Virus record (IMG/VR): IMGVR_UViG_3300032315_001584
Coordinates: 1 to 44,082 of that record
Origin: a virus
DNA length: 44,082 nucleotides
Reading direction: 5' to 3' (one strand)
The notes under the pieces were generated by a model. That model ran no database searches. It saw nothing but the letters and a program-made list of their open reading frames with translations, and was not told the DNA's origin. This document shows positions 1-44,082 of this stretch, piece after piece. A program made the translations under genes and the position numbers. Every line of letters begins with the position of its first letter. Within the stretch, counting starts at the first letter, position 1.

Positions 1-123
1 AAGAACTCCGCAAGGCGGGTGGTGACCTCGACAAGGCCCTCGCGATTTACGGAGGGGGTTTTGTCAATGGACAGATCACCCCTAATGGGCGGAAGTACAT
101 CGACGTAGTGAAGAGTCGGATGG
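1..123. repeat. 123-bp direct terminal repeat, left copy
   Basis: Bases 1-123 are identical to 43960-44082. The same reading frame continues through both copies. This shows that the molecule was circular, circularly permuted or terminally redundant when sequenced and assembled. The repeat is short and lies inside a coding sequence, so it looks more like an assembly overlap than a packaged terminus. That last point is inference. Confidence 0.95.
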
Positions 124-1421
124 CGAAGTACCAAGGGGGTGGCGCAGCCCTCCCCGGTTCGCCTCCTCCACCTCCCCCCGCCCAATTCCCAGAGGCAGCT
201 GCTCCTCCTGCCCCCACCCAACTTCAGGCACCGTCTCAGTTCTCTGGGTCTGGCTTTTCAATGCCTGGAGCAGAAACTCCGGGTTACCCGGCGCAGCCTC
301 AAGTTCAACCTAGAGTTGCGAGTTCGGTACAACCGCAAGTTGTACCGCCCCAGTCTCCTGCAGTGCAGCCCGTGGGAGGTGCTCCACTCCCAGCGCAGTC
401 TCAAGCCGCTCCCCCCGTAAGTGGCGAGGCGATGGCTCCTGCAGGAGAACCAGTTCCACCCCCTGTTCCTCCCCTTCAGTTTGATGAAAAGGGTCGTCCG
501 ACGAAGGCGTCCATTCTGGACGCCTTGAAGGCCCTCCCCATTGAGAACCGCAATCAGCTCATCACAGGGGCTTGGTTGAAGGCTGCGGGGAATAAGAAGG
601 AGTTCGCTGAGAACCTCGGAACGGCGCTTCTTGCTCAGGGCCTCCAGCGTTCGCGGGGCGGTGTAGGTGGAAACAGTCGTTTCCAGCAGCGTGATATTCT
701 CCTTCCCAATGGTCGTGTTGAGTCTGGTAGCTATGACCCAGACGATGGGAAAATGTACATCCCTGGTCCAGATGGCGAGCTTGTTCGTGCGCCTTACGGT
801 TCTCGCCCAGCCACTGCGAGCATGGGTGGTCCAATCAGTGCGGATAAGCTGAATAAGATTGATACTCAATTGACTGAGGATGAAATTGGCCTCAAGAAGA
901 TTGATAGGTATATGCGCCGGGTTGGGGACACCAACATCGGCCTTCGTCGTTGGGCTGATGAAATCAGCCAGCACATCAAAACCCTCTTTGCTAAAGGGGA
1001 ACTTACCAACGAAGAACTGAACCGTGCAGTCGCCACAGGTGACCTTGAAGCACTGATCGGGCTCTTCAGGATTGATGTCGTGGGTCCTGGCGTTATGACT
1101 GCACAAGATGCGATTTTTGTGAAAGAAGTCCTTGGTGGAAACGTAGGGATTTTGCAGAACCCTGAAGTTCTCGCGGAACGCCTTAGGTTGCTCCTTGAAC
1201 AAAAATACGAGCGTATGCAGCCTAATCTTCGCACCTACAATGAAAACGCGAAGTATTTTGGTCGTGAACAGAGGACCATTAATGTCCCTGATATTGAAAG
1301 TTGGGGAAACCTCAAGGCGATTAAAGAACAGAAGGGGGAGACGACAAACTCCTCCACAACCACAAAGCCTCTTGCTCCGGGGAAGACACCTGGTGGGCAC
1401 ACATACAAGGTGGTGCAGTAA
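1..1421 (+). CDS. SLT-domain virion transglycosylase, 3' part (continues from 43188)
   Basis: This is the C-terminal part of a 730-residue protein that starts at 43188 and crosses the ends of the linear sequence; the frame here begins at base 3. The first residues (AIYGGG, about residue 273) finish the lytic-transglycosylase fold begun at the other end of the window. A Pro/Gln/Ala-rich low-complexity stretch follows (about bases 140-480), then a predicted helical domain (about 500-1250) and a Ser/Thr-rich tail. Low-complexity linkers after an SLT domain are common in phage internal proteins that enter the periplasm with the DNA. The stop at 1419-1421 overlaps the next ATG by one base, so the genes are probably translationally coupled. 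An ATG at 108 exists but lies inside the enzyme domain and is not the gene start. Confidence 0.9.
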   Translation, partial: ELRKAGGDLDKALAIYGGGFVNGQITPNGRKYIDVVKSRMAKYQGGGAALPGSPPPPPPAQFPEAAAPPAPTQLQAPSQFSGSGFSMPGAETPGYPAQPQVQPRVASSVQPQVVPPQSPAVQPVGGAPLPAQSQAAPPVSGEAMAPAGEPVPPPVPPLQFDEKGRPTKASILDALKALPIENRNQLITGAWLKAAGNKKEFAENLGTALLAQGLQRSRGGVGGNSRFQQRDILLPNGRVESGSYDPDDGKMYIPGPDGELVRAPYGSRPATASMGGPISADKLNKIDTQLTEDEIGLKKIDRYMRRVGDTNIGLRRWADEISQHIKTLFAKGELTNEELNRAVATGDLEALIGLFRIDVVGPGVMTAQDAIFVKEVLGGNVGILQNPEVLAERLRLLLEQKYERMQPNLRTYNENAKYFGREQRTINVPDIESWGNLKAIKEQKGETTNSSTTTKPLAPGKTPGGHTYKVVQ

Positions 1422-2716
1422 TGCCTAAGTATGAAGTCACAACCAAGCAAGGTATTAAGCTTCAGATGGAGGGACCAAATCCCCCCACTGATGCTGACAT
1501 CGACTTTGCGGTGGAACAACTCCAAAATGAACAAACCGATAAGGGGTTCATGGGGCAGGTGGGGAAAGCGCTCACGGGGGATAATTCCCTCCGCCCGATC
1601 GCAGGTCTTTTAGACCAAGCGGGAATTGGAGTCCTCCAAGGTGTTTCTGAACTCCCTGGCCTCCCTGCGGATCTTGTGGGGTTGGGGCTTCAGGGGATGG
1701 ATTACCTTGGCGGTCGAAAGACCCCCACTGCAAACCCGCTTGAGATGTTCAGTTCACGGACTATCCGCAGTGCCTTGGGGCAGGATGGACTTGGGCTCAT
1801 TCCTCGCAGTGTTCCTCGGAATGCAGTAGAGAGAACCTTCAACGCTGCAGGGCAAGGAATTGGTTCCGCTGGTGCTGGTGGGGCAAAGGGACTCATGGGG
1901 ATTGTCGGTGGTGCAGGTGGTGGCGTTGGTTCCCAGACGATGAAGGAAATCTTCCCCGATAGCACTATTGCCCCTATTGCTGGTGGAATCCTTGGAGCCC
2001 TTCTTGGCGCTCGTTCTGTGGCGGGGGCTCCTGCGCCAACGGCGGGAGTTGCTGATGATGTGCTCGATGCGAGGATCAGAGCGGGGGCACAGACTGACCC
2101 CCCACCAAACACGATGATGGAGCAGGCTGACATGATGTCCGAGGGTGGACCACCAATTCCTGTTCGTCCTCCCGTACAAGGGTCTACTCCTGAGCAAATC
2201 GCGGAAGCCCTCAAGGCAAAGCCAATTCGGGAAGCTGTGGATAAGATTACCCTCGCGAGAGGGCTTGGTCCAGAGGACGCTGCGAAGTCCCTTCAATCCC
2301 TCAATCCGGGGAAGCCTGACCTCGTGAATAGAGTGTTGTTCAACACAGGTCTCGCAGGGAAGGATTCCGCTCAAAAGATCGCAATGTATAACGCCTTACA
2401 GAAGGTGGAAGCTGCGCAACCAGGGGCGATGAAGGATCTCCTTGCTGTAATTGCAAAACCTGGAATGCGGGTGATTGGGCACGGAATGACAGGGAATAAA
2501 ATTGGCATGGCAAAGGCAGTCTATGACCTCCTCCGGGGCCTTGCTGCCAACTCTGCCAATGTGAAACTTCAAGCTGCCCTTGACGAATTGGAGACAATTG
2601 TGCGAACTGGGGAACCCATCCCCACCACAGGCACCGCACTGAAGAATGAGGCAAAAGCGATAGTAGGTCAGTTTGGCCCTTATCGGGAGCCAGCGAAAAG
2701 AGGTAAACTGCCATGA
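1421..2716 (+). CDS. Gly/Ala-rich internal virion (DNA ejection-type) protein
   Basis: 431 residues. The N-terminal 30 residues resemble the short acidic/aromatic leader seen on many ejection proteins. Residues about 60-110 and 140-205 are hydrophobic and rich in Gly and Ala (for example GLMGIVGGAGGGVG and GGILGALLGARSVAG), as expected for a segment that inserts into a membrane during DNA delivery. The C-terminal half is Ala/Leu/Lys-rich and probably helical. I recognise no catalytic motif. It lies directly after the SLT protein and overlaps the following fibre gene by 4 bases (ATGA). Position and composition support an internal-core or ejection role. The exact function is inferred. Confidence 0.6.
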   Translation: MPKYEVTTKQGIKLQMEGPNPPTDADIDFAVEQLQNEQTDKGFMGQVGKALTGDNSLRPIAGLLDQAGIGVLQGVSELPGLPADLVGLGLQGMDYLGGRKTPTANPLEMFSSRTIRSALGQDGLGLIPRSVPRNAVERTFNAAGQGIGSAGAGGAKGLMGIVGGAGGGVGSQTMKEIFPDSTIAPIAGGILGALLGARSVAGAPAPTAGVADDVLDARIRAGAQTDPPPNTMMEQADMMSEGGPPIPVRPPVQGSTPEQIAEALKAKPIREAVDKITLARGLGPEDAAKSLQSLNPGKPDLVNRVLFNTGLAGKDSAQKIAMYNALQKVEAAQPGAMKDLLAVIAKPGMRVIGHGMTGNKIGMAKAVYDLLRGLAANSANVKLQAALDELETIVRTGEPIPTTGTALKNEAKAIVGQFGPYREPAKRGKLP

Positions 2717-3804
2717 GTGTAAAAGACTTCTCAACGACCCCTGCGTCGAATGCCACAGTTGGGGCTATCAACTTCGCGGAACTACAAGTTCCATCCTCTC
2801 TGAATGATTCTGCCCGAAACCTCATGGCGGACATTAAGGAGTGGTACAATGAGATCACTGGGGGAACACGAAGTGGAACGGTGGGTGGGACTGCAGACGC
2901 CATCACCCTCACCACCACCCCTACCCTTTCCGCTTACGCAGTGAACCAGAGGTTCCTTGTGAAGGTGACTGCGGCGAACACTTCCACAGCACCAACACTT
3001 AACGTCTCTGGCCTCGGAGCGAAAACCATAAAACTGCCAGGGGGAGCCGCCCTTGCTGCGTCACAGTGGGTTACTGGAGACATCCTCCTTCTCGCCTACG
3101 ACGGAACAGACCTGATTGTTCTTTCAGGTGACTCTGCCCGTGGTAATCCTGTAGCGTCCCTTACTCGTAACGCACAAACTGGAACCACCTACACTGTGGT
3201 GTCAGGGGATCGTTCGAAACACGTCACCTTCTCCAACGCTGCCACCGTCGCAGTCACCCTTCCACAGGCCACGGGAAGTTTTGGCTCTGGGTGGTATGCC
3301 TGGGTTGAGAATGTCGGAGTGGGTACTGCCACCATCACCCCCACCACATCCACTATCAACGGCGGAACCGCCTTGGTTCTGAGGACGGGGGAGTGGGGCC
3401 TCATCACCTCCGATGGAACAAACTATCGAACCTTCACCAATGCGCGGGTGACGGGCGCTGGGTCAGTCAGGGAAATTGGAACGAGAGGCCTCCCCGTCTT
3501 CACACAGGACACAACGTATCAGTTTGCCTTTGGCGATGAAGGTTGCATTATTCGCCACTCTTCAGCCTCCGCCCACACCTACACTATCCCTGCAAACAGC
3601 GGCACAGCGTTCCCTGTGGGAACCGCCATCACCATCGTGAATGAACCTGGAGCAGGAGCAATTACCCTCACAATTACCACTGATACCCTGAACAGGGGTG
3701 ATGGAATTGCGGGTACAGGAAACCGCACCATTGGGGTGAATGCAGTAGTTACCATCATCAAAACAGCGGCAACAACCTGGATGATCACGGGGAAGTTCAC
3801 ATGA
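2713..3804 (+). CDS. Tail fibre / host-recognition protein
   Basis: 363 residues. The N terminus (residues 1-50, with PASNATVGAINFAE and LNDSARNLMADIKEWYN) has the pattern of many phage tail-fibre N-terminal regions, which contain an 'N-D-(A/S)-x-R-x-x-M' helix followed by beta-rich modules. The rest is Thr/Gly/Ala-rich beta structure with repeated 'TLPQATG' and 'TITP' style strands and few charged residues. No trimerising chaperone domain is visible at the C terminus. It starts at an ATGA overlap with the ejection protein and ends in another ATGA overlap with the next gene. The most likely role is receptor binding or a fibre base. The receptor is unknown. Confidence 0.65.
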   Translation: MSVKDFSTTPASNATVGAINFAELQVPSSLNDSARNLMADIKEWYNEITGGTRSGTVGGTADAITLTTTPTLSAYAVNQRFLVKVTAANTSTAPTLNVSGLGAKTIKLPGGAALAASQWVTGDILLLAYDGTDLIVLSGDSARGNPVASLTRNAQTGTTYTVVSGDRSKHVTFSNAATVAVTLPQATGSFGSGWYAWVENVGVGTATITPTTSTINGGTALVLRTGEWGLITSDGTNYRTFTNARVTGAGSVREIGTRGLPVFTQDTTYQFAFGDEGCIIRHSSASAHTYTIPANSGTAFPVGTAITIVNEPGAGAITLTITTDTLNRGDGIAGTGNRTIGVNAVVTIIKTAATTWMITGKFT

Positions 3805-4508
3805 CAGGAGTTCATCAGGTTATTGCAAGTTCTGGTGGAGCAGGGCTTATTGCGCTACGTTCACTTTGTATTTCTAATGACGGTATCGACGGTACGGCAA
3901 GTACTACCCTTGTTCTAAATGTGCCAACCCTTATTCTTGGTTTTCGTGAGCCCCCACAAGTTGGTGACTTATTACTTACCGTTGTTTCACGATCAGGAAC
4001 TACAGGTAACGTAACTTGGTCTGCGGGATGGAATGAGATTGAAGATGGTGCCTCAACCACAGGTCTTGCATATGCCTGGAAAATCTGCGATCTAGCAGAT
4101 ATTGGGGGCAGTGTCACAATCACCTCAAGTAACTCAGTCAATATGTGCGCGATCATGATAGGCATCATGAATCACGATTCAGCCTCAGCGCCTGTGGATG
4201 GAACAGCGGCTACGGGGACTTCCACCACGCCTGATCCCCCCGCAAACGCAGCACATAGCTGGGGAACAGGTGTGGATACACTATTTATTACTGTAGCCTC
4301 TCATAACCTTGGAAGTCTTCTTGATGGTAATCCCAGCCACCCATCAGGTTATACGTTTGTTGGTGTACGCTATAATCCGCAAATAAACACTTCCATAACT
4401 TTAGCCTGGAAAATTGCAAAAGCAACAACAGATAATCCTGGAACTTGGGCGTTTGCGAATAGTGGTGGTTGGCGTACAAACACCATTGCAGTTCGCGGAC
4501 TTGTGTAG
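3801..4508 (+). CDS. Beta-rich virion protein next to the tail fibre, function unknown
   Basis: 235 residues, rich in Thr, Ser, Gly and Ala, with alternating hydrophobic strands that suggest one or two beta-sandwich domains. A segment of the type 'VGDLLLTVVSRSG...NVTWSAGWNEIEDG...AYAWKICD' recurs in phage and bacterial surface proteins of unknown function. No catalytic motif is seen. The start overlaps the fibre gene by 4 bases. The gene is richer in A/T than its neighbours (for example around 4260-4480), which could reflect recent acquisition of a host-range module. It could be a fibre accessory protein or a second receptor-binding protein. Confidence 0.5.
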   Translation: MTGVHQVIASSGGAGLIALRSLCISNDGIDGTASTTLVLNVPTLILGFREPPQVGDLLLTVVSRSGTTGNVTWSAGWNEIEDGASTTGLAYAWKICDLADIGGSVTITSSNSVNMCAIMIGIMNHDSASAPVDGTAATGTSTTPDPPANAAHSWGTGVDTLFITVASHNLGSLLDGNPSHPSGYTFVGVRYNPQINTSITLAWKIAKATTDNPGTWAFANSGGWRTNTIAVRGLV

Positions 4509-4517
4509 GAGCAACTT

Positions 4518-4898
4518 ATGTTTATTTTTAGTCAAAGAAGCCTGAAGAACCTCGAAGGGGTCCATCCAGACCTAGTAAAGGTGTGTCATCAGGCGCTGAA
4601 GATTTCAGACCTTGACTTCATTATCACGGAAGGGCTCCGAACAGTGGAACGCCAGAAGTTCCTGGTTTCGAAGAAGCTTTCACAAACAATGAGAAGTAGG
4701 CACCTCACAGGCCACGCGATTGATTTTGCCCCCCTTGTAGAGGGTGACGTATCTTGGAAGACTCCTGCCTTTCTCCCCATCATTGCGGCGTTTAAGGAAG
4801 CTGGACGTCTCTTGCGCGTTCCGATAGAGTCGGGCTCTGATTGGAAGTCCTTCAAAGACTACCCGCACATTCAACTCCCAAAGAGAACCTACCCATGA
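4518..4898 (+). CDS. Endolysin, M15-family L,D-peptidase
   Basis: 126 residues. The zinc motif SRHLTGHAID (His62 and Asp69) and the C-terminal DYPHIQL (Asp114, His117) match the M15/VanY-type phage endopeptidase pattern 'S-x-H-x3-G-x-A-x-D ... p-H'. Arg41 in 'TEGLRT' fits the substrate-binding position. Enzymes of this family cleave L-Ala-D-Glu or D-Ala-D-Ala bonds in peptidoglycan stem peptides. There is no signal peptide, so export needs a holin, consistent with the membrane proteins encoded just downstream. The stop overlaps the next start (ATGA). Confidence 0.9.
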   Translation: MFIFSQRSLKNLEGVHPDLVKVCHQALKISDLDFIITEGLRTVERQKFLVSKKLSQTMRSRHLTGHAIDFAPLVEGDVSWKTPAFLPIIAAFKEAGRLLRVPIESGSDWKSFKDYPHIQLPKRTYP

Positions 4899-5119
4899 GT
4901 GAAGCGACGGAATTGCATCGAGCAGTTGGGGAACTTGAAGGGACAGTTATTGCCCTTTCACAGAAGGTCGAAGCCCTGTCTAAGCAGGTGGAGATTTTGA
5001 CAGCGCTTCTGAACCAAGGGAAGGGGATGAAATACCTCGTCGTTTTGTTTCCTGCAGTGATTGGGATGATTTCTGCCACCCTTGGCTTCTTTGGATTGAA
5101 GTTGACCCTGACCCCCTAG
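4895..5119 (+). CDS. Coiled-coil membrane protein, holin-like or XhlA-like
   Basis: 74 residues from the ATG in the ATGA overlap with the endolysin stop. Residues 5-40 form a heptad-rich coiled coil (ALSQKVEALSKQVEILTALL). Residues 44-72 form one hydrophobic segment (YLVVLFPAVIGMISATLGFF). Single-span proteins with a cytoplasmic coiled coil occur beside endolysins, the XhlA-like proteins being one example. Directly after an endolysin it is probably part of the holin or pore control. An upstream in-frame ATG at 4841 lies inside the endolysin gene and is unlikely to be used. Confidence 0.6.
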   Translation: MSEATELHRAVGELEGTVIALSQKVEALSKQVEILTALLNQGKGMKYLVVLFPAVIGMISATLGFFGLKLTLTP

Positions 5120-5133
5120 AATGAGAAGAGGCA

Positions 5134-5577
5134 ATGGAAGCACGGTACGCGGAGATTGCCAAGAAGTATGCTCCCCAAGGGATTAAAATCCGTTGGAAGC
5201 GGGGGAAAAAACTAATCCCCGCATGGGCTGACCTCTACCTCACCGCGATGTTGGTGCCTCGACCACGAACGCGGGATGCCCTCTACGTCTACCTCCACGA
5301 ATGCGCCCATTTCCATCTCAAGCACTTCAACGCCTGTGACACCCTCGATCCAAGGCTTCGCCTTGCGTACTCTGGGAATGGAAATCTTTCCATGGCGCAT
5401 GAGGAGTATGAGGCGGAACGCTGGGCGATTAATGTGATGAGGAAGGAAGGACTGAGTGTCTCAAAGAAGATGCTGAAAGAGGCGAAAAAGTACGTTAAGT
5501 CCTGCCTCGGGAAGAGCACAAAGAGGCACTCTGTGGACGCAACCACTCCGAAGTTTGTTTCCTCCTGGGTTGACTAA
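5134..5577 (+). CDS. Zincin-type metallopeptidase (HECAH) within the lysis cassette
   Basis: 147 residues. His55-Glu56-Cys-Ala-His59 is a clear HExxH zinc-peptidase motif, inside 'YVYLHECAHFHLKH'. A downstream 'AHEEYEAERWA' (residues 88-98) supplies a plausible third ligand Glu, as in ImmA/IrrE-like and related short gluzincin-like proteins. There is no signal peptide or membrane segment, so it should act in the cytoplasm unless released with the holin. It lies between two holin-like genes. A role in lysis is suggested only by position. It could instead cleave a host or phage regulator late in infection. Confidence 0.75.
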   Translation: MEARYAEIAKKYAPQGIKIRWKRGKKLIPAWADLYLTAMLVPRPRTRDALYVYLHECAHFHLKHFNACDTLDPRLRLAYSGNGNLSMAHEEYEAERWAINVMRKEGLSVSKKMLKEAKKYVKSCLGKSTKRHSVDATTPKFVSSWVD

Positions 5578-5636
5578 GGGACAGAGTTAGGGTAGGCTCT
5601 GTGTTGGGTAATAAGGCCCAAAACTGAGGAGTCCCT
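5577..5636 (+). promoter_or_regulatory. Three-way-junction-like RNA structure before the holin gene
   Basis: The 60-base gap ahead of the holin ATG (5638) can fold on itself. An outer stem AGGGAC (5577-5582) pairs with GTCCCT (5631-5636). Inside it AGAG/CTCT (5583-5586 with 5597-5600) and TTGGG/CCCAA (5604-5608 with 5617-5621) form two arms. The ribosome site GGAG (5628-5631) abuts and partly enters the outer stem, two bases from the ATG. Folding would hinder initiation. Structure and control are inferred from complementarity only. Confidence 0.45.
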
Positions 5637-5637
5637 C

Positions 5638-5838
5638 ATGAATTACCTTTCCGCAATTTTTGAATTTCTGGAAGGCAAAAAGACGTACCTTGTGGCGTTT
5701 ATCACTGCCACAATTGCGTTGACTCAGGCGATATGGCCTGAATTTGTCGTCCCAGAATTTGTATACGTTTTGCTTGGCGCGGCAGGACTCGGTGCGATCC
5801 GCGCTGGCATTCCGCCTAAGACTCCTCCCCAGCCGTGA
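5638..5838 (+). CDS. Holin-like small membrane protein
   Basis: 66 residues with an N-terminal amphipathic helix, then two hydrophobic segments (about residues 16-32, YLVAFITATIALTQAIW, and 37-56, VPEFVYVLLGAAGLGAIRAG) and a short Pro-rich end. Two-span proteins of this size in lysis cassettes are usually holins or pinholins. The start has a GGAG site 6 bases upstream, partly sequestered in a predicted RNA fold. The gene ends in a GTGA overlap with the inner spanin. A holin role fits the neighbours, but the class cannot be fixed by eye. Confidence 0.7.
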   Translation: MNYLSAIFEFLEGKKTYLVAFITATIALTQAIWPEFVVPEFVYVLLGAAGLGAIRAGIPPKTPPQP

Positions 5839-6056
5839 CCGTATGGCTTAATCTCGCTCTGGGCCTCGTGCAGGTTATTGGTTTTGTAATGACCAAACTT
5901 GACGAGGCCCAAAAGCGAAAGGTTTGGGAAGAAGCAATGAAAACCAAACTAGGAGCAATCGCAGATGTTCAAATTTCACAAGCAGTTCTTGCTCGCCTCT
6001 CTGTTGATACTTCCCCTGAGCGCTTGCGGGCACCTGACTCAGACAGCAGAAGTTGA
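5835..6056 (+). CDS. Inner-membrane spanin-like protein (Rz type), GTG start
   Basis: 73 residues from a GTG that overlaps the holin stop (GTGA). The first 18 residues are hydrophobic (VWLNLALGLVQVIGFVM) and a charged helix follows (KLDEAQKRKVWEEAMKTK). This is a short version of an i-spanin, anchored in the inner membrane with a periplasmic coiled coil. The next gene starts inside it in another frame, which is the classic nested Rz/Rz1 arrangement. It is shorter than most Rz proteins. The assignment rests mainly on this arrangement. Confidence 0.6.
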   Translation: MTVWLNLALGLVQVIGFVMTKLDEAQKRKVWEEAMKTKLGAIADVQISQAVLARLSVDTSPERLRAPDSDSRS

Positions 6057-6240
6057 CTTAGAGTCTACCACGACAAAAGTCGCCTGTGGGGCCTTCAAGA
6101 TTATCACTTATGATCGAATCCTCGACTCGGATCAGACCATCGTCCAGGTTCGTCAGCACAACGCAGCTTATCGCGCACTGTGTCCAGCTCTGCCCGTAAG
6201 AGACGGTTCGCCGCAATCTCCTCCATCCACGCTTCCCTGA
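5965..6240 (+). CDS. Outer-membrane lipoprotein spanin-like protein (Rz1 type)
   Basis: 91 residues. A basic N terminus and hydrophobic core lead to the lipobox LSAC (Cys21), so the mature protein would be a lipoprotein. The segment 'ITYDRILDSDQTIVQVRQHN' followed by NAAYRALC resembles a widespread phage lysis-cassette family with the pattern 'I-x-Y...D-T-x-x-x-x-x-x-x-H-N-A-x-x-x-x-L-C'. The gene begins inside the inner spanin in another frame. Its last 137 bases overlap a possible gene on the opposite strand (6104-6325), where the early and late arms meet. Confidence 0.75.
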   Translation: MFKFHKQFLLASLLILPLSACGHLTQTAEVDLESTTTKVACGAFKIITYDRILDSDQTIVQVRQHNAAYRALCPALPVRDGSPQSPPSTLP

Positions 6241-6325
6241 TGGTGTTGTAGGTACTCCACGACACTAACCAGCCCTCTCTGGATTCACCGGGTGAAGTGT
6301 ATATACCAGCCCTATATTGGCGCAT
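6104..6325 (-). CDS. Possible 73-residue protein, convergent with the outer spanin
   Basis: Begins at an ATG that overlaps the stop of the DUF3987-like gene by 14 bases and reads 73 residues with a helical middle (AWMEEIAANRLLRAEL). No family recognised. Its N-terminal 'AGIYTSPGES' resembles 'AGIYSSPDET' in the linker of the ParB-methyltransferase protein, because both genes carry a near-repeat of about 28 bases. The 3' 137 bases run opposite a conserved part of the spanin gene, so this frame may be fortuitous. The overlap with the upstream stop favours a coupled gene. Confidence 0.35.
   Translation of the reverse strand: MRQYRAGIYTSPGESREGWLVSWSTYNTIREAWMEEIAANRLLRAELDTVRDKLRCADEPGRWSDPSRGFDHK
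6279..6310. repeat. Near-repeat with GTATATAC core, copy 1
   Basis: This segment contains TTCACCGGGTGAA followed by GTGTATATACCAGC. A near-identical copy lies at about 11505-11532, with TTCATCCGGTGAA followed by GAGTATATACCAGC. Each copy joins a short palindrome to the 8-base palindrome GTATATAC. Both sit in early-strand coding sequence in the same frame, giving similar peptides. Function unknown. Confidence 0.5.
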
Positions 6326-7577
6326 ATGCTCTTGCGCCTCCTCCGAGGATGTGGACTCTGAGCTGCCCGCCTTGAACCAAGAGGTCAATGGTGTTTTTAA
6401 TTTGTTGGTTAGGTACTTTTCCAACCAGAAATCGTATGAGAGCAGTTTCTTGAATAGGTTTCTTGGTGGCATTGAAGGTCTCCTTGATATGGATCAATAA
6501 CTCCTCGTTGGCATCCGCGTAGCCCTTCGTTACCATCTGAGAGAAGATTTGAGGCATGAGACGTTCCGTCTCATGGAGAAGGCTCAGCGCACTGTCCACA
6601 TGGTCCTCGGTGATCCTCAGGTCGTCCCGTTCTGAGGCAGAAAGACACATCATAATTTTGAGAAGGTGGACTGCCCTTCGTGCGTTGTAGTGGGTAAGTT
6701 TGGAGTGTTGTGGGATAGGGGCGAAGCCGTCCTGTGCAATTGACTCCCAGCGTTCAATCGCCTCGGGAGTGAGATAGAAGTCCCCATTGAGGGCTGCTAT
6801 TCTGCCAAGGTCGTGGCGGAGGTGTTCGTAAGTGTGAACGGAGCGAGTGGTGTTTTCGAATAGGGAGACATACTTTCCTTCCCCTGCGTAAACCAAGACG
6901 AGTCGGGAAGTAAAGCCCATACCGAAGGCTGCGTCGGGTAGCAGAATATCAAGGTACTTTGGTTGTGTTCCTGCGATGATGGTGAGGTGTGGGTGTTCAA
7001 TTCGCTTTTCGCCATGTTGCCTCGTTACATCAGAGAAGATTTTTCCACAGTCGTACAGGTCGTTGAGGATGTTGAACCAAGCATTATCATACTGTGGAAC
7101 CAGATTACCGAACTCAGGGCTAGCACAAAGGAGAGAATGATATACGATAGGAACAGAACCGCTAACGTCCACCTTTCTTGCTTCAATGAGCGTATCAATG
7201 AGTCCTGCTCTTGTAACTGCGCTTGGGGCAATTCTAAGTCCCTCCACGGATTGCCAGAGATGGAGCACTTCGTTGATGATGACACTTTTTCCTACTCCTG
7301 GTGGTGAAACTAAAAGGACAAACATATTCGGGGCAAGGGAACCTCGTACAGTTCTGAGGGTACATCGACGCTCCAGCGCCCCAGAGATAGTCGAGAGGGC
7401 TGCCCACCGCCTCCAAAGCGGTGGGACTCCCATGTGTTGAGTGTAGGCGAAGAATCCGCCTACCCAGGACTTTAATTTTCTTTTCTCTGGCACGTTGGGG
7501 GCCTTTGGAGAGGGGATGAAATGTTCAATATAACGCCCGTACACGGGCGTTTTGTTGGGGGGATACACGGATACCAC
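6312..7577 (-). CDS. DUF3987-like replicative helicase/ATPase
   Basis: 421 residues. Walker A SPPGVGKS at residues 91-98 follows the hydrophobic strand 'NMFVLLV'. A 'WAALSTISGALERR' segment upstream and an acidic strand followed by a conserved 'IIAGTQP' downstream fit the DUF3987/YfjI-type ATPases often found as phage helicases beside polymerases. The C terminus (VPNQQIKNTIDLLVQGGQL) looks like a winged helix. The start is taken as GTG at 7577 because no in-frame ATG occurs before residue 49. The ribosome site is weak. The gene follows the polymerase with a 50-base gap and carries an 18-base palindromic sequence (6557-6574) that recurs in the non-coding module at 19342. Helicase activity is inferred from family and context. 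Confidence 0.7.
   Translation of the reverse strand: MVSVYPPNKTPVYGRYIEHFIPSPKAPNVPEKRKLKSWVGGFFAYTQHMGVPPLWRRWAALSTISGALERRCTLRTVRGSLAPNMFVLLVSPPGVGKSVIINEVLHLWQSVEGLRIAPSAVTRAGLIDTLIEARKVDVSGSVPIVYHSLLCASPEFGNLVPQYDNAWFNILNDLYDCGKIFSDVTRQHGEKRIEHPHLTIIAGTQPKYLDILLPDAAFGMGFTSRLVLVYAGEGKYVSLFENTTRSVHTYEHLRHDLGRIAALNGDFYLTPEAIERWESIAQDGFAPIPQHSKLTHYNARRAVHLLKIMMCLSASERDDLRITEDHVDSALSLLHETERLMPQIFSQMVTKGYADANEELLIHIKETFNATKKPIQETALIRFLVGKVPNQQIKNTIDLLVQGGQLRVHILGGGARAYAPI
6557..6574. repeat. 18-base palindromic element shared with the 19.3-kb module
   Basis: TGAGACGTTCCGTCTCAT occurs here inside the helicase gene and again at 19342-19359. It is an inverted repeat of TGAGACG around TTC. By simple counting, an exact 18-base match in a 44-kb sequence is unlikely by chance, though hairpin-forming sequences are less independent. 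Confidence 0.6.
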
Positions 7578-7627
7578 AAAATGAAAACATCCGCCATACG
7601 GTCAAATTTACCCCCGCCACGTCGATT

Positions 7628-9139
7628 TTATTTGAACGTCCTAGCCAACAATGCGCCCAAGCCATTAACCCGCTCCCCAGGCCCTTTGCGGTTCTCTCCC
7701 TTGGAGAGTTTACGAAGCCCAAAAGGGTTAGAAGGGGACTCTTTCCCCCAGTTCCAACCGATGTTGGCCTCGGAAGGAATGGCGAAGGAGGAACCGTCGA
7801 GGAGAATGATGGGTTTGGAGAGGATGGTGGAGGCCTCGGCGACGAGCGCGTCGTCGTTCTCAGGGTACTCAAAAACCACTGCGTCGTGGATCTGCGCAAG
7901 GAGTTTCACCTTCCCCCAAGCCCAGAGGCGACACACCCCTGCGTTCATGTAGTCCGCGATAAGGCTCTGAGGAACATAGGCCACAGCCTCACGAATAGTT
8001 GCATTGTCCCCGAGTCGAGAGAGGAATGTCCTTCGACGACCAAAGGGTGTGGTGAGAACTCCTGTACTCTGAAGCCTCGTCGCGGTTTTTTGGTGCCAGA
8101 GTGAAATGCCTGGAAATGCTCGAAAGTAGCCCCGTTGGAAAGACTCCATAATTGGAACTTCAATCTTGAGGTGTTTTGCCATTGTGCGAGGAGTGCCAAG
8201 ATAATTGCTTCCATGTCCTCCGCGTTTTGCCATGTCTCGGTAAGAGTAGTTGCGGTAGCATTGTCCGTCTGCAAGCTTCCTATCGGACGAAAAATCTCCT
8301 GTCCATGCTTTATCTGGCCAGATGAGGCGTGTAACAGTAGTGTGCAGGTCTCCAGAGTTACAGGCGTGTTGATAACCCTCATCTCCTGATAGAAACGCGA
8401 CGGCGCGGGACTCAGCTTGCTCCAAGTCGATGTATGCAAGCTTGTGACCAGGGGACGCCACAAAGATGGGCCTGATTTCCTCGGTAAGATTTTGCGCATT
8501 CATCCCTCCCCCGAAAGCATTTTTTGACGAACTCCAGCGACCAGTTTCTGTTCCTCCGACGTTGAAGGAGAAACGCATTCGAGAGTCACTGTCAATGCCG
8601 CTGCGCAGGACGGACAGCTTTTTGACGCAATCACGTCTGCCGAGAATGGCAAGGACGAGGGGGTTGGCAATCGCTGACAGCGATAACTTCTCCAGAGCTT
8701 CACGATCAACACTTACTTTCTCCTCTTTCTTTACTCTGTCATACTTTCTCTGTTCAGGGAGGCCAAGCTGTTCATAGAAGATTTTCTTTAGTTGTGGGAT
8801 GGAGTTGGCGTTGATCCCTTGGGGGTGCCCAAGGGCACGTCCGTAATTAAGTAGGATTTCTTCGTAAGCGTCTGCGTGGGAGGAGAGTGTCCGAACCATA
8901 TCATCTCGCGCAAACAAGTCCACTCGGATTCCCCTGAGTGCCATTTCCATAGCTGGCGCAAGACAAGCACGCTCGAAGTGGTAGATCCATCTTGTGTTTT
9001 CATCTAACTGCTTCTCCAAGACCTCTGACACTTCCGCAGTAACCATACAGTCTGCTGCGTTGTAGGCCCAGTAAGTGTGGGCCGCGGAGAGGGGGGTCTC
9101 CTCGTCGGAGATTGCTTCTAGGGGGATAATCTTAGCCAA
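7628..9139 (-). CDS. Family A DNA polymerase, palm/fingers with residual exonuclease motif III
   Basis: 503 residues from a TTG start at 9139 with GGAGG five bases upstream. Motif A is 'AYIDLEQAESR' (Asp238), motif B is 'RDMAKRGGHGSNYLG' (about 301-315), and motif C is QIHDAVVFE (His418-Asp419). Motif C has Ala where most family A enzymes have Glu. The N terminus contains 'YNAADCMVTAEV' (Tyr26, Asp30), which is the Exo III motif of a DnaQ-type proofreading domain. Exo I and II are not here: they lie in the UDG-fusion gene two genes upstream. The small gene 9132-9329 separates the two pieces. It probably replicates the phage genome together with the helicase downstream. Confidence 0.88.
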   Translation of the reverse strand: MAKIIPLEAISDEETPLSAAHTYWAYNAADCMVTAEVSEVLEKQLDENTRWIYHFERACLAPAMEMALRGIRVDLFARDDMVRTLSSHADAYEEILLNYGRALGHPQGINANSIPQLKKIFYEQLGLPEQRKYDRVKKEEKVSVDREALEKLSLSAIANPLVLAILGRRDCVKKLSVLRSGIDSDSRMRFSFNVGGTETGRWSSSKNAFGGGMNAQNLTEEIRPIFVASPGHKLAYIDLEQAESRAVAFLSGDEGYQHACNSGDLHTTVTRLIWPDKAWTGDFSSDRKLADGQCYRNYSYRDMAKRGGHGSNYLGTPRTMAKHLKIEVPIMESFQRGYFRAFPGISLWHQKTATRLQSTGVLTTPFGRRRTFLSRLGDNATIREAVAYVPQSLIADYMNAGVCRLWAWGKVKLLAQIHDAVVFEYPENDDALVAEASTILSKPIILLDGSSFAIPSEANIGWNWGKESPSNPFGLRKLSKGENRKGPGERVNGLGALLARTFK

Positions 9140-9329
9140 TGATACCTCCACAGTGTAGACACGTTCCGCCTTTGTGTCTAAAGGATGCCATTTCGATAAC
9201 ACAACTACATTTGAACCGCGGAGGTTCGTAGAGGTCTCGAAGGCGTTTTACTTCTTTCTCGAGGGAGGCAATTTTTTCCTCCATGTCTCGGACTATGAGA
9301 TCCGCATCGAGTTGTGGATGGTGGCTCAT
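9132..9329 (-). CDS. Coiled-coil plus Cys-rich (zinc-ribbon-like) small protein between exonuclease and polymerase genes
   Basis: 65 residues. The first 40 form a charged coiled coil (ADLIVRDMEEKIASLEKEVK). The end has four cysteines arranged C-x-C...C-x2-C (KCSCVIEM...GTCLHCGG), suitable for one zinc. Its ATG overlaps the stop of the UDG-exonuclease gene (ATGA) and its stop overlaps the polymerase TTG by 8 bases, so all three are tightly coupled. It sits where a normal polymerase would have the Exo II-Exo III connection. It may bridge the two halves of the polymerase, but that is inference. Confidence 0.75.
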   Translation of the reverse strand: MSHHPQLDADLIVRDMEEKIASLEKEVKRLRDLYEPPRFKCSCVIEMASFRHKGGTCLHCGGIIG

Positions 9330-10492
9330 GCGTCTTTCTTCTCCATTTTTGCCCTCGCGTCAGACAATTTGCGAAGGTGTTTCCACGAAGGGACGTCTGT
9401 GTATGCACTGCCTAAGAACCCCAACCCTTTCTCCATTTCAGGCTGGAGGGCATGTGCCATCAGCATAGTGTCGTGGATGGTGCCTTTCAGCACCATCCCC
9501 CAACATTTCCAGAGATACTGAAGGTCGTACTGCGCATTCTGGAGGACCTTCGGGTACGGGCTTTCTAGAACGGATCGTACCCAAGATAAGGCCGCTGACT
9601 CGGATGCTGCGTCTGGCCAATAGCTCCTGCCATCGAGGTCGCCCCCGACCTTCGAGCCGAATGCCCTGTTCCAGAATGGTACACAGATGGCGGTTTCTCT
9701 GGTCCCAAATCCGATGCAGGTAATAGTCCCGCCAAAGGTTTCGATGTCAACTGCGAGACGATCAGTGGGGTTAAATTTTTCGAAGGCAATTTGTTCCCAG
9801 GCCTTGAGGTCTTCAAGGTTTGGCTCAAGCCAAATAGTCCGTGACGGGAGAGGGAGGTCTGGGCTGACTTCGGGACCTGAAACCAATCGCTTCGCTTTTC
9901 GTAGATCTGCGAGGACAACAGGTCGATTAGAGTACTGCCGTATGATGCTGGATGGGTGGTAGGTAGGAATGACTCGTGGTCCTCCAGGAAGAAAGGTGCA
10001 AGGATAAGAATACCCTCGGAGCTTTCCAATACCGGAACTACGAAAAAGAGCCCAGGTTGGGATGTTTCCCATTCCAATAAGTAGTGCTGGTTTGTTGTCC
10101 ACCAGAGTTCGCCTGAGCACGCCGAGATGGGATAGGTAGTCAGGGTGCAGAAACATTCCGACCCCAGAGATGGGTGGGAAGTCGTAGGCTTGTGGCCAAG
10201 GAAACTCGGGGAATTGTTCAAGAAGTCTGGGTCGGACTCCAGGGTAAGTATGGACTGCTGCAGCTTTGGAGATACAGAAGGATCGAATGTCATCGTTTGG
10301 AGGCCTCAAGTTAAAGACGTTGGTGAAGTGACAACCTTTAGGGTCTATTCCACATTCCCTGAGTTGTCGGTGAAGTTCCTGCCCCGCGGAGCCGAAGAAT
10401 GGGCGACCTGCCAATTCATCAGCCTTGGAGTAGAAATCCCCAATCAGAGACAGCCTTACTGTCTCAAGGGGAGGGTTAGTTGTGCTTGACAC
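9326..10492 (-). CDS. Uracil-DNA-glycosylase-like domain fused to DnaQ-type exonuclease (motifs I and II)
   Basis: 388 residues from a GTG start (10492) with GAGGAA upstream; longer in-frame starts run into the preceding gene. Residues about 13-185 form a UDG-superfamily domain: GRPFFGSAG at 29-37, 'TNVFNLRPPND' at 57-67 and 'IPTYHPSS' at 175-182. The catalytic first motif is altered (IGDFYS instead of the GEAPG-like form of family 4), so glycosylase activity is uncertain. Residues 245-370 carry Exo I 'AVDIET' (Asp249, Glu251) and Exo II 'QNAQYDLQYL' (Asp323), then 'YTDVPSWK'. The Exo III motif is missing and is found at the N terminus of the polymerase. In related phage polymerases these parts are joined in one chain. 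Confidence 0.8.
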   Translation of the reverse strand: MSSTTNPPLETVRLSLIGDFYSKADELAGRPFFGSAGQELHRQLRECGIDPKGCHFTNVFNLRPPNDDIRSFCISKAAAVHTYPGVRPRLLEQFPEFPWPQAYDFPPISGVGMFLHPDYLSHLGVLRRTLVDNKPALLIGMGNIPTWALFRSSGIGKLRGYSYPCTFLPGGPRVIPTYHPSSIIRQYSNRPVVLADLRKAKRLVSGPEVSPDLPLPSRTIWLEPNLEDLKAWEQIAFEKFNPTDRLAVDIETFGGTITCIGFGTRETAICVPFWNRAFGSKVGGDLDGRSYWPDAASESAALSWVRSVLESPYPKVLQNAQYDLQYLWKCWGMVLKGTIHDTMLMAHALQPEMEKGLGFLGSAYTDVPSWKHLRKLSDARAKMEKKDA

Positions 10493-10706
10493 CTGCGGTG
10501 AGTTCCTCGAGGAGACGGTGGGCGGTGTAGGTGAAGTTGCCAAGGCGGAACTGGTCGATTTTGTTTTCCTTGGAAAGGGCAATCATGACTGTCATTGAGG
10601 CGAGAAGAAGGCGTTCTGCGACTGCAGCCTGTTCGGGTGCAGTCTTCACAGAGGCCCTGATCTTCTCTACGAGGTCTTTGACACTGTTTTCAAGATTAAG
10701 GGACAA
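10476..10706 (-). CDS. Small helical protein, TTG start, function unknown
   Basis: 76 residues read from a TTG at 10706 that overlaps the methyltransferase stop; an AAGGA-like site lies about 9 bases upstream. The protein is helical, with Glu/Lys/Ala-rich sequence and a 'LLLASMTVMIALSKENKIDQ' stretch. No family recognised. The stop overlaps the GTG of the UDG-fusion gene by 17 bases. The frame extends farther upstream inside the methyltransferase gene, but that part is low in plausibility. Confidence in the frame is good because it fills an otherwise empty coupled slot. Confidence 0.6.
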   Translation of the reverse strand: MSLNLENSVKDLVEKIRASVKTAPEQAAVAERLLLASMTVMIALSKENKIDQFRLGNFTYTAHRLLEELTAGVKHN

Positions 10707-12129
10707 GGGGGGATGGTCCTTTGTTGGAGAGGTAAATTGAAAGCTTAGTTGCACTGGTTGCGGCGACTTCGGGGTTGAGTTCAACCCCCAAACCGCTGTT
10801 CGCTCCAAGTGCTGCTGCAGCACGCACTGCTGTCCCAGAGCCGCATGTTGGGTCCAGGAGATCTGTGTGCTCCGTGACGACCATGGAGAGAAAGTATTCC
10901 AATACTTCCTGAGGTTTTGCAGAAACATGGGCTTCTTTGTTCCTAGCTATGGGGGCAGCAAAGAGGTCATTCTTCAGGGTGAGGATTTGACGATCACCCC
11001 TTGAACAGAAGAGGGCTGTTTCGTAGACGTGCTTGGGCCGCCTACGAACGTCCGAAGCAATTCCACTCCCACAGCTCTTGTGCCAGATCAGTGGGTAGGG
11101 AACCACGAACCACCCGCCCTCCTCGAGGGTCTGCACCAGCTCATAGTGGTACTTCATGGAGTACCAGAAGACCATGTGGGCGGAAGGGGTGAGGAGTTCG
11201 TCCTGATGGCGCATTAAGTTGTGTACAAGTCTCCAAAAGACCTCTGGTGAGTCTCCGTACTGAGAGTCGTCTGCTTTGGCACCACCTTGGTCGGACTTAT
11301 CGAAGTTGATGCCATACGGAAAGTCGCAGTGTAGTAAGTTGAACTTTCTCTTGAAGGCTCCCTGTTCGAGCAGCGATAAGAAGTCCCCAGAGACGATGCG
11401 GAATGGAGAAGGCTTCGTTGGAGACGGGCGAGGTTCAGAAGGCTCACCGCGAGGGCTATCCGGAGCCTCCGATGGTGAGGGGGAAGGGTCTCCAGGGGTG
11501 GATGTTTCATCCGGTGAAGAGTATATACCAGCACCTTGCTCTCCCACGGGGCTGAAAAATTCATCCTCAAGTCCGTCATCGTCTAGGTTCTCCTTCGCCA
11601 TTGCCGACTCAAGGTCGAGGGCTCTTCGTCGACGTAGAAGGTCGGCGGCGCTCCCACAACTGCCGCAAGCTGCCACTTTGGTATCTCCAAGCCTGAGTGC
11701 CTGTCCCACGAGGATGCTGTTGGAGATAGTACCAGCGGACAGTCCACAATACTCAGCGGTATCACCTTGGCTCCATGTTGGAGAATTAGCGGTCTGCAGT
11801 TCGTGAAGTTCGAGTACTGCAAGTGCATTCTCCTGCCATGATAGGTCAACTCGACGTAAATTTTCATCCAACTCAACGAGTCTTTTTTCAGAAAGGTCGA
11901 GAGCCTCATAGTATCTCGCCAAGATGGATGTACGACCCAGAAACCTGCAAGCCTCCAACCTGCGTCGTCCAGCGAGGAGGTTGTTTTCTTTATCCAAGAT
12001 GACCGCGTTGAGTTGTCCGATGCGCTCAATACTTCCTGCAAGCTCTTCAACGCCTTTAAGTGTTTTGCGCTGCCGATTTGAATCATCGACTTTGACCTCC
12101 GAGATAGGGATGAGGAAGGAATGGTTCAT
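10696..12129 (-). CDS. ParB-like domain fused to a DNA methyltransferase
   Basis: 477 residues; ATG with GGAG 7 bases upstream. Residues 1-180 are ParB/Srx-like: 'NAVILDKENNLLAGRRRLEA' with GRRR at 54-57, then helices including a probable helix-turn-helix (about 118-145). A Pro/Ser/Asp-rich linker covers 190-243. Residues 244-470 are an amino-methyltransferase with motif IV DFPY at 269-272 (usual form DPPY), 'SAKPQEVLEYF' at 403-413, and motif I 'DPTCGSGTAVRAA' at 426-438. The order IV then I is that of beta-class enzymes. It probably methylates adenine or cytosine at a specific site, which could protect phage DNA or mark operators. The Phe in DFPY is uncommon. The target site cannot be told from sequence. 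Confidence 0.82.
   Translation of the reverse strand: MNHSFLIPISEVKVDDSNRQRKTLKGVEELAGSIERIGQLNAVILDKENNLLAGRRRLEACRFLGRTSILARYYEALDLSEKRLVELDENLRRVDLSWQENALAVLELHELQTANSPTWSQGDTAEYCGLSAGTISNSILVGQALRLGDTKVAACGSCGSAADLLRRRRALDLESAMAKENLDDDGLEDEFFSPVGEQGAGIYSSPDETSTPGDPSPSPSEAPDSPRGEPSEPRPSPTKPSPFRIVSGDFLSLLEQGAFKRKFNLLHCDFPYGINFDKSDQGGAKADDSQYGDSPEVFWRLVHNLMRHQDELLTPSAHMVFWYSMKYHYELVQTLEEGGWFVVPYPLIWHKSCGSGIASDVRRRPKHVYETALFCSRGDRQILTLKNDLFAAPIARNKEAHVSAKPQEVLEYFLSMVVTEHTDLLDPTCGSGTAVRAAAALGANSGLGVELNPEVAATSATKLSIYLSNKGPSPLVP
11505..11535. repeat. Near-repeat with GTATATAC core, copy 2
   Basis: Inside the linker of the ParB-methyltransferase gene. TTCATCCGGTGAA is followed by GAGTATATACCAGC, matching the element at 6279-6310 in nearly every position. 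The codon frame is the same in both places. Confidence 0.5.
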
Positions 12130-12131
12130 GG

Positions 12132-12407
12132 TTACTCCAAGGGGAAGAGGAGAAGGAGGAGGTTTCCGCAGAGGGGAACCCCCGCGATTGAGTGGGAGAT
12201 AGGGTTGACTGTTGGGTTTTCCTTGAGGAGCCCCTCTTCATCAACGAGGAGGGTGCAACCAGCGAAGCGGTTCTTCACTGGCTCAATGTACCCTCCAACG
12301 AGGTCCTGAAGTTCATCGAGGTGTGGGTGTTCTTCCCAAGTGAGAAGACGAGTCTTCTTCACATCAAGGGGGAAATAGAGGGCTTTGTATTGGGTGGAAT
12401 AGGCCAT
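12132..12407 (-). CDS. DUF3846-like small phage protein
   Basis: 91 residues from the ATG at 12407, with GGAG 8 bases upstream. The pattern 'DELQDLVGGYIEPVKNRFAG' followed by 'LLVDEEGLLKENPTVN' and a closing Gly-rich beta strand matches the DUF3846 type, where 'L-x-x-x-V-G-G-x-I-E' and 'N/D-E-x-G-x-x' are typical. The function of that family is not known. It ends two bases before the ParB-methyltransferase start. A strong hairpin precedes it. Confidence 0.65.
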   Translation of the reverse strand: MAYSTQYKALYFPLDVKKTRLLTWEEHPHLDELQDLVGGYIEPVKNRFAGCTLLVDEEGLLKENPTVNPISHSIAGVPLCGNLLLLLFPLE

Positions 12408-12427
12408 GCGATTTGCTCCGAGAAAGT

Positions 12428-12445
12428 GGGGGGCCGAAGCCCCCC
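12428..12445 (-). terminator. TTCG-loop hairpin between SSB-like and DUF3846-like genes
   Basis: On the minus strand GGGGGGC, loop TTCG, GCCCCCC form a perfect 7-bp stem, followed by ACTTTCT. The UUCG-type loop and all-GC stem are very stable. The T tract is short, so it may act as a partial terminator or as 3'-end protection for the upstream recombination operon. Confidence 0.6.
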
Positions 12446-12462
12446 AGAGTTTACCCTTGTTT

Positions 12463-12903
12463 TTAGGCCTTGAAGGTACGCTTGATCCCGACGAACTCGC
12501 GACCATCTTTCGAGGTTTCAAGGTCCAGAACCAAACCACAGGTTGCTCCGATGGAGTCCTGAAGCATGTCGCCCAGAGACTTACCGCCGCGGGAGATTCC
12601 GAGGTCCTTCTCGAGGAAGTCAACGAGACGATACGTCGACTTGTCAGTCAGGTAGTACGAAATTCTCATCTCATACCCACCCTTCGCCGAGATGGCTGCA
12701 TTTGCCTCCGACTCGTACTCCGCGGGGACTTCGATAAGTCCGTCGATGTTGAACTTGACTTCGACGTAGGGTGTCTTCTTCTGAGTGGACACTCCGGGTT
12801 CGAAGGACTTCACAGAGGCACTGTACTTCCCAGGCGGGAGGCTCTTTGGTGCTTCGATTGCGTCTGCGCGTGTGTTGAGGATGTCTTGAAAGTTAACGCT
12901 CAT
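12463..12903 (-). CDS. SSB-like / DUF669-type protein paired with a Sak4-like ATPase
   Basis: 146 residues. The protein opens with 'LPPGKYSASVKSFEPGVSTQ', then 'TPYVEVKFNI', alternating strands of the kind found in OB-fold single-stranded-DNA-binding proteins that accompany phage recombinases. The C terminus ends in 'DGREFVGIKRTF', not an acidic SSB tail. It starts 7 bases after the ATPase stop, and its role as ssDNA-binding partner of that ATPase is inferred from the pairing known for Sak4-type systems. The sequence resemblance itself is moderate. Confidence 0.6.
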   Translation of the reverse strand: MSVNFQDILNTRADAIEAPKSLPPGKYSASVKSFEPGVSTQKKTPYVEVKFNIDGLIEVPAEYESEANAAISAKGGYEMRISYYLTDKSTYRLVDFLEKDLGISRGGKSLGDMLQDSIGATCGLVLDLETSKDGREFVGIKRTFKA

Positions 12904-12910
12904 TGTGTTT

Positions 12911-13774
12911 TTAGCCTTTTAGTGGTTTGTTGAAGTTGTTTGTGGTAGGCACTATCTCTTGAGGGTTGCGACCCTCCCAGAGCTTGAAGATGTCTGCCAA
13001 TCCGGACTCCACAGGGAGTTCCTTTGGGGCAGACAAAATGGGACACTTCGCCTCGACTTGCGCATCGGGCTTGGTGAGGATGAGGCGTTTCAGGTTGTCG
13101 CCTGAGCCACGACTCTTTGAAATGAGCATCATGTTGAAGTAACGCCCGATCTTCGGAGGGAGCTGGGAACCAAGTCCCATCGGGAGGCCCTTGGTCAGGC
13201 CTGTCCCTTCCACTTGCTGGTAGGTGATGTGGGAGTTCATCACCACGTTGCACTTGACCTCGGTGGAGTAGATGATCTGGAGGGTTTGTTCGAGCATTCG
13301 CATTGCTTCTCCCCAGTCCCCCTGATGAGGTTGATCGCCTCCACGGCCATTTTTAGCGAGGACGTAATCAAGAGCAGCCATACCAAGGAAAGAAAGAGAA
13401 TCCACAACAAGTACCCTATTCGTACCCCAAGAATTGACCGATCCAAAGTCTTCTCCTGTTTCTGAGTCTTTCCATTTCTGTAAAAGAGCGAGGGCCTTCG
13501 GGAAGGCCTGAGGGTTGAGTTTCTGAATCTTCTGGTTGGTTCCAGCTCCGACTAACTTTCCTGTGTCGGTGAGGGTTTCGATGTGAACATTCTTCTTAAA
13601 TTCGTCCTTGACGACAAACTGAAGGATGTCTGTTCCGTTGTCGAGGTCAAGAATGAAGAGTTCCTTGCCGCTATTAGCCAGCGAAGCCAAAGCGCCTGTC
13701 TTTCCAGTTCCACTGTCTCCGATGAGGAGGAGTTTGAGCGGTTCATTCTTTGCCTTTGAGTTAAGACTTGCCAT
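12911..13774 (-). CDS. RecA-like ATPase, Sak4-type recombinase/annealase candidate
   Basis: 287 residues. Walker A GDSGTGKT at 19-26 follows 'PLKLLLI'. 'ELFILDLDNGTDIL' and the Walker B-like 'RVLVVDSLSFLGMAALDYV' follow the core RecA fold pattern of phage Sak4/AAA_24 proteins. These short RecA-core ATPases help anneal DNA during phage recombination and often lie beside an SSB-like gene, as here. Its ATG overlaps the stop of the nuclease gene by one base (TAATG). Confidence 0.8.
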   Translation of the reverse strand: MASLNSKAKNEPLKLLLIGDSGTGKTGALASLANSGKELFILDLDNGTDILQFVVKDEFKKNVHIETLTDTGKLVGAGTNQKIQKLNPQAFPKALALLQKWKDSETGEDFGSVNSWGTNRVLVVDSLSFLGMAALDYVLAKNGRGGDQPHQGDWGEAMRMLEQTLQIIYSTEVKCNVVMNSHITYQQVEGTGLTKGLPMGLGSQLPPKIGRYFNMMLISKSRGSGDNLKRLILTKPDAQVEAKCPILSAPKELPVESGLADIFKLWEGRNPQEIVPTTNNFNKPLKG

Positions 13775-14826
13775 TATTCTGCGTCAGCTCCTTCGAGTTC
13801 AGGTTGTGGGGTACGCTCTGCCTTAATTCCTGCAATGTTTTTCTTCTTCGCGCCTTGTCTCGCGATGGGGTCCCAGAGGCCAGGGACGAAATCACTCTCG
13901 AGTAAGAAGCCACGTACAGAAGGCGTCGAAGAACATACTCCCTTGAATGGGCAGATGAAGCAGCTCTCCGTATTCATCGGCCAATGCTTCGCATTCTTCG
14001 CCGCGTAGGCGGCAATGTCCTCCGCGGGTTCGATTTTCGCACTCACAGCCATCTCCATTGCAGAGCGGACCCAGCTCACTGCGTTCTCCATCCATTCGTC
14101 TGACTTCTCCTTTCCTAGAAGGATATGACCCCTGCCGCAACGCACGAAGTCCACCCCGATCTGCATTCCGTCGATAATGACCCCTTGTACGGGTTCATGG
14201 AAGACGATTGAGGCTGCAACAGCATACCCTGGGAGCTGTGTGGAGGGGGAGTAGGACTCAAAGTAGTGGGGACCGATGGCCTTGGTGGTGGTCTTGTAGT
14301 CCACGACCCAGCGACCAGAGCCTGTGTCCACCATTCTATCGAGGTGTCCACAGAAAGTTGCGGGGGTTCCGTTGACCTTGAGATCAAGGTCAAAACTAAA
14401 GGGCAATTCCACGGCAAGGAGTTTTTTGCCAAGTACAGTGGTGCGAAAATCTGGTTCAAGTGCGAACTGCTCGGTGTGCCAAACGAAGGCGCGAAGCGCG
14501 TTCCAGAGATTCTTATTCCTACTGTTTGACTCCCAGTACTTTCCATTGACAAATGCCTCCTGAAGGAGAACCTGAAGCCCCAACACTTGGGCCTCATTGT
14601 GACCCCTTGTTTGACGCTCGAGGTGGTACTCTTCGAGCGCGGCGTGGACAAGGGAACCGAACACTAAGTCGAAGGACTCAGCTCGGGGGCGGAAGTTGCA
14701 GACATAATTGTAGAAGTATCTCCTTGGACAACGGAGGAAAGTCGAGAGACTTGAAGAGTCCCAGGAGTGTTGAAGGTGTGGGGCGTCCACACCTCCGAAG
14801 GAGGCTTTGATGGGGAGGAAGGTCAT
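13774..14826 (-). CDS. PD-(D/E)XK exonuclease with Fe-S cluster cysteines (Cas4/RecB-like)
   Basis: 350 residues. His61 in 'GSLVHAALE', Asp163 in 'GHLDRMV', 'VVDYKTT' (Asp176, Lys178) and Gln197 form the complete RecB-like nuclease set. Cys33 at the N terminus and Cys289-x2-Cys292-x5-Cys298 near the C terminus match the split four-cysteine 4Fe-4S binding pattern of Cas4/AddB-type nucleases. It probably resects DNA ends for the Sak4-like and SSB-like proteins encoded immediately downstream. The three genes are contiguous and overlap or nearly touch. Confidence 0.85.
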   Translation of the reverse strand: MTFLPIKASFGGVDAPHLQHSWDSSSLSTFLRCPRRYFYNYVCNFRPRAESFDLVFGSLVHAALEEYHLERQTRGHNEAQVLGLQVLLQEAFVNGKYWESNSRNKNLWNALRAFVWHTEQFALEPDFRTTVLGKKLLAVELPFSFDLDLKVNGTPATFCGHLDRMVDTGSGRWVVDYKTTTKAIGPHYFESYSPSTQLPGYAVAASIVFHEPVQGVIIDGMQIGVDFVRCGRGHILLGKEKSDEWMENAVSWVRSAMEMAVSAKIEPAEDIAAYAAKNAKHWPMNTESCFICPFKGVCSSTPSVRGFLLESDFVPGLWDPIARQGAKKKNIAGIKAERTPQPELEGADAE

Positions 14827-15107
14827 TAGATGATGCTCCTTGACCGAACCGCGTCTTGCAGGTGGTCTTGCAGCTCCCTTGGCATTTTCTTCGGGAGCTT
14901 GGAAATACGAACGCCTTGGGTTTTGAGGTAAGAGGAGAATTGGTATCCCCTCTCATAGTTGATCTGGTCCCAACGAGTGGAGAAGAAGAGGTCGGGTTCG
15001 AAAACCCGACTCTTCGTGAACCCCGCAAGGAGCCCTATACGGAAGGGCTCCTTGGAGTAGAGTTTCACCACGGTCATAGTGGTGTCTGCCCCGTCCTGTC
15101 TCCTCAT
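14826..15107 (-). CDS. Small basic protein of unknown function
   Basis: 93 residues. A hydrophobic 'PFRIGLLAGF' and the segment 'RGYQFSSYLKTQGVRISKLP' suggest a compact alpha/beta protein. I do not recognise the family. It is coupled on both sides: ATGA with the acidic protein upstream and TAATG with the nuclease downstream. It belongs to the recombination operon by position only. Confidence 0.7.
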   Translation of the reverse strand: MRRQDGADTTMTVVKLYSKEPFRIGLLAGFTKSRVFEPDLFFSTRWDQINYERGYQFSSYLKTQGVRISKLPKKMPRELQDHLQDAVRSRSII

Positions 15108-15418
15108 TGGGCCTTCTCGTCATCCACAGGGCTCTGAGCGTCCCCTACGTCGTCGTAGTCGGAGTCTTCGTAGTAGTCGTCGTAAGAGTCGTCCTCGATC
15201 TCACGAAAGGTGTCATCGACGAACACTGCGTATTCCTTCAGACTCTTAACTGCTCTGATGAGTTGATCTTCGAGGTCGGAACCCTCTTCCACTGGGTCAC
15301 TCCCCGGAGGACCGCTACGAGTGATGCGGCGGATGTCTTCCGCCTCGTCGGGGTTAGAAGGGAACGCGATGTCGAAGTCCCAACCAAGGGCAGTGAAGGT
15401 GCGGATTGACTCTCTCAT
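15104..15418 (-). CDS. Acidic protein with Asp/Tyr-rich tail
   Basis: 104 residues, strongly acidic. Residues 70-100 are dominated by Asp, Glu and Tyr (DDSYDDYYEDSDYDDV). Highly acidic small phage proteins can mimic DNA or bind basic partners, but nothing here proves that. It starts three bases after the upstream stop and overlaps the next gene by ATGA. Confidence 0.7.
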   Translation of the reverse strand: MRESIRTFTALGWDFDIAFPSNPDEAEDIRRITRSGPPGSDPVEEGSDLEDQLIRAVKSLKEYAVFVDDTFREIEDDSYDDYYEDSDYDDVGDAQSPVDDEKAQ

Positions 15419-15420
15419 GG

Positions 15421-15759
15421 TTATTCCTCCCCTGAAAGGTTAGCAAGACGCTTGAGGCTTTTGTCTCTTCCGAGGCGACGGAGAATTTCACCCTTCACTT
15501 CTTCCCATTCCAGGCCCTCCACGGTCACTGTGGTGTTGAAAGACTCGTAGTGGTAGAAAGAGAGGGAGATCTTTGGAACTGCAAGTTTGTTCCACTCGAG
15601 ATCCATCCTCATCGGGAAGGTGACGGTGAAGGTCAGGGTGCCCGAAGGATGGGACTCCATCAATTCTCGACGGAGGGCACGGGCGGCGACATTGAGGTCG
15701 CGGATGTAGGAGTCAACGGGTGACTCGTACTGGAAGTGTTCGGTGGATGGTAGGCTCAT
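15421..15759 (-). CDS. First gene after early promoter A, unknown function
   Basis: 112 residues from the ATG at 15759, chosen because AAGGAG lies 6 bases upstream; an ATG at 15783 has no good site. Alternating strands in the middle (LTFTVTFPMRMDLEW, ISLSFYHYESFNTTVTVEGL) suggest a beta-sheet domain between helices. No family recognised. It is the first gene behind promoter A and probably heads the operon that runs into the nuclease, ATPase and replication genes. Confidence 0.7.
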   Translation of the reverse strand: MSLPSTEHFQYESPVDSYIRDLNVAARALRRELMESHPSGTLTFTVTFPMRMDLEWNKLAVPKISLSFYHYESFNTTVTVEGLEWEEVKGEILRRLGRDKSLKRLANLSGEE

Positions 15760-15821
15760 TGGGTGCTCCTTGGGGAACGACATCCCCGCTTGGTGTTTTG
15801 TTTTCAGTCTTTAGTATACGC

Positions 15822-15866
15822 ATTATATGCGATTTTAACACCCCTCGCAATCAAAATCGACAAGGG
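15822..15866 (-). promoter_or_regulatory. Early promoter A (sigma70-like with conserved upstream block)
   Basis: On the minus strand -35 TTGCGA (15850-15845) and -10 TATAAT (15827-15822) are 17 bases apart. The preceding bases read CCCTTGTCGATTTTGA, nearly the same as at promoters B and C, and GGGGTGT directly follows the -35. Transcription would start about 60 bases before the gene at 15759. Confidence 0.85.
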
Positions 15867-15878
15867 ATGAGTTATTTT

Positions 15879-16157
15879 TTAGAGGTCTTCAAGAAGAGAG
15901 GCGAGGTCGGGGACGGCTCCTTTGCCTTTCGCAATTGCCTTCTTAGCGTTGACTCTGCGTCCTGCAGTTTTAGCCTCAGAGTCTGCAGCAACAAAATTTT
16001 GTCTCTGCTGTCGCAGTTCCGCCACGATGGAGTTAAGCTCAATCCGAGTAAGACTGAGTGGATCTCGTCCGAAAAGCGATTGGAGTGACGGAGGGACTCC
16101 TCCAAGGGCATCGAGTTGAACCTCTGTTCCGAGAGGGGCTTCTTGTTCTTCATTCAA
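15879..16157 (-). CDS. Small helical phage protein, TTG start
   Basis: 92 residues from a TTG at 16157 with GGAG 6 bases upstream. The pattern 'DPLSLTRIELNSIVAELRQQ' followed by Lys/Ala-rich helix and 'DLASLLEDL' resembles a frequently seen but uncharacterised phage protein. An alternative frame starts at the ATG at 16153 but gives a poor Ser/Leu/Arg-rich translation. It overlaps the ribbon-helix-helix gene by 8 bases. Promoter A lies just past its stop. Confidence 0.65.
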   Translation of the reverse strand: MNEEQEAPLGTEVQLDALGGVPPSLQSLFGRDPLSLTRIELNSIVAELRQQRQNFVAADSEAKTAGRRVNAKKAIAKGKGAVPDLASLLEDL

Positions 16158-16350
16158 AGTCTTTCTCCTTTACACTGGGTGCCTTCCCCGCCTTCTTTTC
16201 AAGGCGTAACTCGAGTCGATCAAGGTGCGCCTTGACAAGGGTCCTGATGACTAGGTTGTACGGCTTGCGCGGGTAGAAGGTCTCGAGGCGTTCTAGATCG
16301 CCCTCTTGAAGGCGAATGAGGAAGGGCTTGGTGAGAGAACTTTTAACCAT
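16150..16350 (-). CDS. Ribbon-helix-helix-like DNA-binding protein
   Basis: 66 residues. 'SLTKPFLIRLQEGDLERLE' followed by 'YNLVIRTLVKAHLDRLELRL' has the strand-helix-helix pattern of Arc/MetJ-type regulators, which bind inverted-repeat operators as dimers of dimers. It could regulate early or late transcription; the TGCGACA-type sites at 23.4-23.6 kb are one possible target, by inference. A strong terminator lies immediately upstream of its ribosome site, so its expression may depend on read-through. Confidence 0.6.
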   Translation of the reverse strand: MVKSSLTKPFLIRLQEGDLERLETFYPRKPYNLVIRTLVKAHLDRLELRLEKKAGKAPSVKEKDFE

Positions 16351-16370
16351 GCAAGGACTCCAAAAAGAGT

Positions 16371-16421
16371 GGGGGGAGAATCAACAGCTCGGCGGAGGAC
16401 CTTCTGTTGACTCTCACCCCC
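16371..16421 (-). terminator. Long-stem intrinsic terminator/attenuator before the RHH gene
   Basis: On the minus strand GGGGGTGAGAGTCAACAG (16421-16404) pairs with CTGTTGATTCTCCCCCC (16387-16371), giving about 17 pairs with one bulge and one G-U, then ACTCTTTTT. The ribosome site GGAG of the next gene follows the T tract directly. A second hairpin, GGGCTAGG with CCTAGCCC (16424-16452), sits just upstream. Terminator strength and read-through are inferred. Confidence 0.75.
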
Positions 16422-16463
16422 TGGGGCTAGGACACCCAACGCAACCTAGCCCGAAGTGAAGGG

Positions 16464-16949
16464 TTAGTCTTCCAACCCAGCCTCAGCCATCGCCTTGGCG
16501 TCTGCGACTCGGCGTTCTGCGATAGCACGGATCTTATCCCCGTGCTTGTCGAAGTAGGTGCGGATCGCAGCTTCCTTCTCATCAACAGAGAGAGAACTGA
16601 AGTCCACATCCTTCTTCTTGAAGAAGTCGGTGAGGGCCTTCTTCGCGAGGGCGCGCATTTCCTTCGTAACAGGATCGACAGTGCGCTTGGTCGTTCCGCT
16701 GGAACGACGGACGCCGAACTCGTAGGTCTCCGCATAGGCATCCAAGGCGGCCTGGATGTCTTCGAGGGTCGAACCGCCCTCGAGCATTTCCTTGACCTTG
16801 GAACGGAAGTTGTTACCGATGTTTTCAGCATACACCTGATTCAACTGCGAGGCTTCTGCAGCTGTCAGGACGTGGCCGTCTTCGTAGGGAACTTCAATCG
16901 ACAGTTCCTGGCCGTTGATAGTAATTTCGCGTGTCATAGAATCACTCAT
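16464..16949 (-). CDS. First gene after early promoter B, helical protein of unknown function
   Basis: 161 residues from the ATG at 16949, GGAG 10 bases upstream. 'MTREITINGQELSIEVPYED' is followed by 'ASQLNQVYAENIGNNFRSKV' and a long charged helix; 'TTKRTVDPVTKEMRALAKKA' follows. Similar 'LNQ-x-Y-A-E-N-x-x-N-N-F' proteins occur in other phages without known function. It is the only gene between promoter B and the strong terminator, so it is probably expressed at high level as a monocistronic message. It could be an abundant DNA-binding or host-takeover protein. Confidence 0.75.
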   Translation of the reverse strand: MSDSMTREITINGQELSIEVPYEDGHVLTAAEASQLNQVYAENIGNNFRSKVKEMLEGGSTLEDIQAALDAYAETYEFGVRRSSGTTKRTVDPVTKEMRALAKKALTDFFKKKDVDFSSLSVDEKEAAIRTYFDKHGDKIRAIAERRVADAKAMAEAGLED

Positions 16950-17001
16950 TGTTTTGCATTCTCCGAAGATAAAAGGTTTCAATCGCATTTGATTGAACCG
17001 A

Positions 17002-17045
17002 ATTGTACCCCGTATATACACCCCTTGCAACAAAAATCGACAAGG
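17002..17045 (-). promoter_or_regulatory. Early promoter B (sigma70-like with conserved upstream block)
   Basis: Minus strand: CCTTGTCGATTTTTG, then -35 TTGCAA (17030-17025), a 17-base spacer that contains GGGGTGTATATACGGGG, and -10 TACAAT (17007-17002). The upstream block and the GGGGTGT after the -35 match promoters A and C. It drives the gene starting at 16949. Confidence 0.88.
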
Positions 17046-17058
17046 AAAGAGGATTATT

Positions 17059-17580
17059 TTATGGTTTTTTTCGTGCAACCCCTGGTTGTAAGACCGTCAA
17101 CTTCCAGCCCACGCCATGCTTCCCCTCGATCCAGAGCGGTGTGGTCTGGAGTTCCTTGCGGAGGAAATGGATCATAACTGAAATCACCCTTGAAGAGGGT
17201 GGTGCCTTGAGGTGCCCATAGAGTCTTATATGGATATCGAAGGCGTTAAGGTATGGCGGAGCGTTTGGGTCACCTGCCTCGAGGGACTTATGGTGCTTCC
17301 AGAGACAGAGGAAGACTTGTCTTCTCATGTTCTGAATGAAGGGGAGGCGGGGGAAGAGCTTTTTGATTTCTTCCACTGTGGGATCGGCGGCGGGAAGTTC
17401 ATACTCAGAACGAAGGGCCTCAATTTCCGCCATAAGCCTTCGGATTTTTCCCTCAAGGAAGAGGCACTTCCCACTCATCCTCTTATTCTCTGTCTTCAGG
17501 TGGACGTTATCCCTCTTGAGACCAAAGAACTCCTTCTCGAGGGCGTCCCATTGTTCCTGTGTGTGGTGGACGAGGGTCAT
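17059..17580 (-). CDS. Coiled-coil protein with C-terminal winged-helix domain
   Basis: 173 residues. Residues 8-60 are a coiled coil (QEQWDALEKEFFGLKRDN and following). Residues about 105-165 resemble the DNA-binding winged helix of OmpR-like regulators: 'DIHIRLYGHLKAPPSSRVIS' for the recognition region and 'IEGKHGVGWKLT' for the closing hairpin ('I-x-T-x-x-G-x-G-Y-x-L' in the family). It is probably a dimeric transcription regulator. Its start overlaps the upstream stop (TAATG). Promoter B begins just past its end, so autoregulation is possible but unproven. Confidence 0.65.
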   Translation of the reverse strand: MTLVHHTQEQWDALEKEFFGLKRDNVHLKTENKRMSGKCLFLEGKIRRLMAEIEALRSEYELPAADPTVEEIKKLFPRLPFIQNMRRQVFLCLWKHHKSLEAGDPNAPPYLNAFDIHIRLYGHLKAPPSSRVISVMIHFLRKELQTTPLWIEGKHGVGWKLTVLQPGVARKKP

Positions 17581-18026
17581 TAGATGTCACCTAAAAGTTT
17601 TGCGAAGTCTGCGGGGGAGAGCTTCCGTCTCCTCAGGGGGCGGTCCTCTTTCACTGCCTTTGCGATTGGCACCACTGCTTTTGGGTTGTACACTGCGCGG
17701 ACCTTTTGCACTGCAGCCTGTGGATCGAGGACCTCCCGCTCAAGGACAAGCCTTAACGACCCAGGCCCTTGGCGGGATTCAAACTTTATCAACTCGAGGG
17801 TGGAGGCGAAGTACCGAGAGACAGAGAGGGTACAAAGAAACCCCTTCTCATCCATGAGGGTGAGTTCGTCTCCATTGATCCAAATGTGGAGTCCCCACAA
17901 GGAGGGACGGAAGGCCATTAAGGCCTCCCGTTTCTCATTCCTTGCTGATTGTTGGAGGCCTTGAAGAAGGGGCATCAGCCCCGCCTCGTAGAACTTCCGC
18001 ACTGCGTTGTCTCTTGCCTCGGACAT
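17580..18026 (-). CDS. Early protein of unknown function
   Basis: 148 residues, basic. A helical N terminus (residues 1-40) is followed by a beta-rich part ('LHIWINGDELTLMDEKGFLC') and a Lys/Arg-rich tail (KEDRPLRRRKLSP). No family recognised. GGAG lies 9 bases before the ATG and the stop overlaps the winged-helix gene start by one base. It is part of the early operon that starts around 18730. Confidence 0.65.
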   Translation of the reverse strand: MSEARDNAVRKFYEAGLMPLLQGLQQSARNEKREALMAFRPSLWGLHIWINGDELTLMDEKGFLCTLSVSRYFASTLELIKFESRQGPGSLRLVLEREVLDPQAAVQKVRAVYNPKAVVPIAKAVKEDRPLRRRKLSPADFAKLLGDI

Positions 18027-18029
18027 TGT

Positions 18030-18350
18030 TCACAGCTCCTCGATGGAAGTCGGTGTGAATTGAGGGGAAGAGTGGAGGGAAATAATGAGGGCCCATTGGG
18101 CCCTCTCATTGTCGTCCTTCGCAGTGGGATCTACCTCGATGGTGAGACGGTAGGCGTCCCACGGGGAGGAGGTTTCTCCAAACTCCGCCATTTCCTTCCT
18201 ATTGATGTTCCTCGCGCCATAGAGGGCGAAGCGGGCGGCGATTGCCGCCTTCCTTGTGGGGTAGGTAATGCGGAGGCCCCGAGGGGCCTCCACGATTTTC
18301 TCCCAGAGATCCCTCGCCCAAGCCGCGAGGTGGATGTTTCCGGTGCTCAT
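18030..18350 (-). CDS. Early protein of unknown function
   Basis: 106 residues. 'ITYPTRKAAIAARFALYGAR' and 'AYRLTIEVDP' suggest a small alpha/beta protein. No recognised family or catalytic motif. It starts in an ATGA overlap with the gene upstream and ends three bases before the next ATG, with the ribosome site of that gene inside its last codons. Confidence 0.65.
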   Translation of the reverse strand: MSTGNIHLAAWARDLWEKIVEAPRGLRITYPTRKAAIAARFALYGARNINRKEMAEFGETSSPWDAYRLTIEVDPTAKDDNERAQWALIISLHSSPQFTPTSIEEL

Positions 18351-18730
18351 TCCTTCCTCGCGTTTTTGTGCTCGAGAAATTCCGTCTGCATCTGAAGAGG
18401 GTCTTCGATGATCCCCTCCACCATGCGAGCGATGGTGTATTCCTTATACCAAATCGCCATCGCGCAACCCTTGAGAGTCTCCACTGTGGTGGAGAGGATT
18501 GCAATCACCTCAGGGGGGATAGACTTACTCCCCTTCGCGATCTTGAGAAATCCCTCCATCGCCCTGATCGCGTGTTTAAGGCTTTCGATGGGGTAGTTCC
18601 GCATATCGGGGTCCCTCCCGATGAGGATGTAAAGGGCTTGGTGTTGCATCGCCTCGATCTTTTTGTCAATCTGCTTCCCTTCTTTCAGGGCTTCTTGGCG
18701 AAGGTCTTCGAAGTGTTTTTCGTAGTCCAT
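18347..18730 (-). CDS. Early helical protein of unknown function
   Basis: 127 residues, almost entirely predicted helix. A charged coiled coil leads (YEKHFEDLRQEALKEGKQID), then 'IESLKHAIRAMEGFLKIA' and a C-terminal acidic helix. GGAG lies 6 bases before the ATG. It is the first gene after the hairpin at 18761-18784, and its transcript probably comes from promoter C by read-through or from an unseen promoter. Confidence 0.65.
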   Translation of the reverse strand: MDYEKHFEDLRQEALKEGKQIDKKIEAMQHQALYILIGRDPDMRNYPIESLKHAIRAMEGFLKIAKGSKSIPPEVIAILSTTVETLKGCAMAIWYKEYTIARMVEGIIEDPLQMQTEFLEHKNARKE

Positions 18731-18760
18731 AACTGTCTCCGTTTATGGGGTGAAATGTAT

Positions 18761-18784
18761 ATATGGGGCCTTGCGGCCCCATAT
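18761..18784 (-). terminator. Perfect 10-bp hairpin after the 55-residue gene
   Basis: ATATGGGGCC and GGCCCCATAT form a perfect stem with a 4-base loop. On the minus strand it follows the stop of the small gene at 18790 and is followed by ATACATTTCA. With no strong T tract it may be a partial terminator between promoter C's first gene and the next operon. Confidence 0.6.
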
Positions 18785-18789
18785 TAGTC

Positions 18790-18957
18790 TTACGAGGTGT
18801 GGGTGATTTGCTTATTGGCGTGCTTCATCCAACAAGTTGGGAAATCTGATCCATAGGTGGCACTCACAGGCATCCGTCCGTGGGCAAACTCAAAACGACC
18901 CGTCTTCGGGGCGTCCTTCATCACTTCCTCTTTCTCTTCTTTCTCTTCATCAAACAT
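18790..18957 (-). CDS. 55-residue charged protein, first gene after promoter C
   Basis: GGAGG lies 6 bases before an ATG at 18957. The peptide starts with an acidic/Lys run (FDEEKEEKEEVMKD) and continues 'GRFEFAHGRMPVSATYGSDF', 'PTCWMKHANKQ'. No family recognised. Its strong ribosome site and place right behind promoter C and ahead of a hairpin suggest an abundant early product, perhaps acting on the host. That role is inference. Confidence 0.7.
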   Translation of the reverse strand: MFDEEKEEKEEVMKDAPKTGRFEFAHGRMPVSATYGSDFPTCWMKHANKQITHTS

Positions 18958-19003
18958 GGGGAGCCTCCGTTAACCGAGGTGACGCAGTGCCACCACGAAC
19001 CAA

Positions 19004-19047
19004 ATTGTACATTGATTTAACACACCTCGCAACAAAAATCGACCAGG
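19004..19047 (-). promoter_or_regulatory. Early promoter C (sigma70-like with conserved upstream block)
   Basis: Minus strand: CCTGGTCGATTTTTG, -35 TTGCGA (19032-19027), 17-base spacer beginning GGTGTGT, -10 TACAAT (19009-19004). It reads into the 55-residue gene 47 bases downstream. The A/T-rich bases before the block (AAAAATATCCC) may act as an UP element. Confidence 0.88.
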
Positions 19048-19607
19048 AATTGGGATATTTTTCGTAGTTGGATTGGGACGTTGGGGGATTGTGGATTGTG
19101 TCTGGTGTCGCCTCATTTGTCCTCGTAGCCTATGATTTCCGACCCCCCCATCTTCCAATTCTGGTATGCCACTCCCCATCGGACCATAATTGCCATTTTT
19201 GGCAAAGGCCTCAAAGAAACAAGCAGAGAGACGAAGGCGGGTGGTTCTGAGGCTTTCTAGGAAGAGGGGCCTTGTCTATATATTCTAAAAAAAAAAATAA
19301 AAAACTATAACAACTTTTTTCTGTACAATTATTTCTCCGCGTGAGACGTTCCGTCTCATTCTTGCCACAGTGTGTCTCCAAAATGAGACGATGGTGGGGG
19401 AACAAGACGGGGGGTACCCACTTCATAGGCTACGAGGACAAACAAGACGAAATGAGACAAAACGCTACAACATCACAACGAAACAATGGCAGAAATCCGC
19501 CATTCCTGGCGCTTCGAGCCAGACCTTCGTGAACCTCCGCCGCGTTCCGCGGCGACTTACGCCGCCTACTCGCGTGAACCTCTGCGCCATAAATGGCGCT
19601 CTAAGGG
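19048..19607. other. 560-bp non-coding module: inverted repeats, A/T tracts, hairpin chain (origin or structured-RNA candidate)
   Basis: No convincing gene lies here. A 20-base perfect inverted repeat has arms at 19116-19135 (TTTGTCCTCGTAGCCTATGA) and 19423-19442. Between them are TTGCCA/TGGCAA (19190-19205), an A11 run with A/T-rich DNA (about 19269-19335), and TGAGACG-TTC-CGTCTCA (19342-19358). More TGAGAC copies follow at 19384 and 19453. Right of the repeat a series of small hairpins follows: AATGGC/GCCATT (19485-19504), CTGGC/GCCAG (19506-19522), GCCGCG/CGCGGC (19539-19553) competing with GCGGCG/CGCCGC (19549-19565), and GCGCCAT/ATGGCGC (19584-19599). Repeated sites beside an easily melted A/T tract fit a replication origin; the competing stems fit a regulatory RNA. 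Neither is shown. Confidence 0.65.
19342..19359. repeat. 18-base palindromic element, second copy
   Basis: Same 18 bases as 6557-6574 in the helicase gene. Here it lies just beside the A/T-rich tract, and its half-site TGAGAC recurs nearby at 19384 and 19453. Confidence 0.6.
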
Positions 19608-20186
19608 TTACCCTAAATCGTCGGGAAGAGGAAGAGATGCTACTTCGTTCTCAAGGTGGGTCTTCAACACCCTCTCAGGCCAAGAGATGTGCCAGAAGAG
19701 GGGTCCTTCGGAGTGGTGAGTCACCACTTCCCCGATGGACTCCACCTGAGTCATCCCATTCGCAGTGGGGGTGAGGGACTTACAGATTAAGACTAAGAAG
19801 AAGGGTCTTTGGTAGAAGGCGCCAGCGAGGCCTCCGTAGCGACGAACTTGTTCAATACCCGCGGCTTTAAGACTAAGTTTTGTTTCGAAGATAACTCCGA
19901 AAGAAGGAAAGAGTAAGAGGTGGTCAAGAATTCCAACGCCTTCGGGGCCTCGGAGGGATAATTGGAACTTGTATTCTGCCTCAGGGAAGGCCCTCTTTTG
20001 GAGGACGAGGATTTTTCCAATAGTGTTTTCATACTTAAGGCCATCCCTCTGTGAAGACTTTGGGCGTGAACTGATTGCCTCCTTTGGAGGAGTCCAATTC
20101 GCATCCCTCACCCATTCAGGTTTCCATACGAAGGAAGATGGGAAGAGGGAAGGGTCAAGCTTTGGAGTGAAGACCACGGAGACCAT
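19608..20186 (-). CDS. PD-(D/E)XK-type nuclease, small
   Basis: 192 residues. 'GILDHLLLFPSFGVIFETKLS' carries Asp followed 13 residues later by Glu-Thr-Lys, the PD-(D/E)XK core, and 'AGIEQVRRYGGLAGAF' supplies the downstream Gln helix seen in Holliday-junction resolvase and restriction-endonuclease-like folds. An N-terminal Pro/Trp-rich stretch precedes it. The ATG at 20186 has no clear ribosome site but lies inside the end of the upstream gene, so coupling is likely. It directly borders the 19.05-19.61-kb non-coding module, so nicking or resolving that element is possible. That is inference. Confidence 0.65.
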   Translation of the reverse strand: MVSVVFTPKLDPSLFPSSFVWKPEWVRDANWTPPKEAISSRPKSSQRDGLKYENTIGKILVLQKRAFPEAEYKFQLSLRGPEGVGILDHLLLFPSFGVIFETKLSLKAAGIEQVRRYGGLAGAFYQRPFFLVLICKSLTPTANGMTQVESIGEVVTHHSEGPLFWHISWPERVLKTHLENEVASLPLPDDLG

Positions 20187-20355
20187 CCACTAAGTGGAGA
20201 AAGGTAGGACTCGCTGCGAGGCGTTGGGCGGAGAGGAGGGGGAAGTCTAGGCGGAGACAGAGAGTTTCAATCTGCTCACCTAGCGCGAGGCCAAGAGCTA
20301 AGGCTTTGTGCTTAGTCTTGATGAGTTCCAAGGAACTCTTTGGGTTCTGTTCCAT
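20155..20355 (-). CDS. Small helical protein, function unknown
   Basis: 66 residues from the ATG at 20355; a TTG at 20382 would add nine residues. Mostly Leu/Ala-rich helix (ELIKTKHKALALGLALGEQI, then LCLRLDFPLLSAQRLAASPT). It overlaps the nuclease gene by 32 bases. No Shine-Dalgarno sequence is evident, and a strong terminator ends just upstream of it. The frame is supported mainly by the need for a coupled upstream gene for the nuclease. Confidence 0.45.
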   Translation of the reverse strand: MEQNPKSSLELIKTKHKALALGLALGEQIETLCLRLDFPLLSAQRLAASPTFLHLVDGLRGLHSKA

Positions 20356-20392
20356 GGAGAAGACACATACCACAGAACTCAAAATAAAAGAA

Positions 20393-20410
20393 GGGGGCCT
20401 AATGGCCCCC
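20393..20410 (-). terminator. Strong intrinsic terminator
   Basis: Minus strand: GGGGGCC, loop ATTA, GGCCCCC, then TTCTTTTATTTT. A perfect 7-bp GC stem with a long T-rich tract. It ends the transcript of the gene at 20420-20743. Confidence 0.85.
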
Positions 20411-20419
20411 TCCAGATTA

Positions 20420-20743
20420 CTACTTGAAATGACCTCCCATCATTTTCTCCCACCACTCAGTGAAGGCAATCCTTTCATCCCTATCGAAGTTCTCAGTGGC
20501 ATCGAAGGAGGAGACTATTCCTTCCACATGACACTTAAGACTTCCGAAGAGGGAAACGAGGGAGTGTTCGTCTCCGTGTTCCTCTTCGAGTTCAGAGTAG
20601 GTCTCATCGAGGAGGGTGAAGGCATCGTTGGCTTTTTCCTCCAACACCCCCATCGCACTGTCGATGTTGAGAAGGGCTTGGAAGATTTCCTTCTGTTTTT
20701 CCAGAGGGAGGAGATTGAAGTCAATCTTGATTGAAGTTCTCAT
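20420..20743 (-). CDS. Acidic helical protein, function unknown
   Basis: 107 residues, rich in Glu and Leu, with a long helix (LEKQKEIFQALLNIDSAMGV), 'LLDETYSELEEEHGDEHSLV' and an aromatic end 'TEWWEKMMGGHFK'. No family recognised. An AGGAA site lies 7 bases before the ATG. It is the last gene before a strong terminator in the early small-gene cluster. Confidence 0.65.
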   Translation of the reverse strand: MRTSIKIDFNLLPLEKQKEIFQALLNIDSAMGVLEEKANDAFTLLDETYSELEEEHGDEHSLVSLFGSLKCHVEGIVSSFDATENFDRDERIAFTEWWEKMMGGHFK

Positions 20744-20752
20744 TGGGTGTTC

Positions 20753-20974
20753 CTAGGTTAAGTTGAGAAGCTCCGCGATTAGGTTAATCGTGGAGTAGAG
20801 GTAGTGGATTGCGAGTCCACTTGAGAGAACGAGGAAGGCGAGGGTGAGAGCATCGAAGGTGGATTGCCACCTTCGATAGCCCCATCCGTACCGAGGGCGG
20901 GTTAGAACCCTCGGTTCGGGGGTTTTGTCCTTCCTCACCCTGGATGTGGGAGGTGGAGTTGGAAGTATATCCAA
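20753..20974 (-). CDS. Small membrane protein, TTG start
   Basis: 73 residues from a TTG at 20974 with GGGAGG four bases upstream. A Pro/Arg-rich N terminus (LPTPPPTSRVRKDKTPEPRV) is followed by one or two hydrophobic segments (FDALTLAFLVLSSGLAIHYL, then STINLIAELLNL). Its start lies inside the preceding 50-residue membrane-protein gene in another frame. Early small membrane proteins in phages can cause superinfection exclusion or alter the host envelope, but no specific role is supported. Confidence 0.6.
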   Translation of the reverse strand: MDILPTPPPTSRVRKDKTPEPRVLTRPRYGWGYRRWQSTFDALTLAFLVLSSGLAIHYLYSTINLIAELLNLT

Positions 20975-21087
20975 AAACCTCCCGCGATCATTACGAGGTT
21001 GAAGAAGATGATGATGGAGGCGATAAGAAGTGCCACCAACATCCTGAAGAGGTCATACCATGACCTCGGCTTGATTGCCTTCCTCAT
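20935..21087 (-). CDS. 50-residue single-span membrane protein
   Basis: Starts at an ATG in an ATGA overlap with the upstream gene stop. A basic, aromatic N terminus (RKAIKPRSWYDLF) is followed by a long hydrophobic span (MLVALLIASIIIFFNLVMIA) and 'GGFWIYFQLHLPHPG'. It overlaps the following membrane-protein gene by 40 bases in another frame, resembling nested membrane gene pairs. Probable topology is N-in by the positive-inside rule. Confidence 0.6.
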   Translation of the reverse strand: MRKAIKPRSWYDLFRMLVALLIASIIIFFNLVMIAGGFWIYFQLHLPHPG

Positions 21088-21431
21088 GAGTAGTAGGGCC
21101 TTTTCGTTGGGTATTCACGAAGGGGGAGTTCATCCACGATCATCGCAGTGAATTTCCCATCAGAGAGAACTGAGTGAAGGGCAGGTCGCCCTTCATTCCA
21201 TTCCGCGATGAGTGGGTCGAGGGAGTCACGATAGATCCTCGCTTCTTCCCTCGTCTTGAAACTCCGAGTGTGTTCTCCGAGGGCGGTGGTGAAGGTGAAG
21301 CAGGAATAATACCACCCTCCTTCCTCAGGTCCTCCGAAGCAGAGTTCTTCAAGATACACCCCGACGGAATAGAACGCAGGTTCGCGTTCCACCACTTCTT
21401 CCTCGTATTGGGTGTCGTAGTCGTCGTTCAT
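21084..21431 (-). CDS. Early protein with GGPEEGGW motif, function unknown
   Basis: 115 residues, acidic at the start (MNDDYDTQYEEEVVERE). 'VYLEELCFGGPEEGGWYYSC' resembles a 'GGPEEGGW' signature that I associate with uncharacterised phage proteins. 'TREEARIYRDSLDPLIAEWN' is a helical follow-on. AGGAGG five bases before the ATG gives strong initiation. No catalytic residues recognised. Confidence 0.7.
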   Translation of the reverse strand: MNDDYDTQYEEEVVEREPAFYSVGVYLEELCFGGPEEGGWYYSCFTFTTALGEHTRSFKTREEARIYRDSLDPLIAEWNEGRPALHSVLSDGKFTAMIVDELPLREYPTKRPYYS

Positions 21432-21440
21432 TTGGTCCTC

Positions 21441-21632
21441 CTAGTAAAGGTCAAGTGTGTCGTCTTCCCAAGCTTTAAGCCAGCGCTTCTGCGCTTCTTC
21501 CTTGGGATTCACTGCCCCACACCATTCATCAAAGTGTGGGAACTCCAACCCTTGCGCAGTGGCTTCCGCCTTGGCAAGGGAGTATTCATCGAGAAGCGCG
21601 TTGTAGGCTTCTGCGATCTCCTTGGGTGTCAT
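21441..21632 (-). CDS. Small acidic helical protein
   Basis: 63 residues: 'TPKEIAEAYNALLDEYSLAK' then 'PHFDEWCGAVNPKEEAQKRW', ending 'DTLDLY'. A GAGG site lies 6 bases upstream of the ATG. It begins just after a strong terminator and 11 bases after a GTATATAC palindrome (21643-21650), so it may have its own promoter. I could not identify a convincing -35. Confidence 0.65.
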   Translation of the reverse strand: MTPKEIAEAYNALLDEYSLAKAEATAQGLEFPHFDEWCGAVNPKEEAQKRWLKAWEDDTLDLY

Positions 21633-21667
21633 GTGTTGCCTCGTATATACAATTCATGGGGTAAAAA

Positions 21668-21685
21668 GGGGGACACTAGTCCCCC
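21668..21685 (-). terminator. Strong intrinsic terminator
   Basis: Minus strand: GGGGGAC, loop TAGT, GTCCCCC, followed by TTTTTACCCC. A perfect 7-bp stem plus T5 after the 43-residue membrane-protein gene. Confidence 0.85.
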
Positions 21686-21727
21686 CACCACTTCACTCAT
21701 TCCACTCATTGGAAGGTGTTGGAAACT

Positions 21728-21859
21728 TTATCTCCGTTCCTTCCACAGAAAAAACTTCACCGCGAGGTAGATAATCGCGGCGAGGATTGTAACGAGGATA
21801 ACGATAATCCTCAGAAGCCCGCTCCAGAATGAGAGGGACGGGGTGAAGGGTTTGTGCAT
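21728..21859 (-). CDS. 43-residue single-span membrane protein
   Basis: ATG three bases after the upstream stop, with a GAGAG ribosome site in the end of that gene. The peptide has a short N-terminal part (MHKPFTPSLSFWSG), one strong hydrophobic span (LLRIIVILVTILAAIIYLAV) and a basic end (KFFLWKERR). The C-terminal charges suggest N-out, C-in topology. It is followed by a strong terminator. Function unknown; it may target the host envelope early in infection. Confidence 0.65.
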   Translation of the reverse strand: MHKPFTPSLSFWSGLLRIIVILVTILAAIIYLAVKFFLWKERR

Positions 21860-21862
21860 TTC

Positions 21863-22117
21863 TCATCTCTCTACCACCCTTAATCCCCCATCACCTGGAG
21901 CGTGTTCGAACTCGATCCCATCGGACACCTTGAGGTATTCGATGAATTCAAGTTTCTGCGCACGGAGGAGGAGTTTGTATTCTTCCTCAGTGGGGCAGCC
22001 GTCGATTTGATTCTGCTCCGCTTCGTCAAGGTCCAGAATAATCTGGACGATGGTGGAAGAGGTCAGAACATTTCTCAATTCACGAACTGTGAATGGATTG
22101 TTCATTGGGTAGGGCAT
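21863..22117 (-). CDS. Early acidic helical protein, function unknown
   Basis: 84 residues from the ATG at 22117, chosen because AAGGAA lies 7 bases upstream; an ATG farther upstream has no such site. 'FTVRELRNVLTSSTIVQIIL' and 'PTEEEYKLLLRAQKLEFIEY' are helices, and the C terminus is Gly/Asp-rich. No family recognised. A TGTTGGGTGTTG element (22131-22142) lies immediately upstream. Confidence 0.65.
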   Translation of the reverse strand: MPYPMNNPFTVRELRNVLTSSTIVQIILDLDEAEQNQIDGCPTEEEYKLLLRAQKLEFIEYLKVSDGIEFEHAPGDGGLRVVER

Positions 22118-22130
22118 TGTGGTATTCCTT

Positions 22131-22157
22131 TGTTGGGTGTTGTGAGTCGTGAGACTC
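22131..22157. repeat. TGTTGGGTGTTG hairpin element, copy 1
   Basis: TGTTGGGTGTTG is followed by the small hairpin TGAGTC-GTGA-GACTCA. Similar elements lie at 22801-22827 (same orientation) and 23090-23117 (reverse). It sits directly upstream of the gene starting at 22117, whose ribosome site follows it on the minus strand. Confidence 0.6.
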
Positions 22158-22164
22158 AAGGAAT

Positions 22165-22183
22165 GGGGCGCGATGTGCGCCCC
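22165..22183 (-). terminator. Hairpin terminator candidate after the 192-residue gene
   Basis: GGGGCGC and GCGCCCC form a perfect 7-bp stem around a 5-base loop, 13 bases after the gene stop. On the minus strand ATTCCTTG follows, so the T tract is weak. Confidence 0.6.
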
Positions 22184-22195
22184 ACTCGATGCGTA

Positions 22196-22774
22196 TCACA
22201 GAGTCGGTTCTGGGAGTTCTTCGGACAGCGCGGCGAGTTCTGCATTCGCCGCATTGATCCACGACTCGCGGATGATCTTCGAGTCTTTCCCGGTTCGCTT
22301 TCCGAGTTCCACGGCGGCGAAGTCGATGCTCTTCGCAAGAGCTTGCGCTTCCGTGAACTTCACTTTGTATTCCTTGATGAGCGATGTCATCATTACGTGG
22401 GCGAGTGTGGTCTTGAAGAGATCAATCTCTTCCACCTTGCTCTTCTTCGCCCCAGTTCGCGTAACGACTCCATTGTACAGATCTTTGAGTCGTTCTTTGA
22501 ATGTTGCGATGCACGCCATGAGTCCTTCCGTTTTCGCACTCGCGTACGCGTTGGTCAAACTCTCACCCATTCCACGTGCGAGTCCGTAGACGTTGAAATC
22601 TACTTTGTTCGCAGCGATGGTCACGGTTCCATCTTCGTTGCGAGTCCATCCAAAATGTTCTTTCATATTGAAATTCGACTCGCCCACAAATTGTGATTTG
22701 TAGTAGTGGGTTGTCTTAAACCCATTCGTGGTCAGTGTGGTCGTGCCTTTGATTGCTTTGACTTTGGTATTCAT
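22196..22774 (-). CDS. Major early protein of unknown function (192 residues)
   Basis: ATG with GGAG 8 bases upstream. The N terminus is Thr/Lys-rich (KGTTTLTTNGFKTTHYYKSQ), the middle has 'RNEDGTVTIAANKVDFNVYG', and the C-terminal half is helical (FTEAQALAKSIDFAAVELGK). No family or motif recognised. It lies between hairpin terminators on both sides, so it is probably a monocistronic early message. Its DNA is packed with GAGTC sites and its codon choice (TCG, CGA, CTC, GTC) differs from later early genes, which suggests a different origin or selection at DNA level. Confidence 0.75.
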   Translation of the reverse strand: MNTKVKAIKGTTTLTTNGFKTTHYYKSQFVGESNFNMKEHFGWTRNEDGTVTIAANKVDFNVYGLARGMGESLTNAYASAKTEGLMACIATFKERLKDLYNGVVTRTGAKKSKVEEIDLFKTTLAHVMMTSLIKEYKVKFTEAQALAKSIDFAAVELGKRTGKDSKIIRESWINAANAELAALSEELPEPTL

Positions 22775-22800
22775 TTTCTTTCTCCATTTGGGCAGTGGTT

Positions 22801-22827
22801 TGTTGGTGTTGCCCGAGTTGAGGACTC
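22801..22827. repeat. TGTTGG(G)TGTTG hairpin element, copy 2
   Basis: TGTTGGTGTTGCCCGAG then TTGAGGACTC. It matches the reverse complement of 23090-23117 with one gap and two substitutions. It lies between the stop of the 74-residue gene and the start of the 192-residue gene. Confidence 0.65.
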
Positions 22828-22830
22828 GGG
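22812..22830 (-). terminator. Hairpin between the first two early genes
   Basis: CCCGAGT and ACTCGGG form a perfect 7-bp stem with a 5-base loop, 15 bases after the stop of the 74-residue gene. It contains a GAGTC site. There is no T tract, so termination is uncertain. Confidence 0.55.
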
Positions 22831-22844
22831 TTGGTGTTTGGTTA

Positions 22845-23069
22845 CTACTCGATCACATTTCGTGATCGTTTTTGGCGAGTCAATTTGTACGAGGCGGGTA
22901 TGTATTGCATGTAAAACCCGCGACTACCCAATTCAATTTGGATCCTATCGAGTATCTTCAAAAGTTCTGGATCTGTAGGTCTGTCGTTATTGTCATCCAA
23001 TCCGTACCGCTTCGTGATGTCATTGTGCATCGCGGCAAGAACTACGGGAGAGAAGATTGATAAATTCAT
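22845..23069 (-). CDS. First early gene, 74-residue protein of unknown function
   Basis: Read from the ATG at 23069 with GGAG 7 bases upstream. A longer in-frame extension to 23357 lacks a ribosome site and runs over the repeat elements. 'SIFSPVVLAAMHNDITKRYG', then 'DPELLKILDRIQIELGSRGF' and a basic C terminus (TRQKRSRNVIE). No family recognised. It is the first gene of the leftward arm beside the switch region, flanked by inverted copies of one element (22801-22827 and 23090-23117). Confidence 0.65.
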   Translation of the reverse strand: MNLSIFSPVVLAAMHNDITKRYGLDDNNDRPTDPELLKILDRIQIELGSRGFYMQYIPASYKLTRQKRSRNVIE

Positions 23070-23089
23070 TGTGGACTCCGTTTCGTTTT

Positions 23090-23117
23090 GAGTCCCCAAT
23101 TCGGGCAACACCCAACA
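23090..23117. repeat. TGTTGGGTGTTG element, copy 3 (inverted)
   Basis: On the minus strand TGTTGGGTGTTGCCCGAA then TTGGGGACTC. It is inverted relative to copies 1 and 2, and sits in the leader of the first early gene, about 20 bases before its ATG. Confidence 0.65.
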
Positions 23118-23378
23118 TTTTTTCATTCTGGACTCGTTTGGGAATTGTACCGCTTTCCGAATCCGACTCGATGATGGGTATTTCAACCACATGGCAACGT
23201 CTTTAACGTCCGCACCACCATCGAGTCCGCCCGCACGCAAGAATGACGCGGGATTTGTGCCGGGAGAGTCCGCACGGGCAATGTGCCCGAGTCCCGTTTG
23301 GCAATGGCGTTTTCCATCACCGTAGGTATATCTTACCGATTTCCGCGTTCCGTTCAACTCAAAAACGTGTCAATGGGG

Positions 23379-23626
23379 TGCGGCCTGATGACGCATGATT
23401 TTGTGCGGGTTTCCCATGTCAATGCGACATAATGCCGCATCAATGGTTTACGTGCCAAAATGTCGCGCCTCCCAGGAGTCAATGCGACATGTTGTCGCAC
23501 CTAGCTGTACCCGCTTTGTTCCTGTCAAGGGGGGTGGGTCAAAATGTCGCACCGAAACCCCCCCCGGTACCCCTGCGACATTTTGCCGCAAGGGGTGCGA
23601 CACTTCGTCGCACCTTTAGGTGCGAC
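23379..23626. promoter_or_regulatory. Array of seven 17-bp inverted-repeat operators (TGCGACA-N3-TGTCGCA type)
   Basis: Sites at 23379-23395, 23423-23439, 23451-23467, 23483-23499 (TGCGACATGTTGTCGCA, perfect), 23535-23551, 23574-23590 and 23596-23612, plus a half-site TGCGAC at 23621. All keep the 7-3-7 form with zero to three mismatches between arms. Spacings of 22-52 bp are irregular. Four are accompanied by TCAATG at or just before the left arm. The array fills the gap between the divergent arms just ahead of the terminase genes. This suggests operators for a phage regulator controlling the early/late switch, or a partition or origin site. Either role is inferred. Confidence 0.75.
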
Positions 23627-23730
23627 GGGTGCGTGGCCCACAAAAAAATCCAGATTTAGACATCCAGGCCCCGTGGTGTCGAACCGCGTTCTGGCATACC
23701 ATAAAAAATCAAAACCTAGGAGACAGGGCT
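23627..23730. other. Leader of the late arm, no clear promoter found
   Basis: About 100 bases between the operator array and the small terminase gene. They contain an A-rich patch (CACAAAAAAATCC) and TTCTGGCATACCATAAAAAA. The latter could hold a weak -10, but no acceptable -35 is present. The late promoter is probably activator-dependent or uses a non-canonical signal. Confidence 0.4.
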
Positions 23731-24141
23731 GTGGCGAAGAAGACTCCAGGAAAGGCCAAAGGCCTCCTGAAGAGTAGTGCGCAAGGGGGGAAGGCATGGA
23801 GAGATGCGATCAGGCTGGAACTTGCCCGCGCTGATGGGCCACAGGGAACCGCCCTGGAGAGGATTGCGAGAATAGTCGTGAACAACGCCCTCAACGGGGA
23901 CATGGAGGCCATCTACGAGGTGGCAAACAGAATTGACGGGAAGGTGGCGGTCCAAGAGGCCCATGAGGCTGGGGAGCCCATCTCAAGGCTGATTGTAACC
24001 TGGGAACAGCCCCGCGAAAGGGTCGAGGCCGAACCACCCATGCGAACGATTGAACACTCCCCCGTCGGAACGACGGGACGTGGTTCTGAGGTCTCCCCGC
24101 GGGACGCGGGCGTGGTTCTGAAGGCGGACGTTGAAGGATGA
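23731..24141 (+). CDS. Terminase small subunit
   Basis: 136 residues from a GTG at 23731 with AGGAG 9 bases upstream; the frame is open farther upstream but enters the operator region. The helical core 'AWRDAIRLELARADGPQG' and 'IARIVVNNALNGDMEAIYEV' followed by 'NRIDGKV' is typical of small proteins directly before the large terminase that bind packaging sites. The C terminus is Pro/Arg/Glu-rich and probably disordered. It overlaps terL by 4 bases (ATGA). Confidence 0.7.
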   Translation: MAKKTPGKAKGLLKSSAQGGKAWRDAIRLELARADGPQGTALERIARIVVNNALNGDMEAIYEVANRIDGKVAVQEAHEAGEPISRLIVTWEQPRERVEAEPPMRTIEHSPVGTTGRGSEVSPRDAGVVLKADVEG

Positions 24142-25421
24142 CCTCTTATGGAACCCAAGAGGTAAAGATTGCCTACACGCCCAGAGGCATCTTCCTTCCC
24201 CTCCACAACAGGAAGAAACGCTGGGCCCTCGTCGTGGCCCACCGCCGTTGCGGAAAAACTGTCGCTTGCATCAACGAACTGATTAAAGGAGTCCTCACCT
24301 GTGACCGCCCGAACCCAAGGTTCGCCTACATCGCCCCGACTTATTCTCAGGCCAAAGACGTCGCCTGGAACTACCTCCAAGAGTTCACCCGAGACATCCC
24401 CGGAGTTACCTATCACGAAGGAGAACTTAGAGTGGACTTTCCGAACGGTGGGAGAATTCGACTCTACGGCGCAGACAACTATAATCGAATGCGAGGTGTG
24501 TATTTCGACGGGGCGGTTCTGGATGAGTTTGGAGATATGGATCCACGAGCTTGGAACGACGTGGTGCGACCAGCTCTCTCGGACCGTCTTGGCTACGCTA
24601 TCTTCATTGGAACGGTACGGGGAAGGAACCACTTCTATGACATGTACCAACGAAGCCTTCAACCTGAGTTTTCGAAGGATTGGTACGTAGCGATCCATGC
24701 AGCCTCCACCACAGAGATCGTTCCGAAAAGTGAACTGGACGACGCAAAGCGGCAGATGTCCCCTGAGGCCTACGCAGCAGAATATGAGTGCTCCTGGGAA
24801 GCGCCCATTGTTGGGTCATACTTCGGAACGCTAATGGGGGAGGCTCAAAAGGATGGGCGGATAGGGCCTTTAAGTCATGAACGAGGAAAGAGGGTCTACA
24901 CGGGTTGGGACCTCGGAGTGGGTGACTCCACCGCGATTTGGTTCGCCCAGCTCATCGGGGATCAAGTGAATGTGTTTGACTATGTGGAAAATTCTGGTGT
25001 CGGGTTGGACTGGTACGCGGGGGAACTTTTCCGGAGAAATTATATATACAGTGCTCATTATTTCCCCCATGATGTAGAGCAGAGGGAGGTCACAACCGCC
25101 CGCTCTCGCACTGAGGTCCTCCGCGATTTGGGAATAACCCCCACTGTGGTGCCCAGAACGAAGAAGGAGGACGGTATTTCCGCGGCGCGGTTACTGATTC
25201 CTCGGTGCTCCTTCGATTCCCTCCGCTGTCAGCTCGGAATTGAGACCCTTCGGCATTACCGAAGGGAATGGGATGCGAAAAAGAAGGTCTTCTCAGACCG
25301 TCCTCATCATGATTGGGCCTCACATGGTGCAGACGCCTTTGCAACTTTGGCCCTAATGCTTCCAAGACAGGACAATGTTTCCATGCGACCCCTGAAATAC
25401 GACAATAGGTGGGTAGTGTAA
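24138..25421 (+). CDS. terL: Terminase large subunit
   Basis: 427 residues. The N-terminal ATPase has a variant Walker A AHRRCGKT (34-41) and Walker B 'GAVLDEFGDMD' (Asp129-Glu130). 'APTYSQAKDVAWNYL' after Walker A and 'GADNYNRMRGVYFD' before Walker B match phage packaging motors. The C-terminal RNase H-like nuclease shows 'YTGWDLGVGDSTAIWF' (Asp258, Asp263) and 'HGADAFATLAL' near the end. It pumps DNA into the prohead through the portal encoded two genes downstream. Its stop overlaps the next ATG (TAATG). Confidence 0.95.
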   Translation: MTSYGTQEVKIAYTPRGIFLPLHNRKKRWALVVAHRRCGKTVACINELIKGVLTCDRPNPRFAYIAPTYSQAKDVAWNYLQEFTRDIPGVTYHEGELRVDFPNGGRIRLYGADNYNRMRGVYFDGAVLDEFGDMDPRAWNDVVRPALSDRLGYAIFIGTVRGRNHFYDMYQRSLQPEFSKDWYVAIHAASTTEIVPKSELDDAKRQMSPEAYAAEYECSWEAPIVGSYFGTLMGEAQKDGRIGPLSHERGKRVYTGWDLGVGDSTAIWFAQLIGDQVNVFDYVENSGVGLDWYAGELFRRNYIYSAHYFPHDVEQREVTTARSRTEVLRDLGITPTVVPRTKKEDGISAARLLIPRCSFDSLRCQLGIETLRHYRREWDAKKKVFSDRPHHDWASHGADAFATLALMLPRQDNVSMRPLKYDNRWVV

Positions 25422-25636
25422 TGCAGCTCACAGAAGACAGAAAGGCGGCCTTTATTCGAGGTCGTTTGGCTATTCTTGGTTTTCGTGCCACAACAGCGGA
25501 GTGTAAACAACTTCTCCAGCTCTGCCACGCCCAAGGATGGAAATTTACTGCTGCAAACGCAACGAATGAGATGCGGGAAGCGGTGGTAGCCCAGGGGCCT
25601 GAGGCGATCTGGCGTCAAATGTGGGAAGCCGCCTAA
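25421..25636 (+). CDS. Small helical protein between terminase and portal
   Basis: 71 residues: 'MQLTEDRKAAFIRGRLAILG' and 'QLLQLCHAQGWKFTAANATN' then 'PEAIWRQMWEAA'. No family recognised. It overlaps terL and the portal gene by one base at each end (TAATG twice), so it is certainly translated in coupling. It may help packaging or portal assembly; unknown. Confidence 0.7.
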   Translation: MQLTEDRKAAFIRGRLAILGFRATTAECKQLLQLCHAQGWKFTAANATNEMREAVVAQGPEAIWRQMWEAA

Positions 25637-27900
25637 TGGTCGAGAGAAACCTCGTAGAAGCCCCCCAAGACCCCCTCTCTGAAGAGGATGAGGCGAACAT
25701 TAAGAAGGTGAAAGAGGACTCAGAAATCCTCTCAATCCTTCGGAATGAGATTTCGACGGCTGCAGGGTCCGCAACCACAAGTCGCCTGCAAGAAAACCGA
25801 CGCAACGCCCTGAAATACTACATGGGGGACGCCTATGGGGATGAGACTGAAGGGCGAAGCGCGGTGGTTACTACGGAGTTCAGGGACACCGTAGAGAGCC
25901 TCCTTCCACAGCTTATGAAAATCTTCACTTCCTCCGACACAATCGTCCAGTTCATCCCAACCTCCCCCAAGGAGGAAGAAGGGGCGATGCAGTCCACGGA
26001 CTACATTAACCATATCTTCATGCAGGAAAACAAGGGGTTCCTCGTTCTCTATACCATGATTAAGGACGCCCTTCTCTTCAAGAATGGCATTGTGAAGGTT
26101 TTCGTCGAAGAGGTCTCTTCAGTCGAAAAAGAGACCTACACGGGTCTTACAGAACTTGAACGAAACGCGGTGCTTCAGGATGAAGAAGTCACCCCTTTAG
26201 CCTACACTCAGTACGAAGAACAAGGGATGGTCCTCTGCGACCTTACCGTTTCGCGGACGAAGACTGAAAAACAAGCGCGGGTGGTTAATTTGCCCCCTGA
26301 AGAATTTTTGATCTCTCAGCGCGCTGATAGCATTCAAGGATCCCGTTTTTGCGCCCACCGCTGCAGAAAGACCGTCTCGGAGCTGATCTCCGAGGGGATT
26401 GAGAAGGAAAAAGCAGAAAACCTCTCCTCCGCGCAGGGGGAAGGGGAATACTCCCTTGAACGAACACAGAGGTTTTACTATGACGGGGATACTTCGCCTG
26501 TTTCTGATTCTACAGATAAGTCTGTACGTTATGTGTGGGTTTATGAGTGCTACGCTCTTCTGGATCTGGATGGAGATGGGGTAGCGGAGAAGTGGAAAAT
26601 CCTCTTAGGAGGTGATCAGTACGAAATCCTCTCCAAGGAAGAATGGGAAGGCGATTGGCCCTTTGAGTCAATTTGCCCCATTATGATGCCTCATAAATTC
26701 TACGGGCTGTCGATGTACGACCTCGTACAGCAGTGGCAACGGATTCAGTCCACCCTTATGCGCCAATTCCTGGACAATGTGTACTCGATCAATAATAATC
26801 GTATCGCAGTCAATGCGGATCGTGTAAACCTCGACGACCTGCTCACAAATAGGCCAAATGCGATTATTCGCACCATTGGTTCTCCGCAGGAAGCCATGAT
26901 GCCCCTGCAACCGCAGCCCATTGGGAACACCCTGATTCCTTCCATGGAGTACGTCAACTCCATGCGAGAGAAGTCCACAGGGGTCACCTCTTACAATCAG
27001 GGGCTTGATGCGAACAGCCTGAACAAAACTGCTTCGGGTATCACCCAGATCATGGGTGCCGCGCAGGAGAGAATTCTCCTCATTGCGAGGATTTTTGCTG
27101 AGACAGGCATCGCGGGCATCTTCACCCAACTTCTCCGCCTCACCATTAAGCACCAGAATCAGAAGAAGATGGTTCAGCTTCGTGGTAAGTGGGTGGATGT
27201 GGACCCTGCGGCTTGGAATGCGGGGATGAAGGCGACCACTGACGTTGCGCTGGGGACTAATAACAAGGACCAGATCCTCCTCCACCTGAACCAAGTCCTT
27301 GCGGTTCAAGAAAAAGCCCTGATGAGCGGATCGCCCTTGGTTACTCCGAAGAACCTCTTCAATACCTTGAAGAAGGTGATTGAGAACACTGGCCTCAAAC
27401 ACGTCGAACTCTACTTTACGGACCCTGACACCGTGGAACCACCGCCGCCGAAGCCCTCTGAGGCTGAAGTTGAAGCGCAGACGAAGCTCAAAATCGAAAG
27501 CGGGAAGGCCCAGTCCGCAGGACATATGCAGGAACAGGAACTCAAGGCGAAGGCGCAGGAGAAGATGGTGTCTGCGCAGATTGAAATGGCCCGCGTGAAG
27601 CAGGACGCTGAGAACCAAGAGGCAGAGAGGAAGAACAAACTTCAGATTGCAAGAGAGAAGAACCTCACCGACCTGGCTCAAAGCACCCAGCAAGCGCAGC
27701 AGAAGACTCAGGACAGTGAAGTCAAGAATCAGGACAAAAAGAAACCCATCAGGATGGAAGTCACCCGTGACCCCGTTACGAGGGAAATTACTGGCTTGAC
27801 CCCCATCTATGAAGAGATTAAAAAGATCGCAGCTCCTTCCCCTGAGTCCACAGACCTCCTTGCGATGTCTGAGAACCTTCTGAGTGATGATGAGGATTAA
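25636..27900 (+). CDS. Portal protein
   Basis: 754 residues from the ATG overlapping the previous stop. The N-terminal half has 'RNALKYYMGDAYGDETEGRS' and 'DTVESLLPQLMKIF', and the middle contains 'DNVYSINNNRIAVNADRVNL' and 'TGVTSYNQGLDANSLNKTAS'. These are signatures of the long podovirus-like portals related to the P22 type. The last about 150 residues are a Gln/Glu/Lys-rich coiled coil, consistent with an extended barrel or core-binding region. Twelve copies would form the DNA gate at one capsid vertex. Length fits the 700-800 residue class. Confidence 0.9.
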   Translation: MVERNLVEAPQDPLSEEDEANIKKVKEDSEILSILRNEISTAAGSATTSRLQENRRNALKYYMGDAYGDETEGRSAVVTTEFRDTVESLLPQLMKIFTSSDTIVQFIPTSPKEEEGAMQSTDYINHIFMQENKGFLVLYTMIKDALLFKNGIVKVFVEEVSSVEKETYTGLTELERNAVLQDEEVTPLAYTQYEEQGMVLCDLTVSRTKTEKQARVVNLPPEEFLISQRADSIQGSRFCAHRCRKTVSELISEGIEKEKAENLSSAQGEGEYSLERTQRFYYDGDTSPVSDSTDKSVRYVWVYECYALLDLDGDGVAEKWKILLGGDQYEILSKEEWEGDWPFESICPIMMPHKFYGLSMYDLVQQWQRIQSTLMRQFLDNVYSINNNRIAVNADRVNLDDLLTNRPNAIIRTIGSPQEAMMPLQPQPIGNTLIPSMEYVNSMREKSTGVTSYNQGLDANSLNKTASGITQIMGAAQERILLIARIFAETGIAGIFTQLLRLTIKHQNQKKMVQLRGKWVDVDPAAWNAGMKATTDVALGTNNKDQILLHLNQVLAVQEKALMSGSPLVTPKNLFNTLKKVIENTGLKHVELYFTDPDTVEPPPPKPSEAEVEAQTKLKIESGKAQSAGHMQEQELKAKAQEKMVSAQIEMARVKQDAENQEAERKNKLQIAREKNLTDLAQSTQQAQQKTQDSEVKNQDKKKPIRMEVTRDPVTREITGLTPIYEEIKKIAAPSPESTDLLAMSENLLSDDED

Positions 27901-27902
27901 AC

Positions 27903-28340
27903 ATGGCAACCTACAATAAATTCCAGGACTTCGCGGAACAGATCCTTAAGGCGGTTCACGACCTTGACGGAACTCACACCCTCCGCATCGCGTTGACGAA
28001 CACAGCCCCCACGGCGGCGCAGGTGTCGTTTGACGGAGTGACCAACCATCCGCCTCCGGCTGCAGCCAACGGCTACACCTCAGGTGGAAATACCCTTGCG
28101 GGTGTCACCCTCTCCGAGACCACAGGTACGGCGAAGTTGGTCGTTTCAGACAGTGTGTTCACTGCCACTGCAGGCGGTATTGGGCCTTTCCGCTACGTGG
28201 TGATCTACAATGACACTGCAACCACCCCCGCTGATGCGTTGATTGCCTGGTACGACTACGGCAGTTCCATCACCCTTCTCGACACTGAAACCTTCACTGT
28301 GGACTTCGATCCCACGAACGGTTTCTTCACCCTCGCTTAA
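27903..28340 (+). CDS. Beta-rich virion protein after the portal
   Basis: 145 residues. 'FQDFAEQILKAVHDLDGTHT' then strands, 'GGIGPFRYVVIYNDTATTPA' and 'LIAWYDYGSSITLLDTETFT'. The 'GPFRYVVxYND...WYDYGSS' pattern is one I associate with uncharacterised structural proteins in head or tail gene clusters. It starts 2 bases after the portal stop. Decoration or fibre-base function is plausible but unproven. Confidence 0.6.
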   Translation: MATYNKFQDFAEQILKAVHDLDGTHTLRIALTNTAPTAAQVSFDGVTNHPPPAAANGYTSGGNTLAGVTLSETTGTAKLVVSDSVFTATAGGIGPFRYVVIYNDTATTPADALIAWYDYGSSITLLDTETFTVDFDPTNGFFTLA

Positions 28341-28349
28341 GGAGTTCCC

Positions 28350-28598
28350 ATGTCAACGAAAGACCTTCTCCGCGCCCACTTCACCTCCCTCCAGGCGGAT
28401 CGTGCGGCTCTCCTTGAAAAGACCAAACCGTTTCGTGCTGCGATCGACAAAGCTGAGGCGGGGATTCAGAAGCTAAAAGAAGGCACCGCGAAGGAAAGAA
28501 CTGCCCTCAAGGCAGCCAATGCGGAATTGGCCCTTCTTGATGATGAAATCAGCAAGCTTGCTTTTGCCCTTGGTGGGAAGAGGTTGAGCGATGGCTAG
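28350..28598 (+). CDS. Small coiled-coil protein
   Basis: 82 residues, nearly all coiled coil: 'LLRAHFTSLQADRAALLEKT' and 'RTALKAANAELALLDDEISK'. No family. It overlaps the next gene by 8 bases. It may trimerise or chaperone the neighbouring fibre components. Confidence 0.65.
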   Translation: MSTKDLLRAHFTSLQADRAALLEKTKPFRAAIDKAEAGIQKLKEGTAKERTALKAANAELALLDDEISKLAFALGGKRLSDG

Positions 28599-28944
28599 GC
28601 TCTTTGATCGAATCAAGGAGACAACCACTTCCACTGGAACGGGAACTATAACCCTTGCAGGGGCCGCAACACGCCACAAGGCGTTCAGTGCTGTTTTTGC
28701 CGTAGGGGATCAACAGATCTCCTATTGCATTGAGGGACAGACTGGAACGGAGTGGGAAGTAGGGCTTTGTACCTACAGTGGGGCTAATACCCTTACGAGG
28801 GATAAAGTGTACGCCTCGTCGAATAGTGATAACATTGTGAACTTTTCCGCAGGGACAAAAGATGTCTTTGTGACAATGAGTGCGGAAGTTGGTGCCATCA
28901 CTGGGCGACAGAATGCACAGCAACGCGGGATGGCTATGCCATGA
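28591..28944 (+). CDS. Tail-fibre-like small protein
   Basis: 117 residues. It follows a common fibre module: 'LFDRIKETTTSTGTGTITLA', 'FAVGDQQISYCIEG', 'WEVGLCTYSGANTLTRDKVY', 'SSNSDNIVNFSAGTKDVFVT'. Such modules form small beta-domains at fibre ends or base regions. It overlaps both neighbours (8 and 4 bases). Confidence 0.65.
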   Translation: MARLFDRIKETTTSTGTGTITLAGAATRHKAFSAVFAVGDQQISYCIEGQTGTEWEVGLCTYSGANTLTRDKVYASSNSDNIVNFSAGTKDVFVTMSAEVGAITGRQNAQQRGMAMP

Positions 28945-29417
28945 ACTACTACAGAATTATCATAAATGACCCAGGTGATGGTGATGGGTACATGGAGGTA
29001 GCCAACGGCTACGTTCAGCGAATTACTGACCTTTCGGGGGCAACAATAACCCCAACTAGTTACTCTACCACAGGGGAAATTGAATTCCCTGCGTGGGGGC
29101 TTCCTGATCCTGAACCAGAAGCACCTCCTGTGAGTCCTGTCCCAGACGTGGTGACGAAAAGGCAGTTTTTGATTCAACTTCTCAGGGCAGGGATGGTGGC
29201 ACCAGAGGAAGTTGCAACCCTTGCCCTTCAACCTCCCGCGTTGATGTCTGCGGTGCTGGATGCAATGTCGGAGGCCGATGAACTCGAGGCCCGACTTTCC
29301 TGGGGGGCGATGACACAGGTTGAACGATACAGCCCTCTGACCCTTGCTGCAGCTGCTGCCGCTGGGACCACAGAGGAACAGCTTGATGACTTTTTCCGCG
29401 CTGCGGTTCTGATTTAG
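28941..29417 (+). CDS. Virion-associated protein with helical C-terminal domain
   Basis: 158 residues. A short beta-rich N terminus and a Pro/Glu linker (PDPEPEAPPVSPVPD) lead to a helical domain: 'TKRQFLIQLLRAGMVAPEEV', 'EADELEARLSWGAMTQVER' and 'GTTEEQLDDFFRAAVLI'. This helical domain is frequent at the C terminus of small tail or fibre assembly proteins. The ATG overlaps the previous stop (ATGA). Confidence 0.55.
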   Translation: MNYYRIIINDPGDGDGYMEVANGYVQRITDLSGATITPTSYSTTGEIEFPAWGLPDPEPEAPPVSPVPDVVTKRQFLIQLLRAGMVAPEEVATLALQPPALMSAVLDAMSEADELEARLSWGAMTQVERYSPLTLAAAAAAGTTEEQLDDFFRAAVLI

Positions 29418-29426
29418 AGGTGATAC

Positions 29427-29879
29427 ATGCCGAGTAATATTGATCCAGTCTATTCAAAAGTTGGTCGTTTTGGGGCAGGCGGTACAGCCTCGACGTTCAC
29501 AACTTCAACCTCAACGGCCAACACGGCCTTCACGGGAACAGGCACTCTTGGCACGGATATTTTCCTTGCCTTCACCGCTGACGCGACAAACGGCTCATTC
29601 CTCCGCTCTATCGTTGCGAAAATCAACTCCACGGGTGTTGGCGTTGCCTCGGTGCTCCGACTTTTCATCAATAATGGCAGCGCGAACAGCACGGCGACTA
29701 ACAATGCCCTCTACAAAGAGCTATCGATCCCCGCCATTACAGCCTCGCAGACCGCGGCAACGCCAGATTTTGAAATCCCCTGCAATATCATGCTTCCCGC
29801 AGGTTATCGTATCCTCTACACCTTCGGTACCGCCCCTGTAAATATCTGGATGGTTTATGGCGTAGGTGGGGATTACTAA
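29427..29879 (+). CDS. Thr/Ala-rich beta virion protein
   Basis: 150 residues, low in charge and rich in Thr, Ala, Ser and Asn: 'TASTFTTSTSTANTAFTGTG', 'GSFLRSIVAKINSTGVGVAS', ending 'MVYGVGGDY'. It looks like a beta-sandwich decoration or fibre domain. It shares no strong motif with known families. Coupled by TAATG to the first glycine-rich protein. Confidence 0.6.
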   Translation: MPSNIDPVYSKVGRFGAGGTASTFTTSTSTANTAFTGTGTLGTDIFLAFTADATNGSFLRSIVAKINSTGVGVASVLRLFINNGSANSTATNNALYKELSIPAITASQTAATPDFEIPCNIMLPAGYRILYTFGTAPVNIWMVYGVGGDY

Positions 29880-30769
29880 TGTGGCCCGACTATCAAACCG
29901 TCGGGATGCCGCAACTGTTTACCTCGCACGGGGCGGCAGCAACCCTTGCAGGGAACACGTGGCTAAAGCCGCCCCTGTGTTCCTGGGTCTACATCATCTT
30001 CATCGGCGCTGGTAGCGGCGGCGGTGGCGGACGCGCCGACCTTGTCGCTACTGGAACTGGTGGTGGCGGGGGAGGAGGGTCTGGGCCAGTTTCGATTTTT
30101 TATTTTCCTTCAATGGCTGTGCCTGATGTTCTTTCTTTTCGAATGGGGATTGGCGGCGCTGGCGGGACAGGGGGTGTTTCGCCCACTACAGGAACAAGAG
30201 GTACGGATTCCCGCATTATTGCACCAACACGTTTCAACAGCGTCCTCTTTACCGCATTGTCCACCGACAGCGGCACCGGCGGTAGTGGAGGTGGTGCTGC
30301 CTCTGGGGGCGCGGGTGGTTCCGTTGGCACAACACCTGCGGATACCGTGTGGACGTTACAGGGATTTGCAATTCATCGAAATGGGCAGTCTGGTGGATCT
30401 GGGGCGACGTCGGCGGGCGGTGCGGCCTCTGTTACCGTTGTAGGGGGTGGTGGTGGAGGTGGGGGAAGTACAGCAGCCTTCGTAGCTGGCGGGACAATTA
30501 CAGCTTTTGGGAATATGCCAACCCTCGTGGGAAACGAAAAAAACACGTCAATTTCACCTGATTTACAGGCCAACTATTTTTTTGGATGGGAACCCTTGTT
30601 GTTTCCCGGTGGCCCTGGAGGAGTCGGAAGCACAACGGTAGATGGAGGGACCGGGTACAATGGAAATTTTGGTTCTGGCGGCGGAGGGGGCGGTGGTCGT
30701 GGAACTGGAGTTTTTTCTGGCCTTGGTGGTAAAGGTGGCGATGGTGTTGCTCTAGTTTGGAGTTGGTAA
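29879..30769 (+). CDS. Glycine-rich adhesin-like tail protein 1
   Basis: 296 residues. After an N-terminal 'GNTWLKPPLCSWVYIIFIGA' strand come repeated polyglycine segments (GSGGGGGRADL, GTGGGGGGGSG, VVGGGGGGGGS, GSGGGGGGGRG) separated by short hydrophobic strands. Glycine-rich stretches of this type form stacked polyglycine-II helices in the tip adhesins of some phages (gp38 of T4-like phage S16). The middle segments are variable. Probable host-recognition tip protein. Its paralogue follows two bases downstream. Confidence 0.65.
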   Translation: MWPDYQTVGMPQLFTSHGAAATLAGNTWLKPPLCSWVYIIFIGAGSGGGGGRADLVATGTGGGGGGGSGPVSIFYFPSMAVPDVLSFRMGIGGAGGTGGVSPTTGTRGTDSRIIAPTRFNSVLFTALSTDSGTGGSGGGAASGGAGGSVGTTPADTVWTLQGFAIHRNGQSGGSGATSAGGAASVTVVGGGGGGGGSTAAFVAGGTITAFGNMPTLVGNEKNTSISPDLQANYFFGWEPLLFPGGPGGVGSTTVDGGTGYNGNFGSGGGGGGGRGTGVFSGLGGKGGDGVALVWSW

Positions 30770-30770
30770 T

Positions 30771-31715
30771 ATGTGGTCAGTTGCAGGAATAAGTGCGGCT
30801 CTCCGCACAGGTGATGAATGGTTCTACGCTGCAGGGAATAACACAACACAAACGCCTACCGCTTCGTCTGTTTCAATAGGAACGTGGACGAAGCCTCCAG
30901 GTAAATCAATCATTATAATGATTTTGCTTTCTGGTGGTGCAGGCGGTGGCGGCGGCAGAGGCGCAACGAGCAATAACGCTTCTGGTGGTGGAGGCGGAGG
31001 TGGATCTGGCTCCATTGCACGACTCGTATGCCCTGCTTTTTTGGTCCCTGAAAGGTTGACCTTGATTGTCGGTGCAGGTGGCCTGGGTGGTGCTGGTGGT
31101 AGCGGTGCAAATAACGGAACCGTAGGCTCTTCTGGCGGTGGTACAGGATTGGTTGCGACGAACACTAATCAGCTATTAATTGCACTCCCTGGGGCCACTG
31201 GTGGAACTGGCGGAACAACAACGACTGCAACAGGTGGAGCAGCAGCAGCAGCTGCTTCGGCAACTACATTCACTGCACAGTGTATTTTTTTATCCACTGC
31301 GGGGCTTATCGGCGGCGCGGGTTCAAACGCAGGAGCCGCGGGCTCGGCCTCTTCTGCCCCATCAACAACCGCTCCCACATGCAGTGGAGGCGGTGGCGGA
31401 GGGTCTACTGGTGGGCCTGTGGCGAATGCTGGCGGGGCTAGCACATCTTTCTTTGGTTTTCCCAATGGTGGCGGCGGAGCTGCTACAGGTGCTGTAGGTG
31501 GAGTTGGGCCAAGCGTGCTGACGCAAGGCCTTATGCTGGGCGGAGGCGGTGGTGGAGGTGGTGCAACGGGGGCCTCAGTCACTGGCGGGGCGGGAGGCTC
31601 TGTGCAGATTGGCGGTGGTGGCGGTGGCGGTGCTGGAGCAAATGGCTCAGGCACGTGCAATGGCGGTCGCGGCGGCAGGGGTGGCGATGGCTTTATTTAT
31701 ATCTGTGCAATCTGA
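30771..31715 (+). CDS. Glycine-rich adhesin-like tail protein 2 (paralogue)
   Basis: 314 residues with the same plan: 'VSIGTWTKPPGKSIIIMILL' then GGAGGGGGRG, SGGGGGGGSG, LGGGGGGGGAT, GGGGGGGAGANG and a 'GRGGRGGDGFIYICAI' end that mirrors 'GLGGKGGDGVALVWSW' in protein 1. The two are probably tandem duplicates with divergent interiors, which suits alternative receptor binding. The Cys residues are unusual for this protein type. Confidence 0.65.
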   Translation: MWSVAGISAALRTGDEWFYAAGNNTTQTPTASSVSIGTWTKPPGKSIIIMILLSGGAGGGGGRGATSNNASGGGGGGGSGSIARLVCPAFLVPERLTLIVGAGGLGGAGGSGANNGTVGSSGGGTGLVATNTNQLLIALPGATGGTGGTTTTATGGAAAAAASATTFTAQCIFLSTAGLIGGAGSNAGAAGSASSAPSTTAPTCSGGGGGGSTGGPVANAGGASTSFFGFPNGGGGAATGAVGGVGPSVLTQGLMLGGGGGGGGATGASVTGGAGGSVQIGGGGGGGAGANGSGTCNGGRGGRGGDGFIYICAI

Positions 31716-31725
31716 GGATTAAGTC

Positions 31726-33318
31726 ATGGCGATTTTGGGTGGAGGTCCCCTAAGTACCCTACCCATTTCGGGGACCGCAGGAAGCGTTGCGGGTCCAACC
31801 TCCTACACCCTCACCGCAGACACTACCTCTTACGTCCTCACAGGAATCGCTGCAGGAACTCGCGTTGCGAGAAGAACTACTGCGGGTCAAGGAACCTACG
31901 TTCTCACAGGGCAAACCGCGGGGACAAGGCGGGGAATTAGGATCACCGCCGCGTTTGGGGCGTATACACTCTCTGGCCAAGTAGCAGTTCTTAGTGCCTC
32001 AAGGCGAGTCGCGGCGGCCCAAGGGACCTACGTCCTCACAGGGGTTGTGGCGACCCTTAGGGCTGCGAGACGGACTACTGCAGGGCAGGGAACATACACC
32101 CTTACGGGGGTAGCGGCAACCCTTCGTTCTGCGAGAAGAATCGTTGCGGGGCTTGGTACCTACATCATTACAGGTGTAGATGCGACCCTCACGTATACTC
32201 CAGGGGCGAAAATCCTCACCGCGAATGTGGGAACCTACACCCTTACAGGCATAGCCGCGGCACTTCGCGCTGCGCGGAGAACCGCAGGGGGAACAGGAAC
32301 CTACGCTCTTTTAGGGGTTGCGGCAGCAACCAGGGCGACGAGAAGAATCACTGCGGAACAGGGAACCTACACCCTCTCCGGAGTTGCTGCGGCTACCCGC
32401 GCTGCGAGAAGGATTGCCGCAGCACAGGGAACCTATACACTCTCAGGCCAACCTGCCTCACTGCAGGTGGTTCGGAGGGTTGCGGCGAACACGGGAAGTT
32501 ATATTCTCAGTGGACAGGCTGCGGGGCTTAAGGCAACGAGGGTTCTCCTCGGAGCACAGGGTGTTTATGTAATCACAGGGCGCGATGCGGGGCTCCTTGC
32601 GCTGGGCGATAAGACCCTCATTGCAGCCACAGGAACCTATACCCTCTCTGGCCAAGCTGCGGGAATAAGGGTCGCAAGGCGACTTGTCGCTGGGCTTGGA
32701 ACCTACGCACTGAGTGGACAGGTTGCTAACCTTTCCATTGGGAAGAAACTTCTCGCCCAGCAAGGGACCTATGTACTCAGTGGGCAAAGTGCAGGACTCA
32801 AGGCTGCCCGCCTTGTGCTTTCAGCTTCGGGGGTCTACACCCTTTCAGGGCAGTCTGCGGAACTCATTTATTCTGCCTCTGGTGCGGTTCGCGGTGGTTA
32901 TGACTACGGCGATCCGAAGAGGAAGAAGAAGCTCGTCTTCCCTTACGTGGAAGCCGAGGTCCCTCTCTCCCCGAAGAAGAAGCGGAAAGCCCAGGCCCAA
33001 AGCGCAGCGGCAGTGGTTCTGAAGGCACCTTCCTTCACCCCCTTGCCTCCGCCTCCGAATAGTGATAATTTCCGCTCAATCACCCAGACCCTCACAGAGG
33101 CGTGGTTTGAAGGGGCAAAGAGGCATGAAGTCGCCGCAGAGGTTGCCTTTGACAAACTGTACACTGCTGCGGGGCTTGAGGCCATGTTGGCAGAGGCTTT
33201 GGCAGAGGAAGAACTCTGGAATGAGGCGGAACGCCTTGGCCCAGTGGCGAAGGAAAGAAATGTGAAAGAGGAAGAGTTTTTGGTCAACCTTGCATGGAGC
33301 ACGTATTTTGACACTTGA
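31726..33318 (+). CDS. Virion protein with sixteen 22-residue tandem repeats
   Basis: 530 residues. Residues about 20-375 are repeats of the form 'GTYTLSGQAAxLRxARRxxAxx', 22 residues (66 bases) each, with the GTY-x-L-(S/T)-G core most conserved; a few have 2-3 extra residues. This would form a regular beta-solenoid or repeated beta-hairpins, with two Arg per turn making a positively charged face. The C-terminal 140 residues are different: a Lys-rich segment, Pro linker and a helical domain (VAFDKLYTAAGLEAMLAEAL). Probably a fibre or spike. Repeat number could vary by recombination. Confidence 0.75.
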   Translation: MAILGGGPLSTLPISGTAGSVAGPTSYTLTADTTSYVLTGIAAGTRVARRTTAGQGTYVLTGQTAGTRRGIRITAAFGAYTLSGQVAVLSASRRVAAAQGTYVLTGVVATLRAARRTTAGQGTYTLTGVAATLRSARRIVAGLGTYIITGVDATLTYTPGAKILTANVGTYTLTGIAAALRAARRTAGGTGTYALLGVAAATRATRRITAEQGTYTLSGVAAATRAARRIAAAQGTYTLSGQPASLQVVRRVAANTGSYILSGQAAGLKATRVLLGAQGVYVITGRDAGLLALGDKTLIAATGTYTLSGQAAGIRVARRLVAGLGTYALSGQVANLSIGKKLLAQQGTYVLSGQSAGLKAARLVLSASGVYTLSGQSAELIYSASGAVRGGYDYGDPKRKKKLVFPYVEAEVPLSPKKKRKAQAQSAAAVVLKAPSFTPLPPPPNSDNFRSITQTLTEAWFEGAKRHEVAAEVAFDKLYTAAGLEAMLAEALAEEELWNEAERLGPVAKERNVKEEEFLVNLAWSTYFDT

Positions 33319-33325
33319 AGAAGAA

Positions 33326-33580
33326 ATGAGACGGGCGACTGAGGCAAAGATGCTCACCGAGCATCCGCTGCTTATTGAAGCCCTTGAGGCAATCCGGAAA
33401 GAATTGACTTCTGCCTGGATTGAATCCCCTGCGAGGGACGTCGAGGGGAGAGAGATGATCTACCTCGGAGTGAAAATTCTAAATCAGTTTGAAGCCCGCT
33501 TGCACAGCCATATCACCACGGGCAAGATGGCGAAGATTCAGCTGGAGTCTGAACAAAGGAACACCAATGAGTTACATTGA
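33326..33580 (+). CDS. Small helical structural-cluster protein
   Basis: 84 residues from the ATG at 33326; a TTG at 33308 is an alternative. 'LLIEALEAIRKELTSAWIES', 'EGREMIYLGVKILNQFEARL' and 'HITTGKMAKIQLE' are of a type often found just before scaffold genes in podovirus-like clusters. It overlaps the scaffold gene by 14 bases. Confidence 0.6.
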   Translation: MRRATEAKMLTEHPLLIEALEAIRKELTSAWIESPARDVEGREMIYLGVKILNQFEARLHSHITTGKMAKIQLESEQRNTNELH

Positions 33581-34559
33581 GAGCAACGACCTTGACGTAC
33601 AGTCTGACGCGGACAGACTGAACAAAATGTTTGAGACCCCGGAGCCTGCGGAGGTACCTGTTACCCCTGCTCCAGTGCGGACTCAACAACGGAATACTGT
33701 GGAACCTACGCCACAGGAAAGCGCACCTGAAGAGGCCAGCGCGGGTGAGGAGCAGACAGAGGAGAATATTGATCCTCCTGCTTCTTGGGATGCGGAAGCG
33801 AAGGAAAAGTGGGCGAAACTCCCTCCTGATGTCAGAGAGATAATCTCACATCGCGAAGCGGAAAGGGAACGAGCCATCAACACTCGCCTTCAGGAAACCG
33901 CCGAACTGCGGAAAAAGTACGAGGCTGAGGAAGCTCAGACTCTACAATACCGTCAAGCCTATGAGCAGCGACTAACCCATTATGCGAAGCAACTCGAAGC
34001 GAACATTCCAGATGAATTTCGAGCCATCACTTCCGCCGTGGAACTACAGCGCCTAGCAGAACGCGATCCAGCAGCCGCCCAACGATTTATGATCTGGAGG
34101 GAAACGGCAGCCTCAACATTGAGGGAACTGGATGCTCTTGAGCAGCAGAAAGCTGCCCATTATCAGCAGAGTGTCGAGAAGACACTTGCGCGTGAAGCAG
34201 AAGCCCTTGTAGAGAAATGGCCTGAAGTGGCAGACCCTGTGAAGGGCCCTGTGATTAAGGACGAGATTTCATCCACGTTGAAGGGCTTTGGTTTTACGGA
34301 TAGTGAAATCAGTGGGATTTCTGACCATCGTATTCTGCTCTTTGCGAAGCAGTACATGGAAGGACAGAAGGCACTGAAGGCGAATGTCGAAGCGGCGAAG
34401 AAGGTCCAAGGGAAACCCCTGCCCAAGGTGACCTCACCTGGGAAGGGTGAGTCCACAGGTCCCTCTGCCCGACTCAATACGGCAAACCTGCATCGTGTCG
34501 CAAGAGGGGGAGATCAGTCCTCCACCGTTGCGGCCTTGGAAAAACTCCTCTCTCAATAA
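33567..34559 (+). CDS. Scaffold protein
   Basis: 330 residues from the ATG at 33567 with AAGGAAC just upstream. Acidic, Pro-rich N terminus, then 'PPASWDAEAKEKWAKLPPDV' and 'REAERERAINTRLQETAELR', a long coiled coil with no Cys, and a basic C-terminal tail with 'TANLHRVARGGD'. Composition and place directly before the major capsid gene are characteristic of capsid scaffolds. Confidence 0.8.
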   Translation: MSYIESNDLDVQSDADRLNKMFETPEPAEVPVTPAPVRTQQRNTVEPTPQESAPEEASAGEEQTEENIDPPASWDAEAKEKWAKLPPDVREIISHREAERERAINTRLQETAELRKKYEAEEAQTLQYRQAYEQRLTHYAKQLEANIPDEFRAITSAVELQRLAERDPAAAQRFMIWRETAASTLRELDALEQQKAAHYQQSVEKTLAREAEALVEKWPEVADPVKGPVIKDEISSTLKGFGFTDSEISGISDHRILLFAKQYMEGQKALKANVEAAKKVQGKPLPKVTSPGKGESTGPSARLNTANLHRVARGGDQSSTVAALEKLLSQ

Positions 34560-34570
34560 AGGAACAGAAC

Positions 34571-35512
34571 ATGGCAATTCCTACCAATACCTTCACGACC
34601 TACAGTGCCATCGGCACCCGTGAAGACCTGAAAGACTTCATCGCGAATGTCTCCCCCAAGGACGTCCCCTTCCAGAACATGGCGGGTAAGGCGAAAATGG
34701 AGCAGACGTTCATGGAATGGCAGACGGATGCCTTTGCGGCAGCCTCTGCAACGAACGCCCAGCTCGAAGGTGATGATTACGCCGCGGTAGCAGTGACGGC
34801 CACGACCCGCCTTGGGAACCGTGCGCAGATCAGCTCCAAGGCCTTCACCATCACTGGTACGCAGGAAGTGACGAACAAAGCGGGCCGTAGTTCAGAAATG
34901 GCCTACCAGCTCACGAAGCAGACCTATGAACTGAAGCGTGATATGGAAGCCGTCCTGACCCGTAACCAGGCTTCTGTCGCAGGTAACGCGACGACGGCTC
35001 GTACACTTGGTGCCCTCGAAAACCAGATCACGACGAACGCCTCGAATGGCGGCGACACAGGTGGCGGTTACACCTCCTCGAACTGGGTGGTTGTGACTGA
35101 CGGTACGCAGCGTGCGTTCACTGAAACTCTCCTTAAAGATGTCTGTCAGTTGGTCTTCACCAACGGCGGAAATCCCAACTACCTCATGGTTGGCCCTGCC
35201 CAGAAGCAGGTGGTTTCGGGCTTCACGGGTAATGCGACTCGTATGGATAAGTCGGAAGACCAGAAGCTCTACACGGCAATTGACGTGTACGTTTCGGACT
35301 TCTTCGAGTTCAAGGTGATTCCGAACCGCTTCCAGCGTAACCGCACCGCATTCCTTCTCCAGAGCGATATGTGGCAGGTTGCTTACCTCCGCCCTGTTCA
35401 GGTTCAGGACCTGGCCAAGACGGGTGACAGCATGAAGAAGCTCATGACCGTTGAGTACTCCTTGATGGGCAAGAACCAGCTTTCTTCGGGCATCATCCGC
35501 TCGCTGACGTAA
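34571..35512 (+). CDS. Major capsid protein (DUF5309 / SU10-like)
   Basis: 313 residues. 'NTFTTYSAIGTREDLKDFIA' and 'SPKDVPFQNMAGKAKMEQTF' then 'EWQTDAFAAA', and late 'QSDMWQVAYLRPVQVQDLAK' and 'TVEYSLMGKNQLSSGIIRSL' match the DUF5309 capsid family, which includes the SU10 head protein. It has an HK97-type fold in known members. There is no cleavable N-terminal delta domain visible; the scaffold is separate. Strong, regular codon use suggests high expression. Confidence 0.85.
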   Translation: MAIPTNTFTTYSAIGTREDLKDFIANVSPKDVPFQNMAGKAKMEQTFMEWQTDAFAAASATNAQLEGDDYAAVAVTATTRLGNRAQISSKAFTITGTQEVTNKAGRSSEMAYQLTKQTYELKRDMEAVLTRNQASVAGNATTARTLGALENQITTNASNGGDTGGGYTSSNWVVVTDGTQRAFTETLLKDVCQLVFTNGGNPNYLMVGPAQKQVVSGFTGNATRMDKSEDQKLYTAIDVYVSDFFEFKVIPNRFQRNRTAFLLQSDMWQVAYLRPVQVQDLAKTGDSMKKLMTVEYSLMGKNQLSSGIIRSLT

Positions 35513-35528
35513 TCAGTGGGTTGAGTTT

Positions 35529-35561
35529 GTATATACGGTTCACCACATGAACCGTATATAC
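35529..35561 (+). promoter_or_regulatory. Perfect 14-bp stem-loop after the capsid gene
   Basis: GTATATACGGTTCA and TGAACCGTATATAC flank a 5-base loop (CCACA). There is no T tract on either side, so it is not a typical terminator. It may stabilise the capsid message 3' end or serve as an RNA-processing site. Each arm carries the GTATATAC palindrome that also occurs elsewhere. Confidence 0.65.
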
Positions 35562-35586
35562 CCCCCTCAAAGAAAGGAATAGAGTC

Positions 35587-36015
35587 ATGGGTGTAAACCT
35601 TGTTCAGTTCGACGATGGAAGCATGGGTATTCAGGGCGCTGACCTTGACACTGGTGCGTTCATTTATGCTAACGATCACTACAATTCTGCATCAATTGAC
35701 AGAATTTTCTTCATCGCGACGAGAGCACTGCGGGTGGTTGGCGTAACGCTGCGGCCTACAGTGGCTGGAACCGACGGAGGTGCGGTTACTGTTGAAATCC
35801 GAAAAGTGCCTTCGGGCACCGCAATTACTTCGGGTACAGTAGTTCATGCGGCCACAGGAAACCTTAAGGGAACCGCGAATACAAATCAGGTTCTCGCGCT
35901 TAATGCAACCCCTGCAAACATGCGTCTTGCTCCGGGTGATGCTCTTGCCACAGACTTTACAGGAACATTAACCTCAGCTGCAGGTACCGTCGCCGTTGCG
36001 CTGATTCCACTCTAA
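35587..36015 (+). CDS. Head decoration-like protein
   Basis: 142 residues. AAGGAA lies about 10 bases before the ATG. Beta-rich: 'RIFFIATRALRVVGVTLRPT', 'GGAVTVEIRKVPSGTAITSG', 'LAPGDALATDFTGTLTSAAG'. Position directly after the capsid gene and high Ala/Thr/Gly content suggest a capsid decoration or stabilising protein. Assignment is by context. Confidence 0.6.
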   Translation: MGVNLVQFDDGSMGIQGADLDTGAFIYANDHYNSASIDRIFFIATRALRVVGVTLRPTVAGTDGGAVTVEIRKVPSGTAITSGTVVHAATGNLKGTANTNQVLALNATPANMRLAPGDALATDFTGTLTSAAGTVAVALIPL

Positions 36016-36020
36016 GAATA

Positions 36021-36042
36021 GGGGAGGGTCTTTGCCCTCCCC
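36021..36042 (+). terminator. GC-rich hairpin after the decoration-like gene
   Basis: GGGGAGGG and CCCTCCCC form a perfect 8-bp stem with a 6-base loop, 5 bases after the stop, followed by ATAACTTTAAGG. The T tract is poor, so it may be a partial terminator that lowers downstream expression relative to the capsid genes. Confidence 0.6.
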
Positions 36043-36063
36043 ATAACTTTAAGGATTTTCAAA

Positions 36064-36369
36064 ATGGCAACGAAAGTGAATGAACTAGTCATTGCGACGG
36101 TGGGAACGCAGGTCACCACGGGTGGTGCGAGTGTTGCGACAGCAATTCCCAACAATGCCTCTGCGGTGATTGCGAAGTATGTAAGGCTTACCTCCACCAC
36201 GCAGTGTTATGTGAAGCCTGGCTTTGTGGGTTCCACCTGCACAGTGAACGATGCGCTGATTACTGCAGGTGAATCCCTGATTCTGAATGTGCATGGGTAT
36301 ACTCACATCTGTCACCTCCAAGAAACAGCAGCCTGCAAGTTGACCATCACCCCACTTGAAGTAGGTTAA
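36064..36369 (+). CDS. Small beta-rich head protein
   Basis: 101 residues: 'ELVIATVGTQVTTGGASVAT', 'YVRLTSTTQCYVKPGFVGST', 'LNVHGYTHICHLQETAACKL'. A compact beta protein with four Cys. It may be a second decoration protein. An AAGGA site lies 9 bases upstream. Confidence 0.55.
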   Translation: MATKVNELVIATVGTQVTTGGASVATAIPNNASAVIAKYVRLTSTTQCYVKPGFVGSTCTVNDALITAGESLILNVHGYTHICHLQETAACKLTITPLEVG

Positions 36370-36372
36370 GTC

Positions 36373-36726
36373 ATGGAAGTCAGACCTTTAGGCTTCGACT
36401 CCAATGGGGTGAAGGAAGACTTTGTGGTCGATCCGACCACAGGGAAATGCTATGTGAAGCGGACCTTTGCGCCTGAGACTTGGGACATCCTTCGCCAGAA
36501 CCAGGCCCTCCAGAATGCAGGATGGGATGGGTACTCTGGGGACAAGGATAAAGCTTTCAAGCATGTGGCATCCATCCCCCTTCAGATTATCGAGATCTGG
36601 GAGAAAGAGTACGGGGTGAACCCATTAGAACCTGGCAATGAGAAATTGTTGACACGCCTTCTCAATGACCCAGAGTGGAGCTGGATCAGAACCTCCCGCG
36701 GAAGAGTCAAGATTAAGGAAATGTAG
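36373..36726 (+). CDS. Conserved structural-cluster protein, unknown
   Basis: 117 residues. 'ETWDILRQNQALQNAGWDGY', 'FKHVASIPLQIIEIWEKEYG' and 'LTRLLNDPEWSWIRTSRGRV' form a distinctive pattern that I associate with phage head-cluster proteins of unknown role (N-Q-x-x-Q-N-x-G-x-D-G, then V-A-S-I-P, then L-N-D-P). It may be a head completion factor. Confidence 0.65.
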   Translation: MEVRPLGFDSNGVKEDFVVDPTTGKCYVKRTFAPETWDILRQNQALQNAGWDGYSGDKDKAFKHVASIPLQIIEIWEKEYGVNPLEPGNEKLLTRLLNDPEWSWIRTSRGRVKIKEM

Positions 36727-36728
36727 TC

Positions 36729-37394
36729 ATGGCTTTCAATACTCTCGTTTCGCTCAGGGCGACAATCATTGATTGGGTTGCAAGGACAGACCTCACCGAC
36801 GAGAAGATTGACCTCTTCATCGACGCTGCGGAACTTGAAATCATCCACGGAGTCTATGACGAGTCAGGGCGGGTGGTTATCCCAGGACTGCGTTGTAGGC
36901 GGATGGAGGTGAGAAACTCCGCCTTTGCGATTACAGGGGAATACACAGATCTCCCCGTGGGATTCCTTGGGTTCCGTTCTGTGAAGACCAATGAGTCCCC
37001 AGAACGAACCCTCGACTACGTGACCCCCCTGGTGTTCAACTCCACCAACCTCTCAATGGCGACTTTTGCTGAGTCCAACGCATACACTATCGAGGGGAAC
37101 CAACTTCGCCTCACGACGAATGCAGGACCCTCAAACAGTCTTGAAATTGTCTACTACCAACAGCCCCCCAATGTAGTGACAACCACCACAAACTGGATCC
37201 TCGAGCAGTATCCCTTAGTCTATCTCTATGGCGCTCTTCGCCACCTCGGCATCTACACTGGGATGGATGCGAGACTTGGCCTTTTCCAAAGCGCCTTTAT
37301 GTCTTCCCTCGCCGCGATTCATGCGCAGGAAAAGGCGACTAATTATTCTGGCAGTTCACTTCAAATGCAAAGTGTTGGGGTGACGAGAACATGA
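36729..37394 (+). CDS. Head-tail adaptor protein (SU10 adaptor-like)
   Basis: 221 residues. 'TLVSLRATIIDWVARTDLTD', 'IDLFIDAAELEIIHGVYD' then strands, and 'EQYPLVYLYGALRHLGIYTG' and 'GLFQSAFMSSLAAIHAQEK'. This is the adaptor pattern 'Y-P-x-x-Y-L-Y-G-A-L...' found in SU10 and many podovirus-like phages. Twelve copies would sit between portal and nozzle. It overlaps the nozzle gene by 4 bases. Confidence 0.8.
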   Translation: MAFNTLVSLRATIIDWVARTDLTDEKIDLFIDAAELEIIHGVYDESGRVVIPGLRCRRMEVRNSAFAITGEYTDLPVGFLGFRSVKTNESPERTLDYVTPLVFNSTNLSMATFAESNAYTIEGNQLRLTTNAGPSNSLEIVYYQQPPNVVTTTTNWILEQYPLVYLYGALRHLGIYTGMDARLGLFQSAFMSSLAAIHAQEKATNYSGSSLQMQSVGVTRT

Positions 37395-38893
37395 AGATTC
37401 CTTTTGGCTCTTTTGCCCCTGACCAACCACCCACAGTGGAGTTTCTTGTGGGTGGGAAGAATGTTGTCCCGAAGACCTCAGGAGCCCTCGGTCCCTCACC
37501 TTCTTTCAGTTCTGCCTACACCGCCCTTCCCCTCAGGGTGCAGGGGGCCTTTTACTCCGTGGACACCTCTGGCAACACCGCACTCTGGGCGGGGACTGCG
37601 GGGAAACTCTATCGTCTTGCCGCAGGCGTTGCCTTCAGTGACGTGAGTAAGACTGCAACTACCTATGGCGTCCCTGCGGATGAGCACTGGGAGTTTGAAC
37701 AATTCGGACTCAATGTGATTGCCTGTAACTTCACAGACACCATTCAGAACTACATCATTGGAACCTCTTCCCTCTTTGCTGACCTCTCCGCGGGTGCGCC
37801 AAAGGCTCGCCATATGGCGGTAGTGGCGAACTTTTTAATGCTCGGAAACACACAAGATGGAACCTTTGGGGTTCAGCCTGATGGGCTTTGGTGGAGTGCG
37901 ATTAACGATCCCACCTCGTTTCCAACCCCTGCAACCAGCGCGGCGGCAGCGGTTCAAAGTGGACGGGTGAACATTTCAGGAAGAGGTGGAGCCATCCAGC
38001 GTATCGTTGCGCGGGTCGGAACCCTCGATGCACTGGTGGTGCAGGAACGTCAAATCTCTCGTTGTATTTATGTGGGTAGTCCTGATGTTTTTCAATTTCA
38101 ACCCATGGAAGGAGCCAAAGGAACCCCAGCTCCTCAGTCTGTGGCTGGTTTTGGCGGTCTTATGTATTACCTTGGGGAAGATGGATTTTATGTGAATGAT
38201 GGAACTCAATCCCGTCCCATCGGCGCAGGGATGGTAGATGACTTCTTCTACTCCGACGTCTCCCAGACAAAACTTGACAGAGTGTGGGGGGTAGTTGACC
38301 CAATCAAAAAGCTCTACATCGTGGGTTATCCGTCTCAGGCCTCTTCCGGCGGCAACATCGACAAACTCTTAATGTACAACTATGTGACGCAAAAGTGGGC
38401 TCCCCCCACCACAGTGAACATTGAAATTCTGACTCGCCTTGGAAGTGTTGGTTACACCTTGGAGGATCTTGATGCCTTTGGAAACGTCGATACCATTACC
38501 ACAAGCTTTGACTCAAGGTTCTGGATGGGGGACGGAAAGCCAGCTCTTGCTGCCTTTGACTCTGCCCATAGGGCAGGAACCTTCTCGGGAGCAAACCTTG
38601 AGGCGATTGTTGAGACAGGTGACATCGACGCAGGCTCTCCTCGACTCCTTTCGGGCGCTGTTCGACCTCTCGTTGTCGGAACCAATGCGACAGTTACAGC
38701 TTCCATTGGAAATAGGACCACCCAGAACACTGCGGTGAACTATGGAACCTACAGGGCGCTGAACAGAAACCAAGAGGTTCCGATAAGGGTCAATGATCGA
38801 CATTTGAGGTTCCTTGTGAAACTCAACGCAGAGAATATCTGGGAAGACCTTATTGGGTTAGAGTTTGAAGGCGAAATGGTGTCCGACATATGA
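37391..38893 (+). CDS. Tail nozzle / stabilisation protein (beta-propeller-like)
   Basis: 500 residues. Repeated strands with 'SAGAPKARHMAVVANFLMLG', 'GLWWSAINDPTSF', 'RIVARVGTLDALVVQERQIS', 'GGLMYYLGEDGFYVNDGTQS' and 'VDPIKKLYIVGYPS' follow the pattern of P22 gp10 / T7 gp12-like nozzles, which close the tail and hold the DNA after packaging. It follows the adaptor directly, as expected. Confidence 0.78.
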   Translation: MKIPFGSFAPDQPPTVEFLVGGKNVVPKTSGALGPSPSFSSAYTALPLRVQGAFYSVDTSGNTALWAGTAGKLYRLAAGVAFSDVSKTATTYGVPADEHWEFEQFGLNVIACNFTDTIQNYIIGTSSLFADLSAGAPKARHMAVVANFLMLGNTQDGTFGVQPDGLWWSAINDPTSFPTPATSAAAAVQSGRVNISGRGGAIQRIVARVGTLDALVVQERQISRCIYVGSPDVFQFQPMEGAKGTPAPQSVAGFGGLMYYLGEDGFYVNDGTQSRPIGAGMVDDFFYSDVSQTKLDRVWGVVDPIKKLYIVGYPSQASSGGNIDKLLMYNYVTQKWAPPTTVNIEILTRLGSVGYTLEDLDAFGNVDTITTSFDSRFWMGDGKPALAAFDSAHRAGTFSGANLEAIVETGDIDAGSPRLLSGAVRPLVVGTNATVTASIGNRTTQNTAVNYGTYRALNRNQEVPIRVNDRHLRFLVKLNAENIWEDLIGLEFEGEMVSDI

Positions 38894-39219
38894 AACCTGC
38901 AATCCCCACATCTGGTTCTGATTGGCGAGAATGGTTGCTTAAGGTCGCGAATATCGCTAATGATATGCGTCACGGACACATGAACACTGGGGGTCTTATC
39001 ACCCTCACAGCAAGTGTGGCAACGACTACGGTAACTGATGACAGAATTTCCGTTGATTCGACTTTTGTGCTGGTTCCATCTACAGCAAATGCGGCAGCAG
39101 AACTTGGAAATGGGACGCTTTATTTCAGCGAGTCGGGCCGCGTCAATGGCTCAATTGTGATTACTCACGCCAACAACGCACAGACGGATCGGACCTTTCG
39201 GATTGTAATTATAGGGTGA
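38890..39219 (+). CDS. Small beta-rich tail protein
   Basis: 109 residues. 'GSDWREWLLKVANIANDMRH' then 'HMNTGGLITLTASVATTTVT' and 'NGTLYFSESGRVNGSIVITH'. A helix followed by a beta module of a kind I associate with small tail or fibre-attachment proteins behind the nozzle gene. ATGA overlap with the nozzle gene. Confidence 0.6.
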   Translation: MKPAIPTSGSDWREWLLKVANIANDMRHGHMNTGGLITLTASVATTTVTDDRISVDSTFVLVPSTANAAAELGNGTLYFSESGRVNGSIVITHANNAQTDRTFRIVIIG

Positions 39220-39223
39220 TGTA

Positions 39224-39622
39224 ATGGCAAAAGCTGGAATGGGGAAGAATGTGACCCAGGGTGCCACGATGCAGCCCACGGGGCCAGCAAGTCCTACACC
39301 CCAAACAGGAATCTTTCCGCAAACTGGAGCCTCAAGACCTGGTGCGCCAACACAGCCCGGCTCGCATTATGCACCTGGAATTTTTGGCTTCATTCGCAGC
39401 GGTATGGGGATGCCTTCAGTGCAGAGGGCAATAGACTCCGGGGCGGCAAGGATGAACCCACTACTCTTCAATCCGTACCTTGCGTATAGGGCAGAGTGGA
39501 AAAAGCAGAACAGTATGCCTACCCCAGGGGCTCAGCCTCCTGTTCAGCCTCAACCAACTCCTGCCCCTCCGACCCCTTATCAGGGACCAATGATTAACCC
39601 GAACACAGGAATGCCGATATGA
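39224..39622 (+). CDS. Pro-rich virion-associated protein
   Basis: 132 residues, dominated by Pro, Gly, Gln and Thr at both ends (QPTGPASPTPQTGIFPQTGA; PPVQPQPTPAPPTPYQGPMI) with a short ordered middle (GIFGFIRSGMGMPSVQRAI). Likely disordered, perhaps a linker within the internal core. No family. Confidence 0.55.
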   Translation: MAKAGMGKNVTQGATMQPTGPASPTPQTGIFPQTGASRPGAPTQPGSHYAPGIFGFIRSGMGMPSVQRAIDSGAARMNPLLFNPYLAYRAEWKKQNSMPTPGAQPPVQPQPTPAPPTPYQGPMINPNTGMPI

Positions 39623-39996
39623 GCAAAGGTGGTGGTGGGCCAAAGACGCCCCCGAAGGATCCAGAGTCGGAAGGGAAAATTCAGACTGGCCTTGAGCCAT
39701 ATCCCACGAATGGGCAGTTTCCAATTCTTGCCAAAGCGAATTATTGGCAAGATGGGAACTTTATGATGCCTGGAGTAGCGGCTCCGATGATGTCGTCAGA
39801 CCTTCTCACCCGCTTCCCGCAGCTTACAGGACTCTTCGGAGGAAGGGACCCCAACGAAGGACAAAACTCCTCCATCACCCCTGGGATGTATGGCCTCCCG
39901 CCTGACTTCGGAGCCCTGAACCCAACAGACATACGTAAGGACAAAGATGACAGACCACGAGGAAAGAGGAACACGCGCGGACCACGGTGGGGTTAG
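39619..39996 (+). CDS. Small virion-associated protein, MSKGGG-type start
   Basis: 125 residues. It begins 'MSKGGGGPKTPPKD', like the S74-domain protein at 40401 (MSKGGGSQTSTTTQ), and continues with 'YWQDGNFMMPGVAAPMMSSD'. Arg-rich end. The shared leader may target both to the same virion compartment. It overlaps the GNAT-like gene by 50 bases. Confidence 0.55.
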   Translation: MSKGGGGPKTPPKDPESEGKIQTGLEPYPTNGQFPILAKANYWQDGNFMMPGVAAPMMSSDLLTRFPQLTGLFGGRDPNEGQNSSITPGMYGLPPDFGALNPTDIRKDKDDRPRGKRNTRGPRWG

Positions 39997-40408
39997 TATC
40001 ATTGCCTGTCACCCAGACCACCTAGACGCTGTGTGGCCCGTGCTTGAACCTTGGTTGGTCAGGGCGTTGAAGTACGGCCCTGACCTCTACGGTCCAGAGG
40101 ATATTAAAGACTGCATCGCAAGACAGGCAATGATCCTCTGGTTAGCCATTGATGATGATGAGATCATTGGATTTTGCATAGTTTCTGTCGTAAAGTATCC
40201 TCGTTGCACAGTGGGGGATATTCACTGGACAGGGGGTGCAGTGCATAAGGGTAAGGTCTGGTTGGATGAGATGTTTGTGGTACTCAAGGCTTGGGCAAAG
40301 CATTCAGGGTGCGATAAACTAGGCGGGGGCGGGAGACGGGGCTGGATTGAGAAGTACGGATTTAAGGAACACGGTGTGATGTTTGAGATGGAGTTGAAAG
40401 ATGAGTAA
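39947..40408 (+). CDS. GNAT-like virion protein (T7 gp13-like)
   Basis: 153 residues. 'HPDHLDAVWPVLEPWLVRAL', 'LWLAIDDDEIIGFCIVSVVK', 'EMFVVLKAWAKHSGCDKL', 'GGGGRRGWIEKYGFKEHG' follow a GNAT acetyltransferase fold with the loop G-x-x-R-x-G-W, seen in small internal-virion proteins including T7 gp13 relatives. Whether it acetylates is unknown. The acetyl-CoA loop is only partly conserved. It lies in the internal-protein cluster. Confidence 0.6.
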   Translation: MTDHEERGTRADHGGVSIIACHPDHLDAVWPVLEPWLVRALKYGPDLYGPEDIKDCIARQAMILWLAIDDDEIIGFCIVSVVKYPRCTVGDIHWTGGAVHKGKVWLDEMFVVLKAWAKHSGCDKLGGGGRRGWIEKYGFKEHGVMFEMELKDE

Positions 40409-41429
40409 AGGTGGTGGGTCACAGACCTCGACAACAACTCAGAAAAACGAACCCTGGGGTCCTGCACAGCCCTACCTTAGGGGTGCCCTCTCCGACACCG
40501 CGAAGTGGTATTCCTCCCCCTATGGGCGGGATCCCTTCCCCGGATCCACTGTAGTGCCGTTCTCTGGGTACACAGAGCAGGCGTTGGGCATGTCTGCGGA
40601 TAGGGCGGTTCAGGGAAGTAGCGTCCAGCGTGGGGCGAACAATCTCCTCGATAACACCCTCCAAGGAAACTACCTCAACAACAACCCTTGGATGGATAAG
40701 ACCTTCGACCTCGCCGCTGGGAAGGTGAGAAGTTCCATCGACAGCCAATTTAACAAGGGTGGAACCTACGGTTCCTCTCTCCATCAGGGCGCAATGGAGG
40801 ATAACCTTGGCGACCTCGCAACGAAAATCTACGGTGGGAACTACGATCAGGAACGCCAGCGTCAGGCGCAGGGGATGCTGTTCGCCCCGCAGCTTGCAGA
40901 GGCAGATTACAATGATTCCCAGCGCCTTGCGCAGGTGGGTCAGTCCTATGAAGGTCAGGCGGGGAAGAACCTGCAAGACACAATGAATAGGTACAATTTC
41001 TACCAAAACGCCCCTTACGCGAGACTTCAGCAATTGGCGGGTCTTGTGAACCCAACGGCACAGCTCGGTAGTACCTCTTCAGGAACGCAGCGCACCCCCA
41101 CCAACTCTAACCCTCTGGGTGAAGTCTTGGGAACGGCAGCAACAATTGCGTCTTTCTTCTCATCCCGTGACTTCAAAGAACACATCGAAGACATCGAGGA
41201 CGCGAAACTCCTCGCCTCGTTCAGAGATGTCCCCGCGCAGGAATACCAGTACAAGCAGAACATCCCCGCCTCGTTTGATGGGACAAAGCTTGGTCCTATG
41301 GCGGAAGACTTTTCTCAGGCCTTTGGCGGAAACGGGGTGGTTATTCCTATGCCCCAGATGCTTGGTGCGATGTGGGGAGTACTGCAAATTCTCGTCAAGA
41401 AGATCGAAGCGCTTGAAGCAAAGGGCTAG
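40401..41429 (+). CDS. Internal virion protein with S74-chaperone-like C terminus
   Basis: 342 residues. Residues 1-240 are Gln/Asn/Tyr-rich and helical (TYGSSLHQGAMEDNLGDLAT, YNDSQRLAQVGQSYEGQAGK). Residues about 252-342 resemble the intramolecular chaperone of endosialidase: 'FFSSRDFKEHIEDIEDAKLL', 'DVPAQEYQYKQNI', 'KLGPMAEDFSQAFG' and 'LGAMWGVLQILVKKIEALEA'. In S74 proteins the Ser of an 'S-D-x-R-x-K' site cuts the chaperone off. Here it reads S-S-R-D-F-K, so cleavage is uncertain. It may act as an assembly domain in the ejection complex. Confidence 0.7.
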   Translation: MSKGGGSQTSTTTQKNEPWGPAQPYLRGALSDTAKWYSSPYGRDPFPGSTVVPFSGYTEQALGMSADRAVQGSSVQRGANNLLDNTLQGNYLNNNPWMDKTFDLAAGKVRSSIDSQFNKGGTYGSSLHQGAMEDNLGDLATKIYGGNYDQERQRQAQGMLFAPQLAEADYNDSQRLAQVGQSYEGQAGKNLQDTMNRYNFYQNAPYARLQQLAGLVNPTAQLGSTSSGTQRTPTNSNPLGEVLGTAATIASFFSSRDFKEHIEDIEDAKLLASFRDVPAQEYQYKQNIPASFDGTKLGPMAEDFSQAFGGNGVVIPMPQMLGAMWGVLQILVKKIEALEAKG

Positions 41430-41432
41430 AGT

Positions 41433-42767
41433 ATGGCGAAGACTCAAAGTCTCCTCAACGATGATGACATCTGGAACTTCCCAGTTCGCCCCACTGTGCT
41501 GGAGGGGGAAGTTAGGGCAGGACTGAAGAGAGCCTTTGGTGGTGCGCCTGATGTGATGCCGAGTCCCCACGGTGGTGGGAGGAAAATGGCTGCGGGACTG
41601 CAAGACTTCATCATGGGGTTAGGGCAGGCTGCAAGTGCCCCTGTCACTTCCGCCCTGAGTCCTGCTGCACCCCTCCTTGATAAGGCGATGAATCAAAAGT
41701 TTGCCTTTGGTCCGAGGATTTGGGATAAGAAGAAAGAGGTCAGAACAGGGGCACTGAATGATCTTTCAGACTCCTTTGAGAAGAACATAACCACCCCCGT
41801 TGCGAAGGCTGTCGATTATTCTCCTGAAAGGGCAAAAGAACTTGGTCTTGCGGGCCTTATGGGGCTTGCAGGACTCGGAGGAAAGGCTCTTGGAGGCCTC
41901 CCTAAGCCCAATGCGCCAAGACTTCCTGATGGCTCTTTGCATCCAGAAGCGGGGACCTTTATTCCCTTTGGCCCCGCTTTCAAGCATGGCGATGATGATC
42001 TGGGGGAACTTGCTCTTGCCAAAAACCTGGATGAGGGTGGCGCAGATAATCCAGAAATTTTTAGACAAACAGGAATTCTCTACCATCCAAAAGACAAGGA
42101 CTGGCGGCAAGAGATCAGCGATAAAGAAGCAAAGCTTAAAATGAACTCTATGGAGTTTGATGACTACATCCGTCAAAATACCTTTATGCGTGCAGGTGAG
42201 CTGATTGACCATAAAGAGTTGTTTGATAGGGCACCGTGGCTTCGGGATCTTATTGTTACCTCAGAACGGGGACCTAACGCTTCGTATCGAGGAAAAAGTA
42301 CCCCACCTATAAGCGATGCTCAAGGCTACGTAAGCAACTTTGTTGAACCTGCGAGTGGTGAAATTTCACTTGGAGTTCATCAACCCGGCGGTACGGTTCC
42401 TATGCTTGAGAACAATTTTCTTCGCAACCTTCTTCACGAACTGCAGCATGGGGTGCAAGATAAAAACCAGGGCTCTACGCAGGGAACCAATATCGCAAAC
42501 TCAGGAATTAAGGGATACCTCCAAGACGCGGGGGAAATAGAGGCAAGACTTGCAGAACTGCGACAAAGCCTTGGTCTGTACGAGCGGAGAAAAATTTATC
42601 CTTACTCCCAAACAGAGTTTGATATGTTTGATAAACGACACCATAAGCAGTTTATTTCGGACTACACAAATGATAAGATGATGTCTGCATCACGTACCTC
42701 CTGGGCACACGAGACTGATTGGGTGGAGTTTTGGAAAAAAATGGAAGAACTTAAAGGAAGACCCTAA
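41433..42767 (+). CDS. Virion protein with zincin-like domain (HELQH, LPD-type)
   Basis: 444 residues. The N-terminal 160 residues are helical and Ala/Gly-rich (ejection-protein style, 'GLAGLMGLAGLGGKALGGLP'). Residues about 290-375 hold LHELQHGVQ (His335-Glu336-x-x-His339) followed by 'DAGEIEARLAELR' (Glu368 as probable third ligand). This matches the metallopeptidase-like domain called LPD23 found in large polyvalent phage proteins, where 'HE-x-x-H-x-x-Q' is followed by 'GE-x-E-A-R'. It could be injected and cut a host protein or the cell wall. The active-site residues appear intact. Confidence 0.75.
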   Translation: MAKTQSLLNDDDIWNFPVRPTVLEGEVRAGLKRAFGGAPDVMPSPHGGGRKMAAGLQDFIMGLGQAASAPVTSALSPAAPLLDKAMNQKFAFGPRIWDKKKEVRTGALNDLSDSFEKNITTPVAKAVDYSPERAKELGLAGLMGLAGLGGKALGGLPKPNAPRLPDGSLHPEAGTFIPFGPAFKHGDDDLGELALAKNLDEGGADNPEIFRQTGILYHPKDKDWRQEISDKEAKLKMNSMEFDDYIRQNTFMRAGELIDHKELFDRAPWLRDLIVTSERGPNASYRGKSTPPISDAQGYVSNFVEPASGEISLGVHQPGGTVPMLENNFLRNLLHELQHGVQDKNQGSTQGTNIANSGIKGYLQDAGEIEARLAELRQSLGLYERRKIYPYSQTEFDMFDKRHHKQFISDYTNDKMMSASRTSWAHETDWVEFWKKMEELKGRP

Positions 42768-43177
42768 TGGCAAAAGCCCCCACTGCAATGGCCTCAATGG
42801 CCGCTCCCGCTGCGAAGATGGCGCAGCCTATGTTGAACACTATGGCGATGAAGAACAACCTTCTCGCCAGCATGGCACCTCCACCCTCCTCCATCGCGAA
42901 GATCCCGATGGACTTCATGAAGAAGGACATGGATGCTGTCACGAAGAAGTTCTCCAAACCCGAAGGATTCCTTGACAGGATCTTCGGGAAGATGGATAAA
43001 GACAAGATGCGGGAGACAGGCCTCAGCATGATGCAGCAAGCGATGCAACAGGAACAGGTTCCCCCGATGCAGCTTGCGGCATTTCAACCTGGGGGTGGTG
43101 GAGGCGGAATGGGCCAAGGCCAACCCCCCGCACTGATGCAGCTACTTCAGCAGTACGGACTGAATAAAATCCAGTAA
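42767..43177 (+). CDS. Met/Ala-rich small internal virion protein
   Basis: 136 residues, rich in Met, Ala, Gln and Pro: 'MASMAAPAAKMAQPMLNTMA', 'MDAVTKKFSKPEGFLDRIFG', 'TGLSMMQQAMQQEQVPPMQL'. Similar 'GFFDRMFPD' and 'GFLDRIFGK' segments occur here and at the start of the SLT protein, suggesting a shared packing motif. TAATG overlap with the zincin gene. Confidence 0.6.
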   Translation: MAKAPTAMASMAAPAAKMAQPMLNTMAMKNNLLASMAPPPSSIAKIPMDFMKKDMDAVTKKFSKPEGFLDRIFGKMDKDKMRETGLSMMQQAMQQEQVPPMQLAAFQPGGGGGGMGQGQPPALMQLLQQYGLNKIQ

Positions 43178-43187
43178 GAGGTGGCCT

Positions 43188-44082
43188 ATGCCAATCAATC
43201 CCGTTGTTCAACAAGGCATTCTTCAGGCTCTCGCTGGAGGCGCAACGGGGAAGGTTCCTGCGCCGGGACCAGCGGCACTTGTGGCGAAGACGCCAGAGGA
43301 AGAAGACAAACCTGGCTTTTTTGATAGGATGTTCCCTGATCGTGACCCGAACACGGGGAAGCAAGGGGGGATTCTTGCAAATCCCCTTTTTCGTATCGGA
43401 CTGAACCTTCTTCAGCGCAGTGGACCCCAAAGGAGCCCAACATCCCTTGGACAGGTGATTGCGGGGAGTATCGGGGACTACGCACAGCAGAGAGATGCGG
43501 AGACTGTGGGCGCTGACAACTACATGCAGCTCAGGAACCGCCAGCAAGCTTGGGGCGATGACCAGGGGAAAAGAGAATGGGCGAAGGACATCAACTTTGA
43601 AGAACTCCTCGCTCTCGGAAATCCCACTGGGAACCCAGCGGCAACGAAGGTTCAGGTGCAGGGTCCACTGGCCGCTCCACGCCTTGGACCGATTCCAAAA
43701 GGTTATGCCTCCTACGCTCCGCTGATTTCGCAGGCGGAACAGCAAAACCCTGACCTTCCAAAGGGCCTCCTCCCTGCTCTCCTTGAACAAGAATCCTCTT
43801 TCCGCCCCGACGCAGTGGGGCCTGATGTGAAGGGGAAAGGTGGGAAGGTTTGGAACGCAAGAGGCATCGCGCAGTTCTCTCCTGACACCGCTGCGCGGTT
43901 TGGAATTGACCCGTTCAACCCAGAACAAGCCATCCCCACTGCGGCGATTTACCTTCGAGAAGAACTCCGCAAGGCGGGTGGTGACCTCGACAAGGCCCTC
44001 GCGATTTACGGAGGGGGTTTTGTCAATGGACAGATCACCCCTAATGGGCGGAAGTACATCGACGTAGTGAAGAGTCGGATGG
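43188..44082 (+). CDS. SLT-domain virion transglycosylase, 5' part (continues at 1-1421)
   Basis: Starts at the ATG at 43188 with AGAGG 5 bases upstream; no stop occurs before the window end, and the frame continues at base 3. The whole protein is 730 residues. Residues 1-180 are a leader with 'GFFDRMFPDRDPNTGKQGG'. Residues about 180-290 form a lytic-transglycosylase (SLT) domain: 'LLPALLEQESSFRPDAVG' with catalytic Glu202, 'ARGIAQFSPDTAARFG', 'TAAIYLREELRKAGGDLDKA' and then AIYGGG. It should cleave the peptidoglycan glycan strand as the phage delivers its DNA. Confidence 0.92.
   Translation, partial: MPINPVVQQGILQALAGGATGKVPAPGPAALVAKTPEEEDKPGFFDRMFPDRDPNTGKQGGILANPLFRIGLNLLQRSGPQRSPTSLGQVIAGSIGDYAQQRDAETVGADNYMQLRNRQQAWGDDQGKREWAKDINFEELLALGNPTGNPAATKVQVQGPLAAPRLGPIPKGYASYAPLISQAEQQNPDLPKGLLPALLEQESSFRPDAVGPDVKGKGGKVWNARGIAQFSPDTAARFGIDPFNPEQAIPTAAIYLREELRKAGGDLDKALAIYGGGFVNGQITPNGRKYIDVVKSRM
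43960..44082. repeat. 123-bp direct terminal repeat, right copy
   Basis: Exact copy of bases 1-123. Removing one copy joins the two halves of the SLT gene without changing a codon. Confidence 0.95.

Follow-up and report, generated by a model that had tools for sequence, protein, structure and literature searches.

The gap at 19048-19607 of the window, as we call the whole 44,082-base stretch of DNA analysed here (an IMG/VR virus record), lies between a predicted early promoter and the gene of a small nuclease (Table 1). An earlier note had described it as a single hairpin and inverted-repeat module. The features listed there are real, but they belong to two things of a distinct nature, namely a conserved DNA module that forms the core of the gap (19096-19462) and a lineage-specific cluster of small hairpins (19463-19607). 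The window carries an identical 123-bp repeat at 1-123 and 43960-44082, and therefore most likely represents a podophage genome, complete or nearly so, as a circular map. The minus strand carries the early genes, which begin at about 23.4 kb and extend down to 6.3 kb, and the plus strand the structural genes, from 24.1 kb. The early genes encode, among others, SSB, a Sak4-like ATPase, a Cas4-like exonuclease, a DUF3987 helicase/primase-like protein and both parts of a split family-A DNA polymerase. In this polymerase, a uracil-DNA glycosylase domain is fused to the 3'-5' exonuclease part (9326-10582, minus strand) and the polymerase domain is encoded by a separate gene (7628-9202). Another early gene encodes a DNA methylase with a fused ParB-like domain (10696-12129, minus strand).

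Table 1. Features of the locus and related genes, with positions in the window.
Feature	Position	Strand	Basis
DUF3987 AAA+ helicase/primase-associated protein, candidate initiator or helicase	6312..7577	-	PF13148 E 3.6e-19, phrog_14296
66-aa protein, possibly ribbon-helix-helix, further candidate for binding the 10-bp repeats	16150..16350	-	homologues
First small gene downstream of the promoter	18790..18957	-	ORF
Predicted early promoter: upstream box TGGTCGATTTTTGTTGCGAG, -35 TTGCGA, 17-bp spacer, -10 TACAAT	19004..19045	-	motif, relatives
Left arm, four 10-bp units TTGTGTCTGG TGTCGCCTCA TTTGTCCTCG TAGCCTATGA	19096..19135	+	sequence, matrix match
C7 tract just inside left arm	19143..19149	+	sequence
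A/T-rich stretch with A11 (19287-19297), candidate unwinding element	19271..19330		base composition
Palindrome TGAGACGTTCCGTCTCA, two facing repeat units	19342..19358		sequence
G5 and G6 tracts just inside right arm	19396..19414	+	sequence
Right arm, four 10-bp units TTTTGTCTCA TTTCGTCTTG TTTGTCCTCG TAGCCTATGA, read inward	19423..19462	-	sequence, matrix match
Small-palindrome array between nuclease stop and right arm, lineage-specific	19463..19607		folding, relatives
Small PD-(D/E)XK nuclease gene, 192 aa, upstream neighbour of the module	19608..20186	-	invariant residues

The module consists of two inverted arrays, each of four 10-bp units (TTTGnTCTnA three times, then TTGCCTATGA), around an A/T-rich stretch. 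The last 20 bp of the left arm constitute the perfect inverted repeat already noticed in the earlier note, TTTGTCCTCGTAGCCTATGA, which is present at 19116-19135 on the plus strand and, with a spacing of 287 bp, at 19423-19442 on the minus strand, each copy occurring once in the genome. Taken as 30-mers, the two arms match at 26 of 30 positions and form the strongest long-range inverted repeat of the window; eight Markov-1 versions of the genome gave at most 23. The 10-bp periodicity of the right arm is within the top 0.3% of 45-bp windows. The A11 and A/T-rich DNA described between the arms are also there: the 44 kb contain no A/T run of at least 9 besides the A11, and no 50-bp stretch with at least 78% A/T besides 19271-19320. 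TGAGAC, likewise reported as a repeated site, occurs three times on the plus strand and once on the minus strand of the gap, versus about 0.3 expected from the base rate; these occurrences belong to the units of the repeat array and do not form sites of their own.

A BLASTN search of the region 19048-19607 against the phage collection gave no match, and a single-protein scan with the window nuclease found no relatives. Two relatives of the window in IMG/VR, G1 (3300033571_025403) and G2 (3300037189_014561), were reached via the Sak4-like and portal proteins; their Sak4 proteins are 77–80% identical to that of the window. G2 also has an end repeat, of 87 bp. As the end repeats of the window and G2 are at different places, they look like assembly overlaps of circular maps, and we rejected these contig ends as true termini. 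When a matrix was built on two of the three genomes and run genome-wide on the third, both arms were the two best matches in each case. In the window, the right and left arms score 37.8 and 23.2 bits with the matrix from G1 and G2, and the best match outside the module 4.8 bits. The corresponding values are 28.9 and 23.5 versus 6.0 bits for G1, and 44.5 and 42.2 versus 8.1 bits for G2. The left arm reads TTTTCCCTAG TTTGCTCTAG TTTGATCTGA TTGCCTAGTG in G1 and TTCTGTCTCA TTTGATCTCA TTCGGTCTCA TTGCCTATGA in G2, and the outer array of G2 carries TGAGACATTCTGTCTCA, the counterpart of the window palindrome TGAGACGTTCCGTCTCA. The sole A/T run of at least 9 found in each of the window, G1 and G2 sits between the arms (A11, A19 and A18, respectively), with G and C tracts nearby; apart from these elements the interiors of the G1 and G2 modules can hardly be aligned with that of the window. 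The conservation of repeats in related phages, proposed earlier as a check on the locus, is thus observed for the arms and favours the reading as an origin.

The hairpin cluster behaves differently. The consecutive small palindromes that had been described are present at 19485-19607 and more structured than shuffles, with a z-score of -4.4 for the plus strand folded as DNA (none of 200 shuffles as good) and of -2.9 for the minus strand folded as RNA. A weak terminator-like hairpin is located on the minus strand (19504-19485), one being found versus two expected in shuffles. The distance from the nuclease stop codon to the arm is 34 bp in G1, 5 bp in G2 and about 145 bp in the window, the extra DNA of the window being this cluster. 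The mutually exclusive pairings of a CGCGGCG segment are visible in the sequence, but the palindrome array with its two folds is absent from both close relatives. A structured regulatory RNA, or a riboswitch-like leader with two exclusive folds, would account for the strong hairpins of 19485-19607 and for these pairings. However, Rfam gave no match at the gathering threshold on either strand of the region, and the conserved part of the locus is a DNA repeat array whose inverted arms are, across the module phages, roughly 75–330 bp apart. As the exclusive folds are not conserved, the proposal of a new structured RNA has nothing beyond the sequence in its favour, and we consider it very improbable. 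The segment is probably a local terminator or hairpin cluster. The idea that it is an interspersed repeat of the host found no support, its two-copy pattern occurring in six scattered unrelated genomes and nowhere in IMG/VR, by a search that would miss diverged copies.

The module was then searched for in more divergent phages, reached through Sak4 and DUF3987, using a detector of 30-base reverse-complement pairs 60–450 bp apart. The longest A/T run of the genome is found inside the best inverted repeat of Mel-JY34, ctMlz233 and the Desulfofustis phage and inside the second-best of Caulobacter phage Kuura; in VspS the best one surrounds a T8. In vir526 and ctLwi270, inverted arrays surround A/T-rich DNA without a long A/T run. 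Detector scores are 24–28, and no Markov version of the respective genome exceeds 23; the Kuura module scores 23, equal to the top of its own null. The inverted repeats of Tiera, PaMx41 and PaP2 did not exceed the shuffle null of the detector; arrays are seen by eye in PaMx41 and PaP2, with a 10–12-bp periodicity in PaMx41. LUZ24 was rejected as a member: a T10 and terminal repeats are present there, the module is not. In a prospective test of this detector, an alignment of three DUF3987 proteins led to 31 new IMG/VR loci, among which 17 contigs of at least 34 kb were taken whole (G009 minus its last 364 bases). The top or tied-top inverted repeat surrounds the longest A/T run in 13 of these 17; in G015 it surrounds an A/T-rich loop, and three contigs fail. 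Even allowing for the partial non-independence of related contigs and for A/T-rich gaps that may attract repeats, this is far beyond the chance of about 1% per genome (loop length over genome length, by plain arithmetic). As judged from these sequences, the module is a DNA element common to about two dozen distantly related phages.

Its place is fixed as well. In 24 of 25 genomes the module stands at the start of the early genes, with DUF3987 11.7–19.3 kb downstream of it in the same orientation; G/C tracts of at least 4 are found inside or beside it, also in 24 of 25. Since its sequence suffices to recognise it in some two dozen divergent genomes, and since its position relative to DUF3987 is fixed, it offers a direct experimental target and a marker in the annotation of uncultured phages. 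Of the 25 modules, 20 have the T run on the early-sense strand. G1 and G2 are among the exceptions, so that the module interior may have flipped there. An invertible DNA switch, in which recombination between the inverted repeats flips the interior, would explain why the strand of the A/T run relative to the early genes is opposite in these two phages to that in the window and most others. However, the polarity is read mainly from the A/T run, because the interiors are hardly alignable, 20 of 25 modules share the same polarity, and no recombinase was seen among the window proteins scanned. This is the least probable of the readings considered here.

A DUF3987 homologue is encoded by every module-bearing genome of the main set. 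DUF3987 is an AAA+ family and a predicted helicase of mobile elements, in which it occurs with primases and replaces known helicases (PMC5862659). The window protein displays weak similarity to the Cdc6 lid and to MCM, including a weak MCM7 match (E 0.006) in a profile search against the PDB; pentatricopeptide matches in the same search were judged spurious. This similarity is only a hint of function. AlphaFold with a three-sequence alignment gave no usable model of the protein (mean pLDDT 37).

Phased repeats to either side of readily melted DNA, placed where the early operon of a phage with its own replisome begins, fit an origin. We estimate at roughly 60% the probability that the core 19096-19462 is the replication origin of the phage. 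Of the readings of the inverted arrays and the A/T run this is also the one with the most support, and the candidate origin suggested earlier can be retained for the core. A phage initiator would bind the two inverted arrays of phased 10-bp units and, bound on both sides, would put strain on the A/T-rich stretch and its homopolymer run, so that the DNA opens and takes up a helicase. The DUF3987 AAA+ protein would be the most likely loader or helicase, and the module thus gives a candidate role to a family whose function is so far only predicted. Forks may depart both ways, using the split family-A polymerase that the phage encodes. Transcription of the leftward replication genes would start at the early promoter beside the left arm, on its outer side, and the hairpin cluster on the other side would probably end the nuclease transcript before the module.

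Lambda ori, R6K and similar iteron origins consist of tandem initiator-binding repeats beside an A/T-rich unwinding stretch, and the initiator gene commonly, not universally, adjoins or overlaps the origin. The module resembles them in its phased tandem repeats, four 10-bp units per arm to which an initiator would bind, and in the A/T-rich stretch beside these repeats. It differs in that its arrays come as inverted pairs flanking a homopolymer run, with units of about 8–12 bp, and in that the candidate initiator gene does not adjoin it: DUF3987 is 11.7 kb off in the window and 12–19 kb from the module in 23 of the 24 other genomes. Inverted initiator sites that flank an opening A/T-rich spacer are known from herpes simplex oriS, the SV40 core origin and archaeal ORB origins. 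The module is like these by analogy only: their initiators belong to other families, except for the weak Cdc6-lid and MCM similarity of the DUF3987 protein. Of 25 genomes, 9 have an extremum of cumulative GC skew no more than 1 kb from the module, versus about 2 expected; this is suggestive of a replication start at the module, GC skew being confounded by the nearby switch of coding strand. In the window, the nearest extremum is 10.7 kb away. The PaP2-like phage Shea persists as an episome (PMC13348215) and therefore needs an origin that works inside the cell.

The promoter said to bound the gap is indeed there on the minus strand, its -35 to -10 segment (TTGCGA-17-TACAAT) spanning 19032-19004. 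It belongs to a long conserved motif made up of TTGTCGATTTTCGTTGCAAG and a -10 box after it. The window has three copies of this motif (15844, 17024 and 19026, all leftward) and G1 and G2 two each, and in all three phages one copy adjoins the module on the outside. An additional binding site is suggested by the conserved upstream box, and the family of such boxes in these three phages suggests a phage- or host-specific activator or operator. The C-terminal part of the product of 18790-18957, downstream of the promoter, resembles by eye proteins in loci L005 (3848-4048) and L006 (3403-3615). The module itself could be an operator or a centromere-like site, with 10-bp arrays bound by a small ribbon-helix-helix protein that regulates the adjoining early promoter or segregates an episomal phage. 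A 10-bp phasing suits ribbon-helix-helix or ParR-type binding, and a 66-aa candidate, without a Pfam match, is conserved in the three close phages. However, this protein has homologues in G1 and G2 only and is missing from the more distant module phages of the set, the promoter copies at 15844 and 17024 have no arrays, and an operator would leave unexplained why the A/T run is kept between the arms in distant phages. Neither ParM nor ParA was seen among the subset of window proteins scanned, where the ParB-like domain fused to the DNA methylase is the sole Par-type match. This role is unlikely.

The module may also, or instead, be a genome terminus or packaging site. This is the main rival of the origin reading, and it is suggested by Kuura, whose published terminal-repeat end falls within the module. 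The arrays would then bind the small terminase or the neighbouring nuclease, and the large terminase would cut concatemers in or beside the module, which would mark the boundary of a direct terminal repeat, instead of or besides being an origin. The end region of Kuura (OQ067476) has the same layout as the window: where its early genes begin, four GGCAGTTnGG units are followed by an A12 and inverted units. It differs in that it contains the published terminus. The Kuura paper reports 606-bp direct terminal repeats found with PhageTerm and, in the available text, does not describe the module itself (PMC9959647). Base 1 of the Kuura record equals base 43208, between the A12 (43141) and the right array (43219); since the record repeats its first 606 bases at its end, the mature end falls between these two elements. 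The records of PaP2 (L030) and PaMx41 (L034) also begin inside the inverted-array region. Together with the Kuura end, these record starts indicate that the module may be a terminus, or both origin and terminus. At the record start of PaP2 and PaMx41, inverted CAAGGT arrays surround A/T-rich DNA with G tracts; these junction arrays bear on the episomal pseudolysogeny described for Shea.

The neighbouring nuclease, which weakly resembles the annotated small terminase Kuura_002, is another point in favour of a terminus. It had been assigned earlier to the PD-(D/E)XK fold; D88, E101 and K103 are invariant in an alignment of three phages (D88...E101-T-K103), as expected for such an enzyme, but no Pfam or PHROG family was reached. 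Against a terminus, only the Kuura end is stated as measured among module phages, and the literature found gave neither a measurement of the PaP2 and PaMx41 ends nor a reason for the record starts, PaP2-like Shea being called only terminally redundant (PMC13348215). The assemblies of the window and of the metagenome contigs continue across the module without a break, as could also happen with a collapsed terminal repeat. The SPP1 pac site and lambda cosB combine repeated binding boxes with bent or A-tract DNA. The module shares these boxes and A-tract DNA with them, but both sites lack symmetrical inverted arrays around the longest A/T run of the genome. To our knowledge, long A/T runs between inverted arrays are not a requirement of terminase sites. 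As the sole role of the module, a terminus is a real but minority possibility.

More tentatively still, the origin and the site of genome-end processing could be one inverted-array/poly-A structure served by a DUF3987 AAA+ initiator-helicase, forming a widespread and undescribed class; the likelihood of this proposal overlaps with that given above for the origin. If it is true, the start of replication would be mechanically coupled to the definition of the packaged ends. In the literature that our search found, with subscription journals largely outside its reach, the module is not described, nor is the replication start of podophages of this kind and its relation to the packaged ends.

Some minor observations can be added. 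The match between the window nuclease and Kuura_002 (L015, 750-2045) covers about 105 aa with 31.5% identity (E 5e-4), and the small-terminase annotation of the latter may deserve a check. In vir526 (L032), for which a Methanomicrobiales host is recorded, two neighbouring pairs of inverted TGCATTTT arrays are found in a non-coding gap at 393-996, and the layout may therefore reach viruses of archaea. Finally, a T22 homopolymer is located in the module of G019 (L093, 446-467), near the start of the contig, and such long homopolymers may break the assemblies of these phages.
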